A DNA stretch of 64,000 nt from Corynebacterium pseudopelargi (GTDB lineage: Bacteria; Actinomycetota; Actinomycetes; Mycobacteriales; Mycobacteriaceae), in contig NZ_CP033898.1 in NCBI RefSeq assembly GCF_003814005.1, forward strand, positions 1,240,001-1,304,000, written 5' to 3'. Positions within the stretch are counted from its first letter, which is position 1. Each line of letters starts with the position of its first letter. The notes under the pieces were generated by a model that saw only the letters and a list, made by a program, of their open reading frames with translations, was not told the DNA's origin and ran no database searches. The translations under genes were made by a program, and so were the position numbers. This document shows positions 1 through 64,000 of this stretch, piece after piece.

Positions 1-1145
1 ACTGCATCAAAACCCAAGGCAGCAGCCTCACGCGCGTGTGCTTCGAAACGCTCGCGCTGAAGGCGAAGCCCCTCTACATAATGTCCGCCAAAGACCAATG
101 CCTCTTGAGGCCTTAACCCAGGCCGGGCATTCATGGCGTGCAGCAGCGATTCCATGCTGTGGCCGTGCCAACCGGGCGCAAGATATGCGCGCAAGACATC
201 TAGGGCACTATCAAGTGGTTTGAGCTCCTCGGTGCCCACCAGCGTTTGCAAAGCCACACGCCCTCCGGGAACCAATAGCTCCTCGCAGGCATGCAGCCAT
301 GTTTTCAGCGCCCCTGGATCCATGGCCTCTACCCCATCAACATTGACCACTGCATCAAAACGCCGACGCAGGCGACCAGGCTCCGGCAAGGGGCCAGGAA
401 GCGCACAGACCTCGATAGCGCCTTGGGCTTGGGCAGCCACAGCCTCAAGCTCGGCTAGAAGCTCATCATCGCAGCTCATCACGTCCACGGTGGCATTGCG
501 CGCAATAGCGGCTAGGGCTGCGGCGGGAGTTTGAGCTGGTAGATCGGCAAGATAGGTGCCGGTGCCTACATCGGCAAAATCCAACAGCGTGCTCAACGCT
601 CTGGCTTGGGCGTCTGCCTGGTCTAAGCGCTCAACAATGGTGGGATCACTTAGCGTGGTCACCTCAACGCTGAGCGGTTGAGCGTGTTTCATTTTGCCCC
701 TACCGGGTGGAGTAAGCGTCACCCTTTCGGTGGTAGGAACCCCAGAACTAAACACCGAGGCGTAACCAAAAAGGCCCTCACCGGCGCTTAGGCGAAGCAG
801 ATCAACTGGGGTGGCGCGGGCGTCGAAAAGCCCCTTAGGCCTGGCACTACTTTTAGGCGCATACCCGGTTTCAAGCAGGCGCTGGAGCACGTGGGGCAGG
901 TTCGAGCTGAGCCATTCTCCGGCCATATAACTTTCTGCAAGGCCTAACCAACCGGCATCGGCGATGCGCAAAAAGAGGGCATCTTCTAAGACTGTTAAGT
1001 CTGCTTCAGGCCCTTCGAGGCTTAAATCTGCCTGCTCACAGGCGTAGGCAAACTCGGATTCGGCCTTTCGTGCGCGACGGCGGGTGCGCCCCTGCGTAGG
1101 CACGTTGGCAATAGCTGGCCAGCGCAGCGGATCAACAGTGCTCAT
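1..1145 (-). CDS. ufaA: Cyclopropane-fatty-acyl-phospholipid synthase-like SAM methyltransferase (3' end outside window)
   Basis: About 381 codons are visible from an ATG at 1145; the C-terminus runs off the window. The start is preceded by a strong GGGAGG ribosome site. Residues 69-76 read ESYMAGEW, matching the ESYM-GWW signature of cyclopropane fatty acid synthases, and a later stretch (about residues 265-310) matches the usual core up to a PGGRVALQ strand. The family adds a methylene or methyl group to unsaturated phospholipid acyl chains at the membrane. The gene lies back to back with ndh, the same arrangement as ufaA-ndh in C. glutamicum, which is why I use the symbol. Odd point: the SAM-binding glycine motif is degenerate (DVGTGTYLADLP near residue 190), so activity is uncertain. 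Confidence 0.75.
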   Translation of the reverse strand, partial: MSTVDPLRWPAIANVPTQGRTRRRARKAESEFAYACEQADLSLEGPEADLTVLEDALFLRIADAGWLGLAESYMAGEWLSSNLPHVLQRLLETGYAPKSSARPKGLFDARATPVDLLRLSAGEGLFGYASVFSSGVPTTERVTLTPPGRGKMKHAQPLSVEVTTLSDPTIVERLDQADAQARALSTLLDFADVGTGTYLADLPAQTPAAALAAIARNATVDVMSCDDELLAELEAVAAQAQGAIEVCALPGPLPEPGRLRRRFDAVVNVDGVEAMDPGALKTWLHACEELLVPGGRVALQTLVGTEELKPLDSALDVLRAYLAPGWHGHSMESLLHAMNARPGLRPQEALVFGGHYVEGLRLQRERFEAHAREAAALGFDA

Positions 1146-1387
1146 GCGCCTCCCTTTTTTGCCAAGAACGTGATTTCAAAGCGTAGTGGCAGCCAGCAGG
1201 TAGTGGTGGGAGCCACGCAAATAACGTTTGGATTAGCCCCGAACTTTGCTCGAAGTGATCCCGAAAGTGCTTTGCTGCTGATGAAGCGCTAACATAATCG
1301 CCAATACCCTGGTGGCAATATTCACATCTTTGTGCAGAACCCACATCTATGCAGGGCAGACGCAATTACTTAGAGGAGACTTTTTAC

Positions 1388-2743
1388 ATGTCGAGCACCC
1401 CGATTCGACCCGATGGCGGCCGTCATCATGTAGTGATCATTGGTTCGGGCTTCGGTGGCCTTTTTTGTGCCCGTGAGCTCAAAGATGCCGACGTCGATAT
1501 CACCCTGATCGACCGCACCAATCACCACCTCTTCCAGCCACTGCTCTACCAGGTAGCAACCGGTATTCTTTCCTCCGGCGAAATCGCTACCTCTACCCGC
1601 CAGATCTTGGGTCAGCAGGAAAACCTCAACATTATGAAGGCCAATGTCACCGACATTGACACCTCCGCCAAGCTGGTCAAGGCCGAGCTGGACGATTATG
1701 TGGTGGAAGTCGAATATGACTCCCTGGTGATTGCCGCTGGCGCCGGACAGTCCTACTTCGGCAACGACCACTTCGCCGAGTACGCCCCCGGCATGAAGTC
1801 CATCGACGATGCCCTCGAGCTTCGCGCCCGCATCGTTGGTGCCTTCGAGCGCGCCGAGCTTACCGACGACCCCGCCGAGCGCGAACGTCTGCTCACCTTC
1901 GTGGTCATCGGCGCAGGACCTACCGGTGTGGAATTGGCAGGCCAGCTTGCAGAAATGGCTCACCGCACCCTATCTGGTTCTTATACCCGCGTGAACCCCT
2001 CCAACGCCAAGGTGATCCTGCTTGATGGCGCGCCTCAGGTATTGCCTCCCTTTGGCAAGCGCCTCGGCCGCAACGCGCAGCGTTCCTTGGAAAAGATCGG
2101 CGTGACCGTCAAGCTCAACGCGATCGTGACCAACATCGACGAAAACACCGTCACCTACAAGTCCACCGTGGACGATTCCGAGCACACCTTGGATTCCTAC
2201 TGCAAGATCTGGTCTGCCGGTGTGGCCGCCTCCCCGCTGGGCAAGCTGGTTGCCGATCAGCTCGGCGCAGAAGTAGACCGCGCAGGTCGCGTGTCTGTGA
2301 ACCCCGATCTTTCCGTCGGTGACGAGAAGAACGTCTTTATCATCGGCGACATGATGTCGCTCAACGGCCTGCCGGGCGTGGCCCAGGTGGCTATCCAGGG
2401 CGGCGAGTACGTTGCTGATCAAATCGCAGAAGAAGCCGAAGGCCGCAGCCCCGAGCAGCGCGAGCCATTCGAGTACTACGACAAGGGCTCCATGGCCACC
2501 GTGTCGCGCTTTAATGCTGTGGTCAAGATTGGCAAGCTGGAATTCACCGGCTTCATCGGCTGGATCATGTGGCTGGTAGTCCACCTGATGTTCCTCATCG
2601 GCTTCCGCAACCGCATCACCGCGGCCGTGTCTTGGGGCATCAACGCCCTTTCGCCCAAGCGCTGGAACCTCGCCGCTACCCGCCAGCAGCTTTACGGCCG
2701 CAACGCCATGAATGAGCTGAAGAAAGAGCAGAAGGATTCCTAG
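1388..2743 (+). CDS. ndh: Type II NADH dehydrogenase (NADH:menaquinone oxidoreductase)
   Basis: 451 residues. I start at the ATG at 1388 (MSSTPIRPDGG) because GAGGAG lies 9 nt upstream; an in-frame ATG at 1349 has no ribosome site. The N-terminal FAD-binding Rossmann motif is VVIIGSGFGG, the NADH-binding motif is VVIGAGPTGVELAG near residue 180, and a further FAD contact is FIIGDMM near residue 318. The C-terminal part contains a hydrophobic, amphipathic membrane anchor (GWIMWLVVHLMFLIGF). NDH-2 is a non-proton-pumping, single-subunit dehydrogenase feeding electrons to menaquinone and is the main NADH oxidase of the corynebacterial respiratory chain. It is monocistronic, closed by the hairpin at 2796. 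Confidence 0.95.
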   Translation: MSSTPIRPDGGRHHVVIIGSGFGGLFCARELKDADVDITLIDRTNHHLFQPLLYQVATGILSSGEIATSTRQILGQQENLNIMKANVTDIDTSAKLVKAELDDYVVEVEYDSLVIAAGAGQSYFGNDHFAEYAPGMKSIDDALELRARIVGAFERAELTDDPAERERLLTFVVIGAGPTGVELAGQLAEMAHRTLSGSYTRVNPSNAKVILLDGAPQVLPPFGKRLGRNAQRSLEKIGVTVKLNAIVTNIDENTVTYKSTVDDSEHTLDSYCKIWSAGVAASPLGKLVADQLGAEVDRAGRVSVNPDLSVGDEKNVFIIGDMMSLNGLPGVAQVAIQGGEYVADQIAEEAEGRSPEQREPFEYYDKGSMATVSRFNAVVKIGKLEFTGFIGWIMWLVVHLMFLIGFRNRITAAVSWGINALSPKRWNLAATRQQLYGRNAMNELKKEQKDS

Positions 2744-2795
2744 CCCATCGGCAAGAGCCTTGTAGCTCGCCTGCTCTAGATCGCAGGCAACGCAT

Positions 2796-2824
2796 AACGC
2801 CCAGCAGTATTGCTGGGCGTTTTG
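2796..2824 (+). terminator. Intrinsic terminator of ndh
   Basis: An 11-bp perfect stem (AACGCCCAGCA, 2796-2806, with its complement at 2811-2821), a 4-nt loop and a short T run, located 53 nt after the ndh stop and facing the convergent methyltransferase gene. Confidence 0.85.
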
Positions 2825-2864
2825 TCATATCTAAAGCGCTTTTCTCCGCAACAATGGCCAGGGG

Positions 2865-3446
2865 TTACTTGCTCAGCACCGCGACCAGGAAGTCACTGTG
2901 CTGATCAAAAGGCTGTAGATCCCAGGAGCTAAAGCGCTGTTGCACTGTAAAGCCTTCGGCCTGGGCGTCTTCGAAAAAGGCCGGGAAGCTATAGCCGCGT
3001 CCGCCGCCGAAGCCCACAACGAGCCGGGAGGGCGAGTCCATGAGTTGGTAGAGGTGTGCAAGCGCCGGCCTGCGTTGTTCGGGGGCAAGGAAGGTGAGTA
3101 CGTTGCCGGCGCACACCCCGAGGCTAAAGCTGCCTTCTACGTTGGTGTCTTCTGCGAGGTCTCCAACGATCCAGGTGGCTTCGGGGTAGCGTTGCTTGGC
3201 TTGTTGGATCAGTAGCGGATCAAGGTCTACACCGGTAACGTCATGGCCGCGTTGTTGCAGATAGCCACCGATTCGGCCTTGGCCGCAACCGGCATCTAAG
3301 ATCTTTGCCCCTCGTGGTGCCATGGCATCGATGAGTCGGGCTTCGCCAACAATATCGTTGCCTTGGGCTTCGAGGCGATCCCACCTGGCGGCGTAGTTCT
3401 TGGAGTGCTCGGGGTTTTGGCTCGTAATTTCTTTCCACGTTGGCAT
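2865..3446 (-). CDS. Class I SAM-dependent methyltransferase
   Basis: 193 residues from the ATG at 3446. The SAM-binding motif I is ILDAGCGQGRIGG, followed by the acidic motif II VTGVDLD and a GDLAED motif. The substrate is unknown; the fold resembles small-molecule methyltransferases (Methyltransf_25/11). I prefer this start over the in-frame ATG at 3470 because a perfect TATAAT (3459-3454 on the minus strand) ends 7 nt before it, which would make the mRNA leaderless and start at the A of the ATG. It stands alone between ndh (convergent) and corA (divergent). Confidence 0.85.
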   Translation of the reverse strand: MPTWKEITSQNPEHSKNYAARWDRLEAQGNDIVGEARLIDAMAPRGAKILDAGCGQGRIGGYLQQRGHDVTGVDLDPLLIQQAKQRYPEATWIVGDLAEDTNVEGSFSLGVCAGNVLTFLAPEQRRPALAHLYQLMDSPSRLVVGFGGGRGYSFPAFFEDAQAEGFTVQQRFSSWDLQPFDQHSDFLVAVLSK

Positions 3447-3459
3447 ATCGGCAATTATA
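3447..3459 (-). promoter_or_regulatory. -10 box of a leaderless transcript
   Basis: TATAAT at 3459-3454 (minus strand) followed by exactly 7 nt and then the ATG of the methyltransferase. This spacing places the transcription start at the start codon. Confidence 0.6.
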
Positions 3460-3534
3460 GGTATGCACAACCCTCAGCATTGCTTTAATCAGTACCGCCA
3501 AGGCCCTTAGGTTGGCGCGAAAGGAAAATCCCTC

Positions 3535-4596
3535 ATGGCACGCAAATCTCAGCCCCGTGTGGTAGACCGTTCCACCTTGCCCGTGGAAGAAATTACCGAT
3601 CACCTTAGGGTGTACGTCGATGGTGTGTTGCAGCAGGATGCGCAGGCTTATCCGCCCACCCTTGAGCACATGCGGGCCTTGGAGGCCCAAGGCCATGAGG
3701 CGTTTGTGTGGTTGAGCTTGTATGAGCCTTCCGAGCGTCACATGATGCAGATTGCCGAGGATTTTCAGATCCACGAGCTGATTGCCGAAGATGCCGTATC
3801 TGCGCATCAGCGCCCAAAGGTGGAGCGCTATGATTCTCAGCTTTTTATGGTGGTGCGCTCGATTATTTATCGTGACCAGGACACGGTGAAAGACGCCCGC
3901 CAAATCATCGAATCCGGCGAGGTGCAGATGTTGGTTGGCCCCAACTTCATCATCACGATCCGCCACCGCACCAGGCTTCCTGGTTTGGAGTCAAGGCTTG
4001 ACGACGCCGAAGAGCTCGCCACCTACGGCCCCATGGGTATTGCTTGGGCTATGTCGGACCACTTGGTCGATCACTATCTGCGCGTGGTTGAGGTCTTGAG
4101 CACCGAAGTAGATGAGCTGGAAGAGGAAGTCTTTACCCCAAATAACCGCATCGATATTCAGACCATCTATAACCTCAAGCGCGAGATCTTAGAGATGCGC
4201 CATGCCATCGATCCCCTGGCTCCTGCCCTACGCCAATTGATTGCCTCGAATGAGGACATGATTGGCAAGCAGTTGCGCTCGTATTTCCGCGATGTGCTCG
4301 ACCACGAGATGCAGGCCAAGGATCTAGTGGCCAGCTTTGATGAGCGTCTTTCAGCGCTTATCGACGCCGGCGTGGCCATCATCAGCCTGCAACAAAACTC
4401 CGATATGCGCGCTATTTCTGCCTACGTTGGTATGGCTGCCGTGCCCACGCTGATTGCCGGTGTGTATGGCATGAACTTCGATAACATGCCCGAGCTTCAT
4501 ACCGAACACGGCTACTTTGTGGTGCTCGCAGTGATGATCCTGGTGGTCTTAGGCCTGTGGATCACCTTCAAAAAGATGGGCTGGCTGGAAAAGTAG
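3535..4596 (+). CDS. corA: CorA-family magnesium/cobalt transporter
   Basis: 353 residues. The long N-terminal two thirds is the cytoplasmic alpha/beta and stalk-helix domain; the C-terminus has two membrane helices with the diagnostic YGMNF pore motif (GMN) between them and a periplasmic loop NMPELHTEHGYF. CorA forms a pentameric channel for Mg2+ uptake with Co2+ as a possible second substrate. The start at 3535 has AAAGGA 9 nt upstream. It ends in a short basic tail (FKKMGWLEK). It appears to be a single-gene unit. Confidence 0.93.
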   Translation: MARKSQPRVVDRSTLPVEEITDHLRVYVDGVLQQDAQAYPPTLEHMRALEAQGHEAFVWLSLYEPSERHMMQIAEDFQIHELIAEDAVSAHQRPKVERYDSQLFMVVRSIIYRDQDTVKDARQIIESGEVQMLVGPNFIITIRHRTRLPGLESRLDDAEELATYGPMGIAWAMSDHLVDHYLRVVEVLSTEVDELEEEVFTPNNRIDIQTIYNLKREILEMRHAIDPLAPALRQLIASNEDMIGKQLRSYFRDVLDHEMQAKDLVASFDERLSALIDAGVAIISLQQNSDMRAISAYVGMAAVPTLIAGVYGMNFDNMPELHTEHGYFVVLAVMILVVLGLWITFKKMGWLEK

Positions 4597-4669
4597 CGGT
4601 TGCTACAGGCATAGGGAATCGGCGTCGAAGGATTCGCAACTCGCACCACCTCCCACTGGTTGTTAACCC

Positions 4670-4703
4670 TTGGTTGACACACACTGTCAACCAATGGTTT
4701 ACT
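4670..4703 (+). promoter_or_regulatory. Promoter with overlapping 25-bp palindromic operator
   Basis: Two perfect 10-nt arms, TTGGTTGACA (4670-4679) and TGTCAACCAA (4685-4694), flank a 5-nt spacer. The left arm contains a consensus -35 TTGACA (4674-4679); a weak -10 TTTACT (4698-4703) lies 18 nt further, leaving 6 nt to the ATG at 4710. A dimer bound here would cover the -35 box, so repression is likely. The next gene encodes a HTH protein, making autoregulation the simplest reading. Confidence 0.65.
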
Positions 4704-4709
4704 GGCGTC

Positions 4710-5285
4710 ATGGATCAGATACGCCAAGCAGCACTCGAACTGGAACGTGCTCACAAGAACCTCGAAGTAGCCGTCACTGCCGAAAGAGCGCGAGGCCGAT
4801 CCTGGGCCGACATCGGCCGCACCCTTGGGGTCAGCCGACAAGCCGCGTTCAAACGCTTCGGCAAAATCAACACTCCGGAAGGAGATACCCTTATGCCACG
4901 CCCCGTACACCACTTACAACAGACAGCCCAACGATTCTTCACCCTCGTATCCGAGGGGCAGGAAGACCTCGCCATGGCAATGCTCAACCCCAACGTGCGC
5001 GAGGAGCTCAATTGGGATGTGATCTCACAGGTTTGGCAGACCTGCCTCGAAGAAGCAGGAATGCTGGAACGCTTTTCCGACACCTTCATCACTCACCCAC
5101 AAGGCACCACAGCGATCGCACAGGCCGGGGAGCCAGAGCAGATTCTCGGGACCGCGGTAGTGGTCACCACCTTGGAACAGGAGGCCGGATCAACCACAGG
5201 CCGCATCGCCTTCGATGGCGATGACCTCATCACCGGGATCCTCTACCTCAACCCCGAAGCCCCACTGGACCCGCTCCCCTTCTGA
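4710..5285 (+). CDS. HTH regulator-like protein with C-terminal DUF3887-like domain
   Basis: 191 residues from the ATG at 4710. Residues 30-52 form a helix-turn-helix (SWADIGRTLGVSRQAAFKRFG). The remaining ~130 residues resemble the DUF3887/NTF2-like domain found behind such HTHs in actinobacteria (LAMAMLNPNVREEL, SDTFITHPQG, ITGILYLN). No ligand or target is known. The gene is probably leaderless, and its promoter is overlaid by a perfect palindrome (4670-4694) that may be its own operator. A longer in-frame ORF from 4557 overlaps corA and lacks a ribosome site, so I reject that start. Confidence 0.75.
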   Translation: MDQIRQAALELERAHKNLEVAVTAERARGRSWADIGRTLGVSRQAAFKRFGKINTPEGDTLMPRPVHHLQQTAQRFFTLVSEGQEDLAMAMLNPNVREELNWDVISQVWQTCLEEAGMLERFSDTFITHPQGTTAIAQAGEPEQILGTAVVVTTLEQEAGSTTGRIAFDGDDLITGILYLNPEAPLDPLPF

Positions 5286-5295
5286 GCTACTCCGT

Positions 5296-5333
5296 TAAAA
5301 AGATCACCGCCGGGGCATGCACCCCGGCGGTGA
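5296..5333 (-). terminator. Intrinsic terminator between convergent genes
   Basis: A 12-bp perfect stem (TCACCGCCGGGG at 5304-5315, complement at 5322-5333) with a 6-nt loop. On the minus strand it is followed by TCTTTTT, so it mainly serves the thioesterase gene; it may also slow plus-strand transcripts. Confidence 0.8.
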
Positions 5334-5387
5334 CATACCCGCAAACCTTCGCCGTGGTGTTTGGAGGAGGTCAAGGCGGGTTTTCGC

Positions 5388-5876
5388 TTATTCCGCGAAC
5401 TTGTCTTTCTTTGGCGGTTCCGCCGGCTTTTGCAACACCATCGTGCGCAGCATCGCGCGAGACACCAGCTTGCCGCGGTGGTGCAGATGCACCTCAATTA
5501 ATTGGCTGGAACGCCCGGCGTGCACGAAGCGGGCCTCCAGGTCAATCACACCGGCCGAGACCGTGGCGATGAAGTCGGCGTTGCAATTAACACCAACGAC
5601 CAGGTCACCATTTGCGCGGGTGAGCCCCAAAATGGAGCCTGCTGTTTCTGCCAGGGAGGAATAGACACCACCGTTGACAATGCCTGCTGGTTGCAGGTGT
5701 GCGCCTGATACGTGCAGTTCAGCGGCCACTACCTCTGGGGTGATTTTGGTAAAACGCATGCCGAGGGTCTTGGTAAATCCGGTAACGCTTTCATTAAAGC
5801 GCTCTAATTCCTCGATGCTCATGCCCTCAGCATCGAGTGAAGACAGTGCCGATAACATGTCCGATTGTTTGCTCAT
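5388..5876 (-). CDS. PaaI-type hotdog-fold thioesterase
   Basis: 162 residues from the ATG at 5876 (MSKQSDMLSALS). Typical hotdog thioesterase signatures are present: AGIVNGGVYSSLAETAGS (the catalytic/binding GG-x-S/T-E region) and a VVGVNCNADFI strand. Members hydrolyse acyl- or aryl-CoA thioesters; the substrate cannot be read. Upstream, TACATT ends 7 nt before the ATG, suggesting a leaderless mRNA. It diverges from gnd with only 63 nt between the start codons, so the two promoters overlap. Confidence 0.85.
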   Translation of the reverse strand: MSKQSDMLSALSSLDAEGMSIEELERFNESVTGFTKTLGMRFTKITPEVVAAELHVSGAHLQPAGIVNGGVYSSLAETAGSILGLTRANGDLVVGVNCNADFIATVSAGVIDLEARFVHAGRSSQLIEVHLHHRGKLVSRAMLRTMVLQKPAEPPKKDKFAE

Positions 5877-5939
5877 ACGCCCTAATGTATCCGAATGTGT
5901 TGGATTGTGAAGCCCAAGCACTGGGGTATTGTTGGCAAT

Positions 5940-7391
5940 ATGACTGATCGCAGCAAAAAAGCACAGATTGGCGTGGTAGGCCTGGCCGTGATGGGCTCGA
6001 ACCTTGCGCGCAACTTCGCCCGAAACGGCCACACTGTTGCGGTATATAACCGCAGCCAGGGCAAAACCGACGCCTTAATCAAAGAACACGGCAACGAGGG
6101 CGACTTCATTCCCGCCTCCAGCATCGAGGAATTCGTAGATTCGCTGGAAAAGCCACGTCGCGCCATCATCATGGTGCAAGCCGGTGCAGCCACCGATGCT
6201 GTCATCGATCAACTCGCCGATGCCATGGATGAAGGCGACATCATTATCGACGGCGGCAACGCGCTGTTTAGCGACACGATTCGTCGAGAAGCTGAAATCG
6301 CACAACGCGGCTTGAACTTCGTTGGCGCCGGCATCTCCGGCGGTGAAGAAGGCGCACTTAATGGCCCATCCATCATGCCTGGCGGCCCCGAATCCACCTG
6401 GGAGGCACTCGGACCACTGCTGGAGTCGGTAGCTGCCAAAGTTGATGGCACCCCATGCGTCACCCACATCGGCCCCGATGGAGCCGGCCACTTTGTCAAG
6501 ATGGTGCACAACGGCATCGAATACGCCGATATGCAGGTCATTGGCGAGGCCTACCAGCTTCTTCGCTACGCCGCTGGCTATAGCCCCGCCGAACTGGCAC
6601 AGATCTTCCGCGATTGGAACCAAGGCGATCTGGATTCCTACCTCATCGAGATCACCTCTGAGGTGCTCGATCAGGTGGATGCAGAAACCGGCAAGCCCTT
6701 AGTCGATGTGATCGTGGATCAAGCCGGCCAAAAGGGCACCGGCCGCTGGACTGTGAAGGCCGCACTCGACCTCGGCATCCCTGTGACCGGCATTGGCGAA
6801 GCCGTGTTCGCCCGCGCCCTGTCTGGTGCCGCCGCACAGCGCGAAGCCACTGGCGAGCTGCCATCGGGCACCATCCGCAGCCTCGAAGATCTCGGTGTGG
6901 ACCGCGAAGCCTTCGTCGAAGATGTGCGCAAGGCACTCTATGCCTCCAAGCTCATCGCCTACGCCCAGGGCTTTGATGAGATCAAGGCAGGCTCCGATGA
7001 GTACGACTGGAACGTCGACCCCCGCGATCTCGCCACCATTTGGCGCGGCGGCTGCATCATCCGCGCGAAGTTCCTCAACCGCATCGTCGAGGCCTACGAC
7101 AACAACCCCGAGCTCGCCTCCCTGCTGCTTGACCCCTACTTCACCTCCGAGCTCTCCGAGCTTATCGACGCCTGGCGTCGCGTAGTAGTCATCGCCACCC
7201 AGGTTGGCCAGCCGGTGCCGGTGTTTGCCTCTAGCCTGAGCTACTACGACTCCCTGCGCGCCAAGCGCCTGCCCGCTGCCTTGATCCAGGCCCAGCGTGA
7301 TTTCTTTGGCGCACACACCTACAAGCGTGTAGATAAGCCCGGTTCCTTCCACACCCTGTGGTCCGGGGATCGCTCCGAGGTCGAGGTTTAA
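5940..7391 (+). CDS. gnd: 6-phosphogluconate dehydrogenase, decarboxylating
   Basis: 483 residues from the ATG at 5940. N-terminal NADP-binding motif GVVGLAVMGSNLARN; substrate-binding GGISGGEEGA-like segment (GAGISGGEEGALNGPS) and the catalytic HNGIEYADMQ; C-terminal GDRSEVEV tail. It converts 6-phosphogluconate to ribulose 5-phosphate with CO2 and NADPH formation in the oxidative pentose phosphate pathway (cytosol, homodimer). A TATTGT box ends exactly 7 nt before the ATG, so a leaderless transcript is likely. The helicase gene starts 15 nt downstream but has its own -10. Confidence 0.96.
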   Translation: MTDRSKKAQIGVVGLAVMGSNLARNFARNGHTVAVYNRSQGKTDALIKEHGNEGDFIPASSIEEFVDSLEKPRRAIIMVQAGAATDAVIDQLADAMDEGDIIIDGGNALFSDTIRREAEIAQRGLNFVGAGISGGEEGALNGPSIMPGGPESTWEALGPLLESVAAKVDGTPCVTHIGPDGAGHFVKMVHNGIEYADMQVIGEAYQLLRYAAGYSPAELAQIFRDWNQGDLDSYLIEITSEVLDQVDAETGKPLVDVIVDQAGQKGTGRWTVKAALDLGIPVTGIGEAVFARALSGAAAQREATGELPSGTIRSLEDLGVDREAFVEDVRKALYASKLIAYAQGFDEIKAGSDEYDWNVDPRDLATIWRGGCIIRAKFLNRIVEAYDNNPELASLLLDPYFTSELSELIDAWRRVVVIATQVGQPVPVFASSLSYYDSLRAKRLPAALIQAQRDFFGAHTYKRVDKPGSFHTLWSGDRSEVEV

Positions 7392-7393
7392 GC

Positions 7394-7406
7394 TAGACTT
7401 CCCTCG
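7394..7406 (+). promoter_or_regulatory. -10 box for leaderless helicase mRNA
   Basis: TAGACT at 7394-7399 followed by 7 nt and then ATG at 7407. It sits right after the gnd stop codon, giving the helicase gene an independent promoter. Confidence 0.5.
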
Positions 7407-8843
7407 ATGACCTCTTTTCAAAGCCTTGGCTTGCCCGTGGCGATTGTGCACGAGCTGCAACGCCAAGGCATTTCTTCGCCCTTTCCCATCCAAGCCGCAG
7501 CCATCCCATCTGCGCTAGAAGGCAAGGATGTGTTGGGGCGAGGCCCTACCGGCTCCGGTAAAACCTTCACCTTTGGCCTGCCCATGCTGGCGCGCCTTCA
7601 AGGTGGCGCCTCGAAACCCAAACAGCCTCGCGCATTAGTGCTGGTACCCACCCGCGAGCTTGCCTTACAGGTAAGCCAACGGCTGGCTCCTTTTGCTGCC
7701 GTGATGGGCATGCGCGTGCTTGAGGTCTTTGGCGGTGTCAATATCAACCGCAACCTCACTGCTTTAGCTGCGCCGGTGGATATTTTGGTGGCCACCCCAG
7801 GCCGCCTCCAAGATCTGCTCAACCGCAAGGCCATTTCACTTGAGTCCGTGATCATCACCGCTCTCGATGAGGCCGATCAAATGGCGGATATGGGCTTTAT
7901 GCCGCAGGTGCGCAAGCTGCTCGATGCCACCCCCGCCAACTCCCAGCGCCTGCTGTTTTCTGCCACCCTCGACGGGGATGTCAACACCCTTGTCAAACGC
8001 TATATGCACTCCCCTGTCACGCATTCGACCGCGGGCGTGCAGCAAGCCGTTGACACCATGACGCACTATCGCTTTGATCTTGATTCCAAAGATCAACGCA
8101 ACGAGCTCGTGCAGCTCATCGCTGGACGTGAGGGCAAAACCATCATGTTCATGCGCACCAAGCACACGGTGGATCGGCAGGTAAAAAAGCTACGCCGCTG
8201 CGGCATCAATGCCGCAGGCCTGCATGGCGATAAAGGCCAAGGTAGTCGCACCCGCGCCGTCGAGGCCTTCCAATCAGGTGAAGTCCCGGTGCTGATAGCC
8301 ACCGATATTGCAGCGCGCGGCATCGATATTTCCGATGTCGACCTCGTAGTACACATCGACCCACCGGTTGAGCACAAGGCCTATTTGCACCGCGCCGGGC
8401 GCACCGCGCGCGCCGGCACCAGTGGCGCTGTGCTGACTTTGGTGCTGCCTGAACAGCGCCGCGATGTTGATGCAATGCTGGCAAAGGCCAAGGTAGACGC
8501 TAAGATGCTCGAAGATGCCTCTGCAGTGATTGCCCTGTGCGGGGCTCAAGATATTCAAAGAGCACCACTTCCACCTTTTGGAGCACAACAGCCAAAGGCC
8601 GCAACGCCGAAGGCCAAGGGTGCTTCGCGTGGTGGAAATGCTGCGCACAAGCGCGGTGGATCCCGCCGGCGTGCATCCGAGCAGGACAAAGGTGCGCGCA
8701 GCGCAGGCCGCCGCACTGGCAGCCTGAAGGGCAAGCAATCCCAGGGTGCACAAAAAGGTAGCAGGGATGCTGCTGGCAAGCAGGGTTCTCAAAGAAAACG
8801 TCGACAATCAAGGAGCACTACTCAGGGGTTTCGCCCCAGATAA
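7407..8843 (+). CDS. DEAD-box ATP-dependent RNA helicase
   Basis: 478 residues. All core motifs are seen in order: Walker A GRGPTGSGKT, Ia PTRELALQ, TPGRLQ, motif II DEAD, SAT motif III, ARGIDI (V) and HRAGRTARAG (VI). The last ~110 residues are a disordered tail very rich in Lys, Arg, Gly and Ser, a common RNA-binding extension. DEAD-box proteins remodel RNA or ribosomal particles; which one cannot be assigned (RhlE/DeaD-like by length). The start is given by a -10 box 7 nt upstream rather than by a ribosome site. Confidence 0.93.
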   Translation: MTSFQSLGLPVAIVHELQRQGISSPFPIQAAAIPSALEGKDVLGRGPTGSGKTFTFGLPMLARLQGGASKPKQPRALVLVPTRELALQVSQRLAPFAAVMGMRVLEVFGGVNINRNLTALAAPVDILVATPGRLQDLLNRKAISLESVIITALDEADQMADMGFMPQVRKLLDATPANSQRLLFSATLDGDVNTLVKRYMHSPVTHSTAGVQQAVDTMTHYRFDLDSKDQRNELVQLIAGREGKTIMFMRTKHTVDRQVKKLRRCGINAAGLHGDKGQGSRTRAVEAFQSGEVPVLIATDIAARGIDISDVDLVVHIDPPVEHKAYLHRAGRTARAGTSGAVLTLVLPEQRRDVDAMLAKAKVDAKMLEDASAVIALCGAQDIQRAPLPPFGAQQPKAATPKAKGASRGGNAAHKRGGSRRRASEQDKGARSAGRRTGSLKGKQSQGAQKGSRDAAGKQGSQRKRRQSRSTTQGFRPR

Positions 8844-8852
8844 ACGCCCATC

Positions 8853-10283
8853 ATGGACATAGCCATTAGCATCGTTTCTCTCATCGGCTTTATTGCCCTT
8901 ACGGCAAGCACAGGCCTTTTCGTTGCGGTCGAGTTCGCACTGACCGGACTCGAACGTTCCACTATCGAACACGACCTGAAAACCAGGGGCGATCACCGCG
9001 CCAAGGCAGTGAAGCGAGATTTTCATAATCTCTCCTTCGTGCTCTCTGGCGCCCAATTGGGCATCACCCTGACCACCTTGGCCACCGGCTATCTGGCCGA
9101 GCCCATTTTGGCCAAGTTCTTTACTCCCCTACTAGATCTCATGGGCGTGCCAGAAGATGCCACCACCCCCATCGCCTTGGTGGTGGCACTGCTGGTAGCC
9201 ACCGGGCTTTCGATGGTCTTTGGCGAGCTGGTGCCCAAAAACGTCGCCATTACCAACCCTCTTGCCACCGCAAGAACCGTGGTAGGCCCGGTACACATCT
9301 TCAATACGGTGTTTAAGGGCTTTATTAACCTGCTCAACAAAGCCGCAAATGTTACGGTGCGCCGCATGGGCATTGAGCCTGCAGATGAACTGGCTAGCGC
9401 ACGTTCGGCTCAGGAGCTGACCGCGCTGGTGCGAAACTCTGCTGAAAGCGGCGATTTGGATGAAAATACCGCGCTGGTGCTCGACCGTTCCTTAAAATTC
9501 GGCGAGACCACCGCTGGTGAGCTGATGACTCCGCGTTCGACTGTTGATGCGCTTTCTGCAGAAGATACGGTGCAGGACCTCATCGCGCTTGCCATCGAAA
9601 CTGGCCACTCCCGCTTCCCGGTCATCCGCGGCGATTTGGACGACACGATCGGCGTGGTTACCTATAAAGACGCCTTCTCGGTGCCAGAGGCCCAACGCAG
9701 CGCGGTGACGATGCAGCAGTTGGCACGTCCGGTGCCGATCGTGCCGGAAAGCCTCGACGGCGATACTGTGCTCGACGAGGTGCGCAAGGCCGGCTCACAG
9801 GTGATCCTGGTGGCCGATGAGTACGGTGGCACCGCCGGGCTGATCACCATTGAAGACTGCGTAGAAGAGATCTTGGGCGAGGTCTACGACGAGCACGATG
9901 ATGCCGAAGCAGAGCGTGACTTCCAAAGATTCGGTTCCAACTGGCAGGTAGCTGGTTTGGTACGCCTTGATGAGTTGGCTGAAAAAGTTGGCTATATCGG
10001 CCCTGAAGGCCCCTATGAAACCCTTGGTGGTTTGGTCATGGCCACCTTGGGCAGGATTCCCAAGGTCGGCGATGAGCTGCTGTTGCCTGAAAGTGATAAC
10101 CCGATGATGGCGGAGTTTGAGTCCGGCATTAAGGGACGTTGGCTAGCTAAGGTCACGCTCATGGAAGATCGTCGCGTGGAAAGCGTGATTCTTTCCCCGA
10201 TGAGCGCTGAAGAAGCCGAGGCGATGCTTGCAGAACACGGGGTGGAGCCCACCCAACAACCACAGGGAGGATCCTCGCGATGA
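8853..10283 (+). CDS. CNNM/CBS/CorC-domain membrane protein (hemolysin-C family)
   Basis: 476 residues. Four hydrophobic helices form the N-terminal CNNM domain (residues 1-190, with GELVPKN), followed by a tandem CBS pair (about 215-340; VTYKDAF, EYGGTAGLITIEDCVEEILGE split across the two CBS units) and a C-terminal CorC_HlyC domain (350-440). Family members are Mg2+/Co2+ efflux or ion-homeostasis proteins of the cytoplasmic membrane. The gene begins 9 nt after the helicase stop and overlaps its paralog downstream by 4 nt, so the two are translationally coupled and may act as a heteromer. Confidence 0.88.
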   Translation: MDIAISIVSLIGFIALTASTGLFVAVEFALTGLERSTIEHDLKTRGDHRAKAVKRDFHNLSFVLSGAQLGITLTTLATGYLAEPILAKFFTPLLDLMGVPEDATTPIALVVALLVATGLSMVFGELVPKNVAITNPLATARTVVGPVHIFNTVFKGFINLLNKAANVTVRRMGIEPADELASARSAQELTALVRNSAESGDLDENTALVLDRSLKFGETTAGELMTPRSTVDALSAEDTVQDLIALAIETGHSRFPVIRGDLDDTIGVVTYKDAFSVPEAQRSAVTMQQLARPVPIVPESLDGDTVLDEVRKAGSQVILVADEYGGTAGLITIEDCVEEILGEVYDEHDDAEAERDFQRFGSNWQVAGLVRLDELAEKVGYIGPEGPYETLGGLVMATLGRIPKVGDELLLPESDNPMMAEFESGIKGRWLAKVTLMEDRRVESVILSPMSAEEAEAMLAEHGVEPTQQPQGGSSR

Positions 10284-11332
10284 GCTTGTTTGTCACCATT
10301 GCCATGATCCTGGCCCTCTTGCTGGCCAATGCCTACTTCGTGGCTGCGGAATTCGCGCTGATTTCTTCGCGCAGGGACCGCATTGAAAACCTCATTAGCC
10401 AAAACCGTCCGGGTGCGAAGCGGGTGCTCTACGCCATCGAGCACCTCTCGATCATGCTGGCTGCCTGCCAATTGGGCATCACCATCTGCTCATTGATCTT
10501 GGGTAAGGTTGCCGAACCTGCCATCGCTCACTTTGTTGAGGTGCCCTTCCATGCTTTGGGGCTACCTGATAATTTGCTGCACCCAGTTGCTTTTGTGATC
10601 GCCTTAGCGCTGATCACCTTCTTGCACATTTTGTTCGGCGAGATGGTGCCGAAGAATATCGCTCTGGCGGGCCCGGAAACCTTGGCGTTGTGGCTGACCC
10701 CCACCCTCTTGGTGTTCATGCACATCACCAGGCCGTTTATCGCCTTCTTCAACTGGGTGGCACGTTTAACACTCAAGGCTTTCGGTATCGAGCAAAAAGA
10801 TGAGCTCGATGCGGGTGTGGATCCCGAGCAGTTGGCCTCGATGATCTCTGAGTCGCGTTCGGAGGGCTTCTTGGATGCCCAGGAGCACTCGCGCCTATCC
10901 AAGGCGCTGCAGGTGGAAGATCGTCTTGTTACCGAGATCCTGATTCCTTTGGATCGCGTGCGCACGGTGAGCTTTGGTCGCCGCGGCCCGAGGTTGAAAG
11001 ACGTTGAAGATGCGGTGGCCGCAACCGGCTTTTCTCGCTTCCCCGTCACCGCCGCCGATGGCGCCTTCCTTGGGTATGTGCACATCAAGGACTTGCTGGA
11101 TCGCTTCGAAGAAGATGACCATGATGCGATTATCCACCGCTCGGAGATCCGTCCACTGACCATCATTCACGCCGGTGGCACGCTCGATGAGGCCTTGCAG
11201 CTCATGCACAAAAAGTCTGCCCACATGGCGCAGGTGCGCGATCGCGGCGAGCTGCTCGGTGTGATCACCCTTGAAGATCTGATCGAGGAATATTTGGGCA
11301 CCTTTGCCGATTGGACTCACGAACAGCGCTAA
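10280..11332 (+). CDS. Second CNNM/CBS membrane protein
   Basis: 350 residues, paralog of the upstream gene. The CNNM domain (GEMVPKN at about residue 120) and a CBS pair (VHIKDLLDRF, GVITLEDLIEEYLG) are present, but the CorC_HlyC domain is absent, so it is about 125 residues shorter. It overlaps the preceding stop (ATGA) and has GGGAGG upstream. Such tandem long/short CNNM pairs are typical of corynebacteria and mycobacteria. Ion specificity is not readable. Confidence 0.87.
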   Translation: MSLFVTIAMILALLLANAYFVAAEFALISSRRDRIENLISQNRPGAKRVLYAIEHLSIMLAACQLGITICSLILGKVAEPAIAHFVEVPFHALGLPDNLLHPVAFVIALALITFLHILFGEMVPKNIALAGPETLALWLTPTLLVFMHITRPFIAFFNWVARLTLKAFGIEQKDELDAGVDPEQLASMISESRSEGFLDAQEHSRLSKALQVEDRLVTEILIPLDRVRTVSFGRRGPRLKDVEDAVAATGFSRFPVTAADGAFLGYVHIKDLLDRFEEDDHDAIIHRSEIRPLTIIHAGGTLDEALQLMHKKSAHMAQVRDRGELLGVITLEDLIEEYLGTFADWTHEQR

Positions 11333-11400
11333 AGATCCCACACCTTTTCCCGAAGAGCCTTTAAGCTGGGTTTGAGAAATCGCGGGATAAGGAACACATC

Positions 11401-12741
11401 GTGGGACAACATTCTTCTGGTAAGCCCAACTATCGCCTCTCTCAGGGGTTGCTCATCACTGTGCTGGCGGTGATCCTCGTGATCGCCGCCGTGCTGCTTT
11501 GGTCTAATCAGCGCATCCGCTCCGATGAAGAGCACCGAGCCCAAGAGTGCATTGAAGGTGAGCTGGTGGTTCCGGTGGCCACCCACGGCATGATTGATGC
11601 CGAAGATTTGGTGCAGCGCTTTGCGCAAGCCAACCTCCAAACCCAGGATTTCTGCCTCACCCCGCAGCTTGTCGACGACCCCGCCCAAGCATCACTGCTG
11701 TTAAGCGCCGAAACTGATCAGACCATCCAAGACGTGCTTGCCCGTGCTGAGCGCAATGCAGCGAGCAAACAGTGGCCCATCATTGCCACGCTCCCTGTCG
11801 GCATTGCCGATCAAAGCGGCCAGGCATGGGATGCGCAGATGAATTTGCGCTACCCCACCTCACCCGATGCCGTGGCTTCTGCGATATTGGCTGAGCAGAA
11901 GTTTGGCGATTTCGACGCCACCTATGCGGCCTTGGAACAAGATCGTGGCCTCGATATTGGGCAGGCCAGCGAACAGGATCTCCCCTATGCTGCATCACAG
12001 GGTTTTGCCGCTCCTGGCTGGCAGTTCCAGGCTGCAGAGGGCATTGAGATGCCGGTTCGCGCTGTGGTGCTCACTGCCAATGATCAAGTAAGCGAACAAG
12101 CACAGCGTGGTGCCGATGCACTGGTTCAGGAATTTCAGCTCGATCAAGCTAAACAGCTTGACCCCACCGTGGTAGAAGTGCTCAATGCCTTCGGCTCACC
12201 CTTGCAAACCACGCAGCGAAGCCAAGACACGCTCTTTGTCCTCGATACCTCTGATGCAAGCGCCCCCTGGGCTACGCAGGCACGCAACGCGATCTCCGAT
12301 GCCGTGCAGGCACTGGGCACCGAACACGATGCCGCGTTAATGAATTACTCCTCGCCGCTTAACCCAGGTGTGCTCAAAGGATGGCGTTCGAATGTGCTGT
12401 TTGACCAGGACCTATCGATCTCTCAGGCGGTGCAGGCCTTAGGTGTTGGCGGTGTGCCTCAAACCCACGAAGCACTCCTTGCCGCACTCGATATTGCTCA
12501 AGCCCATGGACAACCCACCACGGTGGTGCTGCTCAGCACCGGCAGTGTGGATGATGCCGCCGTTAATGAGGCACTCGCGCGTGCGGCTGAGCAACAGATT
12601 CATGTTCACTTGATCCAGTTGGGTAACGCCGAGGATGCGGAGCTTGCCAGCGCCATCGAGGGCAATGGCGGTAGCGTGAGCCGGGTTGAAGATCCGGCCG
12701 AGCTGGACATGGCCGTCCATCGAGCCGTGGGGTTAAGTTAA
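11401..12741 (+). CDS. Membrane-anchored protein with substrate-binding-like and VWA domains
   Basis: 446 residues from a GTG at 11401 with TAAGGAA upstream. One membrane helix (LLITVLAVILVIAAVLLW, residues 17-34) anchors an extracytoplasmic part. Residues 45-250 resemble an extracellular solute-binding fold; residues 275-440 form a von Willebrand A domain (FVLDTSDASAPW at the metal site, VVLLSTGSVDD later). The canonical DxSxS metal motif is imperfect (DTSDA). No known reaction; VWA proteins bind other proteins through a metal ion. It is closed by the bidirectional terminator at 12760. Confidence 0.7.
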   Translation: MGQHSSGKPNYRLSQGLLITVLAVILVIAAVLLWSNQRIRSDEEHRAQECIEGELVVPVATHGMIDAEDLVQRFAQANLQTQDFCLTPQLVDDPAQASLLLSAETDQTIQDVLARAERNAASKQWPIIATLPVGIADQSGQAWDAQMNLRYPTSPDAVASAILAEQKFGDFDATYAALEQDRGLDIGQASEQDLPYAASQGFAAPGWQFQAAEGIEMPVRAVVLTANDQVSEQAQRGADALVQEFQLDQAKQLDPTVVEVLNAFGSPLQTTQRSQDTLFVLDTSDASAPWATQARNAISDAVQALGTEHDAALMNYSSPLNPGVLKGWRSNVLFDQDLSISQAVQALGVGGVPQTHEALLAALDIAQAHGQPTTVVLLSTGSVDDAAVNEALARAAEQQIHVHLIQLGNAEDAELASAIEGNGGSVSRVEDPAELDMAVHRAVGLS

Positions 12742-12759
12742 GCGCTTTGTGGCATGAGA

Positions 12760-12792
12760 AAAGCCCGAGCAGCCGGTGGCTGTTCGGGCTTT
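12760..12792. terminator. Bidirectional intrinsic terminator
   Basis: A 15-bp stem with one G-U pair on the plus strand (arms 12760-12774 and 12778-12792), a 3-nt loop, CCTTTT after it on the plus strand and TTTTCTC on the minus strand. It separates the VWA gene from convergent glpK. Confidence 0.85.
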
Positions 12793-12809
12793 CCTTTTAG
12801 GGTTGCAGC

Positions 12810-14345
12810 TTACTTCTTTTCGCTTACTTCCCAGTCGTAGGTGCGCTCAACGGCGCGGTTCCACTCGCTGTAGAGTGCGTCGACTTCTTCTGCATCCATC
12901 TTGGGCTTCCATACCTTCGCAGCGTCGGTTTGCTGCTGCAGGGCCTGGAGGTTCTCCCAGAAGCCAACAGAGAGGCCGGCTGCGTAGGCAGCACCGGTGG
13001 CGGTGGTTTCGATGTTCTTCGGGCGCTGCACATTGGTGCCAAGCACATCAGCCTGGAACTGCATGAGCAGCTCGTTCATGGTCATGCCACCATCTACGCG
13101 CAGATCGGTGAGCTCCACGCCGGAGTCTGCGACCATGGCGTCGACAAGCTCCCTGGTCTGGTACGCCGTGGCTTCCAGCACAGCACGGGCGATGTGCTTG
13201 CGGTTGACAAATCGGGTAAGACCAACGATCACGCCGCGGGCATCGGGACGCCAGCGCGGTGCGAACAGCCCGGAGAACGCGGGCACGATGTACACGCCGC
13301 CGTTATCTTCAACCTCGCGGGCGAGGTTTTCAATCGAAGGTGCGTTGGGGATGAGCTGGAGGTTATCGCGCAGCCACTGAACCAGCGCACCGCCCATAGC
13401 CACCGAACCCTCGAGGGCGTAGACGGGCTTTTCGTTTTCGAGCTGGTAGCACACGGTGGTGATCAAGCCGTGCTCAGACCACTTCGGCTTCTTGCCGGTG
13501 TTCAGCAAGAGGAAGAGGCCGGTGCCGTAGGTGTTCTTTGCATCGCCTGCGCGGAAGCAGCCCTGGCCAAACATGGCGGCTTGCTGGTCGCCCAAGATGG
13601 CGCGAATCGGCACGCCTGCAAGGGTGCCACGCTCGCGTACATGGCGGTAATCGCCAACAGAGGGGCGGATTTCCGGCAGCATGGACATGGGGATGTCCAT
13701 GGCCTTGCACAGTTCCTCGTCCCACTGAAGGGTTTCGAGGTCCATGAGCAGGGTGCGAGAAGCGTTGGTCACGTCGGTGGCGTGGACGGCTGCTTCGCCC
13801 TCATCGCCTTCTGCGCCGCCGGTGAGGTTCCACAGCAGCCAGGTGTCGATGGTGCCGAAGAGGAGGTCGCCTGCCTCGGCGCGCTCGCGTGCGCCTTCAA
13901 CATTGTCGAGGATCCACTTGACCTTCGGGCCTGCCGGGTAGGAGTTGATGCGCATACCCGTCTTCTTGCGCCAACGGTCGGGGCCTTCTTCGCCTGCGAG
14001 TTCTTCGCAGATCTCGTTGGTGCGGGTATCTTGCCACACGATCGCGTTGTACACCGGCTCACCAGTGTTCTTGTCCCACACGACGGTGGTTTCGCGCTGG
14101 TTGGTAATACCGACGGCGAGGATGTCCTCGCGTGCAACATCGCTTTCGGCCAGGGCGCGGCCTACTGCGCGGCGGGTGTTGTCCCAGATCTCCATCGGAT
14201 CGTGCTCAACCCAGCCCTTTCGGGGATAGTGCTGCTCGTGCTCATACTGGCCCACGGCAACTTGGTTGGCCTCGTGGTCGAAGATGATGCAACGGGTGGA
14301 GGTGGTGCCTTGGTCAATGGCTGCCACGTACTTGGTGTTACCCAT
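12810..14345 (-). CDS. glpK: Glycerol kinase
   Basis: 511 residues. The N-terminus [16 protein letters not shown] is the FGGY ATP-binding phosphate-1 motif; [10 protein letters not shown] and the family signature region around GPDRW and [16 protein letters not shown] follow. It phosphorylates glycerol to sn-glycerol 3-phosphate in the cytosol, coupled to entry through GlpF. It is the last gene of a glpD-glpF-glpK run on the minus strand, 39 nt after glpF, with an AAGGAAG ribosome site. Confidence 0.97.
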
Positions 14346-14384
14346 AGATTTGCTTCCTTTTCTCTAGATACCGTGCGTTATTGC

Positions 14385-15131
14385 TTATACCAGCGCATTT
14401 GCAAGCACGCCGGTGAACACTGCTGCAAGCATGGGCGCCACGATCGGAACCCAGGCGTAGCCCCAGTTTGCACTACCTTTGTCCTTGATGGGCAGGGCCA
14501 AAGCGTAGGCAAGGCGCGGACCGAAGTCGCGGGCGGGGTTGATGGCGTAGCCGGTGGGCGAACCAAGCGACATACCAATGCCGACCACCACGAAGGCCAC
14601 TGCGAAGTACTTCAGGCTGCTGATCTCGCCGTTGGCTGGTGCGAAGGCGATCCAGGCCAGAAGGACGAAGGTGCCGATGAACTCGGTCACGGCGTTCCAG
14701 CCGTTCTTCGGGTGTGCAGGGCCGGTGAAGAAGATGCCACCCGTGGTTTGGTTGGCGTGGGTGATATTGCCTTCTTCGTCGTAGTTGTTGGCATCGAAGA
14801 GCTGCTTAAACGCTGCCCAGGTGAGCACGGCACCACAGAAAGCGCCGAGGATCTGGCCGAGGAAGTACCAGGGAACGAGATCCCAGCCCACTCCGCCTCT
14901 TAAGGCAACCATCAAGGTCACCGCGGGGTTGAGGTGTCCGCCGGAAACATCAGCGACGGAGGCACCAACGAACACACCCATGCCCCAACCAAAGGCGATG
15001 AGTAACCAGCCGGTGTTGCGTCCACCGGAGGTGCGCAGGGCGTTGAGGGCGCATACACCATTGCCGAGCAATAGCAGCAGCATGGTGCCGAGGAATTCCC
15101 AGCCAAACGCCTGTGCAGCAGTAATTTCCAT
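14385..15131 (-). CDS. glpF: Glycerol facilitator (aquaglyceroporin)
   Basis: 248 residues, six membrane helices and two half-helices carrying the NPA motifs (GGHLNPAVT near residue 67, YAINPARDFG near residue 200). The Asp after the second NPAR (RD) and overall length fit the glycerol-conducting branch of MIP channels. The start overlaps the glpD stop by one base (TAATG), so translation is coupled. The channel lets glycerol cross the cytoplasmic membrane by diffusion, where GlpK traps it. Confidence 0.94.
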   Translation of the reverse strand: MEITAAQAFGWEFLGTMLLLLLGNGVCALNALRTSGGRNTGWLLIAFGWGMGVFVGASVADVSGGHLNPAVTLMVALRGGVGWDLVPWYFLGQILGAFCGAVLTWAAFKQLFDANNYDEEGNITHANQTTGGIFFTGPAHPKNGWNAVTEFIGTFVLLAWIAFAPANGEISSLKYFAVAFVVVGIGMSLGSPTGYAINPARDFGPRLAYALALPIKDKGSANWGYAWVPIVAPMLAAVFTGVLANALV

Positions 15132-16855
15132 TAGAGATCGATTCCCTTCTCGATATTGGAGCGGGTGTCGCCAACGGCGACCATGAGGTCATTTGCGGCT
15201 TCGTCGGTAAGTTGACGTTCAGCCTCAAGCTCGGCCTCAACACGCTGGACGAAGGTGTTGAGTTCTGCCTCGCGGGTTTCTTCGTCCCAACCCAGCAGCG
15301 GAGCGATGAACTCGGCAACTGCCGGTGCAGCCTTGGTGCCGCGATCGTCGTACTCCATGGCCACGCGCAGACGGCGGTTCAAGACGTCTTCGAGGTGCAG
15401 GGCACCCTCGTGGGTAACGGCGTAGCGAACCTCGGCCCAGATGTAGCCTTCTGCACCCTCGATGGGTTGCAGCAGTGCTGCATCTTCCTTGGCGGGGGCA
15501 AGCACCTCGGAGTAGAGGGATCCATAGCGGCCGAGCAGGTGCTCGATGGTCTTTGCCGGCAGATCATTGCGGCGTGCAATGGCAGAAACTTGGTTTGCCA
15601 GAGCATGGTAGCCATCGGCGCCCAAGATCGGGGTCTGGTCGGTGATGGAATCCGGAACCTGCTTTGGCACGTCCTTGATGGCCAGATCCACGGCGTCCTT
15701 GCCGATCACGCGGTAGGTGGTGTACTTGCCACCGGCAACAGAGACCAGGCCAGGGCAAACATGTGCCACGGCGTGGTTGCGCGAGAGGTTGGAGGTGGAA
15801 TCGGAGCTGCCCTCGAGCAGCGGACGCAGACCGGAGTACACGCCCACGATGTCGCTGTGGGTGATCTGGTGCTTTACGCGACGGTTGAGCTGGTCCAGGA
15901 TGTAGTCGATATCGGCACGCGTAGGTGCTGGGTCCGGGCGACCGAGCTTGTAGTCGGTATCGGTGGTACCCACGATCCAGTACTCGCCCCAAGGAATAAC
16001 GAAGAGCACGGACTTCTCGGTAACGAAGCACAGGGCTGCATCGCACTTCAGGCGATCCTTCGGGATCACGATGTGTACGCCCTTGGAGGCGTGCACGGAG
16101 AACTTGCCCTTAGCGCCTGCGAGCTTTTCAATCTCGTTGTTCCATACGCCGGTGGCGTTGATGAATACCGAGCCGCGCACCTGGGTTTCGGCACCGGTTT
16201 CGGTGTCGCGCACCACGGCTGCGACAACGCGGCTGCCGTCTTTTTCAAAGCCCACAACCTGGGTGGAGGTGCGGATATCTGCGCCATATTCTGCGGCGGT
16301 GCGCAGCACTGTCATGGTGTGGCGTGCGTCGTCGACAAGCGTGTCGTAGTAGCGAACACCGCCGACTACGGCGTCGTCGTTGAGACCCGGAGCCATCTTG
16401 AGCACGCCCTTGCGGGAGTAGTGCTTTTGCATGGGCACGCTCTTTGCACCGCCCATGAGGTCATAGAGGGTGAAGCCGCCGAACATCATCACGCGCTCCC
16501 AGATGCGGTGGGTGAGCGGGAAGATGAACTTCAGGGGCTTGACCAGGTGCGGTGCCAGGGTGGACATGTTGAGTTCGCGCTCGCGCAGGGATTCTGCCAC
16601 GAGGCGGAAATCGAGCATGGCCAGGTAGCGCAGGCCACCGTGGAACATCTTGGAAGAACGTGATGAAGTACCTGCGGCGAAGTCGCGGGTTTCAATCACT
16701 GCGACGCTGAGGCCACGGGTAGCTGCATCCAGCGCGGCACCTGCACCAACGGAGCCGCCGCCGATAATGACAACGTCATAGTGCTTGTGCTCGAAGTTGT
16801 CCCACACCTTCTCGAAGTACTCGGGATTGAGTGGGTGCTTGGTCGTGGACGCCAT
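15131..16855 (-). CDS. glpD: FAD-dependent glycerol-3-phosphate dehydrogenase
   Basis: 574 residues. FAD-binding motif DVVIIGGGSVGAGAALDAA near residue 28, followed by the family segment GTSSRSSKMFHGGLRYL and, near the C-terminal third, ARNDLPA and a KYTTYR motif (GGKYTTYRVIGKDAVD). It oxidises glycerol 3-phosphate to dihydroxyacetone phosphate and passes electrons to menaquinone at the membrane. It is the first gene of the glp run. The start at 16855 has GAAAGG upstream. A 21-bp palindrome about 100 nt upstream is a candidate operator. Confidence 0.96.
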   Translation of the reverse strand: MASTTKHPLNPEYFEKVWDNFEHKHYDVVIIGGGSVGAGAALDAATRGLSVAVIETRDFAAGTSSRSSKMFHGGLRYLAMLDFRLVAESLRERELNMSTLAPHLVKPLKFIFPLTHRIWERVMMFGGFTLYDLMGGAKSVPMQKHYSRKGVLKMAPGLNDDAVVGGVRYYDTLVDDARHTMTVLRTAAEYGADIRTSTQVVGFEKDGSRVVAAVVRDTETGAETQVRGSVFINATGVWNNEIEKLAGAKGKFSVHASKGVHIVIPKDRLKCDAALCFVTEKSVLFVIPWGEYWIVGTTDTDYKLGRPDPAPTRADIDYILDQLNRRVKHQITHSDIVGVYSGLRPLLEGSSDSTSNLSRNHAVAHVCPGLVSVAGGKYTTYRVIGKDAVDLAIKDVPKQVPDSITDQTPILGADGYHALANQVSAIARRNDLPAKTIEHLLGRYGSLYSEVLAPAKEDAALLQPIEGAEGYIWAEVRYAVTHEGALHLEDVLNRRLRVAMEYDDRGTKAAPAVAEFIAPLLGWDEETREAELNTFVQRVEAELEAERQLTDEAANDLMVAVGDTRSNIEKGIDL

Positions 16856-16954
16856 GAGGAGACCTTTCTCCGCCTGAAGTTCTTTCCCTTAAGGGCTTGA
16901 ACTTTTCGACGGTTCCTACGGGTTGGGTTCGGTGGCGCGAACACCACCTACTAA

Positions 16955-16975
16955 CTGTTGTGTAGCACACAACAG
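16955..16975 (-). promoter_or_regulatory. Candidate operator upstream of glpDFK
   Basis: Two perfect 9-nt arms, CTGTTGTGT (16955-16963) and ACACAACAG (16967-16975), around a 3-nt centre. It lies 100 nt upstream of the glpD start. On the minus strand TACACA inside the palindrome could serve as a poor -10, so a bound dimer would block it. The regulator is not identified in this window; the half-site does not match the GlxR consensus spacing. Confidence 0.5.
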
Positions 16976-17188
16976 CGGTGAATGTTTTACCTAGCCAACA
17001 CTAGCGAATCTTTACAGATTTTTCTGTCATGTCACGCTTGGCTTACAAAAACCACGAAAACTAAAAGGATATAAGGCGTGGTGAGGCGCTTTTCCTTTTC
17101 TTCACAAGATTTACACTGTGACTTCTTTAACAAGATGAAATTGTTTGCGCTGCCCGAAACTACCCCCGCAGTTACCCCCAAAAGCAGC
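16976..17188. other. Intergenic stretch upstream of glpD, no gene seen
   Basis: AT-richer than its surroundings. It includes a short inverted repeat ACAGA/TCTGT near 17016-17029 but no ORF with a ribosome site and no RNA gene I can recognise. Together with the operator it forms the 388-bp non-coding gap between glpD and the merR gene. Confidence 0.5.
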
Positions 17189-17222
17189 AACCCCCAACTA
17201 CCCAAGGTGGTAGCTGAGGGTT
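17189..17222 (-). terminator. Putative terminator of the merR gene
   Basis: A 14-bp stem with two wobble or mismatched pairs (17189-17202 with 17209-17222) and a 6-nt loop, 22 nt after the stop of the MerR gene. The minus-strand tail is only weakly T-rich; the plus-strand side has TTTTATT. Confidence 0.45.
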
Positions 17223-17243
17223 TTATTGCCGAATAAGAAGCGT

Positions 17244-17792
17244 CTAGGAAGAACGGCGCATCCTGCGTGCAGCCAGTTCATCTACGCCGATCACATTGTC
17301 CTCATCGTGTTGATCAATGCGCTCGGAGGGGAAGGAATCAATGGTGCCGGTCAGTTCCTTCATAATGCCAGGCAGTGCAATGCCGAACACGCCCTGTCCC
17401 CCGCCGAGGAGGTCGATCACTTCTTCATTGGATCGGCACTCATACACCGTCACGCCATCGGATACGAGGGTGATTTCTGCCAGATCATCCACGCCATGAT
17501 CACGCAGCTTCTCTACAGCAAGACGGATATTCTGCAGGGAGATGCCGGTATCGAGCAGGCGCTTCACAATCTTGAGCACCAGGATGTCTCTAAAGGAGTA
17601 CAAGCGCTGAGAACCGGAGCCGCGGGCGTTGCGAATACTCGGCTGCACCAGATCGGTGCGCGCCCAATAATCCAATTGGCGGTACGTAATGCCGGCAACC
17701 TGGCAAGCAATCGGCACGCGATAGCCAACCTCTTGGTCTGGCCCCATATCAAACAGTGCTCCCTGCACTGCCTTATGTTGGTTCTCGCTCAC
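17244..17792 (-). CDS. MerR-family transcriptional regulator
   Basis: 182 residues from a GTG at 17792 preceded by AAGGAG at a 5-nt spacing; upstream in-frame codons have no ribosome site. The winged HTH is recognisable (YRVPIACQVAGITYRQLDYWARTDLV, split here as helix 1 and 2 of the MerR fold, then SQRLYSFRDILVLK). No metal-binding cysteines follow; the C-terminal half (FGIALPGIMKELTG) is of the type seen in the mycobacterial Rv1828/SigH-regulated MerR homologs. It is the last gene of the secA2-odhI-ftsR-nuclease-merR cluster known from C. glutamicum. Its role here is unknown. Confidence 0.88.
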   Translation of the reverse strand: MSENQHKAVQGALFDMGPDQEVGYRVPIACQVAGITYRQLDYWARTDLVQPSIRNARGSGSQRLYSFRDILVLKIVKRLLDTGISLQNIRLAVEKLRDHGVDDLAEITLVSDGVTVYECRSNEEVIDLLGGGQGVFGIALPGIMKELTGTIDSFPSERIDQHDEDNVIGVDELAARRMRRSS

Positions 17793-17949
17793 GTTTACTC
17801 CTTGCATTACCGGGCGCATCGAAAAAGGTGCGTACTTCAATGATTTTCTCTTATCGAACCCTAGGGCACAACAGCAGCACCAAAGGCGCGACACGCCGTA
17901 ACTTAAACCTCAACTTGAAGCTTAGACATACTCCTGCCCCATTGTCACC

Positions 17950-18558
17950 TTATTTACCGTCAGTCACACCCGTATCTTGTGCATCATCGTCGGGAGTATC
18001 GTCTTGATCTTCCTCGGCAAAAAGATCAGATTCCTTTAACCCCATCTGCTCCATAAACGCAGCGAAGTCTGCATCGGCCTGATCATCACCGGAGGCAGAG
18101 ACATGCTCTGCTTCGAGATCTTCCGGCGGCTCAATACCGAAATACTCTAAAAACTCCTGCGGCGGAACCTTCACCGATGCATCAACTAACACCTGTTCAT
18201 GCACTTCCACCGGGGTAGTCGCGGCCTGGGCAAGCAACAAGAGCTGGGAGGGCTTGCAATCAATCTGCACGCCTTCGCCCAACACGATTGAGCAGTGATA
18301 CACGCCCTGATAGACGCTATCGATGCGCAAGGCCTCAATCTTGGCGCCCGTTTTATCCAAGGCCTCTAAGAGCACATCGGTGCTGCTGGGACGGCGCGCA
18401 TAGCCTTCATCGGCGCCATCGCTTAAAGCCTCACTTGCGTCATCGGGCAACCACAGCGCTAAGACGCGCTGATGGGAGGTATCAAATAGCAGGGTGCAGG
18501 GCGCAAGCTCCGGAGATACCGTAGCCACGCCAATAAAACTGACCTCTTGATAGGTCAT
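17950..18558 (-). CDS. Bifunctional nuclease (BFN/DUF151) family protein
   Basis: 202 residues. The DUF151 core runs from residue 5 to about 140 (SHQRVLALWLPDDAS, ALRIDSVYQGVYHCSI, DCKPSQLLLLAQ). The C-terminal 60 residues are a Glu/Asp-rich acidic tail, a common extension in corynebacterial members. DUF151 proteins have been described with nuclease activity on DNA and RNA, but function in this group is unsettled. It follows ftsR by 15 nt and its ribosome site is AAGGGA. A 157-bp gap separates it from the merR gene. Confidence 0.83.
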   Translation of the reverse strand: MTYQEVSFIGVATVSPELAPCTLLFDTSHQRVLALWLPDDASEALSDGADEGYARRPSSTDVLLEALDKTGAKIEALRIDSVYQGVYHCSIVLGEGVQIDCKPSQLLLLAQAATTPVEVHEQVLVDASVKVPPQEFLEYFGIEPPEDLEAEHVSASGDDQADADFAAFMEQMGLKESDLFAEEDQDDTPDDDAQDTGVTDGK

Positions 18559-18573
18559 AGATTCCCTTCGATA

Positions 18574-19302
18574 TTAAGAGAGTTCTTCACGCAGCAAAGA
18601 CTTCAGCAGGCTTGCGTGCAAGGAAACCACAACCGCGCTCATCTGCTGGGAGATTTCCTCGGCGTGCTCGCGAGGATTCTGGCCGCCGCGGGCGCGGGCC
18701 ATCGGGGTTGCAGCCCGAGCAATCAGGTCTGCCTGCCTGGAGGCAGCATTGCGCAAAGATTTCAGGTGGCGTGCATCCACACCAAATTCAAGCAATTGCG
18801 CACCAAAGGCAACGATCTGCACATCGTCGGCGGTGAAATAGCCAGAAACATCGGGCTTAATCACGCCGGCCTGTACAAAGTCATGGACCAAGGTCTCGGC
18901 CACGCCGGCCTTTTCGGCAACATCGGCGTCGGTAAGCCTGCGCAAGGTAGCGCCGCGGAAATTATCGGCGCTAATCAGCGGCGCGCTCGTAGCACCCTGT
19001 GAAATGGGGGTGACAGCGCCGGAATCCATGGCATCGAGCTGCTCACGGATGACCTTCAGCGGCAGGTAGTGATCGCGCTGGGTTTGCAGGATATAGCGAA
19101 GGCGATCAACATCGGCCTCGGTAAAGCGGCGATACCCAGAAGGCGTGCGCTCCGGGCTGATCAAACCCTCAGATTCTAAGAAGCGGATCTTCGAGAGCGT
19201 CACATCGGGGAACTCGCTTTTCAGCGTCTCCAGCACCACGCCGATGGACATATTCTTCTTCGGCTTCGCAGTGCTGCGTTCGCGATTCGTCAGTGCACTC
19301 AT
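18574..19302 (-). CDS. ftsR: MerR-type regulator FtsR
   Basis: 242 residues from the ATG at 19302. The MerR HTH reads MSIGVVLETLKSEFPDV, IRFLESEGLI, PSGYRRF in order; residues 80-240 form a long helical part ending in LHASLLKSLLREELS. FtsR of C. glutamicum activates ftsZ transcription and so links to cell division; the gene position next to odhI matches. I take the start after the spurious upstream extension (19359), which lacks a ribosome site; a second internal start at MSIGVV is possible. Homodimer binding DNA inverted repeats is expected from the family. Confidence 0.88.
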   Translation of the reverse strand: MSALTNRERSTAKPKKNMSIGVVLETLKSEFPDVTLSKIRFLESEGLISPERTPSGYRRFTEADVDRLRYILQTQRDHYLPLKVIREQLDAMDSGAVTPISQGATSAPLISADNFRGATLRRLTDADVAEKAGVAETLVHDFVQAGVIKPDVSGYFTADDVQIVAFGAQLLEFGVDARHLKSLRNAASRQADLIARAATPMARARGGQNPREHAEEISQQMSAVVVSLHASLLKSLLREELS

Positions 19303-19400
19303 GCTCTTAAAGGGACTGCTTCCTAGAAAGGTGGAGGGATTCGTTGTACCGCAAAGCACAACGCCCCTTTTTGGACATCTAAATGGTGGAAAAGACTAGT

Positions 19401-19832
19401 TTAAGCCTTCGGGCCTTCTAAGAAGACCAAGCGGAATTTACCAATCTGGACCTCATCGCCAGTAGCAAGCGTCTCGGCATTCTTCGGCTCACGGTTGACG
19501 TAGGTGCCATTGAGGCTTCCCACATCGACGACCTCGAAAGAGCCATCCTTCATGCGGAACTCCGCGTGGCGGCGCGACACGGTCACGTCGTCGAGGAAGA
19601 TATCGCTTTCGGGGTGACGGCCAGCGGTGGTGGTTTCACGGTCGAGCAGGAAACGGGCACCAGCATTCGGGCCGCGCTTGACCACCAGCATTCCGGCACC
19701 TGCGGGCGGAGTCACGTCCCCGCCGGACTTCGACGCGGCATTTGCTCCGGACTCCATCTCCTTTAACAGGTCGGCCCTGAACACCGAGGTGGTCTCGACC
19801 TGCCCTTCGGGAGTGCCAGTGTGCTCGCTCAT
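19401..19832 (-). CDS. odhI: OdhI, FHA-domain inhibitor of 2-oxoglutarate dehydrogenase
   Basis: 143 residues. The conserved phosphorylation motif ETTSVFR is at residues 13-19, with the target threonines T14 (PknG site) and T15 (PknA/B/D site). The FHA domain spans about 48-140 with GRHPESDI, SRRHAEF and GSLNGTYVN phosphothreonine-binding loops. Unphosphorylated OdhI binds OdhA and inhibits the 2-oxoglutarate dehydrogenase complex; phosphorylation releases it, diverting carbon from glutamate to the TCA cycle. The start has GGAGG and AAGGAA upstream. It is a well conserved corynebacterial gene (GarA in mycobacteria). Confidence 0.97.
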   Translation of the reverse strand: MSEHTGTPEGQVETTSVFRADLLKEMESGANAASKSGGDVTPPAGAGMLVVKRGPNAGARFLLDRETTTAGRHPESDIFLDDVTVSRRHAEFRMKDGSFEVVDVGSLNGTYVNREPKNAETLATGDEVQIGKFRLVFLEGPKA

Positions 19833-19988
19833 TCCTTATAACCTCCGAGTTCGCGCTGTTACTGTGCTACTCACCCCTCTGCAGGAGCCTGTAGCTCTGA
19901 TAATGGTTTACATCATAGCGGCTCCGTGGCAATCAAGAGAGCATAGCCAGAATAGAATCCCTATTACCGCAGGCTACAGGCCGCTTCC

Positions 19989-22283
19989 CTAACGGAAGAT
20001 TGCCCCTATTCCGCGCAATACGCTGTTACCGCCACCGCTGAGCGGGTTGTCGCTGACCATATAGGTCCACGTAGCACTCGGGCGGGCCAAACCTGCATCT
20101 TCCAGGTGCACACCTGTGGCATCGATCTCAACCGTGTCAAAGGCCTCTTGAGCCTGATGCAGTGCAGATTGGGCCAATTGCTTAAATTCACGCACGGCAA
20201 TGCGGTGGAATTCATCGATGGGCGTTTCGCGAGCAATGGCGCGCAAATGGATCGACTCGCGCACATCATCCATGTGCGCCAGGTGATCACTCCAGCCCAT
20301 ATCCAAGAAATACAGCAAAAGCTCACGGGCAGCCTGCACCATCAGCTCATGGCCATAGCGCTGCTCTAACTCCTCTACGCGCTGCGGATTATGCTCGCGC
20401 AAGGCATCAAGGGCTGCCTCTGTATCAAGCAGGCTTGCGCGGCGTTCGTCGATGATCACACGCTGATCTGCAAGCAGCTTGTTGTACTTCCATGTCTGAG
20501 AGTGGATCTCTAAAAGCTGGCCTTCTGTCACACGCTGGCAGTGCTGGATAAAGTCACGCACACGCTTATCTTCAATGAGGCCGTCAGCATCCGGGTGCGC
20601 TGTAACAGATTCACCTGCACCGCCGACCTGGACTACGTCGTCGTCAAGCGAAACGTAGAACACACTGGATCCGGGATCGCCCTGTCGTCCTGCGCGGCCA
20701 CGGAGTTGTTGGTCTAGGCGCTTCGAACGATGCAGCGCCGTACCAATGACGGCAAGCCCGCCGAGGTCTACTACGGCATCGCGATCGCGCTCATCTGCGC
20801 CACCAAGGCGAATATCGGTACCGCGGCCGGCCATTTGGGTAGAAACCGTCACCCTGCCAAGATCACCAGCCTCAGCGATGATGCGTGCTTCTTCTTCATC
20901 ATTTTTTGCATTCAGCACATTAACGGCAATGCCCATCTGCCCAAGCTGCGCAGCAATTTGCTCGGATTCTGATACGTCATGGGTGCCAACGAGCACTGGG
21001 CGACCTGCTTGGTGCAAGGCGGCAATATCTTCGACGATCGCGTCGAATTTCTCCTCGGCTGTGGCATAGATCCGATCGGGGTAATCAATCCGCTGGTTTT
21101 CCCTATTACGAGGAATCACAGATACGCGCAGATCATAGAATTGCCGGAGCTGATCGGTGGCCTCCACAGCCGTGCCCGTCATGCCGCACACACGGGGGTA
21201 TCGGCCCATGAGCGCTTGCAGCGTGATCGTGTCGAGGATCCGCCCGCCCTCGGTCACGGCAAGCCCCTCTTTTGCCTCCACGGCGGCTTGCACACCATCG
21301 GGCCAGCGCTGCAGTTCAGCCACGCGGCCTTTGGCGGTATCAATTAATGCCACCTTGCCGTCGCGGACGATATAGTGCACGTCCCTGGTGAGCATGGCGC
21401 GGGCATGAAGCGCCAGGTTTACCTGCACAAGGGTGTGGCCAACGTGCTCATCTGAGTACAGGGAATCAATACCGAGCATCTGCTCTACCCGGCGTGCGCC
21501 AGTCTCGCTTAAGAATGCGTTGCGCTGGTCGCCATCGATTAAGAAATCCTGCTCGGGGCGTAATTTCGCCACCACCTGGGTGATACGACCGGCAGGTGCA
21601 GCCCCTGGTTCATTGCCGGCGAGCACGAGGGGCACAAGCGCTTCATCTACGAGCACCGAATCGGCTTCGTCTACCAACGCAATATCTGCGCCGTGTTGCA
21701 CAGCTTGATCGCGGGAGGTGATCAATTGATCGCGCAGCACATCAAAGCCAAGTTCAGTCACCGGGGCGTAGACGATCGAAGCCCGATAGGCCTTGCGACG
21801 CTGCGGGGCATCCATCGACTCTTCAATATGAGCCACGCTCAAACCAAAGAACTCCACCAGCGGCGACATCCACGCAGCATCGCGGCGTGCCAGATATTCG
21901 TTCACGGTTACGCAATGCACCGTTTTACCCATCAGGGCATAGCCGGTAGCTGCCATGGCGCCAACGAGGGTTTTGCCTTCTCCGGTATCCATCTGGATAA
22001 CGTCGCCTTCAAGCAAACGCAGTACCGCCTGCGACTGCACCTCGAATGGGGTGTAACCGAGGGTGCGTTGACTTGCCTCTGCCAGCACCGCCAGCAGCTT
22101 AGGCGCATCTTGGACACTGCCATCGGCACAAAGGGCGTGCCCTTGCTGGCGCAGCTCTTGATCGCTGAGCCCAGCAATGCTTTGGTGCAGTTTCGCTGAT
22201 TGCGCGACCACCTGCTTGCTTCGCTTTTGGTTTCGTCCTGTCTTGCCGCCCATGGCATCCCAGAACCAGCCAAATCCTGCCAC
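19989..22283 (-). CDS. secA2: Accessory preprotein translocase ATPase SecA2
   Basis: 764 residues from a GTG at 22283 with GAAAGG upstream. Walker A QMDTGEGKT near residue 98, DEAD-like VDEADSVLVDEA near 205, and the conserved QMAGRGTDI and LRGRAGRQGDPG motifs of the second helicase domain. It is about 80-100 residues shorter than housekeeping SecA and lacks the C-terminal zinc-binding SPC-C motif, typical of SecA2. It powers export of a subset of proteins through SecYEG. In C. glutamicum the same gene precedes odhI. Confidence 0.93.
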   Translation of the reverse strand: MAGFGWFWDAMGGKTGRNQKRSKQVVAQSAKLHQSIAGLSDQELRQQGHALCADGSVQDAPKLLAVLAEASQRTLGYTPFEVQSQAVLRLLEGDVIQMDTGEGKTLVGAMAATGYALMGKTVHCVTVNEYLARRDAAWMSPLVEFFGLSVAHIEESMDAPQRRKAYRASIVYAPVTELGFDVLRDQLITSRDQAVQHGADIALVDEADSVLVDEALVPLVLAGNEPGAAPAGRITQVVAKLRPEQDFLIDGDQRNAFLSETGARRVEQMLGIDSLYSDEHVGHTLVQVNLALHARAMLTRDVHYIVRDGKVALIDTAKGRVAELQRWPDGVQAAVEAKEGLAVTEGGRILDTITLQALMGRYPRVCGMTGTAVEATDQLRQFYDLRVSVIPRNRENQRIDYPDRIYATAEEKFDAIVEDIAALHQAGRPVLVGTHDVSESEQIAAQLGQMGIAVNVLNAKNDEEEARIIAEAGDLGRVTVSTQMAGRGTDIRLGGADERDRDAVVDLGGLAVIGTALHRSKRLDQQLRGRAGRQGDPGSSVFYVSLDDDVVQVGGAGESVTAHPDADGLIEDKRVRDFIQHCQRVTEGQLLEIHSQTWKYNKLLADQRVIIDERRASLLDTEAALDALREHNPQRVEELEQRYGHELMVQAARELLLYFLDMGWSDHLAHMDDVRESIHLRAIARETPIDEFHRIAVREFKQLAQSALHQAQEAFDTVEIDATGVHLEDAGLARPSATWTYMVSDNPLSGGGNSVLRGIGAIFR

Positions 22284-22487
22284 TGCTGCACCTTTCTTTT
22301 TGCCCTGCTCAAAGGGTTGCTTGCGCTGAGCTCCTCACCGGTTGAGGTGAGCTAGATTGCATACCTGCTCTAGCTTAATCAACGCGACACTGCTGGAGTG
22401 TGACCCCACCGCTTTAGCTGCCTTAAGCTAGGTGGCGTTTCATTCCCGTTTAATATTCATTTGCGTCCAAGGAGCGTTGATCAGCCA

Positions 22488-23666
22488 ATGCATTCCGAGA
22501 GCGTCAAGGTGCCTTCCTCGCGGGGCTACCAATTGGCCGCCACCATCGATTTCCCCGACACCACGCCGTTGGCCTTTGCCATGTTCGCGCACTGCTTTAC
22601 CGGCTCGCGCTTTACACCTGCTGCTTCAAGGGTGAGCAAGACCTTGGCGGAGATGGGGATTGCTTGTTTGCGTTTCGATTTCCCGGGCCTTGGCCAATCG
22701 GAGGGCAACTTCCACGAGACGAGCTTTAGCGAAAACGTTGAAGACATCATCGCGGTGAACCAGTGGATTACTGAGCACTATGAGGCACCCCAGTTGCTCA
22801 TTGGTCACTCGCTTGGTGGTGCTGCCTCTTTGAAGGCTGCAACGCAGTTGAAAAACCTCAAGGGTGTCGCCACCATCGGTGCGCCTTTCGACCCAGCCCA
22901 CGCGGTGTTGCACTTTGCCGACCGCATTGGCGAGGTAGATGAAAATGGTGCCGTCACCCTCACCCTGGGCGGGCACGAGATCACGATTTCCAGGGAGTTC
23001 CTGGAGGACCTGGCAGAAACCAACCCCGAGGCCTACCTGCCCAAGCTTCGCAAGCCGCTGTTGATTCTGCACTCCCCGATCGATACCACCGTGGGCGTGG
23101 AAAATGCTCAGCTTATTTATCAGCTCACCCGCTACCCCAAGTCGCTGGTGACCTTGCACAAGGCTGATCACCTCGTTACTCGCCAGGGTGCTGCGCAAAC
23201 GGCGGCGCGCCAGATTCGCACCTGGTTTGATCAGTACATGGTGCCGAATAGCGCCCTGGATGATCAGGACACCATTCCTGAAGGTGTTGCCGTGGCTCGC
23301 TCCATCCGTGCCGGCAAGTTTGCCGATATTGTGCACACCGGTTCGCATACCTTTACCACCGATCGTGAAAAGACCGCAGGTGGAAAGAACCTGGGTTATA
23401 CGCCAACGCAGATGATTATTGCTGCCATCGCAGCTTCTACTTCGCAGGCCGTGCGAGAGGCAGCCAAGGCCTCCAAGATCAGCATCGGGCAGGTAGAGGT
23501 GCAGGTGAATACCGCGCTGAGCAGCGATGATCAACTGCATCTGCGTCGCAGCATCGCCATCGAGGGCGATATTAGCCACGAGGAGCGTGAAGAATTGCTC
23601 TACGCAGCCCGCAATAGCGGCATTGAGCAGCTCTTCGGCCCAAAGGTCACTATCGAGGAGGAATAG
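22488..23666 (+). CDS. Bifunctional alpha/beta hydrolase - OsmC-domain protein
   Basis: 392 residues from the ATG at 22488. The N-terminal half (to about 250) is an alpha/beta hydrolase with oxyanion region FAHCFTG, nucleophile elbow GHSLGG (Ser near 110) and the late His in KADHLVT; the C-terminal half (about 265-392) is an OsmC/Ohr-like domain (ATIGAP belongs to the first part; TPTQMIIAAIAAST is the OsmC core helix). The Cys pair of true peroxidases is not seen, so peroxidase activity is doubtful. The ribosome site AAGGAG is 13 nt upstream, further than usual; a TAATAT box lies at 22451-22456. Confidence 0.82.
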   Translation: MHSESVKVPSSRGYQLAATIDFPDTTPLAFAMFAHCFTGSRFTPAASRVSKTLAEMGIACLRFDFPGLGQSEGNFHETSFSENVEDIIAVNQWITEHYEAPQLLIGHSLGGAASLKAATQLKNLKGVATIGAPFDPAHAVLHFADRIGEVDENGAVTLTLGGHEITISREFLEDLAETNPEAYLPKLRKPLLILHSPIDTTVGVENAQLIYQLTRYPKSLVTLHKADHLVTRQGAAQTAARQIRTWFDQYMVPNSALDDQDTIPEGVAVARSIRAGKFADIVHTGSHTFTTDREKTAGGKNLGYTPTQMIIAAIAASTSQAVREAAKASKISIGQVEVQVNTALSSDDQLHLRRSIAIEGDISHEEREELLYAARNSGIEQLFGPKVTIEEE

Positions 23667-23667
23667 C

Positions 23668-24051
23668 GTGTCTAAGCAATGTATTTGCGGTTCCTCGCAG
23701 CTTTTCGACGCCTGCTGTGGCCCACTGCTTAGCGGAGAGAAAAAGGCGCCTACTGCCGAACGTTTGATGCGCTCGCGCTTTAGCGCCTTCGCCACCGGAA
23801 ACCGCGAATACTTGCTGCAAACCTGGGATCCAAACACCGTGCCCGACTCTCTTGAGCTCGACCCCGACATCACCTTTGAAAGCCTCCAGATCGTAGACAC
23901 CCATAGGGGTGGACTCTTCGATGATCAAGGCGTGGTGGAATTTATCGCCAGGTATGACCACGACGGCACCAAGGGCAGCCAGCATGAGCGCAGCTTTTTC
24001 CGCCGCCTCAACGGTGCGTGGGTCTATACTTCCGGCATCGTGAATACTTAG
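23668..24051 (+). CDS. YchJ-like SEC-C motif protein
   Basis: 127 residues from a GTG at 23668, one base after the hydrolase stop and preceded by GAGGAGG. The N-terminus CICGSSQLFDACCGPLLSG is a SEC-C zinc-binding motif (C-x-C...CC), followed by an UPF0225/YchJ-type NTF2-like domain (ERLMRSRFSAFATGN, ERSFFRRLNGAWVY). The function is unknown; SEC-C motifs bind zinc and often mediate ribosome or SecB-like contacts. Probably cotranscribed with the upstream hydrolase. Confidence 0.87.
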   Translation: MSKQCICGSSQLFDACCGPLLSGEKKAPTAERLMRSRFSAFATGNREYLLQTWDPNTVPDSLELDPDITFESLQIVDTHRGGLFDDQGVVEFIARYDHDGTKGSQHERSFFRRLNGAWVYTSGIVNT

Positions 24052-24129
24052 CAGAAATCCTTATTGACCTGCTGATTGGTCATTTCTGCATTGCTCGTTG
24101 TAACCTGTAGCAGTTGCAAAAAGCAATGG

Positions 24130-24204
<75 letters not shown>

Positions 24205-24209
24205 TGATA

Positions 24210-24256
24210 ACCGCAGGTCAGAGGGTATTTTACCTTCTGGCCTAGCGGTGTTTTCT
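24210..24256 (+). terminator. Element-borne terminator of tRNA-Pro
   Basis: A long imperfect stem (24210-24228 with 24231-24249; outer ACCGC/GCGGT, inner GGTA/TACC) followed by TTTTCTTGTTTT. It lies inside the element directly after attL and replaces the native terminator now found beyond attR at 34210. Confidence 0.65.
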
Positions 24257-24348
24257 TGTTTTACCTGCCTAAGACACGTTCAGTTTAGCGAATTATCGCT
24301 AATCGTGCGAACACCGACACGGTTCGCACTGCTTAGGGAAGGGCACAC

Positions 24349-25539
24349 ATGACCAGGCAAAGGGCACGAAAAGGGCACAAACGCTCCAGCTTCGGCAGCG
24401 TCCGTGAACTTAAATCGGGTCGGTTCCAAGCACGGTTTACCGACTTCGACGGCTACCGGCGTCAAGCCCCGTTCACGTTTGAGGCAGAACTCGACGCTCT
24501 AGCGTGGCTTGCACAAGCCAAACGCCTCGTTTCTATCGGGGTTTCACCACTCGAAGTAGACAGCAACGAATCCGGGGATCAACTCCCAACAGTCGGTGTT
24601 GCGGTGGTGGAATGGCTCGAAGATCTTGAGATACAACAGCGTCAAGGCCTCGTGCGTCTTTCAACACTCACGACGTACCGAAACATTATTGATACCCGCG
24701 TGTTAAACCACCGGGCGTTGTGCAGTATCCGAATTGACCAGCTCAAACCCCGCCATGTCCTAGCGTGGTGGAACGATATTGCGCTGAAACATCCGGATAC
24801 ACCGGATCGCAACAAACGCGCTTACGGTCGCTTAAAGGCGGTGTTGGCCGTCTACGTTGAACGCGGGGATATACCCGTGAACCCGGTGCAAATTAGAGCT
24901 GCCCGAAACAATCCCCCGAAACAAGATAAGCGTTTAGCTGAAACGGCGGAGCTGCAAGCAATTCTGGACGCGGTTCCAGACAACTACCGGGTAGCAACCT
25001 GCCTATGCCTGTTTCACGGTCTACGGATTGGTGAGGCGTTAGCGCTCCAGCGTAAGCACATTACCCAAGACAACGGACGGCTAACCGTTACGGTTGAGGC
25101 CACGCTATCTCGCGTGCCCGATGGTAACGGCCACGTGTTCATGCAACGCAACCCACCAAAGACCAAAGCGGGCTACCGAACAGTGCCCGTGCTGAAAGAG
25201 TTTCAGTCACTCATACGTAGGGGCGTGGATAAGTACACGGAGCACCCCGAAGATTATGTGACCACCACCAAAAACGGTGCTGTTGTCCTGGATACTTCGT
25301 TTCGCTCCATGTTCCATCGGGCGAAAGATAAAGCCGGGGTGTGCAGCGACATTACTCCCCACTACGGCAGGAATTGGTTAATCACCAGGTTGGCAGAACA
25401 AGGCGCTACACCGAAGGAGATTGGCCGAATACTTGGGCAAACCGACGTGTCCACCATCGTTGGTGTGTACATGAAAGTTCGTGAACATCGTCCGGCTGAA
25501 CTCATGGAAGCTGTAAACGTTGGTCTAGATACGCCATAA
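24349..25539 (+). CDS. Tyrosine-type site-specific integrase
   Basis: 396 residues. An Arm-binding N-terminus (basic, GSVRELKSGRFQARF), a core-binding SAM-like domain (about 80-180), and the catalytic domain with Arg in HGLRIGEAL, HxxR in HYGRNW and the Tyr nucleophile in VGVYMKV. The residue before that, usually GH/W, is GQ (LGQTDVSTI). The ATG at 24349 has AAGGG upstream. Such integrases recombine attP with a tRNA 3' end, here tRNA-Pro, 146 nt away. No excisionase of recognisable type lies next to it; one of the small basic proteins may act as one. Confidence 0.93.
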   Translation: MTRQRARKGHKRSSFGSVRELKSGRFQARFTDFDGYRRQAPFTFEAELDALAWLAQAKRLVSIGVSPLEVDSNESGDQLPTVGVAVVEWLEDLEIQQRQGLVRLSTLTTYRNIIDTRVLNHRALCSIRIDQLKPRHVLAWWNDIALKHPDTPDRNKRAYGRLKAVLAVYVERGDIPVNPVQIRAARNNPPKQDKRLAETAELQAILDAVPDNYRVATCLCLFHGLRIGEALALQRKHITQDNGRLTVTVEATLSRVPDGNGHVFMQRNPPKTKAGYRTVPVLKEFQSLIRRGVDKYTEHPEDYVTTTKNGAVVLDTSFRSMFHRAKDKAGVCSDITPHYGRNWLITRLAEQGATPKEIGRILGQTDVSTIVGVYMKVREHRPAELMEAVNVGLDTP

Positions 25540-25746
25540 ACGCGCTGTAACGGCCTCTCACGACTTAAAACAGCCACGGACACACTTAACCCTTGCTGGA
25601 GACCTTCAAGGCCTTAGAACGGGTGTTCTACAAATCGGCTATCAAAACAGCACCGGAACGGCTGTAGCCCCGGTTCTCCCCTTTGGAACCAACGGAGCTG
25701 CTACGCGCATGGGGCGTATCAGGTCGATCCATTTTCAGCAGGAAAA

Positions 25747-26003
25747 GGGTACACCTGTTTGTGTATCCTTCCCGAGCAACAACAGCCCGTAAATGCAAAA
25801 GGGTACGCAAATTTGTGTACCCTTCACGAACTAAAAAGCCCACGGAAACCGGAGGGTGGAACAAACCAACACACACCGCTATGGCCGGTGCAAACGTTAC
25901 CGACACACAGTTAGATCCGTCGCTGCCACCTTCGCAACCACGTATGCCACGGGTCGGTAAACCTTCGATAGCGTCTAAAGCTGGTACGCAAATTTGTGTA
26001 CTT
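25747..26003. repeat. Three 22-bp palindromic sites
   Basis: Sites at 25747-25768, 25801-25822 and 25982-26003. The middle site is the best: GGGTACGCAA on the left and TTTGTGTACCC on the right. The three share the pattern GGTACnC...TTTGTGTA. Spacing of the first two is 54 bp, close to five helical turns. They may be operators, iterons or a partition site. Confidence 0.6.
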
Positions 26004-26074
26004 CGCAGATCAAAGGGGGTTTTTCTTCTCCCCAACCTGTGACTTCGGAGCCGGTAACGGTCAATCTACGCACG

Positions 26075-26200
26075 TTCCGGCGTGTCGTTGCGCGTGTTCG
26101 TTAAATCCCGGTGTAGCTTGTAGGTGTGTATGTCTACATGCACGTCCTCCTTTACGGGGGGTCAGGAGCAGGGTAATTGGTCTATCCTGCTCTAACTTAA
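26075..26200 (+). ncRNA. Conserved non-coding unit, copy A
   Basis: Begins with TTCCGGCGTGTCGTTGC (26075-26091), followed by CCCGGTGTA, a GTGTGTAT stretch, CCTCCTTT and a GGGGG run, then a hairpin AGCAGG..CCTGCT near 26166-26190. The same order is found at 34341 and 34985. A shared 14-mer CACTGAACGCCTAC also recurs further on (26533 here, 34637 in copy B). Product unknown: small RNA or a cis-acting DNA site. Confidence 0.5.
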
Positions 26201-26217
26201 GGGCACTTTTGTACCCC

Positions 26218-26248
26218 CCTAAACCCCCGCGTCTATCGGGGGTTTAGG
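26218..26248. repeat. 12-bp perfect hairpin
   Basis: CCTAAACCCCCG (26218-26229) and its complement (26237-26248) with a 7-nt loop. It could be a transcription terminator on either strand; the T tracts after it are short. Confidence 0.6.
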
Positions 26249-26608
26249 GCGGTACGCCCGGTCTACACCGGGCATACCCCGTTCAGCACACAATCCACTG
26301 GCTAGGCACCTGGAAACGCTGCCCGTATTCCCTATACGCTGTTTTAAAGCGTTTAAACCTTCCGGGTAGGGTAAACCATAGCCAGCAACGTTTCGTTGCC
26401 TTAGACGGGCTTAGAGAGCGTTATTCCATCACTCCGGGGTCGTGTAAGCCCCGTGCTTGCGGTTCTCAAAACCCCGTTGCTAGACCTGGCATCAACTCGA
26501 TTGATGCCAGCCTCGTCTTCGTCAAGGGTGGGCACTGAACGCCTACCCTTTTCATCTTCACCCAATGTTCGGCTTCGGTAATTACCTTTGCCTTTTGGAA
26601 GCCTCCAA

Positions 26609-26630
26609 GGGTACTCAAGTTTGAGTATCC
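26609..26630. repeat. Fourth 22-bp palindromic site
   Basis: GGGTACTCAA on the left and TTTGAGTATCC on the right, the same architecture as the three sites at 25747-26003. Confidence 0.55.
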
Positions 26631-26844
26631 TCTTTCTTCCCTATTCCATCCACGGTTACACACCACCGTCGATCCCTTGTGCGGATCTCCGGAGCAAATA
26701 GTCTTCCGAACCTTCTCAAAGGGGGCTCCGAAACGGGGCTCCCTTTGCAATAACGCTAGGCGGGTTGATGCCCGTACATGAACGTTCAGGCGGGTTACTG
26801 TTTCGCTTCGGAGGTTGAGCAAACCTTCGGAGCACTATCAATCT

Positions 26845-27258
26845 TCGGCCTTCTTCGGAGGCCGATACACTCCGGGTAGTTGAATACCCCTATACAAGTG
26901 AATGAGTAGATGAACAGGTGAATCTACGAATGAACGACACTAAAAAGCGGAGCTTCGTGGCTCCGCGTTGTTGGTTAAAGTCTATAACCGCTGTAAGGCG
27001 GTTATGTTCAATCCAGTAACTACCTTGTAGCCCCGGCCTCAAAAGCCGGGGCGATACCTAACCACTTCCAACGGTTACGTTCGGTACTTCGTACCTACCG
27101 CAACCTTGAACAACCACAGCAACCAACAAGTAGGTTCCTGTGTTTGTCAGTAGGTCGCCCCCTAAGGCGACCAATACTCAGTGGTTCAATCCTTAGAGCG
27201 CCCCCTAAGGCGCTCATAAGAATTTCACTTCCCGAAGTCGCTAGCCTTACGGGCTAGC
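26845..27258. repeat. Array of at least seven perfect hairpins
   Basis: Stems with short loops at 26845-26865 (7 bp), 26947-26966 (7 bp), 26984-27005 (8 bp), 27030-27052 (8 bp), 27083-27095 (5 bp), 27153-27172 (7 bp), 27196-27215 (7 bp) and 27240-27258 (7 bp). The two at 27153 and 27196 have the identical loop CCCTAA. GTTCAATCC recurs between stems (27006 and 27184). The array ends about 180 bp before the 3' end of the AAA ATPase gene. No protein-coding function is apparent. Confidence 0.65.
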
Positions 27259-27441
27259 TCCAGAGAAAGTTAGTAAGTGGGGATATTGAACCGACAGGTT
27301 CATATAAGGGGGTGGGGTGTGGTAAGTGGCAACGCTGTGACCTGCATAAATGCAACACTCACCACGGCTTCCCCACATCCGAAGTGTGGCAAAGTAAAAA
27401 CACCACTTGACCTGCACAAACACCGTTTTCCGGTGTTTTGG

Positions 27442-28521
27442 CTACCCCACGTTCAAACTAGCTCGTTCAGGGTGTTTTTCTCCGTAGGTGAACGGCTTGC
27501 TCCGTTGCTTCGGGGCGAGTAGTCCGGCTGTTTCGAGTTCTTTCAGGCCTCGCTTTTCCAGCGTTGCTGCCTGTAGCTCCGGTATCTGTTCAGCAACGTA
27601 GTTAGCCACGTCCTTAACAGTCGTGAGCTTGCTTTGCACAGCCAAGGTTGCAATACGTTGGTTGCGGTTCAACGTCTCCGAAGACCGTTGTTGCTTGGGG
27701 GTGCTGGAGTGCTCCCGGAGCAATAAACGCCCTGCTTCGGGATCAAGGTCACACACAATGTTAAGTGGTTCACCGTTGTTGGCTACCGACTTCACCACTC
27801 GCTTAAAGCTGGTAGGCGAATCTCCCGGTTTATCCAACTCAACACGAACGCGGGCGTACTGTGTCGCTGCGCTGTTTCCTTGTGGTCGGTGCGTTTTCGA
27901 TCCGTGGAAGCGACTATCCGAAGAATGATGCACCAACACCACGGCAATACCCCGGCGGGTAAATTCTCCTAGGTACTCGTTCCAAAGCCGATACCATGGC
28001 CGATGTTCGTTTACGTCCTCACCACCGATTACCCCGTGGGCGTGGTCTAGCACCACAACACCGATACCTTCGGCTTCAGCGTTTACGGCTAAGTGATACC
28101 AATACTCCGGTTCCGCCATACGTTCAGCCCGAACACTCAAGGCGCACTCCGGATCAGCCCCGATAACCTCCAATCTTTCCCGGTATTCCTCGATGCCTTG
28201 ATAGTCCGTGGTGATAATCAGCGAACGAACCCCGCTGCTGGTTGGGGTTTGGCCGAGCACTTCCCTACCGCTGTACAACGCTTCGACAAGGTTCGCCACT
28301 AAAAAGGACTTACCCGTTTTCGACTCTCCGTAAACAAGCGTGGTGGTGGTCGCCACCAATCCGGGGATTAACCAAAAGTCACCAACACCGGGGCGTGGTA
28401 CATCGAAAATGGGGCGTAGCCCGTAGCGACTCCGGGCGATATACACCGATCTTGCTACCTCTCCCATGTCTGTAAGCATCACGTTTCCTTCTTCGTCTTC
28501 TGTGTAGTAGTCGTTTTCCAT
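27442..28521 (-). CDS. RepA/DnaB-like AAA ATPase (AAA_25), putative replicative helicase
   Basis: 359 residues from the ATG at 28521, which has AGGAG 6 nt upstream; the longer ORF to 28566 has none. A RecA-type core: Walker A GESKTGKS near residue 80, Walker B VVVLDHA near 172, and a VLVHHSS sensor motif near 212. The C-terminal ~90 residues look like a winged-helix (KLTTVKDVANYVAEQI, RGLKELETAGLL). This architecture is shared by hexameric helicases of plasmids such as RSF1010 RepA and by phage and satellite replication ATPases. It is the best evidence that the element replicates on its own after excision. Confidence 0.82.
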   Translation of the reverse strand: MENDYYTEDEEGNVMLTDMGEVARSVYIARSRYGLRPIFDVPRPGVGDFWLIPGLVATTTTLVYGESKTGKSFLVANLVEALYSGREVLGQTPTSSGVRSLIITTDYQGIEEYRERLEVIGADPECALSVRAERMAEPEYWYHLAVNAEAEGIGVVVLDHAHGVIGGEDVNEHRPWYRLWNEYLGEFTRRGIAVVLVHHSSDSRFHGSKTHRPQGNSAATQYARVRVELDKPGDSPTSFKRVVKSVANNGEPLNIVCDLDPEAGRLLLREHSSTPKQQRSSETLNRNQRIATLAVQSKLTTVKDVANYVAEQIPELQAATLEKRGLKELETAGLLAPKQRSKPFTYGEKHPERASLNVG

Positions 28522-28550
28522 TAATTCTCCTGCCTCCTCGTATGTTTGTT

Positions 28551-28577
28551 CGAACGAATGTAGCACAGCCGTTCGAA
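28551..28577 (-). promoter_or_regulatory. Promoter of the AAA ATPase gene with TTCGAA repeats
   Basis: An extended -10, TGTGC followed by TACATT (28562-28557, minus strand), lies about 36 nt before the ATG. Two GTTCGAA elements (28549 and 28571) flank it, the second inside a GCCGTT-TTCG-AACGGC hairpin, which may be an operator or the end of the upstream transcript. Confidence 0.45.
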
Positions 28578-28609
28578 AACGGCGCTACAAGCCCCTCTCA
28601 GTGGGTGTT

Positions 28610-29275
28610 TCAGTCCGGATAGTCTTCACCCTCGTTACCGCTGGTTAAACCGCTTAAAACGGCTTCTACAGGCTCTCCCCTGTAAGGGGTATCGCTCCAG
28701 GTGCTGTGGCTGTAGTTCAGTAACGCTTCGGGCGGTTGATTGTTCGAACGGTTCTGCTTATGCCATTCGGCTACGGCCACAACAAAGTGCCTCGAGTTCT
28801 TGAACTCGTTAAAGCCCCTGGAGGTTGGCACCAGGTTGCCCAACGTTGTTCCCGGCGTTTCGGGATCACTCAACGGCGTGACGTGATCCAACTGCAACGC
28901 TTCTTGGGTACGGCCTGTGAGTTGTTCAATCACGGCTCCGGTGTAAGCGCACCTACCCGGCTCCAAGCCCTGCTGCCTCCAGTGCTCCAGCAACTCCGGG
29001 GCTGTGAACGCTTCTACCGGCTTACCCCGCTGCTTTGCGTGGTCGCGTGCATACTTGACTTTGCTTCGGAGTGAAGCATCTCCGGAGCGCCACACTTGTT
29101 GCCTGGCCTTCACACAGGCCTTACAGCGACTGTGGATGCCGTGGTAGCCGTGCTTGTCGTTGTGGAACTGTGTCAGCGCCCGAACACGTTTACACCCGGT
29201 GCAACGTCGTTTGCCCTCGACTTCTAGGGCGTCTCGTTCGGTTTTCCATTGTTTCGAGTGGACGCGGTACGCCAT
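28610..29275 (-). CDS. HNH endonuclease-like protein
   Basis: 221 residues. A four-cysteine zinc knuckle at residues 22-49 (CTGC...CKAC) is followed by an HNH core near 150-175: LDHVTPLS, NLVPTSR, FNEFKNSR. The CAYTG segment (about residue 116) belongs to the HNH zinc site. HNH proteins nick or cut DNA; in phages and satellites they act in packaging, homing or nick-joining. The ATG overlaps the stop of the upstream 61-residue gene (TAATG), so the two are coupled. The target is not predictable. Confidence 0.82.
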   Translation of the reverse strand: MAYRVHSKQWKTERDALEVEGKRRCTGCKRVRALTQFHNDKHGYHGIHSRCKACVKARQQVWRSGDASLRSKVKYARDHAKQRGKPVEAFTAPELLEHWRQQGLEPGRCAYTGAVIEQLTGRTQEALQLDHVTPLSDPETPGTTLGNLVPTSRGFNEFKNSRHFVVAVAEWHKQNRSNNQPPEALLNYSHSTWSDTPYRGEPVEAVLSGLTSGNEGEDYPD

Positions 29276-29460
29276 TACCGGCCACCCCCGATAGCTTCAA
29301 TGGCTTTGGTTGCGTTGTCTTCGGAGATAAGTTCAGCCCGGCTTAGTCCGGTGCCTTGGCAAACGTGGTCTACCCATTGGCGCAACATCCGTTGTTGTTG
29401 CCCGTACCGCCGGTTGTACATTCGTTGCTGCTCAACGGTTGCTCCGTTGCGATAGGTCAT
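29275..29460 (-). CDS. Small basic protein, paralog of the 59-residue protein at 31414
   Basis: 61 residues with a strong AGGAGG site. Sequence features: a Tyr/Arg/Gln-rich first helix (RMYNRRYGQQQRMLRQW) and a second helical part ending NATKAIEAIGGGR. The pattern Y..RY..Q.R..QW, then TGL-R-EL and NA..AI.A., is shared with the protein at 31414-31593. The size and charge would suit a DNA-binding accessory such as an excisionase, but no family is recognised. Confidence 0.7.
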   Translation of the reverse strand: MTYRNGATVEQQRMYNRRYGQQQRMLRQWVDHVCQGTGLSRAELISEDNATKAIEAIGGGR

Positions 29461-30040
29461 TGGCTCCTCCTAATGGTTAGGACAATTGGTTAAATAAAAA
29501 AGCCCCGTCTTATAGCCAGGGCGGTGCAGGTTCACAGAACCTATAGCGCCTTTCTTATAACGTGAGGTCAGTAGGGGTTTAGGTCGGCTTCTATCCCGTA
29601 CACGACCAGGCTCCCGCAGTCACGCCAGGTCTTCCGGGTGGGGAGGGGGAACCCCCCCCCTGGGGGTCTGGAAGCACCGGAACGTTGGCGTAACACACCT
29701 CCGATAAGAAACAGGCGCACGTAACCGTGCCACCAACGAACCGGATCCCTTAACCCACGGGGGGAAGCTGTTGTAGCGGGTGCAAGTAACCCGCTGTAGA
29801 TAAACCCAAGTGCAAGCACCCAACCTGCCTACACCCTGCACCCCAGGGCGGGAGGGGGCACCCCTGCCCCCTGTCCCCAGAGGGGTGCCTAGCCCTGCCC
29901 TAGCACCCGTGCATCCGGGTGCCCATCCCAGGCCGGGGCTGTACCCCGGCTCCCTTCCCAACCACTCAGCCGGGTGCCCTCCTACCCGGCTGTACGTATC
30001 CCCACCACCCGTAGGCGGTACATCCCTGGCATACACCTGC
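29461..30040. other. GC-rich non-coding tract with hairpin cluster
   Basis: 580 bp between two minus-strand genes. It begins with a terminator-like AAAAAAGCCCC / AT region near 29500 and has a C-run at 29652-29661. No convincing gene: the 138- and 81-codon ORFs on opposite strands are Pro/Gly-rich shadows of the repeats. The hairpin cluster at 29857-29992 is listed separately. Confidence 0.55.
29857..29992. repeat. Cluster of four GC-rich perfect hairpins
   Basis: Stems at 29857-29889 (GGCACCCCT/AGGGGTGCC), 29903-29922 (GCACCCG/CGGGTGC), 29932-29950 (GCCGGGG/CCCCGGC) and 29967-29992 (CAGCCGGGT/ACCCGGCTG). A further CCTAG/CTAGG stem follows near 30040-30056. Such clusters occur at single-strand or lagging-strand origins and transfer origins. 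Confidence 0.65.
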
Positions 30041-30835
30041 CTAGACGGTGCCTAGGCGCGCATCCACCCGGCGTGCCACATCCCTACGTTCGGTATCTTC
30101 CAGGGCGTTGTAGCCGTCTTCTAGCTGTTCTTTCTTTTCGTTGGCGACCTTTGGTGCCTCAAGTTTGAACGTGATGCCGTTGCGCACCAACGCTGCTAGC
30201 CACGGGTTAATGGCGCGGTAGACGTCCGGAGCGTGGTTGTTCAGCGCTTCTGCACGAACACACAGCAACCCTTCTTCCAGGCTGTTGTAGTCAGCGATTA
30301 GGAACACACGACTCTCCGGCTTGCATCGTTCGTTGTGTGGCAAAAGATCGGCAATGGATTGCAGGGTTTGAATGATCCCAGCAAGTTCGCTCGCTGCCTG
30401 TTTCGCTGCCTGGTACGCCTCGAATTGTTCAGGGGTGAAGTTGGTGAGGTCTCGAGCATCGAACCCTTCAGCGGGTAGTTGCTGGATAGCCTCAACGTAG
30501 CGTGGGGTTACATCCTCCAACCACACCTCCAACTGTTTCAGGTAGTGCTCGAAGTTCAACGCTGCTGCTTCTTTCAGTAGCCCATCCAATTGTTTGAGGT
30601 GATCGGCTACCGCTTGTTCAAACCGGCTTCGCTCCCCCGGCTTGGCTCCGTGGTGTGCGTACCAATCAGTCAAGGCTTTGGTGGACTTGTCTAGGTTGGT
30701 GAAGTCCATCATTGGCTTCTCAGGGGTTTGGAGCAACTGGAGTTCTTCGGCTTTTTGCAGAGCGTCTGCAACGCCTTCGGGGTGTTGTAGACCCGCGTTT
30801 AGTAGCAAGTCAATAGACGGGGTATCGGCATACAT
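30041..30835 (-). CDS. Hypothetical element protein, 264 residues
   Basis: Begins MYADTPSIDLLL with AGGAGG upstream. No family recognised. The protein is Glu/Leu/Ala-rich and mostly helical, with likely coiled-coil stretches at about 60-130 and 145-175; there is no signal peptide or membrane helix. It lies between the hairpin cluster and a 126-residue gene, all on the same strand, so they are probably one operon. A structural or DNA-associated role is possible but not shown. Confidence 0.75.
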   Translation of the reverse strand: MYADTPSIDLLLNAGLQHPEGVADALQKAEELQLLQTPEKPMMDFTNLDKSTKALTDWYAHHGAKPGERSRFEQAVADHLKQLDGLLKEAAALNFEHYLKQLEVWLEDVTPRYVEAIQQLPAEGFDARDLTNFTPEQFEAYQAAKQAASELAGIIQTLQSIADLLPHNERCKPESRVFLIADYNSLEEGLLCVRAEALNNHAPDVYRAINPWLAALVRNGITFKLEAPKVANEKKEQLEDGYNALEDTERRDVARRVDARLGTV

Positions 30836-30918
30836 GTGTAACCTCCTATGGTCGGTTTAGCCACGGTGTTGAACCGCGGTCTTGGGTTTGGTTTAGTTAC
30901 GTCACTGTGACGTTGGTG

Positions 30919-31299
30919 TTAGCGTCCGATGGTGGTCATAACGGACTCGAGTAGGGCATCATGCGGGCGTGGCTTTAGCCCGCTACCGTGGCCTTGTGAT
31001 GGATCAATAGCCGGTTGTGCGCGCTCTCGCTCCTCCAACGCTTCGGCAACTCGTCCGTGGTGTTCATCGGCAAACGCTGCTGCTTCATCCTTGGAGACTC
31101 CCAGATCTAGGGCGGATTGATACGCAACCTTCCATGCTTGGCTTCGGGTTGCTTCGGTTAGCAAGTCCACGGCGGTAGGCCGTGCTCCTAGATGTTCAGA
31201 AAGTGCTGCTCCGGCTGATCCCTTCGGGGTCAAACCGGCGTTGTTTAGGGCGCTCGCTACTTTGTGCAGCACCCCATCTCCGTTAAGCGGTAGGGTCAT
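30919..31299 (-). CDS. Hypothetical element protein, 126 residues
   Basis: Starts at the ATG at 31299 (MTLPLNGDGVLHKV) with AAGGAG upstream; the longer ORF to 31356 has no ribosome site. Ala- and Glu-rich, with helices around KVASALNNAGL and KDEAAAFADEHHGRVAEAL. No recognised domain. The C-terminus (PRPHDALLESVMTTIGR) is basic. Probably in the same operon as its neighbours. Confidence 0.72.
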   Translation of the reverse strand: MTLPLNGDGVLHKVASALNNAGLTPKGSAGAALSEHLGARPTAVDLLTEATRSQAWKVAYQSALDLGVSKDEAAAFADEHHGRVAEALEERERAQPAIDPSQGHGSGLKPRPHDALLESVMTTIGR

Positions 31300-31413
31300 G
31301 TGTTTCTCCTTGACTTGGTTGTGTTTTCCCTGTTGAGTAGCGGATCCGTTCCGCAACCGTTGGCTTATGGGAAGACGGTCGAAAACCCCTGGTCGTGTTA
31401 GCGCGTCCGGGGG

Positions 31414-31593
31414 TTACTTGTTGTCGCGTAAGGCGTCAATAATCGCCCGTGCGTTTGGTTCCGTGGTGAGTTGGCGAACCGTGATGCCTACGGCATCGGC
31501 AATGTCACTAAGCCACTGCCTACGGCGTGCTTGTTCACGTCGGTAGCGTTTGGTGTACTCCGTTTGCATTGCTCTTTGGCGTGGTGTGAGCAT
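31414..31593 (-). CDS. Small basic protein, 59 residues
   Basis: Starts at MLTPRQRAMQ with AGGAGG upstream. Arg/Gln-rich first helix (YTKRYRREQARRRQW) and a second part with TVRQLTTEPNARAIIDAL. It is a diverged paralog of the 61-residue protein at 29275-29460 (same Tyr-Arg, QW and NA..AI positions). It may bind nucleic acid; function unknown. Confidence 0.7.
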   Translation of the reverse strand: MLTPRQRAMQTEYTKRYRREQARRRQWLSDIADAVGITVRQLTTEPNARAIIDALRDNK

Positions 31594-32371
31594 GGAAAAT
31601 GCCTCCTTTCTATCGCTATGTTTTCGGTGATAAAAAATGATCCGCCCCAATGGCGGAAAGTCGGTGTTGCCCGCTTCGTGGGGGCTATGGCTCCGTAGCA
31701 ACGTAAGGACGTATCAGAACAACAACACCGCGCCTCAAGCGCGGTTAATTACTCCGGGTGGTTCAGCTAGAAAACCCAAGCACCGCTACAAACCAACAAC
31801 GGCTCGTAACGGTGCCTGGCAACCATCAGGAGGAGAAAACGGGCGTCGCTAATACCCGCTTCGAGGAGTTACGCGGGTTTACCGCGCGTCTAGTGCTCCG
31901 GTGGAACGAATCCACGCGGGCTAAGTTTGAAAAAAGTCAGCATCACAAACGAAGGAATTACCCTTCATTAGTTAAGTACGTGTAACTTTTCAGTTTTCCG
32001 CCTAAAAAACACCTGTTTGTGACAAAATTAACAATAAGCAAGTGCAGTTGGGCAAAATACCTCTCACTTATTATGTAGGTGTCCAAACTGGATTTTGGAC
32101 CCCTTTTGTCAAGTAAATGAGAGCAATATCACTATAATGAACCCCCGTTTAGGGTGTTTTAGTCGTTCATTGTAAAGCTAAAGGACGTTTACCGGCTACC
32201 GGAACCCTAGGCACGCCCGAATCCAAACACGGTTACACAACTCCGATGCAGCGCTGCTCGAAGCGATGACCGAACCCGCCACTGCTAGGCATAAGGGTGC
32301 TCCATCTCGAAACAGTCCCCTAAAACTCGCTGTAAGCTATTCTCCCGCGTTAGAACGTGTGTTCTATGGTT
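31594..32371. other. Non-coding tract between small gene and HTH gene
   Basis: About 780 bp, AT-rich in its middle (31940-32140). A consensus -10 TATAAT on the plus strand is at 32133-32138, with TTGTCA 21 bp before it (too far for an ideal promoter). The string ACACCTGTTTGTG near 32009 is also in the first palindromic site at 25751. A GAACGTGTGTTCTA-like element near 32352 and GAACGGGTGTTCTA near 25618 are similar. I see no gene. Confidence 0.45.
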
Positions 32372-32986
32372 TTACACCTTTGGATTATTTTCTTCGCTTA
32401 AAACGGCTGTGAGGGCTTCTACTTCTTCGGTGGTGGGCTGTAACCAGAGGGTTTTTCCTTTTTCCGTCCAGTGCAACCCGTTGCGGATCCGAATAAGGTA
32501 ATCACCGTCGCTGTTGGTGCGCGGTGTGAACATAAACCCGCCCGTTGAAGAAACACGCGGTATCGGTGGTTGCCTCGGATCAAAGTCTACGACTTGCTGG
32601 AACACCGTTATTTTTCGGTAGAACGCTGCTAGGCGTTTTCTGGTTGATCCCTGCACCCCGGCTAGCCCTTGCAACCTGTATCGGGCGTGCGCTCGTAGCG
32701 ACTGCAAAATAACGTTGTTGCCGTGCTTTACCTGGTCTACATCCCAGGGTAGGTGTTGGGTTATCTCCCCTGCTTCGGCGGTAAGACCCGCCCGTTTGGC
32801 TAGGTAGTGAATGTGTTGGCGACTTACTCCGAAGGTTCTTGCTATGCCGGATTGGCTGTTACCTTCGGCCAATAATCCGGCTACCAACTCAGGGGTTAAA
32901 CGTGTCTGGTTCACGTTCTTTACTGTATCGGGGGCTTGGGTGTTCTTCGGTAGGTTGTTCCGGTGGCGGTGCCTAAACGAAAACAT
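32372..32986 (-). CDS. HTH-domain regulator of the element
   Basis: 204 residues with GAGGGG upstream. A helix-turn-helix lies at about 30-66 (LTPELVAGLL, GNSQSGIARTFGVSRQHIHYLAKRAGL). The C-terminal half has a conserved block: VVDFDPRQPPIPRVS, TGGFMFTPR and DYLIRIRNGLHWTEKGKTLW. The same block occurs in the protein at 35367-35936, outside the right repeat, with about 40% identity by eye. A transcriptional role is inferred from the HTH; the C-terminal domain is unknown to me. Confidence 0.75.
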   Translation of the reverse strand: MFSFRHRHRNNLPKNTQAPDTVKNVNQTRLTPELVAGLLAEGNSQSGIARTFGVSRQHIHYLAKRAGLTAEAGEITQHLPWDVDQVKHGNNVILQSLRAHARYRLQGLAGVQGSTRKRLAAFYRKITVFQQVVDFDPRQPPIPRVSSTGGFMFTPRTNSDGDYLIRIRNGLHWTEKGKTLWLQPTTEEVEALTAVLSEENNPKV

Positions 32987-33275
32987 AGTTTGCCCCTCGC
33001 TGGATAGCCTGCCCAGCTTGCCTGCCCTTTGAACCGAAAACCGTTGCTATCCCACGACGTTTAGACCCTTCACGCTGGATAGTGCGTGGGGTCTTAGCGC
33101 ATGGCCACTTAGCAAGCGGATCAGGCTTGCACGGCTCCCGCAACCTTCAATCCCAAAGACTCAAGACCGTTTACAGAATCGTTCAGATTGTGGTTGTTGG
33201 CGCTTCACGGCTTGCAACCGTGCGTGGCGACTGGATCGGCGTCAAACCCAGTTTCTTACAGTTTTCCCAATAAAC

Positions 33276-33345
33276 GCCCGAAGTTGGTTTTCGTCTAACC
33301 CTCGTGAGTAACGACGCCCGCGCCACGGTTTTACGCGGGTTGTTT
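33276..33345 (+). ncRNA. Candidate small RNA, copy 1
   Basis: GCCCGAAGTTGG (33276-33287), TCTAaCCC and G.GAG, then a terminator stem CCCGCG/CGCGGG (33317-33339) with a TTGTTT tail. Copy 2 lies 120 bp further. Both are preceded by a GTGGCG...GGATCGG context. Confidence 0.5.
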
Positions 33346-33371
33346 GACACCTACCTTTTCGTGTATCGTTA
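33337..33371 (+). promoter_or_regulatory. Possible promoter for the second small RNA
   Basis: TTGTTT (33340-33345) and TATCGT (33364-33369) are 18 bp apart on the plus strand, directly upstream of copy 2. The -35 overlaps the T tail of the first terminator. Confidence 0.35.
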
Positions 33372-33395
33372 GTGGCGGATCGGTTTTTATTTCCT

Positions 33396-33447
33396 GCCCG
33401 AAGTTGGCCGGTCTAGCCCCTGCGAGCTGTAAGCTACGGGGGCTTTC
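33396..33447 (+). ncRNA. Candidate small RNA, copy 2
   Basis: GCCCGAAGTTGG (33396-33407), TCTAgCCC and G.GAG, followed by a terminator hairpin: AGCCCC (33415-33420) pairs with GGGGCT (33439-33444) around an inner AGCT/AGCT stem, then TTT. Same layout as copy 1. Confidence 0.5.
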
Positions 33448-33488
33448 CTCGTTCAGGTGGAAAATAGACCCGGAGGCCTAGTGCGCTC

Positions 33489-33505
33489 CGGGGACTCGAA
33501 CCCCG
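33489..33505 (-). other. tRNA T-arm-like fragment
   Basis: On the minus strand CGGGG-TTCGAGT-CCCCG is a perfect T-stem and T-loop, followed by GAGCGCA. No matching acceptor 5' strand, D-arm or anticodon arm is found upstream, so it is at best a tRNA remnant or mimic. Confidence 0.4.
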
Positions 33506-33538
33506 GTGTATGCCGTCAGCGCTACCTGCTACTTCAAG

Positions 33539-34033
33539 CTAGGAATTTGCACCGTCTACGGGTGGTTCCGGTTGATCGCTAGCGGGAGCGAACCACCATG
33601 AGAGTGACTCGCCACACGCGGTTGTTGAGTCCTCCCAAACCTTCAGCTTGAAGGGCACAAGGCTGTGGTCTGCAACAAACTTCCACACCACAAGGTAGGC
33701 GGTATCAGTCAAGGGCAGATCTGCATCTGCCATAACAAACAGTTGTCCATCTTCGACGTTGGCGAACAGAGTTCCTGGCACATCGGAGATAATCAGGTCG
33801 TTGTGCATCGGCTGTGTTGGGAGATTAGCCAGCGCGCCTTTGACTCGCTCCAGTTGTTGCGGTGTAGCAAAACCCACTAGCCCCGCTGGCTCCGGAAAAG
33901 CGTTGTGCTTATGTCCGTAGTCTTCGGCCTGTTGCATCGCATCCAATGGATCCCGGCGATTGTTGGTGTGCAGATGGATTACCGCCCCGTTGTTGGCGGT
34001 TACGGTCTTACTTTTCAAGTTGGTTGTGGTCAT
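33539..34033 (-). CDS. Hypothetical element protein, 164 residues
   Basis: Begins MTTTNLKSKTVTANNG with GAGGAGG upstream. No family recognised. Soluble, mildly acidic, with a beta-rich middle (LFANVEDGQLFVMADADLP) and a Trp-containing C-terminal part (SLSWWFAP). It is the gene nearest the right end of the element and the first transcribed from that side. Function unknown. Confidence 0.75.
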   Translation of the reverse strand: MTTTNLKSKTVTANNGAVIHLHTNNRRDPLDAMQQAEDYGHKHNAFPEPAGLVGFATPQQLERVKGALANLPTQPMHNDLIISDVPGTLFANVEDGQLFVMADADLPLTDTAYLVVWKFVADHSLVPFKLKVWEDSTTACGESLSWWFAPASDQPEPPVDGANS

Positions 34034-34162
34034 TCCTGCCTCCTCGACATGTCCACTTCAAGGGCACGGTTATGCCCTAACGTTGGTGTATGGTCATGTC
34101 CAAGGCGGGTAGTGAAAACCCACTAAAAGCGGTATCACTTCGGAGTTCCTTTTGCCCCTCGC

Positions 34163-34203
34163 GGGGGTCAAGGGGTCGCAGGTTCAAATCCTGTCAGTCC
34201 GAC
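34163..34203 (+). repeat. attR: right copy of the 41-bp direct repeat
   Basis: Identical to 24164-24204. Upstream sequence here is unrelated to the tRNA 5' half, so it is not a functional tRNA. Confidence 0.93.
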
Positions 34204-34209
34204 AACCAA

Positions 34210-34252
34210 CCGTGAGGCCGGAGTTTAAAACTTCCGGCCTCACGGCCTTTTT
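34210..34252 (+). terminator. Native tRNA-Pro terminator, displaced
   Basis: A 13-bp perfect stem, CCGTGAGGCCGGA (34210-34222) with its complement (34233-34245), then CCTTTTTCTC. It now sits after attR, 10 kb away from the tRNA it served. Confidence 0.75.
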
Positions 34253-34340
34253 CTCTATTCCACTACTTAAGACTGAGTCACTGCCTTATATGGGCTTTGA
34301 GCGGGAAAACCGACGAAATGAAATTTGCTTCCCCCGAACA

Positions 34341-34459
34341 TCCGGCGTGTCGTTGCCCGCACTAGTCACAGGCCCGCTGTATTCTACAAAACGTATATAC
34401 ACATCAAAGGCCTCCTCCTTTGGGGGTTATGGGCAGGGTAGCTTCGCTACCCTGCCCAT
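34341..34459 (+). ncRNA. Conserved non-coding unit, copy B
   Basis: TCCGGCGTGTCGTTGC at 34341-34356 is preceded, as in copy C, by AATTTGC-TCC. It is followed by GGCC CGCTGTA, TATATACAC, CCTCCTCCTTTGGGGG, and a 14-bp perfect hairpin (34429-34442 with 34446-34459) closed by a 3-nt loop. Confidence 0.55.
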
Positions 34460-34854
34460 GCCTTTCGGGGCACCTTTACATTGGTGCTGCTCCATTGCCA
34501 GAACCCCGGCATGGCCTGTTTTCCCAAAACGCTGTTCTAGGCTCCTCAAACCCTTCGGGCGCTTGAATCGAAGATTCGCTGAGTTTGGTCCCGCTCCGGT
34601 AATCACTATGCGTTGCCGCTCGCCACCAAGGATCGACACTGAACGCCTACTATTTTCGCCATAATCTAGACGGCGGGTTCATCTTTTTCGCCAATGGAGC
34701 CGAGCATCTCGGCCACGTCTCTCGCTACCCAGTGCGGTCCATTGCCCATCTTTACAGCTCACAGATCTGAGTCGTTGATCCTTGAAGCGAATAGCCTCCC
34801 GAACCGTCTTAAAGGAAGCGTCGATTCGGAGGTTGCCCCAACCCTCGGAAGCGA

Positions 34855-34866
34855 TGTCAGTCCGAC
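34855..34866 (+). repeat. Third, partial att copy
   Basis: TGTCAGTCCGAC, identical to the last 12 bp of attL and attR. What follows (CCGTGA.G, GTTTTAAA, GGCC-TTTT-C, TATTCCACT) matches the sequence after attR with decay, so this looks like an older integration boundary. Confidence 0.6.
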
Positions 34867-35366
34867 CACTAGCCGTGAAGGCGCAAGTTTTAAATCTGGC
34901 TCCAAGGCCGTTTTCCATATTCCACTGCCACTGACGGATTTCGGATGAGGGAACACAACTAATTAAAATTTGCCTCCTCCACACTTCCGGCGTGTCGTTG
35001 CAAGCGATGACCCTAAACCCGGTGTAAACTTCAAATCTGTAAACTGGCTGAGTGTGTATTTACACATGTAAATACTCCCTCTTAGGAAATTGAGCCGGGT
35101 AGCTTAATTACCCGGCTCAATTTCTTTTTGGTTCGTGGTACTTCAGCTTTCGATGCGGGATAAACCCAACGTTGCCTTTACCTCTTTTTCATGAACTGCC
35201 CAGGCAGAGCTTCGTTATCTTCTCTGGCCGATCTAAACCTTGTGTGGCGTTGCTTGCAGAACTGAGAATCGTATTGTTTTCCGTGGCAACCAACATCCTT
35301 TTCATGGCTAGAGCGCCTCAGTATGGTCACCGCATTCAAACCCCGGTGTGCCCCCTAGATACCTTC
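34867..35366. other. Relic of a third element (unit C), non-coding part
   Basis: Holds a decayed tRNA terminator, copy C of the conserved unit and its terminator hairpin. No gene with a ribosome site is seen. Confidence 0.55.
34985..35129 (+). ncRNA. Conserved non-coding unit, copy C with terminator
   Basis: TTCCGGCGTGTCGTTGC at 34985-35001, then CCCGGTGTA, a GTATTTAC-ACAT-GTAAATAC hairpin (35056-35075), CTCCCTCTTAGG, and a 16-bp perfect stem (35086-35101 with 35109-35124) followed by TTTTT. The T run after the stem on the plus strand argues that the unit is transcribed left to right and ends here. Confidence 0.55.
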
Positions 35367-35936
35367 TCATTCGAGCAGCTCTTTGGGCATCTTCCAGATC
35401 TTCTTGCCTTCTTCTGTCAACCGAACACCAGGCTTAATCCGGATCATATAATCCTCATCGCTTTCTTGCCGTGGCACATAAGCGAAGCCTCCAGTCCCAG
35501 AAAGACCGGGCATGGGAGGATAGCTAGGGTCGTAGTCGATCACCTGATTAAAGCGAAGTAGCTTTCTATACATCGCGTTGACTTTGTCGCGCGACTTACC
35601 TCGGATCTGCTCCCGACCTCCTAGGCACACTCGGGCATGCAGCCTCATGGCCTGAAAAACGATGTTGTCGTCGTGTTCAGAGGAGATATCTTCCCAAGGT
35701 AGGTTGTCTCGGACGAGCCTAGAGCTAAAAGGCTTATAACCTGCACTCTTTGCCAGAATGTGAACGTATTGCCTGCTCACGTCGTATTCTTTCGCAATCG
35801 CCGTTTGGCTCATGCCTTTGGCTAAAAGCTCCGCCACAATTTCCTTGGTCAGCGCCGGCATACCGCGCCTTTCTCGATAGACAAACAATGCTTCTTCTAG
35901 GTCGATAATCGCCAAGCTAGCGGCTCTGCGTTTCAT
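35367..35936 (-). CDS. HTH-domain regulator, paralog of the element regulator
   Basis: 189 residues from the ATG at 35936 (a TTG at 35954 is a less likely start). HTH at about 32-68 (LTKEIVAELL, GMSQTAIAKEYDVSRQYVHILAKSAGY) and the same C-terminal block as the protein at 32372: VIDYDPSYPPMP, TGGFAYVPR, SDEDYMIRIKPG, LTEEGKKIW. It lies beyond attR, in the decayed elements, and seems intact. It could repress or be repressed by its paralog; no target is known. Confidence 0.72.
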   Translation of the reverse strand: MKRRAASLAIIDLEEALFVYRERRGMPALTKEIVAELLAKGMSQTAIAKEYDVSRQYVHILAKSAGYKPFSSRLVRDNLPWEDISSEHDDNIVFQAMRLHARVCLGGREQIRGKSRDKVNAMYRKLLRFNQVIDYDPSYPPMPGLSGTGGFAYVPRQESDEDYMIRIKPGVRLTEEGKKIWKMPKELLE

Positions 35937-36154
35937 CTCTACCCCAAGAACCAAAGCAATCCCCCTCTATCGGAGTCAGTCTCAGCACTTGGGCCCAGCC
36001 CAATGTGCGCAGAACCAGTGGAAAGTCGGCGGAGCAAATCTGCCGCAGATGGCGTCGAAAAGCTACCTGCTAGCTCATAATTCGGGGCCTCGCTCGCAAC
36101 CGCCCGGGCTTCTTAGTGACGTCAACGTTCCCGACAACTCGAGCTAGGCCACCA

Positions 36155-36193
36155 TTGTCATGAGCCACATCATCCCGTACAGTTTCCTGTACA
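36155..36193 (+). promoter_or_regulatory. yefM-yoeB promoter and operator
   Basis: -35 TTGTCA (36155-36160) and -10 TACAGT (36178-36183), 17-bp spacer. Two TGTACA-type cores, CGTACA (36176-36181) and TGTACA (36188-36193), have centres exactly 12 bp apart, the geometry described for the YefM-YoeB operator of E. coli. Confidence 0.7.
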
Positions 36194-36203
36194 GGAGGCC
36201 GCA

Positions 36204-36458
36204 ATGAAAACAATGAACTACACCGAGTCGCGGGCGAACTACGCCAAAGTCCTCGACGACGTGGTGAATGACCGCGAGGAAACAATCATCACCCGCGCGG
36301 GTCACGAATCAGTCGTTATCGTATCCCTGGAAGAATACGAATCCCTCAAAGAGACCGCCTACCTGCTCCGATCACCAGCCAATGCCCGTCGACTTTTCGA
36401 GTCGATAGACAGACTCGAGGCAAACCGAGGCAGCGAGCACTCTCTCATCGATGATTAG
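36204..36458 (+). CDS. yefM: YefM-family antitoxin
   Basis: 84 residues with AGGAGG 5 nt upstream of the ATG. The PhdYeFM N-terminus (MNYTESRANYAKVLDDVV, IITRAGHESVVIVSLEEYESL) forms the DNA-binding dimer; the C-terminal ~30 residues are the disordered toxin-neutralising part (SPANARRLFESIDRLEANRG). It binds YoeB and, with it, represses its own promoter. The cognate operator is visible upstream. Its stop overlaps the toxin reading frame. Confidence 0.93.
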   Translation: MKTMNYTESRANYAKVLDDVVNDREETIITRAGHESVVIVSLEEYESLKETAYLLRSPANARRLFESIDRLEANRGSEHSLIDD

Positions 36459-36459
36459 C

Positions 36460-36717
36460 ATGCTCTTGGTCTGGGATGAGAACGCTTGGGAAGACTACCT
36501 CTGGTGGCAAACCCAAGACCGCAGAACGTTGAAACGCATCAACCAACTCATCAAGGACATCGACCGCAATGGCAACGAGGGCATCGGGAAACCGGAGCCG
36601 CTCAAGCATAGTCTGGCTGGCTACTGGTCACGGCGCATCACTGATGAACATCGCCTGGTGTACAGGACAATAGACAACGAGATTCGTATTGCATCCTGCC
36701 GCTACCACTACGGCTAA
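36460..36717 (+). CDS. yoeB: YoeB-family ribosome-dependent mRNA endonuclease toxin
   Basis: 85 residues from MLLVWDENAWEDYLWW at 36460, one base after the antitoxin stop; an in-frame ATG at 36451 overlaps the antitoxin by 8 bases and is also possible. The RelE-fold catalytic elements are all present: the conserved E in GKPEPLKHSL, RR in YWSRRITDEHRLVY (Arg and His-Arg), and the C-terminal CRYHYG with the essential His and Tyr. YoeB cleaves mRNA in the ribosomal A site when freed from YefM. Confidence 0.93.
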   Translation: MLLVWDENAWEDYLWWQTQDRRTLKRINQLIKDIDRNGNEGIGKPEPLKHSLAGYWSRRITDEHRLVYRTIDNEIRIASCRYHYG

Positions 36718-36787
36718 GCCCCCCCCCCTGCACCTGACTACTGCCCCCCTCCCCTGCTTGAACCAATCTTTAGTACTAATCCAGCAA

Positions 36788-37141
36788 CTAGATCCAATAA
36801 CGCCGCACCACTGGACCGTTGTTGTTCACGCGGTTTTCCAGCACTCCTCCGCACGCCTCAATGACTCTTATGGATCCAACGTTGTCATCGTCACAGGTCA
36901 CGAGGATCTGTCCATTTTCTGTCGCACCTGGGATGTCCCCCTCTTTCCAGCGCTCACGCGTTCGCTTAATTGCCTGCCGCAAGATTTCTGTGGCACGACC
37001 CTGGCGTCGATATTGAGGAACGACACCATACCCAAGAGGGCGTATTAGTCGTATCTTCGGCGGTGGCCTCAGCGGACGCATCATCGATGGGTCTGGCCCA
37101 TCGACGTCCACATCGTGTCCACCGTGGAACGCGAAGAGCAC
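36788..37141 (-). pseudogene. Truncated GNAT-family acetyltransferase
   Basis: The C-terminal ~85 residues match GNAT proteins of the RimJ/YjcF-like group: GYGVVPQYRRQGRATEIL is the acetyl-CoA-binding motif A, followed by LVTCDDDNVGSIRVIE and GGVLEN. The N-terminal ~90 residues expected for the family (first half of the fold) are replaced by unrelated Pro-rich sequence, and the start overlaps the kdpD relic on the other strand. It is therefore probably a dead fragment. Confidence 0.7.
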
Positions 37142-38580
37142 ACAGCAAAGAAACGCTCCCGCAATACCGGTCGCTTTAGCATGACGCGACTGCTAACGGG
37201 GTGGCTCATCGCCTTGCTCGGGCCTCCTCTGCTCACCGCCGCGGTGTTACCGCTGAACCTCCAGCCGGAGTATTTGGGCGCACTGCTGCTGGGCTATCTC
37301 ACCGTGGTGGTGCTTGCAGCACTTGCCGGCGGTTTACTGCCAGCACTTGCTACGGTGGTGACCGGCTCCTTGCTGGCCAACTGGTTTTTTTACCACCCCA
37401 ACGCACACCTTTACCGTGACGGAACCCGAAAGCCTCACGCAGATCATCTTCTTCCTCATCATCGCCGCCGCGGTGGCGTGGGTGGTGGAATTGTCCGAGC
37501 GGCGTCGCGCCCAGGCAACGCAACGCCTTGGCCAGGCCATGGTGCTTTCCGATTTAGCCCGAGGCGTGGTGCACGACGGGGACGATATTCCCCAACTACT
37601 TACACGCTTAAGCCAAACCTTCCGCCTGCGTCGCGTCGATCTGCAACGCTATAGCCAGGAGCGAAAGATGTGGGTGACGCTGGAGACCACCGATGAGCAA
37701 GGCATCAGCGCACCCTGGACTGTAGATACGAAACCTACGCACGTAGGTGTGGGCGACGGCCTGCGGCTTGTGGTTGGCGGCGGTGAACTCACCCCGCAGC
37801 ACTTCTCCATGATCGAAGCTCACGGCGCCCGGATCACCGCGATGATCGACCGCCAAGAAATCGACGCGACGCGGCAAGCAACCGCAGCGCTAGAGGCCGA
37901 GCGGGTTCTGCTGGTTGAAGATGACGTTCCATTGGCAAACGCCGTTATGGTGAACTTCAAGGCCAGGGGCTATGAGATGAAAGTGGCCACCACCGCCAGC
38001 CAGGCCCTCAAGATCATCGGATCCTGGCAGCCAGCGTCATGTTATTGGACTTAGGTTTACCGGATCTAAGCGGTTTGGAAGTACTGCGTTCTGTGCGCAA
38101 GTGGAGCGAGCTTCCCAACATCGTCGTTTCTGCACGCCACGACGAACCCGGCAAGATCAACGCTTTAGACGAAGGCGCAGACGATTACATCACCAAACCA
38201 TTCTCTGTTGGTGAATTACTCGCCCGAGTGCGCGCGGTGCTGCGCCGCGCTTCGGGGATAAGGAAGGAGAAAAGCCGGTTCTCACCACCGCCGACGAGCG
38301 TGTGGTGTTTGATCTTCAAAGTTCCACTGTGACTGTTGAAGGCCAACCTGTGCACCTCACACCGCGGGAGTGGGGCATCGTGGAATACCTGCTGCGCCAC
38401 CGAGGCCAATTGGTGCACAAGATGGATCTGCTTCAGGCCGTGTGGGGGCAGGCGTATTCCAAAGAGACGAATTACCTGCGGGTATATATGTCTCAGCTTC
38501 GGCAGAAATTGGAAAAAGACCCAGGCCATCCGCAGTACCTGATCACTGAGCTAGGCGTGGGCTACCGGATGGTGGTCTAG
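37115..38580 (+). pseudogene. Decayed kdpD-kdpE fusion
   Basis: Residues of KdpD begin in the membrane domain (TGWLIALLGPPLLTAAVLPL, GLLPALATVV, ANWFFYHP), then a frame change near 37405-37412 leads to TEPESLTQIIFF, VVELSERRRAQATQRL and the GAF-like part. The usp/KdpD N-terminal domain and the whole HisKA-HATPase kinase core are missing; after RQATAALEA the frame runs straight into the KdpE receiver (RVLLVEDDVPLANAVM). Two further frame changes near 38030 and 38265 break KdpE, whose receiver (MLLDLGLPDLSGLEVL) and winged-helix output domain (PREWGIVEYLLRHRGQLV) are otherwise clear. No kdpFABC genes are nearby. Confidence 0.85.
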
Positions 38581-38654
38581 CCCCAAGACCTGCACCCCGG
38601 TTGGGGCGTGAGGAATTGTTGCGTGGGACGTCGAAAAGCGATGGCTCTTGCGAG

Positions 38655-39902
38655 CTATCCCAAACCTCCTTGCTTTGCCGCCCACGGCAGACTTTGTTCA
38701 AAGGCTGTGCGCCAGGTGCCAAAATCGTGCCCGCCTTTGACCGTGCGGAATTGGCTATTGATACCGGCTGCAGCGGCTCGTTGTTGCAGAGCTTGGAGGT
38801 CATGCACCGCCTGCTTATCGCGATCACCTGCGATAAACAGCCCAGATAGGTGGCGATAGCGGCCGTCGTGCTCATGCGCTTGCAAAAGATCGGCCGGATT
38901 ATGGGCCTTGAATTTTTCCTCTGAACCCTCAAAGAGCTTGTTCACCGTTTGTTCGTGGCTCCCAATATTAGGTTCCCACTCACCTGAGAAATCAAGGAAA
39001 TTGCCATAGGCCTGTGGCTCGTTCGTAGCGATCTGCAATGCGCAGGTGCCGCCGTAGCTGAGGCCGCCAATGGTCCAATGCTGCTGATCTGGGTCCACGT
39101 TGAGCTTCTTTTTTAGCTGCTCAGGGACGTCTTTAGCCAAATAGGTTGCCACATTACTTCCGGGGCTATCGGTACAGCCGGGATTGGCGGTATAGCTACC
39201 AGTGGCATCAACACTGGCAATAATCGGTGCTACTCCCCCGTGTGCTTGTTGGTATTGATCTGCTGCGCGATCGGCCATCCCGGCTCCAAACCAATCTTCT
39301 GGCCTGCCGGGATTACCCGCCATCATCACCACCACCGGCAAGGCGGTATCACTGCGCCAGTATGCAGGCGGAAGGTAGATCTGCGCGGTTCTTGCCTTGA
39401 ACCCAGACTGTGGTGAGTCCAGTGGAAGGCTGATGTGCACGCCTTGGTCTTGGGGCAAGGTCTTGGTTTTCAGCGCCGCCTGAAATTCATCCCACTGCAT
39501 CTTCTTTGCGTGCTCGTTATTTACCACGCTGCCGATGGTGGGATAGAGCTGATACACGTTATTGCCCACGATCAAGGTGCTGAGCAGGCTCAATGCCAAA
39601 GCCAGGACCAGCAGCACACGCTTGCGGGCAAGGCACAGCGCGGCGATGGCTACGAAGCACACCCCTGCACCGGCGTAGATTTGCCAAGGGATGGCATCGG
39701 GAAATGGCCGCCAGAGATCTTCGATGCACCAACGCACGGCAACAACGCTGGCCACAACGCCGAGTGCTACTAGCAAAGTGGTGCGTAGGCCGCGTCTTTG
39801 CAGTAGCAGCCACAGGCTGAGCAGTGCGCTGGCTAAGAGCACTGCTGTTGCAGCCCACACCACCACTGGGGCGGTCAGGCTGAGTTCTTGGACAAAGTGC
39901 AT
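38655..39902 (-). CDS. Membrane-anchored alpha/beta-hydrolase esterase (Ag85/esterase-D like)
   Basis: 415 residues from MHFVQELSLTAP. Four hydrophobic helices at the N-terminus (to about residue 125) precede an extracytoplasmic alpha/beta hydrolase with nucleophile elbow GLSYGGTCAL (Ser), Asp in GDRDKQ and His in KGGHDFGTW. It belongs to the esterase family that includes corynebacterial mycolyltransferases and related envelope enzymes; mycolate transfer is possible but unproven. An upstream extension to 40046 is low-complexity (Met-Ala repeats) and lacks a ribosome site, so I exclude it. Confidence 0.78.
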   Translation of the reverse strand: MHFVQELSLTAPVVVWAATAVLLASALLSLWLLLQRRGLRTTLLVALGVVASVVAVRWCIEDLWRPFPDAIPWQIYAGAGVCFVAIAALCLARKRVLLVLALALSLLSTLIVGNNVYQLYPTIGSVVNNEHAKKMQWDEFQAALKTKTLPQDQGVHISLPLDSPQSGFKARTAQIYLPPAYWRSDTALPVVVMMAGNPGRPEDWFGAGMADRAADQYQQAHGGVAPIIASVDATGSYTANPGCTDSPGSNVATYLAKDVPEQLKKKLNVDPDQQHWTIGGLSYGGTCALQIATNEPQAYGNFLDFSGEWEPNIGSHEQTVNKLFEGSEEKFKAHNPADLLQAHEHDGRYRHLSGLFIAGDRDKQAVHDLQALQQRAAAAGINSQFRTVKGGHDFGTWRTAFEQSLPWAAKQGGLG

Positions 39903-39964
39903 GAAAGTAGTGTTCAGCAAATGCAATGGATTGCCAAGTGGATTCAGTAAGTTCCCAGCATTTT

Positions 39965-40076
39965 CCCGCCTACTTCCCATCGCCCTTGCCGTTGCCCTTG
40001 TCTTTGCCATCGCCATAGCGCATGCCATCGCCATAGCCGTTGGCATAGCCCTTGCCTTAGCCCTCGGCCCGGTTGG
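39965..40076. repeat. Low-complexity GCCAT/GCCTT repeat tract
   Basis: Imperfect repeats of GCCATCGCCATA and GCCCTTGCC types fill about 110 bp between the esterase and the methyltransferase promoter. It produces Ala-rich nonsense ORFs on both strands. Confidence 0.65.
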
Positions 40077-40091
40077 CTAAGATCAGGCAAC

Positions 40092-40889
40092 GTGACGCAG
40101 CGCCCAATTCCGCCGAAATCCAGGCAACACGCTCCAAAATTCCGCGATGCCAAGCACCGCGAGCAACAAGCCAAGGCCTTTAGCAGCGAGATGGACACCT
40201 ATCACCGCGTGCGCCCCCGATACCCTGAGCAGGTATTTTCTCTGCTCGATCAGTGCGGCATTGCCCAAAACGCCAACATTATCGACGTAGGCTGCGGCAC
40301 CGGGATCTTCAGCGAGCAATTAGCCCAACATTTCCCCCGCGCCCACGTTTTGGGCAGTGATGTGAGCAAAGAGATGCTCATGCATTTTCGCTTTCACCAT
40401 GCGTTGCCGTGCATGCAGGCCAAGGCCGAGGCCTTAGGGCTTGTCGACGCCAGCGCAGACCTCATCACCTGCGCCCAAACCTGGCACTGGCTCGACCCGG
40501 TGGCCGCCAGTAGCGAATTTGCCCGCGTGCTCCGCCCCGATGGTGTGGTGGTACTGCTCTGGAACACCCTCGACGTGGCAGTACCTTGGGTACATAGGCT
40601 TACCCGAATCACCCACGCCGGCGACACACTCGCCGAGGGCTTCGTGCCAAACATCGGCAAACAGTTGGTTATCGATCAAACGCTTCGATGCCGTTTTAGC
40701 CAAACACTGCCGGTAGCTGATCTGCACACCTTGATGCACACGCGCTCCTATTGGCTGCGGGCATCGCCAAACACCAGGGCAAAGATGACCTCGAACCTCG
40801 ATTGGTATATCGACTACCTAGGCCTTGACCCAGAAGGAGAAGTCACCTTGCCCTATCGCCACGATGCTTTTGCGCTGAGGCGTCATTAG
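40092..40889 (+). CDS. Class I SAM-dependent methyltransferase
   Basis: 265 residues from a GTG at 40092. SAM motif I NIIDVGCGTGIFSEQLA, then GSDVSKEM and the Methyltransf_11 signature ADLITCAQTWHWLDP and RVLRPDGVVVLLW. It resembles the trans-aconitate-type/YcgJ methyltransferases; the substrate is not known. TAAGAT ends 8 nt before the GTG, which suggests a leaderless mRNA. It converges on der with an 18-bp gap. Confidence 0.85.
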   Translation: MTQRPIPPKSRQHAPKFRDAKHREQQAKAFSSEMDTYHRVRPRYPEQVFSLLDQCGIAQNANIIDVGCGTGIFSEQLAQHFPRAHVLGSDVSKEMLMHFRFHHALPCMQAKAEALGLVDASADLITCAQTWHWLDPVAASSEFARVLRPDGVVVLLWNTLDVAVPWVHRLTRITHAGDTLAEGFVPNIGKQLVIDQTLRCRFSQTLPVADLHTLMHTRSYWLRASPNTRAKMTSNLDWYIDYLGLDPEGEVTLPYRHDAFALRRH

Positions 40890-40907
40890 CGGCGGCACGC
40901 TGCGCGC

Positions 40908-42422
40908 TTAGCGTTTGGAGCGGCGTTCGCGCACACGCACGGCGATTTTCACCGGCGAGCCTTCAAATCCGAACTGCTCGCGGAATTTGCGCTCCAAGTA
41001 ACGACGATAACCCGCATCAAGGAACCCGGTGGTAAACAGCACGATCACCGGCGGGCGGGTCGATGCCTGCGTGGCAAAGAGCACACGCGGTACTCGCCCA
41101 CCTTTCATTGGCGGCGGGTTCTGGGCGATGGTGGCACGCAACCAGGTGTTGAGCTGGCCAGTAGTGACTCGCTTATCCCAGCTCTCGAGCGCTTCGATCA
41201 TAAACGGTTCGATCTTTTGCAGCGCACGGCCGGTTTTTGCGGAGATATTCACACGCTTGACCCAGGGAATGTGCGCCAGTTGCAAGTCGAGCTCGCGGTC
41301 GAGTTCCCAACGGCGATCCTCGTCCATGAGGTCCCATTTATTAAACACCAGCACCAAGGCTTTGCCGGCGTCCAAGATCATGCCCAGCACACGCTGATCC
41401 TGTTCGGATACGGGCTCGGAGGCATCGATCATGAAGATGCAAATCTCAGCCGAATCGATGGCGCCGCGGGTGCGCAGGGATGCGTAGTACTCGTGGCCTT
41501 GTGCCTGCTTGACCTTCTTGCGCAGGCCGGCTGTATCCACGAATCGCCAAAGCTGCTGGTCAAGTTGCACCAAAGAGTCCACCGGATCCACGGTGGTGCC
41601 TGCAACGTTGTCCACCACGGAACGATCTTCGCCAGAGATCTTGTTCAAAAGCGAAGACTTGCCCACGTTTGGCTTGCCCACCAATGCCACGCGGCGAGGG
41701 CCTTCCACAATGGAGCTTGCTCGTGGCTTTTCGGGGAAGGAGCTCAGCACTTGATCGAGCACATCGGCGCCACCTCGGCCGTGTTGTGCAGATACGGGCC
41801 AGGGATCGCCAAGACCAAGGGCATAAAACTCTGCCATATCGGCGTATTGATTATCCGAGTCGAATTTATTGGCCACCAGGATCACCGGCACCGTTGCGCG
41901 CTGGAGCATCTTGGCCATCACGGCATCAGTTTCGGTGATGCCCACCTTGGTATCGACCACCATGATGATCACGTCGGCAGTATCCATGGCCATCTCGGCC
42001 TGGCGGGCAATCGCTGCGTGAATGCCTTTGACATTCGGATCCCAGCCGCCGGTATCTTGCACCCAAAAGCGCTTGCCGCCCCAATCCGCCAGGTAGGAGA
42101 TTCGGTCGCGGGTCACGCCAGGGAAATCTTCCACCACAGCTTCTCGACGTCCAATGAAGCGGTTGACCAGCGTGGATTTACCAACGTTGGGGCGGCCAAC
42201 AATTGCCACGGTGCATAGATCCTCACGCAGGTGAGGGTCCTGCTCAATGCCGAGGGCAGCTTCGAGCGCAGACCAGTCTTCTTCGTCATAGTCTTCACCG
42301 AAATCTGCATCGGCGAAGTCTTCTTCGTTGATCTCTTGGAAGAACTCGGTTTCAGAATCGAAGAAGAACTCCTCTGGCCCTTCATCGGGTGCTTGGTTGA
42401 ACTCTTGGGGTTCCTCGCTCAT
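40908..42422 (-). CDS. der: Ribosome-biogenesis GTPase Der (EngA)
   Basis: 504 residues with two tandem GTPase domains: G1 motifs [13 protein letters not shown] near residue 75 and [13 protein letters not shown] near 248, with matching DTGGW, NKxD (ANKFD, FNKWD) and SAK (ISAKTG). The KH-like C-terminal domain ends [13 protein letters not shown]. The first ~55 residues are an acidic extension typical of actinobacterial Der. It assists 50S subunit assembly. The start overlaps the cmk stop region by one base. Confidence 0.96.
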
Positions 42423-43132
42423 TAGCTCGCCCTTTCTGCCGAAGCAACTAGCAATTCGGTGATGCGCTCGATCACTTGCTCAAGCGTCATATCTGAAGTG
42501 TCCACCATCGTCGCGTCTTCGGCCGGGCGCAGCGGCGAGGTAGCTCTGGTGGAATCTGCGGTATCGCGCCTTTGCACATCTGCGAGCACTGCCTCGTAGT
42601 CGCTTTCGCGGCCAGCGGCAATGTCTTGCTCGTGACGGCGACGCGCACGTACCTCTGCAGAGGCGGTGAGGAAGATCTTCAGCGGTGCATCAACAAGCAC
42701 ATGGGTGCCAATATCCCTGCCATCGAGCACGCAACGGCCTGCCTGCAAGGCAAGGGCACGCTGGAGGGCGACAAGGTTGTGGCGTACTTCCGGGATGGCA
42801 GAAACAGCAGACACATGGGCTGTCACCTCAGGGCCGCGGATTTCTGCAGACACATCGCTGCCAGCAAGCAAGACTTCCTTAGACTTCGGATCAGCGTTGA
42901 TTTCCAGCGGCAATGAGCTTGTACTGCGAATCACGGCATCGGTGTCTTCGGGGTTGATGCCTTGCTGCAACACGTGCAGCGTGGCCACCCGGTACATCGC
43001 ACCAGTATCTAAGTACTTGGCACCAAAGCGTTCGGCAACAGCGCGGCACACCGTGGATTTACCAGCACCCGAAGGGCCATCCACGGCCACGATGAGCCCC
43101 TCGGGGCAATTGCGTAGATCTTGGTACTGCAT
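42422..43132 (-). CDS. cmk: Cytidylate kinase
   Basis: 236 residues. P-loop [15 protein letters not shown] near residue 20, the CMP-binding [16 protein letters not shown] and the LID region ARRRHEQD. Phosphorylates CMP and dCMP to the diphosphates. It follows rluB directly (stop-start without a gap) and is coupled to der by overlap, the usual actinobacterial rluB-cmk-der order. Confidence 0.95.
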
Positions 43133-44050
43133 TTACATCCCCACCACCTTGTACAGGCTGCTTAATTCAGAGCGGTTGAGTGCACGGATGCCACCTGGCT
43201 TCATATCGCCAAGCTGAACGGTATGCAGCTTGGTGCGCACCAGGCGCTCAACCGGGAACCCTGCCTCTTTGAGCATGCGACGAACGATGTGCTTGCGGCC
43301 TTCGTGGAGTTCCACACGCACCAGCGAACGACCCTCATACACATCGATGATCTGCACGAAATCTGCTTTCGCGGGGCCGTCGTCAAGCTCAATGCCTTCA
43401 CGCAAGCGGCGAATGAGTGCACGATCGGCCTCACCCTGCACGGTGGCGAGATAGGTTTTGGCCACCTCATACTTCGGGTGGGTCAGGCGATTGGCCAGCT
43501 CACCATCATTGGTAAGCAACAACAGCCCTTCGGTATCGGCATCGAGGCGACCAACGTGGAAAAGGCGCTGGCCAGCGGCAATTTTCTCGCTCACAATATC
43601 GCCCACGCAAGCGCGGCCCATCTCATCACTCATGGTCGATTGCACGCCACGAGGCTTATTCAGCACGAAGTACTCCATGTCTTCGTTGACGTTGATGCGA
43701 ACGCCATCCACCCGGATGATATCGGTGTTCGGATCAACGCGAACACCCTGCTTTGAAATCACGCGGCCATTGACTTCCACGCGGCCTGCGTCGATCAGGA
43801 TCTCGGAATGGCGCCTGGAGGCTACGCCAGCCTGGGCGAGCACTTTTTGCAAACGAATAGGCTCACCAGCTTTAGCTTGATCTAAATCTGGGGCTTTGTG
43901 CTGATGGCGAGCCGGCTTCGCATTGGAGATGATCATCTCCGAAGCGCGCTGCTTCTGCGCCTTTTGGGGCTTAGTCGCCTTCTTCGACGAGGGCCGTTGC
44001 TGGCCCCTGCCTTTGTCCGGTGTGCCATCACGGCGAGCGGTCGGTGTCAC
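43133..44050 (-). CDS. rluB: 23S rRNA pseudouridine synthase B
   Basis: 305 residues from a GTG at 44050 with AGGA upstream. A basic N-terminal tail (to about 65), S4 RNA-binding domain (IRLQKVLAQAGVASRRHSE), and the RsuA/RluB catalytic segment GRLDADTEGLLLLTNDG carrying the nucleophile Asp. It makes pseudouridine at the position equivalent to E. coli 2605 in 23S rRNA. First gene of the rluB-cmk-der unit, 59 nt after scpB. Confidence 0.94.
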   Translation of the reverse strand: MTPTARRDGTPDKGRGQQRPSSKKATKPQKAQKQRASEMIISNAKPARHQHKAPDLDQAKAGEPIRLQKVLAQAGVASRRHSEILIDAGRVEVNGRVISKQGVRVDPNTDIIRVDGVRINVNEDMEYFVLNKPRGVQSTMSDEMGRACVGDIVSEKIAAGQRLFHVGRLDADTEGLLLLTNDGELANRLTHPKYEVAKTYLATVQGEADRALIRRLREGIELDDGPAKADFVQIIDVYEGRSLVRVELHEGRKHIVRRMLKEAGFPVERLVRTKLHTVQLGDMKPGGIRALNRSELSSLYKVVGM

Positions 44051-44108
44051 GGATACGTCCTATCTGTGAGAGGTATGAAAATGTTAAAGAAGATCTAGCC
44101 TAGCCTAT

Positions 44109-44675
44109 CTAGAACTCTTCGTCGATGCTATCAACATCCGGCAGCAGCGGAGCAAGATCCGGCAACGCATCTAAAGACTCAATGCCCATCAATTCCAGGA
44201 ACAATTCAGTAGTTTCATAGCGGTGCGCCTGAGAGCCCTCATCTGCCGCAACTTCGCGGATAAGCCCACGAAGCACCAAGGTACGCACCACACCATCAAC
44301 ATTGACGCCTCGCACCGCAGCAACTTGGGCGCGGGTAGCCGGCTGGCGATACGCGATCACCGCCAGGGTTTCTAGTGCCGCACGAGAAAGCTTTGATTGT
44401 GCGCCATCATGCAAGAAACGCTCAACCACCTCGGCATTATCCAGGTGGGTATAGAGCCGCCAGCCACCGTCGATATTTCTTAGGCTCATGCCAGAACCCC
44501 GTTGGGCAAGCTCCTGCTGGAATTGCTCGCAGATGGCATGCACTTGCTCTTCGGAGGCCTGCGTAACGCGGGCGAGCACGCCTTCTTGCACCGGCTCATC
44601 GGCCACCAACAAGATCGACTCGATAGCGCTGCGCAATTGGCTAATCATTGGAAGGTGCTCATTGGTGGGGTGCAT
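44109..44675 (-). CDS. scpB: Segregation and condensation protein B
   Basis: 188 residues from the ATG at 44675 (MHPTNEHLP), which has GGAG at a usable distance; longer and shorter starts (44711, 44648) are possible. Two winged-helix domains: SAIESILLVADEPV and LSRAALETLAVIAYRQPATRAQV, VNVDGVVRTLVLRGLI. It binds the ScpA-SMC complex that compacts and segregates chromosomes. Unusually it is separated from scpA by 4.6 kb of antiporter and biotin genes. Confidence 0.93.
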   Translation of the reverse strand: MHPTNEHLPMISQLRSAIESILLVADEPVQEGVLARVTQASEEQVHAICEQFQQELAQRGSGMSLRNIDGGWRLYTHLDNAEVVERFLHDGAQSKLSRAALETLAVIAYRQPATRAQVAAVRGVNVDGVVRTLVLRGLIREVAADEGSQAHRYETTELFLELMGIESLDALPDLAPLLPDVDSIDEEF

Positions 44676-44714
44676 TAGGCACACTCCATTTCTTTTCCAG
44701 TTCCTTTTCACCTG

Positions 44715-46292
44715 CTACTTAGCAAGGCGCTTTTCTGTAGCCAAGATTTGGCTATCGACGTCGTAGAGCACCTCATCTAAGATCACCGGATCCACATCGC
44801 GTTCTCGGCGTGCCCTCAGCAGCTCTGCCTGAGAGGCATAGAGGGCTTCAAGACGCACGCGGTTCATCTGTTCTGCCTTTTGAGCAATGCGCTTCTTTCG
44901 GTCTTGGGCCGCACCATGATCAGATTCATCGACATCGACGTGGATATCTTCTTCAAAGCGCCGACGCAGTGCCTCTAATTGCTCCACTGGAATGTCGTGG
45001 ATGTAGCGTTCGAGCACTTCGCCTGCGGCAAAACGTGCGCGTGCCTCAAGCCGTGCTCGGGCTTGGTCGCCAAAAGCATCTGGGCCTTGCTCCAAGTTGA
45101 GCACCTTCATCAGCCAAGGCAGCAGCAAACCAGGGATCACCATGGTCACCACCAGCACCACCAGGGCGATCACCGGTAGCTCGGAGTACAGGCCAAATCC
45201 GGCTGTTGGCGGGATGGAAAGCACCAGCGCCAAGGTGACCAGACCGCGCATACCGCCCCAGGTCAGCAGCAGGACTTCTTGGAGCCGAAGTGGCGCACCG
45301 GTTCTGCGGCCTTTTCGACGGTTCCTCAGATACATCATGTACAACCAGATTGCCCGGACCACGATGGCAACGAAGGAGAGCACCACACCAATCCAGACTG
45401 CGTGCCAGATCCTTGCGCCAACCTCGTCCATGGCGGTGCGCACCGAAAGGCCAATCAAGCCGAAGGCCACGCCAGTAAAGAGCAGCTCTACTACTTCCCA
45501 GAAGGCACTGCCAGAAAGGCGGTCTTCGGCTCCAGCGCCATTTCTGGAGTTAAATTCAATCGCTGCTACAACGATGGCGATCACGCCGCTGGAATGTACT
45601 TCTTCGGCGATGATGAAGGTGGCAAAAGGAATGACCCAGGTCAAGGCATTACCAGCCACGGCGGAATCTAAGCGGTTATTCAGCCAGGCTGCTCCCCTAC
45701 CAAGTAAAAAGCCGATGACCACCGCGGAGGTGGCTGCGTAGAAGAAGGCTGCAATCGCCGCCCACCAGGCAATCTCTTCGCCTCTGAGCAATACGCTTAA
45801 GGCAAGGTTGAACACCACGATGGATGCGGCGTCGTTAAAAAGACCCTCTGTTTGCAACGTGCTAGTCAGGCGACGTGGCACACCGGCAGGCTCTGCCACG
45901 GCATCGACGGCAACCGGATCAGGTGGTGAGATCGCCGCACCAATGACGACGGCACCAGCAAAAGAAAGGGTGGGAACGAGCAGGTAGGCGCTTAGGCCAA
46001 CGGCAAAGGCGGTGATAATCACCAAGAGCACCGAAAGCTGCACCACGATGCGCCAATTTCTACGAATGGACGCCCAGCTCGTTCTTCGTGCCAGTGCCCA
46101 CAGCAAAGGTGGGATAAAGATCGGGAGCATCAGCTCCGCGGGGATCTGGTTTTCTGGAATGCTCGGAAACAGCATTGCCACACCAGCAAGCACCGCAAGT
46201 AGCGGAGGCCAGGGAAGCCCGGTTCGGTCGCCGATCGCCACCATTGTCACCGTTGCAAACAACAACGCGACGAGACCGATGAGAACTTCCAT
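44715..46292 (-). CDS. Monovalent cation:proton antiporter, CPA1 family
   Basis: 525 residues. Eleven or twelve hydrophobic helices in the first ~400 residues with the CPA1 signatures AAISPPDPVAVDA and EGLFNDAASIVVFN (the Asp and Glu-Asp of the ion site), then a cytoplasmic helical tail (about 405-525) rich in Arg and Glu. Exchanges Na+ (or K+) for H+ at the cell membrane. It lies 40 nt upstream of scpB and downstream of bioD on the same strand, part of the block that separates scpA from scpB. Confidence 0.9.
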   Translation of the reverse strand: MEVLIGLVALLFATVTMVAIGDRTGLPWPPLLAVLAGVAMLFPSIPENQIPAELMLPIFIPPLLWALARRTSWASIRRNWRIVVQLSVLLVIITAFAVGLSAYLLVPTLSFAGAVVIGAAISPPDPVAVDAVAEPAGVPRRLTSTLQTEGLFNDAASIVVFNLALSVLLRGEEIAWWAAIAAFFYAATSAVVIGFLLGRGAAWLNNRLDSAVAGNALTWVIPFATFIIAEEVHSSGVIAIVVAAIEFNSRNGAGAEDRLSGSAFWEVVELLFTGVAFGLIGLSVRTAMDEVGARIWHAVWIGVVLSFVAIVVRAIWLYMMYLRNRRKGRRTGAPLRLQEVLLLTWGGMRGLVTLALVLSIPPTAGFGLYSELPVIALVVLVVTMVIPGLLLPWLMKVLNLEQGPDAFGDQARARLEARARFAAGEVLERYIHDIPVEQLEALRRRFEEDIHVDVDESDHGAAQDRKKRIAQKAEQMNRVRLEALYASQAELLRARRERDVDPVILDEVLYDVDSQILATEKRLAK

Positions 46293-46334
46293 AGTGCCTA
46301 ATGACCTCCCTGCGACGATGCAACCGCTTCCATT

Positions 46335-47009
46335 CTACTGATCAGCGGTGAAGTCGGGTCGCAGGTGCCTTCTTGCCATCTGAGCAAAAGCTTCTCTACT
46401 TAGCGCTCCGCTGCCTTCGGGCAACACGCCCCACAGTGGCACGTGGCAGATCTTCGGCATTTCTTCGATATTCAGTCTGGTAGCTAAATCCGGTGATGCT
46501 TCGACTGAGCCACCGATTAAGGCTTTGACGTCGATGCCGCGCCGCCTTGCGGCCTCAACGCTTAACTCTGCTAAGTTCAACGATCCCAACCCCATGCTGC
46601 TAACGATCACCAAGGGAGCATCGAGGGCGTGAACCAAATCGGCGAAGCTTTCTTGCTCATTGAGCCGAACCAGCAATCCGCCTGCACCTTCGACCAGCAA
46701 TAGCCGCCCAGGGCGATCAAGCGCTGTGATTTCCTGGCATATTTCAGCAACACTGGCTTGTTGCATTCCTGCTCGCCTGGCAGAAAGATTGGGCGCAAGA
46801 GGTTCGGGATAACGCCTCAGACACACCCCTTGGATGCCGCTGAGCCGCTCGATGGTGGTGGCATCGCCTTCACCTTCTGGCTCACCAGTTTGTACCGGCT
46901 TGATCGGGATCACCTCAAAGCCTTGTGCCTGGCCGGCAAGTGCTAAGGCCGCAGTAGCAATGGTTTTGCCAACATCGGTATTGGTGCCGCTAATGCACAG
47001 AATGCTCAT
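46335..47009 (-). CDS. bioD: Dethiobiotin synthetase
   Basis: 224 residues. P-loop SGTNTDVGKTIATAALA, substrate Lys-Thr motif KPVQTG and the VEGAGGLLVRL strand, all as in functional BioD. It carboxylates 7,8-diaminopelargonate with ATP to dethiobiotin. Its ATG overlaps the bioA stop (ATGA), with GAGGAG upstream, so bioA and bioD are translated together. No bioB or bioF is in the window, as in C. glutamicum, which is a biotin auxotroph lacking bioF. Confidence 0.96.
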   Translation of the reverse strand: MSILCISGTNTDVGKTIATAALALAGQAQGFEVIPIKPVQTGEPEGEGDATTIERLSGIQGVCLRRYPEPLAPNLSARRAGMQQASVAEICQEITALDRPGRLLLVEGAGGLLVRLNEQESFADLVHALDAPLVIVSSMGLGSLNLAELSVEAARRRGIDVKALIGGSVEASPDLATRLNIEEMPKICHVPLWGVLPEGSGALSREAFAQMARRHLRPDFTADQ

Positions 47010-48292
47010 GCCTGCTCCTCGGAATCGACTACGGCTTTGATGGCCTCACAGATGCGTCGAACCTCGGGCTCGTCGCAGATAAATGGCGGCATGGTGTACA
47101 CGAGCGTGCCAAAGGGACGCAACCAGACTCCATGTTGCATGACCGCTCGGGTTGCTCTGTGCATATCAACAGGCTTGTGCATCTCTACTACGCCAATGGC
47201 ACCAAGCACGCGCACATCGGCTACGGCCGGGTGATCGCTTAAGCCCAGTAGCTCCTCGCTTAACACCCGCTCGATTGCTGCAACGCGATCAGGCACCGCC
47301 GGATCGCTCGCGAGATCCACCGCGGCGCTAGCCACCGCGCACGCTAAAGGATTACCCATAAACGTAGGCCCATGCAGCAGCGCACCTCCGCCTTCAGGGC
47401 TGCTGATCGCAGTGGCGATGCGATCTGTTGTAATAGTTGCCGCAAGAGACATAAAGCCACCGGTTAAGGCCTTGCCCACACAGAGGATATCGGGGGTCAC
47501 GCCGGCAGCTTGGGTGGCAAACATCGCTCCGGTGCGCCCGAAGCCGGTAGCGATTTCGTCGGCAAGCAAGACCAAACCATAACGATCACACAGCTCGCGC
47601 AGGCCGCGGATCACTGCGGCGTCGTGGAAGCGCATTCCCCCGGCACCCTGGACGATTGGTTCGATGGCGATGCCTGCGATGGTGTCGTCGATAAGCGCTT
47701 CAACTTCGCTCAGATAGGCCTGAATTGCTGCTTGCGTGGCGCCGCGTTGTGGCGGGTGGGGCGCAAAGACGTTGCTCATCACGCGAGAAGTCCACATCGA
47801 ATGCATTCCGCCATCCGGGTCGCACAAACTCATGGTGGCGAAGGTGTCTCCGTGATAACCCCGACGCCAGGTGAGCATTCGATCGCGCTCGGGGTGGCCA
47901 ATACCGCGCTGATATTGATAGGCCATTTTCAACCCAACTTCTACCGCCACCGAACCTGAGTCGCTAAAAAAGACCTTTTCAAGGCCATCATCGGTGAGAT
48001 CCACCAGCTTTTTCGCAAGCTCTACTGCCGGGCGGTGGGTAAGACCGCCGAACATCACATGGCTCATCTGCGCGATCTGCTTGGTAGCGGCCTGCTGCAG
48101 CTTCGGGTGGGAGTGCCCATGCGCTGCCGCCCACCAAGAACTCATCCCATCGATCAAGGCCTGGCCATCGGCGGTGTATAGGTACACCCCTTCGGCGCGG
48201 TCGATCACCACCGGGGCTACCGCTGCAGGCATAGGCCCGTAGGGGTGCCAGACATGGTCACGGTCAAATGCTGCGATGGCGTCTGCGTGCAC
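47006..48292 (-). CDS. bioA: Adenosylmethionine-8-amino-7-oxononanoate aminotransferase
   Basis: 428 residues from a GTG at 48292. N-terminal HVWHPYGPM motif, SSWWAAAHGHSHPKL, the PLP Lys in GKALTGGF (near residue 275) and the ADEIATGFGRTG segment carrying the PLP Asp. It converts KAPA to DAPA in biotin synthesis with SAM as amino donor. The ribosome site is weak (GAGAAA), and a BioQ-type operator lies 130 nt upstream. Confidence 0.96.
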   Translation of the reverse strand: MHADAIAAFDRDHVWHPYGPMPAAVAPVVIDRAEGVYLYTADGQALIDGMSSWWAAAHGHSHPKLQQAATKQIAQMSHVMFGGLTHRPAVELAKKLVDLTDDGLEKVFFSDSGSVAVEVGLKMAYQYQRGIGHPERDRMLTWRRGYHGDTFATMSLCDPDGGMHSMWTSRVMSNVFAPHPPQRGATQAAIQAYLSEVEALIDDTIAGIAIEPIVQGAGGMRFHDAAVIRGLRELCDRYGLVLLADEIATGFGRTGAMFATQAAGVTPDILCVGKALTGGFMSLAATITTDRIATAISSPEGGGALLHGPTFMGNPLACAVASAAVDLASDPAVPDRVAAIERVLSEELLGLSDHPAVADVRVLGAIGVVEMHKPVDMHRATRAVMQHGVWLRPFGTLVYTMPPFICDEPEVRRICEAIKAVVDSEEQA

Positions 48293-48413
48293 GAACGTTT
48301 CTCGCTTTTCCCTCGTTCTTGCCCCATCAATGACAAGGCAGTGCTTTGTTTATGCCACCAAGCCTGAAGTGACGTTGGTTGGCGAAAAAACTGCGGTTGC
48401 AGTGTCGTTTCTG

Positions 48414-48434
48414 ATCGTACTTGAACGCCGTTCA
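48414..48434 (-). promoter_or_regulatory. BioQ-type operator and -10 box upstream of bioA
   Basis: TGAAC-GCC-GTTCA (48422-48434) is a perfect 13-bp palindrome fitting the BioQ motif of corynebacteria (TGAAC-N3-GTTAC/A). TACGAT (48419-48414, minus strand) directly follows and may be the -10 of the bioA-bioD promoter. BioQ represses biotin genes when biotin is plentiful. Confidence 0.75.
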
Positions 48435-48493
48435 GTTCCGTGGCATAAGGCAGATCGAGACTGTTCCAAGCCAAAGCCCTCTTTGAGCACAAG

Positions 48494-48568
48494 GCCTCGC
48501 TACTGGCAGGTCTTGCCACTACCGGGCTAGCTATGAGCGGGCTTGCTACTACCGGGTTGGCTATTACC
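48494..48568. repeat. 15-bp tandem repeat, about five units
   Basis: Units of the type GGGCTTGCTACTACC: 48509-48523, 48524-48538, 48539-48553 and 48554-48568, with a decayed unit before them. The last unit overlaps the stop codon of the second bioD gene. On the minus strand it reads as pentapeptides in an ORF without ribosome site. Confidence 0.75.
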
Positions 48569-49178
48569 AGGAAGGTGGCAATGTCACCGTTTTGATGTAC
48601 CTCCAAAAGGCCTCCGGCTCCGAAGAACCGATGCCATCTGGGAGGCTGCCGAAGAAATCCACGCCGGTGCTATTCGACACTTCCATGAGCTTTAAGCGCG
48701 TGCGCAAATCGGCGTCGCTGGGCAGCTTGCCGCCCACAACACCCACGACCTCTGCCCCGCACATGCGTGCAAAACGCACTGCCTGTACCGCCAAAGACAC
48801 AGCCCCCTGCGCCATCCCAGATACCACCACCAAAGGTGCGTTGAGTTCTGCTGCGATATCAGCGATGGTCTTATTACCGAGCAGCGGGATACTCAATGCG
48901 CCCGAGCCTTCCACCACCACAGTTTTGCCCTCTGCGACAAGCTCACGCACCTTCTGCAGCGGGTGTGGATCATCGGAAAGATCAAGGCCACGAATACCGG
49001 TGAGCCTTTCAATGGTGCCGATATCCCCAGCAGCGGGATCTTTGAGGCTACCTTGTAGGCGCGCAACTTTTACTGGAACCACGTCACGGCCACGAGCCTT
49101 GAGCACCGCCACAATTGCTGCAGCGGCCGTTGTTTTGCCCACGCCGGTGGAAAGTCCCGACACCACGATGATGCTCAC
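48564..49178 (-). CDS. Second, diverged dethiobiotin synthetase-like protein
   Basis: 204 residues. P-loop SGLSTGVGKTTAAAAIV and the VVVEGSGALSIPL strand identify the BioD fold, but the KPVxTG substrate motif is replaced by KVARLQGS and VEGAGG by VEGSGA. It is about 25% identical to the neighbouring BioD by eye. It may be a degenerate or repurposed paralog. It lies upstream of bioA on the same strand and is separated from it by the operator region and a tandem repeat. Confidence 0.8.
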   Translation of the reverse strand: MSIIVVSGLSTGVGKTTAAAAIVAVLKARGRDVVPVKVARLQGSLKDPAAGDIGTIERLTGIRGLDLSDDPHPLQKVRELVAEGKTVVVEGSGALSIPLLGNKTIADIAAELNAPLVVVSGMAQGAVSLAVQAVRFARMCGAEVVGVVGGKLPSDADLRTRLKLMEVSNSTGVDFFGSLPDGIGSSEPEAFWRYIKTVTLPPSW

Positions 49179-49339
49179 CGCTTGCCCCTTTCCTTAACCA
49201 TGCTCCAGTGCAAAAAGACGCTAATGCTCAACATTGTATAAGGCGCGTTCTTAGCACGTGCATTAGCTCAGCTCGTGCTTTGCTTTCGAGGCTTTCACGC
49301 ACAGTGCCTGGAGATGCTCGGTGATGCTGCTATGCCACA

Positions 49340-50176
49340 TCACTGCCAATTGGCAGCGGCAACCACGGCTGGGTCTACTTCCAAACCAGTCCAGGCCACT
49401 TTGAGTTCTTCCAAAGAGGCTTCCTGCTCCACATCAATGGCCTGCGCCTTATACAGCTCGAGCAGCGCGAGGAAACGACCCACAATTTGCATACTCATGG
49501 TGCACTCGCGGTTCAGCACATCAAAGCTCATCCACTTGCCTGCACCGAGCAGCTTCAAGGTAGAAAGCAGCATGCCTGCTTGTTCAGGCACACTCACCTG
49601 CTGCTGATGCACGTGGTCGGTAGCTACCTGTTCTGGTGGTTTGGGCCTAAACACGCTCGCGGCAAGTTGCGCAAAAGACTCCGGGCTATGGCCAATGACT
49701 ACTGGTGGCAAAGCGTCCAGGAATGCTTCTTCTAGACCAACCGCACGCGGGTACTGCCTTCGAGCTTGCTGCTGCCAGAGGCTAAACATCTCTGCTACTT
49801 CGCGGTAGGCCTTGTATTGCAAGAGCCGGGCAAAGAGGAGGTCGCGTGATTCTAAAAGCTCGAGATCTTCGAGGCTATCTACTTCACCGCGGGGCAATAA
49901 CCGCGCAGCTTTGAGATCCAGCAGCGTCGCCGCTACCACGAGGAACTCCGTTACCTCATCCAACTCAGCCATCGCACCGAGTTCGCGAACATAGGCCACA
50001 AATTCATCGGTGACCTTAGCCAGAGCAACGTCGGTGATATCTAGCTTTTTGGCCCCGATGAGTTGCAGCAGCAGATCGAAGGGACCTTCGAAGTTATGCA
50101 GCACAATGCGAAAGCCCGTGATTTCGGGCTGTTCCATGCGCTCATAGCGCGACGCTGAATCGGGGCCTGTAGCCAT
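49340..50176 (-). CDS. scpA: Segregation and condensation protein A
   Basis: 278 residues from the ATG at 50176 (MATGPDSAS). N-terminal kleisin helix VLHNFEGPFDLLLQLIGAKK (SMC-binding), LAKVTDEFVAYVREL, and the C-terminal winged-helix with ITREL-like MSMQIVGRFLALLELYK. ScpA links the SMC heads with ScpB. It starts 8 nt after the parA stop, as in other actinobacteria (parA-scpA-scpB), but here scpB is displaced. Confidence 0.93.
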   Translation of the reverse strand: MATGPDSASRYERMEQPEITGFRIVLHNFEGPFDLLLQLIGAKKLDITDVALAKVTDEFVAYVRELGAMAELDEVTEFLVVAATLLDLKAARLLPRGEVDSLEDLELLESRDLLFARLLQYKAYREVAEMFSLWQQQARRQYPRAVGLEEAFLDALPPVVIGHSPESFAQLAASVFRPKPPEQVATDHVHQQQVSVPEQAGMLLSTLKLLGAGKWMSFDVLNRECTMSMQIVGRFLALLELYKAQAIDVEQEASLEELKVAWTGLEVDPAVVAAANWQ

Positions 50177-50183
50177 TGATGCG

Positions 50184-51056
50184 CTAGCCGTTCGTGCGCT
50201 CAATGACCTCGCGGGCGAGCTGGCGGTATTGTTGCGCGCCTTGAGAATTCGGTGCCCAGGTGATGATGGGTTCACCTGCTACCGAGGTTTCTGGGAAGCG
50301 AACGGTTCGCGTGATCACGGTATCGAAGACTCGATCTTCAAATACCTCCACCACGCGGCTCATCACCTCGCGCGCATGGGTGGTGCGGCGATCAAACATG
50401 GTGACCAAAATGCCGATGATCTCAAGATCAAAATTCAGGCGATCTCGAACCTTCTCCACCGTATCGGTCAGCAGTGCTAGACCACGCAGCGAGAAGTATT
50501 CGCACTCCATGGGAATGATTACACCTTGCGAACAGCTCAGCGCATTCACTGTGAGCAGGCCAAGCGATGGTTGGCAATCGAGGATGATGTAGTCATAATC
50601 GCGCATCACCGGGCGTAGTGCGCGAGCAAGGGTCTGCTCGCGCCCGACCTCATTTACGAGCTGAATTTCCGCCGCGGATAGATCGATATTGGCTGGCACA
50701 AGATCTAAACCGGCCACGTTGGTGGGATGAATCGCCTGATGGATCGAGGTGTGGCGATCCACCAAGAGGTTATACACGGTGATGTCGAGTTCATCGTGAG
50801 GTACTCCCAGCCCGGCGGAAAGCGCACCCTGAGGGTCGAGGTCTACCAATAAGACCTTCCGGCCGGCCTCTGCAAGGCAGGCACCGAGGTTAATGGTGGA
50901 GGTGGTTTTACCCACGCCACCTTTTTGATTGCACATCGACAAGATCTTTGCCGGTCCGTGCTGCGTGAGTGGCTTGGGGTCCGGGAATACACGCAAAGGA
51001 CGACCGGTAAGACCGATCTTGCCTTCCGGCTCGTTGAACAACCCGTCCTCAGCCAT
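50184..51056 (-). CDS. ParA-family ATPase
   Basis: 290 residues. Deviant Walker A MCNQKGGVGKTTSTINLG near residue 42, then VDLDPQGALSAGLG and DYIILDCQPSLGLLTVNAL (Walker B), typical of ParA/Soj. The first ~35 residues are an extension. This paralog, next to scpAB, is distinct from the parA near oriC; it probably assists chromosome or plasmid segregation but its partner is not here. Confidence 0.92.
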   Translation of the reverse strand: MAEDGLFNEPEGKIGLTGRPLRVFPDPKPLTQHGPAKILSMCNQKGGVGKTTSTINLGACLAEAGRKVLLVDLDPQGALSAGLGVPHDELDITVYNLLVDRHTSIHQAIHPTNVAGLDLVPANIDLSAAEIQLVNEVGREQTLARALRPVMRDYDYIILDCQPSLGLLTVNALSCSQGVIIPMECEYFSLRGLALLTDTVEKVRDRLNFDLEIIGILVTMFDRRTTHAREVMSRVVEVFEDRVFDTVITRTVRFPETSVAGEPIITWAPNSQGAQQYRQLAREVIERTNG

Positions 51057-51358
51057 GTCAATCCCACTTCCTTGACTTTTCCGGTTTTTCTCCGCCGATG
51101 TGGCGCTGAGCTACGCCTTAGAATACTGCAGCTCATCGTAGCCCTAAAGCAGCCACCGCCACGAAGAAATTACACCGCTGTTATCAACCACAGTGTAGCG
51201 GAGAAGACTCCCCTACGACCACGTCAAGCCCCAGCCCTTGCCAGACCCTTGCAGGACCCTTGCCCGACCCGCGCTGCATCCAAGCACCAGCACCGCAGCA
51301 CCCAAGCCCGAGCATCCAAGCCCCGCAGAGCACTCATGCCCAAGCCCCAGCACCCCAG
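51057..51358. other. C-rich low-complexity intergenic region
   Basis: 302 bp between xerD and parA. From about 51190 to 51358 it is made of imperfect repeats such as CCCAAGCC and CAGCACC on the plus strand. No gene, RNA or clear terminator can be supported; plus-strand ORFs here are Pro/Ala repeats. Confidence 0.55.
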
Positions 51359-52279
51359 CTATGCCCGCGGGTGCGAACTCGCCCACACATTCCGCAGATT
51401 CTCTGCGCTGATATGCGTGTAGATCTGTGTGGTGGTCACTGAGGCATGCCCGAGCAGTTCTTGTACCACGCGCACATCGGCACCGCCCTCAATCAAGTGG
51501 GAGGCGTAACTATGGCGCAGGGTGTGTGGCGAGATATCTTTTTCAATTCCCGCCCGCTGCGCGGCTTGTTTGAGCACATGCCAGGCGCTGGTTCGGCTGA
51601 GGGCATTTCCTCTGGAATTTAAAAACAGCGCATGGCTTCGGCCTTTGGCTAGGCTCGGCCTGCCTCGCACGAGGTAGTTCTCGAGTGCTGCCTGGGCCTT
51701 CGCGCCCACGGGAACGATCCGCTGTTTATTGCCTTTGCCGGTGATCACCATCAGCCCATCGAGCTGTGCCACCTGGTCGATGTGCAGTGCTAAAAGCTCG
51801 GATATACGTGCGCCTGTGCCATATAGCAGCTCAAGGAGTGCACGATCGCGTAAATCGGTGGCCGTGGCCTGATCGGCGTCTGGAATCGACTCGATCAGCG
51901 TGGTCACTTCCTCAACGCTTAGCGTCTCAGGAAGGTGTTGGGCTGCTTGTGCCGGTTGGACGTTGGCAGCAACATTGTGCTCGATAAGCCCCTCGTTGAG
52001 GGCAAAGGCGTGGAAGCCACGCACCACAATCAAGGCGCGCGCTGCGGAGCTTTGAGCCAAGGGGGCACGCCCTGTTTCTGGATCCCCTTGGCGCAGATAT
52101 GCCACATAACGTTCCACCATTGGTTGATCTACCCGTTGTAGATCTTCTATCTGCTGATAATCCAGCCACTGTGTATAGCGTTGCAGATCGCGCCGATAGT
52201 TACTCAGTGTGTTCTTGCTGAGGCCTTTTTCCACCGCGAGATGGCGTAGCCACTTCTTTCCCAGCGTTTCAGGATTCAT
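51359..52279 (-). CDS. xerD: Tyrosine recombinase XerD
   Basis: 306 residues. N-terminal core-binding domain [23 protein letters not shown], and the catalytic R-K-H-R-H-Y set in [31 protein letters not shown] and YTH. Resolves chromosome dimers at dif with XerC during division. The next gene upstream (NUDIX) ends 7 nt before it, so the two are probably cotranscribed. Confidence 0.95.
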
Positions 52280-52286
52280 CGCAGCA

Positions 52287-52937
52287 CTAGATCTGCTTCA
52301 TATCCGGCTTGATGCCCTGCTCGCTTCGCCTTTGGGCAAGGTGGGTGGGCCGCAGATCAAAGGCGGCATCTACAGGCCGGGTTGTTCCTTGATGAGCCAT
52401 CACCTGATTGGCTGCCAAAATTCCAGCCACTGCGGTGGCATTGACAATCTCTCCACTCAGCACCTTGGCCACGGCCTTGGTCAAATCCACCCACGCAAAG
52501 TCCATATCGGCTTCTTCATCATGGGCTTCGGGGCGCTCAACTTCCTTGAGATCTCGCGCCAGGTAGATCCTGATGGATTCTTCGGCAAATCCTGGGCTGG
52601 TCACGATATCGCTGAGCACTTCCCAACGTTGCGCTGCAAGCCCCGCTTCTTCTTGCAGCTCGCGTTTGGCGCACTCCAGGGGATCTTCTTGGGCTATATC
52701 GAGCAATCCAGCAGGTAGCTCCCATAGCCTTTGACCTACTGAATGCCGATATTGCTGCACCATGGCTACTTGATTTTGCGCGTTAAGCGCAAGGATCGCC
52801 ACCGCACCAAAGTGTTCTACGATCTCGCGGGCAGCCACCCCACCATCGGGCATGCGCACGCTATCCCTGCGAAGCGCCAGGATCGGCGCCTCAAGCAGAA
52901 TTTCAGACTCAACAACCTCGAAATGTTTGTCCGCCAA
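52287..52937 (-). CDS. NUDIX hydrolase, ADP-ribose pyrophosphatase type
   Basis: 216 residues from a TTG at 52937, chosen because AGGAG lies 9 nt upstream; the ATG at 52982 falls inside the terminator hairpin of steB. The Nudix box is present (G, then E, then RELQEEAGL) with WELPAG before it, as in ADP-ribose pyrophosphatases. It hydrolyses ADP-ribose or a related nucleoside diphosphate derivative. It leads into xerD. Confidence 0.87.
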
Positions 52938-52971
52938 CTTGTGCCACTCCTGTCGTAGATACGTGATACAG

Positions 52972-53020
52972 AAAACCCGCATGAAAGGCCGTATGTGCTT
53001 GCCTTCGTGCGGGTTCTGCT
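52972..53020 (-). terminator. Intrinsic terminator of steB
   Basis: AACCCGCA (52974-52981) pairs with TGCGGGTT (53008-53015); on the minus strand the stem is followed by TTTTCTGT. It lies 12 nt after the steB stop. Confidence 0.65.
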
Positions 53021-53027
53021 TTATTTG

Positions 53028-54053
53028 CTAGCTTGTCGACGCAGCTTCGCTTCGTTCTGCACTCGAACTTGGGCTGTTTTCGCTCGATGCTTGCTCTGAG
53101 CCCTCACGCTTTTTCGCACCGGTGGGCGAAGGCGATGCGGCCTCGGCGCTTTCTGCTGCGCCATAATCACCGTGCTCGCCGTCGAATTGTTCACGCAGCG
53201 CCAAGATCGTGGCGATTTGGGCGAAGGAACGATCCACGGAATCTACGGTCGATACCTCATCTTTGAGGTCCTTGGAGCGCAACTGATCAATCGTGGCACC
53301 GTCTGCGGCGGTGTAGATGCCACCGGCAACCACGAATGGCCCGCCTTGAGCACGCATGGCTTGAGCAAAGTCCGACTCAGCATTGGAGCGGTAGCCATTG
53401 TCGTTGTTATCGGAGTTATCCAGCAGCATCACTACGCCTTGGGCAGGCAGGATGGTGCCGTCTTTGTATTCGATGTAGTTGTCTTGCTTGAGTGCTTTCA
53501 AGATGATAGCACGGTCAGCAGTGGTGGCTTTTTCTTTGCCATCGGCATCGAGGTACAAGGCTGCGGCGAGTGCCTCGCCGGCGTGCGTGCCTGCATCGAG
53601 TTTGTCCTCGGAGAGCTGCGCACCAGCCGGAAGGGAGTTAGTGACGATGCTCTTGAGGCCATCGGCACCATTTTGATCAAAAAACGAGTCTGTTAATTCA
53701 ATGGTGCCCGAATCAATGGCGCCGGCTTCATCCAGGAGGCCTTTGAGGTCCTGATAGTCCTCATCGGAGCTGCCTGGGGCGCGAAGCACCAGGATGGGTT
53801 TATCTTCCAACTGGTTTTGCACTGCGGCATCGCCAATGGCCTCGATAAATGCATCGGCTGTTTCGGCTTGTGCCTTGGCTACCTTTGCCTCTGCTTCGGC
53901 GTCGTTGCGCTGTGCCACCAGTCCCCCGGCGGCCTCGCTACCGTCGCCGGCCAGGTTTGGTGCGAGCACCAACGTACCTGCAGCTAAACCGAGAGCGGCG
54001 CCGAGACCTAAACCGGCGATGATCGCCGAAGCGCGTCCTTTATTTCCTGCCAT
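53028..54053 (-). CDS. steB: SteB-like membrane protein (copper transporter/MctB family)
   Basis: 341 residues. One N-terminal membrane helix (AIIAGLGLGAALGLAAGTLVLAP) followed by a coiled coil (about 55-75: NDAEAEAKVAKAQAETADAF) and a globular extracytoplasmic domain with conserved VVAGGIYTA. The C-terminal ~50 residues are a Ser/Glu-rich tail. In C. glutamicum SteA and SteB are cell-division proteins that localise to septa; the family is also annotated as copper transporter MctB. It starts 21 nt after steA. Confidence 0.87.
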   Translation of the reverse strand: MAGNKGRASAIIAGLGLGAALGLAAGTLVLAPNLAGDGSEAAGGLVAQRNDAEAEAKVAKAQAETADAFIEAIGDAAVQNQLEDKPILVLRAPGSSDEDYQDLKGLLDEAGAIDSGTIELTDSFFDQNGADGLKSIVTNSLPAGAQLSEDKLDAGTHAGEALAAALYLDADGKEKATTADRAIILKALKQDNYIEYKDGTILPAQGVVMLLDNSDNNDNGYRSNAESDFAQAMRAQGGPFVVAGGIYTAADGATIDQLRSKDLKDEVSTVDSVDRSFAQIATILALREQFDGEHGDYGAAESAEAASPSPTGAKKREGSEQASSENSPSSSAERSEAASTS

Positions 54054-54074
54054 ATTCGCTCAATTCCTCAACGC

Positions 54075-55268
54075 TTAGCTGAACAGTCCTTGGAACCACA
54101 GGGCAATGTTATTCCAAGTATCGACAAAGTTTTCCATAAAGCTGCCATCGCCATAGGAGCCAGCGATGATCACGAATACCGCCGCGGCAATGAGCAGGCC
54201 AAGAATCGCCCACATCCAGCCCAAACCGGAACCGGAGCGAAGGGTGTACAAGTCGATGATGTTGGAGGCATCGATGAGCTTGCGATTAACCTTCAAACGC
54301 GTCAGCATGGCCGAGGGGGTGGCGTCCTTGCGCTCGGCAAAAACAGCTTCCAAGTCGAAGGGAGCACCGACGTTCACAATCAATTCAGCGCCGTGGAATT
54401 CTGCAAGCAGCAACGCAAGGTCGGTGGCTGAATCCACTGCGGCTGGGAAGGTGGTGGCGCCAATGCCAAGGTCTTGGATGCGCTCAAGGCCAACGGCGTG
54501 GCCGTCTGGGTCTGCCGGCAAGACCACTCGCGCACCGCTGCGCAGCGCTTCTGCCCCAATGCCCGCAGGATCACCGACGATGAAGTCGGGCTCATAGCCC
54601 ATCTCCACCAAGGTATCTGCGCCCGCATCGACACCGATCAAGGCCGGTTCGAATTCGCGGATGAAGTTGCGCAGCTCTTTGAGCTGCTCGCGGTGATGAA
54701 GACCGGGTGATACAACGAGCACCTTGCGGTCACGCAATGCCGCTCCGCTTTCGGGCACGCCCAGGCCGTCGATAAGCAAAGGCGCTTCGGAGTGGATGAA
54801 TTGGATGGTGTTGCCAAAATAGGCCTCCATGCGATCCACCAAGGATTGTTGCGCCTCGGAGAATTGAGATTCCACCTCAAGCTGGCGCAGCACTTCACCT
54901 TGAGCGATGAGCTTATCGCCGTGGTAGAGCTCGCCATCTTCGGTCAAACGCCCCTTGCGGCCGCTTCGCAGCCCCTCCCACACCGAAGCGCCCACGGCCT
55001 CAACCAGGAGGATGTCTGCATCGAGCAGCATCTGGGGGCCGTAGTTGGGAATCGCGCCGGTGGTAAACCTTGCCACGTTCACCACGGCCTTAGGCTCAGC
55101 CTGGATGAGCTCTTGGGCCAAGGTTCGGGTGATATCTGGCGCATCGATCACAGCAATGTCGCCGGCAGAAAGACGCTTTAAACCCTTGCTACCTGGCGAG
55201 CAATCGCGCAAAACAGCGTGAAGGCCAGGCAGATCCTCGGAACGGGAGAACAGACTCATGGCGCTCAT
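54075..55268 (-). CDS. steA: SteA, cytokinesis-associated cytosolic/membrane protein
   Basis: 397 residues from the ATG at 55268; ATG 55289 or 55259 are alternatives and no ribosome site is decisive. Cytosolic domain of the thiamin pyrophosphokinase-like/DUF115 type with GVDAGADTLVEMGYEPDFIVGD (split across two strands) and NVGAPFDLEAVF; a C-terminal membrane helix (WMWAILGLLIAAAVFVII). SteA and SteB work together at the division site in C. glutamicum and their loss raises ethambutol sensitivity. It lies downstream of recN. Confidence 0.88.
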   Translation of the reverse strand: MSAMSLFSRSEDLPGLHAVLRDCSPGSKGLKRLSAGDIAVIDAPDITRTLAQELIQAEPKAVVNVARFTTGAIPNYGPQMLLDADILLVEAVGASVWEGLRSGRKGRLTEDGELYHGDKLIAQGEVLRQLEVESQFSEAQQSLVDRMEAYFGNTIQFIHSEAPLLIDGLGVPESGAALRDRKVLVVSPGLHHREQLKELRNFIREFEPALIGVDAGADTLVEMGYEPDFIVGDPAGIGAEALRSGARVVLPADPDGHAVGLERIQDLGIGATTFPAAVDSATDLALLLAEFHGAELIVNVGAPFDLEAVFAERKDATPSAMLTRLKVNRKLIDASNIIDLYTLRSGSGLGWMWAILGLLIAAAVFVIIAGSYGDGSFMENFVDTWNNIALWFQGLFS

Positions 55269-55367
55269 TGTGGTGCAAAGATGCCTCAAGTATGCGGTGC
55301 CACGCGCATAGGTCTACTTGTTTTTTCTCCTTTTGGCGCAGATCTACTTAGCCAGGCACTATCCGGC

Positions 55368-57104
55368 CTACTGCTTCTCGCTGCGAAGCGCTTGAACCTC
55401 CTGCTGGGCCCTGTTGAGCAACTCCTGGGCATGAGCTTTGCCCGTGGCTGTATCTTCAAGCCCGGCAAGCATACGGGCGAGTTCTTCGGTGCGGGCTTCA
55501 CCTTGAAGCTCTGAAACACCAGAAGTAACCGTGGTATCGCCAACGTCTTTGGCCACATGCAAGTGGGTATCGGCATACGCAGCCACCTGGGGTAGGTGCG
55601 TCACCACAATCACCTGGTGGTGGGTTGCCAACTTGGCGAGCCTACGGCCGATCTCCACTGCGGCTTTACCGCCCACACCTGCGTCGACCTCATCAAACAC
55701 CAAGGTGGTGCCCGAAGAACTGGTACTCAAGATCACCTCGAGTGCCAGCATCACGCGCGAAAGCTCGCCGCCAGATGCAGAGCTTGCCAGCGGTTTGGGA
55801 TCCAAGGCGCTATTGGGCGCGAGGCGAAACTCCACGCTTTCGAGCCCTCCGATGCTTGGATCTTCTTGCTCCAGTACTGCTTCAAACACGGCCTTTGGCA
55901 TGGCGAGACCGTGCAGCTCTTCGCTTACAGCCTGCGCCAAGGCCTTGGCAGCCTTGCGACGCAATGCGCTAAGTGCTCGGCCTTCGCGCATCATCACTGC
56001 GCGTGCTTCTTCCACCGCCTGCTGCAAAGCCTCGAGGGCTTCTGGGGAGGCGTCGAGCTTGCTTAATTTCAGCTCAGCTTTGCGCTTCCATTCCAGCACT
56101 CCATCAATATCGGGAGCGTATTTTCTGGTGAGCTGCTTGATTTCTTGTTGGCGCTGCAATAGCTGCTCGAGTTGCTCACTATCACCTGGGAGTTCTCCTA
56201 AAAAGCGCCCGAGCTCACCGGAGACCTCTGCAAGTTCGGCAGAGAGATCTTCTAGGCGCTTGCTCAATGCCTGAAGCAGTGGGTGCTCGCTTGCCTGCAA
56301 GGCGTGTTGAGCCTGGCCTACCCCATCGGATGCGCTATGAGATTCCTCGCCAAAATCTCCCAGCGCTTCTGGGCCATCTATAGCCGCCAGAGCCGTGGTG
56401 GCAGCTTCTTGGAGGGCATCTAAATCCTGCAGGGTTTGGATCTCTTGAATTAAGGCGGCATCCTCACCAGGTTCAGGCTGGACCGATTCGATCTCGTTGA
56501 TGGCAAATTGCAGGCGATCTACCTCTAAGGCCATATCGCGACTCGATCGCACGCGCTGTTCATAATCGCGGGCGAGTTCGCGCCATTGCCGAAACGCCTG
56601 GGCGTAGCGCTGATACACCGGCGCGATTGCGGGATCGAAGCGATCCAAGGCCTCGCGCTGGCGATCTGGATTAAGCAGGCGAAGCTGATCGTTTTGTCCG
56701 TGAATCCGAAGCAGCGAATCACTCAGTGCGGCCAGGGCTGCAGCGGGAGCGGATCGCCCACCGAGGTAAGCCTTCGATCGCCCTTGGGCATGAATGGAGC
56801 GCATGGCGATGATCTCGCCTTGTTCATCAGTGTGCCCACCGGCTTGGTGTAGTACTTCTAGGGCCTGTTCGCGTTCTTTTTCGCCGAGAGAATCAAGCAG
56901 GAAGCGCCCTTCTGCAATGGCTTTTTCTGCCCCACTGCGCACCCTTGAGGCATCGGCCCTTCCGCCGCACAACAAGCGCAACCCGGTTACCACCATGGTT
57001 TTACCGGCGCCTGTTTCACCTGTGAGCACGCTTAAGCCTTCGCGCAGCTCTAGCGTGGACGATGGGATGACGCCGAGGTTTTCGATGGTCAGATCCGCAA
57101 GCAT
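55368..57104 (-). CDS. recN: DNA repair ATPase RecN
   Basis: 578 residues from the ATG at 57104. Walker A TGETGAGKT near residue 30, a long coiled coil in the middle (about 150-370), ABC signature SGGELSRVMLAL near 475 and Walker B TLVFDEVDAGVGG. An SMC-like protein that acts early at double-strand breaks. The start is fixed by TAGCAT (57117-57112) ending exactly 7 nt before ATG, implying a leaderless transcript; a longer ORF from 57140 overlaps that box. Confidence 0.94.
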   Translation of the reverse strand: MLADLTIENLGVIPSSTLELREGLSVLTGETGAGKTMVVTGLRLLCGGRADASRVRSGAEKAIAEGRFLLDSLGEKEREQALEVLHQAGGHTDEQGEIIAMRSIHAQGRSKAYLGGRSAPAAALAALSDSLLRIHGQNDQLRLLNPDRQREALDRFDPAIAPVYQRYAQAFRQWRELARDYEQRVRSSRDMALEVDRLQFAINEIESVQPEPGEDAALIQEIQTLQDLDALQEAATTALAAIDGPEALGDFGEESHSASDGVGQAQHALQASEHPLLQALSKRLEDLSAELAEVSGELGRFLGELPGDSEQLEQLLQRQQEIKQLTRKYAPDIDGVLEWKRKAELKLSKLDASPEALEALQQAVEEARAVMMREGRALSALRRKAAKALAQAVSEELHGLAMPKAVFEAVLEQEDPSIGGLESVEFRLAPNSALDPKPLASSASGGELSRVMLALEVILSTSSSGTTLVFDEVDAGVGGKAAVEIGRRLAKLATHHQVIVVTHLPQVAAYADTHLHVAKDVGDTTVTSGVSELQGEARTEELARMLAGLEDTATGKAHAQELLNRAQQEVQALRSEKQ

Positions 57105-57117
57105 AGCCAAAATGCTA
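57105..57117 (-). promoter_or_regulatory. -10 box of leaderless recN
   Basis: TAGCAT at 57117-57112 (minus strand), 7 nt, then ATG of recN. Confidence 0.5.
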
Positions 57118-57256
57118 CCGCAGGGGCGCCGATAAGTCACAGAACGAGTGTTCGAGCTGTTCAGCTTGTATATCTGGCACGCCTATGCCTTCAGGCACCT
57201 AAGTACGCCGAGCCCACAAAGGCTTGGAGGCCTTCGCTATGTAGAGCTGTGTAGAG

Positions 57257-58174
57257 CTATTTAGGCCCGCGCCAGCCTTCTACTGGTAGGCGCAGTTTGG
57301 TAACCAGGCGGTCGGTAAAGGGCAGGTCATCTAAACGCACCCAGCGCACGGGAGTCGCACCCTTTTCAATCTCCACACGCGCTCCCGCTGGCATAGCTAT
57401 TCGACGAAACCCGTCCATAACAGCCACCGCAGGGAAGGCATCTGGCTGGGATTCAATAGCCACCTTCGAATGCGGGCTTACTACTAGAGGCTTGGTAAAA
57501 AGGGCATGGGCATTATTCGGAACCACCAAAATGGCGTCGAGTGCGGGCCACAGCACCGGGCCACCGGCGGAGAAGGCGTAGGCCGTAGAGCCGGTGGGTG
57601 TAGAGACGATGATGCCATCGCAACCAAAAGAACTCACAGGCCGAGCGTCAATTTCTAAGGTGGCATCGAGTACGCCTTGACGCACCTGGTTTTCCACGCT
57701 GACCTCGTTAAGTGCCCAACCGCGGCCAAGTTCATTGCCTTCTGCATCGCGGATTAGCACGTCGATGGTCATGCGGTCTTCCACGCGATAGTCCCCGTGA
57801 GTGACTCTGCGAACTGCCTCGTCTAGGGCGTCTTGTTCCCACTCGGCAAGGAAGCCAACGTGGCCGAGATTAATGCCCAACACTGGCAAATCGGCATCGT
57901 GGGCCAGATCGGCAGCGCGAAGGAAGGTGCCATCACCACCGAGGGCCATGACCAGCTCAACGTCTTTGGTAGCGCCTTTGCCTTTGAGTACCCGCTTGCA
58001 CTGCGAGAGCACGGGGTGCTCGGCCACCGTCGTATCGTCTTCGGCAACGAGCACACGGACGTGGATGCCTGCCTCGGCAAGCAACTCGGCAACCAAACCT
58101 GCGGTACTCACGTTGGATGGACGTCCGGTGTGCAGCACCAACAGCACGGAGCGGGGTTGGCCAAGTGGCGCCAT
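57257..58174 (-). CDS. nadK: NAD kinase
   Basis: 305 residues with AAGGA upstream. The GGDGTFL motif (about residue 85) and STPTGSTAYAFSAGG region are the NAD-kinase catalytic and substrate signatures. Phosphorylates NAD+ (with ATP or polyphosphate) to NADP+. Its ATG overlaps the tlyA stop by one base, and recN follows, the classic tlyA-nadK-recN order of actinobacteria. Confidence 0.96.
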   Translation of the reverse strand: MAPLGQPRSVLLVLHTGRPSNVSTAGLVAELLAEAGIHVRVLVAEDDTTVAEHPVLSQCKRVLKGKGATKDVELVMALGGDGTFLRAADLAHDADLPVLGINLGHVGFLAEWEQDALDEAVRRVTHGDYRVEDRMTIDVLIRDAEGNELGRGWALNEVSVENQVRQGVLDATLEIDARPVSSFGCDGIIVSTPTGSTAYAFSAGGPVLWPALDAILVVPNNAHALFTKPLVVSPHSKVAIESQPDAFPAVAVMDGFRRIAMPAGARVEIEKGATPVRWVRLDDLPFTDRLVTKLRLPVEGWRGPK

Positions 58175-58995
58175 TAGGCTGGTCCTTCCTCTACGGCTTG
58201 TTGCACCAGCGCCTCAATGTCTGCATCATCGAGCGCCTTGCTGCCTTGATCTTTGTTCAACCACAAGAAGTATTCCACGTTTCCAGACGGTCCGGGCAAA
58301 GGTGACGCGACTACTCCACGCAAACTCAAACCCAAAGTCTGCGCAAAGCGTGCTACTTCGGCTACCACCTCGGCCCTCAACGCCGGATCACGCACAACTC
58401 CCCCGGAGCCAAGGCGCTGTTTACCCACCTCAAATTGCGGCTTGACCATGGGCAACAGATCAGCACCATCGGCCATACATTCCACGATGGCCGGCAGCAC
58501 CAATTGCAGGGAGATAAACGATAAATCGCCAACCATCACTTGGGCGGGCTCACCGAGCATATCGGGCTGAAGGTGCCGGATATTGGTCCTGTCGAGCACT
58601 TCAACCCTGGGGTCATTTTGCAGCCGCCAAATCAATTGGCCATACCCTACGTCTACTGCCCACACTTTTGAAGCACCTTCGCGCAGCGCTACATCGCTAA
58701 AACCCCCGGTAGAAGCACCAGCATCGAGCACGCTCTTAGATTCCAGGCTCAGGCCTTGAGGGCCAAAGGCAGAAAGGGCTCCTAGCAATTTATGGGCGCC
58801 ACGAGAGGCATAATTGTCCATCTCTTCGCCTTCCACGCGGATGGAAACATCCGGCGCCACCTGAGTTGCGGGCTTTTGGGCTTGGATGCCTTGCACGAAC
58901 ACGCGACCTTCGCGGATCAATTGCACGGCTTGTTCCCTGGAACGGGCGATCTTGCGCCGCACCAATTCCGCATCGAGCCTTCTTCTCGCTGCCAT
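58174..58995 (-). CDS. tlyA: TlyA family rRNA 2'-O-methyltransferase / hemolysin homolog
   Basis: 273 residues. N-terminal S4 domain (RRRLDAELVRRKIARSREQ), then an FtsJ-type SAM domain (VLDAGASTGGFSDV, VGDLSFISL, PMVKPQFEVGKQ). TlyA of mycobacteria methylates 16S C1409 and 23S C1920, which gives capreomycin susceptibility. The start has GAAAGG upstream. It is followed without a gap by nadK. Confidence 0.94.
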   Translation of the reverse strand: MAARRRLDAELVRRKIARSREQAVQLIREGRVFVQGIQAQKPATQVAPDVSIRVEGEEMDNYASRGAHKLLGALSAFGPQGLSLESKSVLDAGASTGGFSDVALREGASKVWAVDVGYGQLIWRLQNDPRVEVLDRTNIRHLQPDMLGEPAQVMVGDLSFISLQLVLPAIVECMADGADLLPMVKPQFEVGKQRLGSGGVVRDPALRAEVVAEVARFAQTLGLSLRGVVASPLPGPSGNVEYFLWLNKDQGSKALDDADIEALVQQAVEEGPA

Positions 58996-59015
58996 CTCAA
59001 ACGTACCTTTCCGCG

Positions 59016-59195
59016 CTAGCGCAATGCCTGCTGCAGCACATCATGAGCCTGTGAGAGGATCTCGGCCTCGGCCTGCGCATCCTCAACGGGCGTGGCCAAT
59101 AACGCCTCTACTTCTGCACGAACCCGCTGCGGATCCCGCTTGGCTGCTAGGTCATGAGGAGTAGCTGCGTGCTTGCCTGGCCGTGGTGCATTCAT
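59016..59195 (-). CDS. Conserved small protein of unknown function (59 residues)
   Basis: Below the usual ORF size cut. ATG at 59195 with AGGAG upstream; ends in QQALR at 59018. Begins MNAPRPGKHAATPHDLA, followed by a single charged helix (RVRAEVEALLATPVEDAQAEAEILSQAHDVLQQ). Lies between the HAD gene and tlyA on the same strand, where actinobacterial genomes often have a short ORF of this type. Function unknown. Confidence 0.75.
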   Translation of the reverse strand: MNAPRPGKHAATPHDLAAKRDPQRVRAEVEALLATPVEDAQAEAEILSQAHDVLQQALR

Positions 59196-59207
59196 GTGCC
59201 GGTGCTC

Positions 59208-60194
59208 CTATGACCACTCTTGCATTGCTTGGGCGGCCTTGTCCGATGCTGCGATAACCTCACCCTGAAAGCCTGCTGCTTGCTGCCACGCCACCGCCAG
59301 CACGGTACGAAGTGCCTGCAAGGCAGTAGCGTCTGGGTTGCCGCCAGATAACACGATGGCCTCACCTTCGCGCTGGGCAACAAAACCGCCTTGAGCCGAA
59401 GGGATGAGCTGCTCTTGTTCTTGATCGAGGGCAGCAAGGGTTGCTGCCACCATGGTCGGGCGCTGCGTGTGATCTGAACGAATTAACGCCCAATGCTTAG
59501 ACACGCCACTGAGCAGGTGCAGCGTAGGCATGTCCGCGGCTACTGCCCCGGCGATATCGGTATCGAGGCGATCGCCTACAGCCAGTGGGCGCGTACACTG
59601 CACCCGCTCCACAGCGCTATAAAACATCGCCGGCTGGGGCTTACCTGCTGCTTGAGGCTTCACACCGGTGGCACTTGTTACTGCTGCCACCATGGAGCCA
59701 TTGCCCACGCAGAGTCCGCGCTCTGAAGGCAAGGTGGTATCCAGGTTGGAGGCAAAGTAGTGCGCTCCGGCGGCAATGGCCAGGGCGGCTTCTGAAAGCT
59801 CTGCCCATCCTGTTGCCGGGTTATGGCCATGCAAGACGGCTTGGGGCTGCTCATCAGCGGATGCCACCACTTCAAAGCCACCGGCTTTGGCCAGCGCTTT
59901 GAAAGAATCGCTGCCGAGCACCAGCACCGGAGCACCTGCAAGGAGATGCTTTTGGGCCATTTCAATGGCGGCTTGTGCCGAGGTGAGCACCTGTTCACTG
60001 GCGGTGGGAATACCCATCTCGCTGAGAAGCTTGGCTACTACCTCAGGCCCGCGGGAGGCATTGTTGGTGATGTACACCAATGCGGCATCGGAGGCATTGA
60101 GCGCCTCAATGGCGTCGGGCAGGGCTTGCCCACCTTCCCAGACGGTGCCATCGAGGTCGAGCAGGAGTGCGTCGAAATCTTCGCGCAAACTCAT
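59208..60194 (-). CDS. HAD-IIA family sugar phosphatase
   Basis: 328 residues. DLDGTVWEG (motif I), VYITNNAS (motif II), and the late VGDRLDTDIAGA (motif IV) define a HAD-IIA hydrolase of the NagD/glycerol-3-phosphatase type. Hydrolyses a small phosphate ester in the cytosol; the substrate is not fixed. Its start overlaps the TPR gene stop (ATGA), so translation is coupled. Confidence 0.9.
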   Translation of the reverse strand: MSLREDFDALLLDLDGTVWEGGQALPDAIEALNASDAALVYITNNASRGPEVVAKLLSEMGIPTASEQVLTSAQAAIEMAQKHLLAGAPVLVLGSDSFKALAKAGGFEVVASADEQPQAVLHGHNPATGWAELSEAALAIAAGAHYFASNLDTTLPSERGLCVGNGSMVAAVTSATGVKPQAAGKPQPAMFYSAVERVQCTRPLAVGDRLDTDIAGAVAADMPTLHLLSGVSKHWALIRSDHTQRPTMVAATLAALDQEQEQLIPSAQGGFVAQREGEAIVLSGGNPDATALQALRTVLAVAWQQAAGFQGEVIAASDKAAQAMQEWS

Positions 60195-61177
60195 GCTTGT
60201 TCCTCGCCGGTGGGTGCCTGCGTATCGTCTTGGTGCAGTGCTTCGATGCGCTCGCTTGCATCGAGTACTTCGTCTACGTCTTGTTCGGCAGAGGTTTTAA
60301 ACCATTCCAGGGCTTCGTCTTTATTGCCATTGGCCAGCAGAACATCGGCGTAGGCATAAGAAAGGCGAGCGGCACTCAAACCGCTGCCCTGCTTGGAAGG
60401 CTGTAGGCGCTGGAGAGTAACCAGGGCGGATTCAGGTTGTCCGAGATCAAGGCGCGCATTTGCGGCCACGATGCCGAGTTCGATGCGTGTTTCTAGATCC
60501 AGGGTCTGCTGATCTACTTCCTTTGCCACCTCGATGGCTTTTTCTGGCCTGCCCAGGCCACGTTCTGCATCGGCCATCACGGCAACCAAACCTGGGCCAC
60601 CGCTCATGCGACGTGCTGCGCGAAGCTCGGAGAGCGCTTCTTTCCACTCCCCTGCGTGGTAAGCGGCAATACCGAGGGTCTCGCGAACCACTGCCACGCG
60701 CCCTGCACGATCCTTGGCAGCGCGCGCATGCTTGAGGGCCAATTCTGGGTCGTCTTGCATCAGCGTTGCGGCCATGATCATGTGCTGTGCTACCACGTTG
60801 GCGTTGTCTTTAGACAGCACCTTTAAGTCTTGCAGCACCATCGGATCGAGGTCGCGTACATCAATATCACCGGGCAGGTGCGGCTCATTCATGCGCTTGT
60901 TCAGGCGTTCTTCGCGGAAACCCGAGCGCTGAGGCCCGAAGGTTTTCCTGTCGCTGCCGCCGCGCTGGGCATGTTGGCGCTTTGGTCGGTCGCCTTCCTG
61001 AGCTTTTCGACGTCCCCCGCGCGCACCACCACGGCGATCGTCTTGATCCTTTCGGCGATCACCGCGGTAGCGATCTTCGCGCTCTGGCTTTTCAAAGCGC
61101 CGCTTTGGTCCACCACCACGTTGGTTGTGCCCCCTGGAGGGTCGATCATTGTGGTTGCCGCGGTCCTCAGATGCCAT
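60191..61177 (-). CDS. TPR-repeat protein with Arg/Gly-rich N-terminus
   Basis: 328 residues with GAGGAAA upstream. The first ~95 residues are Arg, Gly, Asp and Lys-rich and disordered. Residues 110-300 form several tetratricopeptide-type helical pairs (HMIMAATLMQDDPELALKHA, AAYHAGEWKEALSELRAARR, DVLLANGNKDEALEWFKTSA). TPRs mediate protein contact; the partner is unknown. It is the first gene downstream of the rRNA operon on the same strand. Confidence 0.85.
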   Translation of the reverse strand: MASEDRGNHNDRPSRGHNQRGGGPKRRFEKPEREDRYRGDRRKDQDDRRGGARGGRRKAQEGDRPKRQHAQRGGSDRKTFGPQRSGFREERLNKRMNEPHLPGDIDVRDLDPMVLQDLKVLSKDNANVVAQHMIMAATLMQDDPELALKHARAAKDRAGRVAVVRETLGIAAYHAGEWKEALSELRAARRMSGGPGLVAVMADAERGLGRPEKAIEVAKEVDQQTLDLETRIELGIVAANARLDLGQPESALVTLQRLQPSKQGSGLSAARLSYAYADVLLANGNKDEALEWFKTSAEQDVDEVLDASERIEALHQDDTQAPTGEEQA

Positions 61178-61204
61178 GATTTCCTCGTTTAGTCTGTGTA
61201 TAGA

Positions 61205-61262
61205 AATGCGAAAGAGCGTGGTGTAGGGACAGGTTTTTACCTTCTATCTCTACACCACGCTC
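61205..61262 (-). terminator. rRNA operon terminator
   Basis: GAGCGTGGTGTA (61214-61225) pairs with TACACCACGCTC (61251-61262), enclosing a long loop; on the minus strand TTTCGCATTTCT follows. It lies about 20 nt after the 5S gene. Confidence 0.8.
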
Positions 61263-61282
61263 CATCGTTGCACTGTGAAGTT

Positions 61283-61402
61283 GTTGGTCGGCGGTGTCTT
61301 ACTCTCCCACACCCTCCCGGGTGCAGTACCATCAGCGCTATCGGGCTTAGCTTCCGGGTTCGGAATGGGTCCGGGCGTGGCCCCGATGCTATAACCACCG
61401 AC
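61283..61402 (-). rRNA. rrf: 5S ribosomal RNA
   Basis: About 120 nt. The minus strand reads GGTGGTTATAGC near the start, CGGGGCCACGCCCGG, CATTCCGAACCCGGAAGC in the middle and ends CCGCCGACCAACA; all standard bacterial 5S helices are present. Ends are set by eye and may differ by a few bases. Confidence 0.93.
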
Positions 61403-61509
61403 ACGATTAATTATTGTTTGGTGTTGTTTGGGGGGTGTTGTGTCAGGACTGCATAGTGGACGCGAGTTGTAACACACCTTCATATGTGTGTGTCAGGTGG
61501 TGTGTTTTT

Positions 61510-64000
<2,491 letters not shown>

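Follow-up and report, generated by a model that had tools for sequence, protein, structure and literature searches.

Results

A repeated noncoding unit beside a tRNA-Pro gene

The window, the 64,000-nucleotide stretch of Corynebacterium pseudopelargi DNA analysed here, contains a 10 kb mobile element (element 1) that is integrated at a tRNA-Pro gene, is bounded by 41-bp att repeats, and encodes an integrase, an AAA_25 ATPase, an endonuclease VII-like protein and a phage-type repressor (Table 1). No capsid gene was recognised among the eight element 1 proteins scanned, no terminase or transposase among nine proteins scanned (Pfam, PHROGs), and no parABS gene among the proteins scanned. The repressors of the island belong to a family that we take to be the one labelled cluster A.

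At this one tRNA gene lie three copies (A, B and C) of a 120-145 base noncoding unit, one inside element 1 and two in apparent remains of older elements, just past its right end and behind att-like sites and terminator copies. The three copies reported in an earlier note are real: each opens with the same exact 16-mer on the + strand (26076-26091, 34341-34356 and 34986-35001). The start that the note gave for B is correct, and those for A and C (26075 and 34985) are each one base early. Allowing up to three mismatches, the window holds four matches to the 16-mer against 0.90 expected, a number reached in 0 of 100 shuffles, and the whole genome has the three exact copies plus one with two mismatches.

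Table 1. Features of the tRNA-Pro island (positions in the window)
Feature	Position	Strand	Remarks
tRNA-Pro (ggg)	24130..24204	+	attachment site, with attL as its 3'-terminal 41 bases
Tyrosine integrase of element 1	24349..25539	+
Copy A	26076..26196	+	in element 1, 0.5 kb beyond the integrase gene; model match 26076-26203, 105.5 bits
Closing hairpin of copy A	26166-26192		no T run
Noncoding block starting with copy A	26076..26837	+	in element 1; collinear with the B block; A has 255 bases that B lacks
Origin-like site	27303..27425	+	ATATAAGGGGG followed by two cores of TGACCTGCAYAAA; the core is present in 7 of 8 related elements
AAA_25 ATPase	27442..28566	-	convergent to the integrase gene; likely a replication protein
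Endonuclease VII-like gene	28610..29275	-
rep1	32372..32986	-	phrog_357 transcriptional repressor of element 1
attR of element 1	34163..34203	+	41 of 41 bases same as attL
Terminator-like hairpin	34210..34245	+	behind the tRNA 3' end
Copy B	34341..34468	+	137 bp past the element 1 attR; model match 135.6 bits
Closing hairpin of copy B	34429-34459		no T run
Noncoding block starting with copy B	34341..34854	+	ends at the third att-like site; probably an older-element remnant
Third att-like site, TGTCAGTCCGAC	34855..34866	+	next come a degenerate tRNA-terminator region copy and copy C
Copy C	34986..35129	+	behind the third att-like site; model match 121.7 bits
Closing hairpin of copy C	35086-35124		T run (intrinsic terminator)
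rep2	35367..35954	-	phrog_357 repressor adjoining copy C; its relatives carry the annotation phage immunity repressor

The components follow one order in all three copies, as had been claimed: the 16-mer, CCCGSTGTA, a GTATNTMCACAT stretch, a CU-rich stretch and the closing hairpin. The shared downstream blocks keep this order but not always their letters, since CCCGGTGTA is exact only in A and C (B has CCCGCTGTA) and CCTCCTTT is present only in A and B (C has CTCCCTCTTAG instead). Three further observations of the earlier note were borne out, namely AAATTTGC-TCC upstream of the unit in B and C, CACTGAACGCCTAC common to A and B (26533-26546 and 34637-34650), and the perfect 16-bp hairpin of C with its T run. 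In A and B the unit opens a longer block, collinear over 507 aligned columns of which 285 (56%) are identical; C has the unit alone in common with A and B, followed by a real terminator.

Several features support the earlier view that the unit does not encode protein. A has a 1-base gap before CCCGGTGTA relative to B and C, matches between the translated A and B regions span at most 51 residues and fall in several frames on both strands, and a 170-codon frame over B shrinks to 74 codons in a second genome, G127.

Distribution within and beyond the genus

The exact 16-mer occurs in 2 of 242 genus genomes, with three copies in this genome and two in G127, where B and C are present and element 1 is absent. 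Across these five copies it is the longest invariant run. With up to one mismatch it occurs in 39 of the 242 genomes, mostly as scattered singles. The two genomes agree to about 95% in the shared part of the island (24205-37037), against 80-90% in the flanks; the units differ at 9 of 272 positions versus 94 of 1644 in the rest of the B/C segment (p 0.11), and rep2 has an apparent frameshift near its N-terminus in G127.

Eight related elements form one family, in which conservation across the gaps between integrase and AAA genes is highest at the origin-like site, not at the unit. In the six other gaps compared, the 16-mer is matched at best in 10-11 of 16 letters, and a covariance model of the unit found no match at E<=10 in three other tRNA-Pro(ggg) elements (L231, L232 and L233). 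The unit as a host feature behind every tRNA-Pro gene is ruled out by this absence together with the rarity of the 16-mer. With stricter filters, at E<=1, the model matched in 15 of 242 genomes, none scoring above 27.6 bits outside this genome and G127; because scores of 18-32 bits are reached even on the wrong strand of the units in the window itself, we read these outside matches as lone hairpins and reject a wider family on their basis. A DNA search with 34205-34480 gave matches at E<=1 in 86 of 242 genomes, strong only in the same two, the next genome standing at E 0.0046. These searches found no relatives of the unit outside the two genomes.

Rfam (release 15) had no match above the gathering cut-off in either region; at E<=5 there were ten matches below it, to eight microRNA models, one Giardia RNase MRP and one Haemophilus sRNA. 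The 16-mer was found in 40 stretches of viral contigs and in at least 118 stretches of genome contigs, where about 120 are expected by chance in 257 billion bases; no title among the matches listed named Corynebacterium, records near this genome possibly having been left out. A longer pattern had no match in viral contigs. A search of the 19 viral stretches that contain CTGTGACCTGCATAAA for 11 island proteins found none of them (E 1e-3), and viral contigs had no related loci of the AAA protein, which also matched nothing among phages or plasmids. When the whole region was compared with phage and plasmid DNA, the matches listed lay at tRNA/att parts, and there was no match for the A gap in phages or for the B/C segment in plasmids. 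An insertion sequence end receives no support from the proteins scanned, which include no transposase; what B and C adjoin are att-like sites.

Folding and transcription signals

The closing hairpin covaries: 4 of its 13 pairs show two-sided, pair-keeping change within a sample of five copies from two genomes, and 0 of 300 column shuffles fold as well on either strand. With this hairpin removed, a common fold of A, B and C was equalled by 9 of 300 shuffles on the + strand and 141 of 300 on the - strand, and that of all five copies by 16 and 186 of 300, which weakly suggests a predicted fold of the unit body specific to the + strand. The fold of copy C lies far below shuffles (z -6.1). Over the whole unit, the count of five two-sided-change pairs was reached in 116 of 500 letter shuffles and the covariation score in only 6 of 500.

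The A/B alignment as a whole folded better than all shuffles on both strands (0 of 40 and 0 of 40; shared columns, 0 of 60 and 0 of 60), and the block without the unit had no common fold (9 of 60 shuffles on the + strand, 17 of 60 on the -). Long-range helices proposed by RNAalifold in the A/B block are accordingly unsupported, as the signal is gone once the unit is removed.

The earlier suggestion of an RNA fared unevenly. The covarying hairpin, the + strand preference and the terminator of C speak for it, and against it stand the absence of sigma-70-type promoter-like sites from both regions in one consensus scan and the slightly better fold of B and its G127 counterpart on the - strand. On balance these predictions lend weak support to an RNA. 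By eye, TAAAAT lies ahead of C, and no such hexamer lies ahead of A. The closing hairpin of C is a textbook intrinsic terminator; unlike such terminators, the A and B hairpins carry no T run and are not listed as terminator-like, and the conserved part starts 90-100 bases upstream.

The note had also raised an antisense RNA. Duplex energies of the unit bodies without closing hairpin, computed against 15 start regions (11 island genes and four host controls), revealed no strong target: the lowest belonged to the start of a YefM-like antitoxin gene, at uncorrected z values of -1.4 (A), -2.8 (B) and -1.4 (C), too weak to name it as a target, and the next-lowest values, -2.5 and -2.3, came from single copies each.

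Discussion

We tentatively favour, as possible rather than probable, a reading in which the unit forms the conserved 5' domain of a + strand structured noncoding RNA carried by mobile elements that integrate at tRNA-Pro. In A and B this domain would open a noncoding stretch some 510-760 bases long, and in C, a putative second remnant, the 5' domain alone would be left, with its own intrinsic terminator at the end. Besides the folding evidence, we counted for this reading that the 16-mer is exact in three copies, yet A and B are otherwise so divergent, and that rep2, a relative of phage immunity repressors, follows C; against it we counted, besides the weaker of the folding results, the missing promoter-like site, the A and B hairpins without T run, a conservation of the unit not significantly greater than that of its neighbours, the poor match to the 16-mer in the six other gaps and the lack of a strong antisense target. 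The role of such an RNA might lie in control of element maintenance or of incoming relatives, because the putative relics keep the unit and, beside C, a phage-type repressor. We consider it improbable that the unit is a trans-acting domain of a new large RNA class in actinobacterial integrative elements, with relics B and C persisting because, together with rep2, they confer on the cell immunity to, or incompatibility with, elements newly arriving at that tRNA site.

A somewhat unlikely alternative is a cis-acting DNA site for protein binding, replication or transfer, in which the 16-mer would be the recognition core and the hairpins DNA palindromes. The region between the integrase and AAA genes is indeed rich in hairpins, equally so on the two strands in all seven of the gap stretches folded and with no consistent strand asymmetry. 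T runs are missing from the A and B hairpins, no invariant run is longer than the 16-mer, and its 10-mer CGGCGTGTCG forms a block in 16 of 17 upstream regions of parABS phages. That phage match is nonetheless equalled by 76 of 6000 random 16-mers from the window, the common fold prefers the + strand, and the family has its best conserved, origin-like site elsewhere. Unlikely, too, is that B and C are the decayed left ends of older tandem elements without present function, their shared blocks left by drift or gene conversion. The high identity of the B/C island between the two genomes relative to its flanks suggests recent movement and would fit such residual homology, as would the frameshift in rep2 and the lack of significantly greater conservation in the units. 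What argues against it is a 16-base run that is invariant in three otherwise very different copies, and hairpin pairing that is maintained by changes on both sides.

The origins of cluster A mycobacteriophages without RepA (Alma, RedRock, Gladiator, LadyBird and Et2Brutus) offer a precedent for an RNA-based origin. As described in Wetzel 2020 (PMC7157519), they are fast-evolving noncoding regions of about 600 bp with 41-71% identity, no shared reading frame and a noncoding RNA. They resemble our blocks in kind, the island repressors belong to the same phage immunity repressor family, and a block of 10-12 bases is common to them and the 16-mer; as 1-2% of random 16-mers match equally well, this block is only a lead. 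Nothing aligns beyond it: in 18 comparisons (three blocks, three phages, two strands), none beat the best of 60 shuffles. An origin had been among the suggestions of the earlier note; of the known origins considered, none matched except through this short block, which fails as homology. In the RepA phage Gail, too, a near match to the block lies upstream of parA, and Alma has a second copy further toward parA, so the block is not necessarily part of the origin RNA. B has another match, which is weaker and in the opposite relative orientation, and a + strand unit RNA would place the block on the strand opposite to the RNA. Element 1 moreover differs in its own AAA_25 gene and separate origin-like site, which we infer replicate it, and in the lack of a recognised parABS gene among the island proteins scanned. 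We therefore regard an RNA-based replication origin of this kind as very unlikely.

If the unit is a + strand RNA, as we favour, it compares with the small RNAs of Corynebacterium glutamicum (PMC4046766) in size, intergenic position and the intrinsic terminator of copy C; it differs in being carried by a mobile element, in the restriction of its 16-mer to two genus genomes and in being known from sequence alone. Its carrier resembles the phage-inducible chromosomal islands and phage satellites (PMC6092414) in being small and att-flanked, with an integrase, a repressor, a likely replication gene, an origin-like site and no recognised capsid gene; element 1 differs in that no terminase, cos site or helper phage is known for it, its repressor is of another phage family and its AAA gene is convergent to the integrase gene.

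Transcription would make the unit the RNA of a small integrative-element family of which we found no description, and its survival in two apparent relics a clean test of RNA-based immunity left by dead elements; if it is not transcribed, the locus is a good case of element accretion at a tRNA gene. The element family, with its hairpin-rich gap and conserved origin-like site, offers a handle on replication and mutual exclusion of satellite-sized elements in the genus. On the + strand of these gaps, TTCG is commoner than CGAA in 4 of 7. The GGTACGCAAATTTGTGTACC motif forms palindromes.

The repeated unit and its copies

The unit is real, small (120-145 bases), clade-specific and noncoding, and it belongs to a mobile-element lineage. 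Copies A, B and C share the opening 16-mer, TCCGGCGTGTCGTTGC, as the earlier note had claimed; all three are on the + strand (table), and a scan of the whole 2.35 Mb genome finds no further exact match. The motifs around the 16-mer also follow the order it described, except that copy B reads CCCGCTGTA and copy C lacks CCTCCTTT; the perfect 16-bp stem and T run that close copy C are there. The alignment of A and B covers 507 columns, 285 of them identical, with 255 extra bases in A and 6 in B, and reaches as far as the third att-like site in B. Their only identical runs of at least nine bases are the 16-mer and CACTGAACGCCTAC, whose sharing had been noticed; copy C is homologous to A and B in the unit only.

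Mechanical open reading frames are present in the copy regions. The view that the conserved feature is not a protein holds up: translated A-B matches reach at most 51 residues, in several frames and on both strands, and a 170-codon frame over copy B shrinks to 74 codons in G127, a related genome without element 1, the 10 kb tRNA-Pro-integrated element that carries copy A.

RNA or DNA site

We read the unit as probably forming the 5' domain of a structured RNA with a putative function. Covariation, the check proposed for an RNA, could be followed in five copies from two genomes (A, B, C and two in G127). It is seen in the closing hairpin, where 4 of 13 pairs carry two-sided changes that keep the pair and none of 300 column shuffles folds equally well on either strand. 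Measured over the whole unit, no letter shuffle of 500 equals its percentage paired and six equal its covariation score, but 116 equal its count of pairs with two-sided changes. With the closing hairpin removed, 9/300 shuffles equal the common fold of A, B and C on the + strand versus 141/300 on the - strand (five copies, 16/300 versus 186/300), which lends modest support to a + strand RNA. Folded singly, A and C do better on the + strand and B slightly better on the - strand. A common structure downstream of the unit is unsupported (reached by 9/60 and 17/60 shuffles), and the scanned copy regions yielded no promoter-like sites.

Genomic setting and history of the copies

Positions of features in the window (+ and - are strands; copies are given by the start of the 16-mer; L numbers are related element loci)
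Feature	Position	Remark
tRNA-Pro gene	24130-24204	element 1 directly 3'
Island	24205-37037	
Element 1	24205-34203	
Borders of element 1	24164-24204 and 34163-34203	41-bp exact repeat of tRNA 3' end
GGTACGCAAATTTGTGTACC-like palindromes	25748, 25802, 25983, 26610	around copy A
Copy A	26076 (+)	
Origin-like site	27303-27425; also L231-L236, L238	near AAA 3' end; conserved across gaps
Terminator-like hairpin	34210-34245	precedes copy B
Copy B	34341 (+)	
Third att-like site	34855-34866	precedes copy C
Copy C	34986 (+)	
rep2 (phrog_357 repressor)	35367-35954 (-)	beside copy C
YefM/YoeB-like toxin-antitoxin pair (named by eye)	36204-36717	near right end of island

Element 1 carries genes for a tyrosine integrase, an AAA_25 ATPase, an endonuclease VII-like protein and a repressor of family phrog_357. 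Copy A falls in a gap of 1.9 kb in which no gene is recognised and starts 0.5 kb past the integrase gene; the palindromes around this copy (7 strand matches with at most three mismatches, 0.08 expected) are possible operators. Copies B and C lie past the right end of the element. Between the third att-like site and copy C stands a degenerate copy of the region of the hairpin that precedes B, and 34192-34356 aligns with 34855-35001 at 69% identity.

In G127 the AAA protein has no match and tRNA-Pro leads straight into copies B and C and rep2, which places B and C outside element 1. Island DNA common to both genomes is about 95% identical, flanking DNA 80-90%, with flanking similarity starting again at 37038. 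Taken with the att-like sites, rep2 and the homology between A and B, this comparison leads us to infer that B and C were present before element 1, that they are what is left of elements from the same family, and that the island's movement postdates the split of the species. Changes between the two genomes affect 9 of 272 unit positions and 94 of 1644 in the rest of the segment (p 0.11), so constraint on the units since that split is not evident.

The rep2 gene matches G127 (L202) in two frames, and its N-terminal part therefore appears frameshifted there. The hairpin behind tRNA-Pro has its loop inverted, GAGTTTAAAACTTC here and GAAGTTTTAAACTC in G127, and the stretch with the toxin-antitoxin pair is common to G127 at 95.7%.

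A related element family and its origin-like site

Element 1 belongs to a family which, with its origin-like site, may be of more interest than the unit itself. Named relatives of the AAA protein point to Corynebacterium as the genus. Searching with the AAA protein revealed eight further loci in 7 of 241 other genomes of the genus, so that the family (integrase, AAA_25, endonuclease VII-like) occurs in 8/242, the window's included. At each of the eight, the integrase (46-52% identity) and the endonuclease VII-like protein find a match, a tRNA adjoins the integrase, and the tRNA 3' end is repeated on the far side (22-50 bases, 95-100% identical), which sets element sizes of 5.7-11.8 kb. Six keep the order tRNA, integrase, gap, AAA, endonuclease VII. 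In L232 the endonuclease gene is placed in between, and L237 contains apparent insertion sequences (by eye). Judged by eye, some relatives seem to encode a serine recombinase or other cargo.

Gaps were compared between the window and the six loci of standard order, whose stretches were cut by eye and include about 50-385 bases of the AAA gene end. The top conserved stretch, beside the AAA 3' end, is read as a likely origin. It comprises a TATAAGGGG-like stretch (6/7 gaps) and one or two TGACCWG cores, flanked by inverted arms specific to each element; the CTGTGACCTGCATAAA-like core occurs in all seven gaps and L232 and was not found in L237. Arms reach at most 0.06 in shuffles at 7 of 11 cores tested; the window's own core (0.35) is outside these seven, and its second core has too little flank. 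The unit's 16-mer is unconserved in the six related gaps (best matches 10-11 of 16); on the + strand 2.9% of 16-mers drawn at random from the window equal its summed match, and 17% do so when both strands are counted. Hairpins are abundant on both strands of the seven gaps, with mean z of -1.45 to -3.55 on + and -1.83 to -4.16 on -. For comparison, four coding controls give -0.88 to 0.28 and one intergenic stretch -0.95/-1.48; the B and C segments give -1.50/-1.52 and -1.49/-1.17.

Comparison with known systems

The unit matches no Rfam family at the gathering score. The gap around A has no match in phage DNA and the B/C segment none in plasmid DNA; with the whole region as query, the listed phage and plasmid matches fall on its tRNA/att parts. 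A partial literature search found no description of the unit or the element family. Relatives of rep2 are encoded in 1075 phage records; most of the best 25 listed carry an annotation as immunity or transcriptional repressor, and the closest of the 25 is 37% identical (Rhodococcus phage CosmicSans). We take this repressor family to be that of cluster A. By kind, the nearest analogue of the unit is an RNA-based origin found in cluster A mycobacteriophages (PMC7157519).

The unit's 16-mer contains the complement of CGACACGCCG, a block that 16 of 17 parABS phages compared have in the region before parA, in stretches with no annotated repA. When 16-mers are ranked by this match, those overlapping the unit's 16-mer take the first six places of 1886 in the A gap and first place of 1146 in the B/C segment. 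Against chance the match is weak: of 6000 random 16-mers from the window 76 do equally well, as do 16 of 772 at equal GC. In those 16 phages, of Mycobacterium and Gordonia (17 regions, L299-L315), CGACACGCCG is followed by GTTAC, and the pair is kept even where the remaining region upstream of parA aligns poorly.
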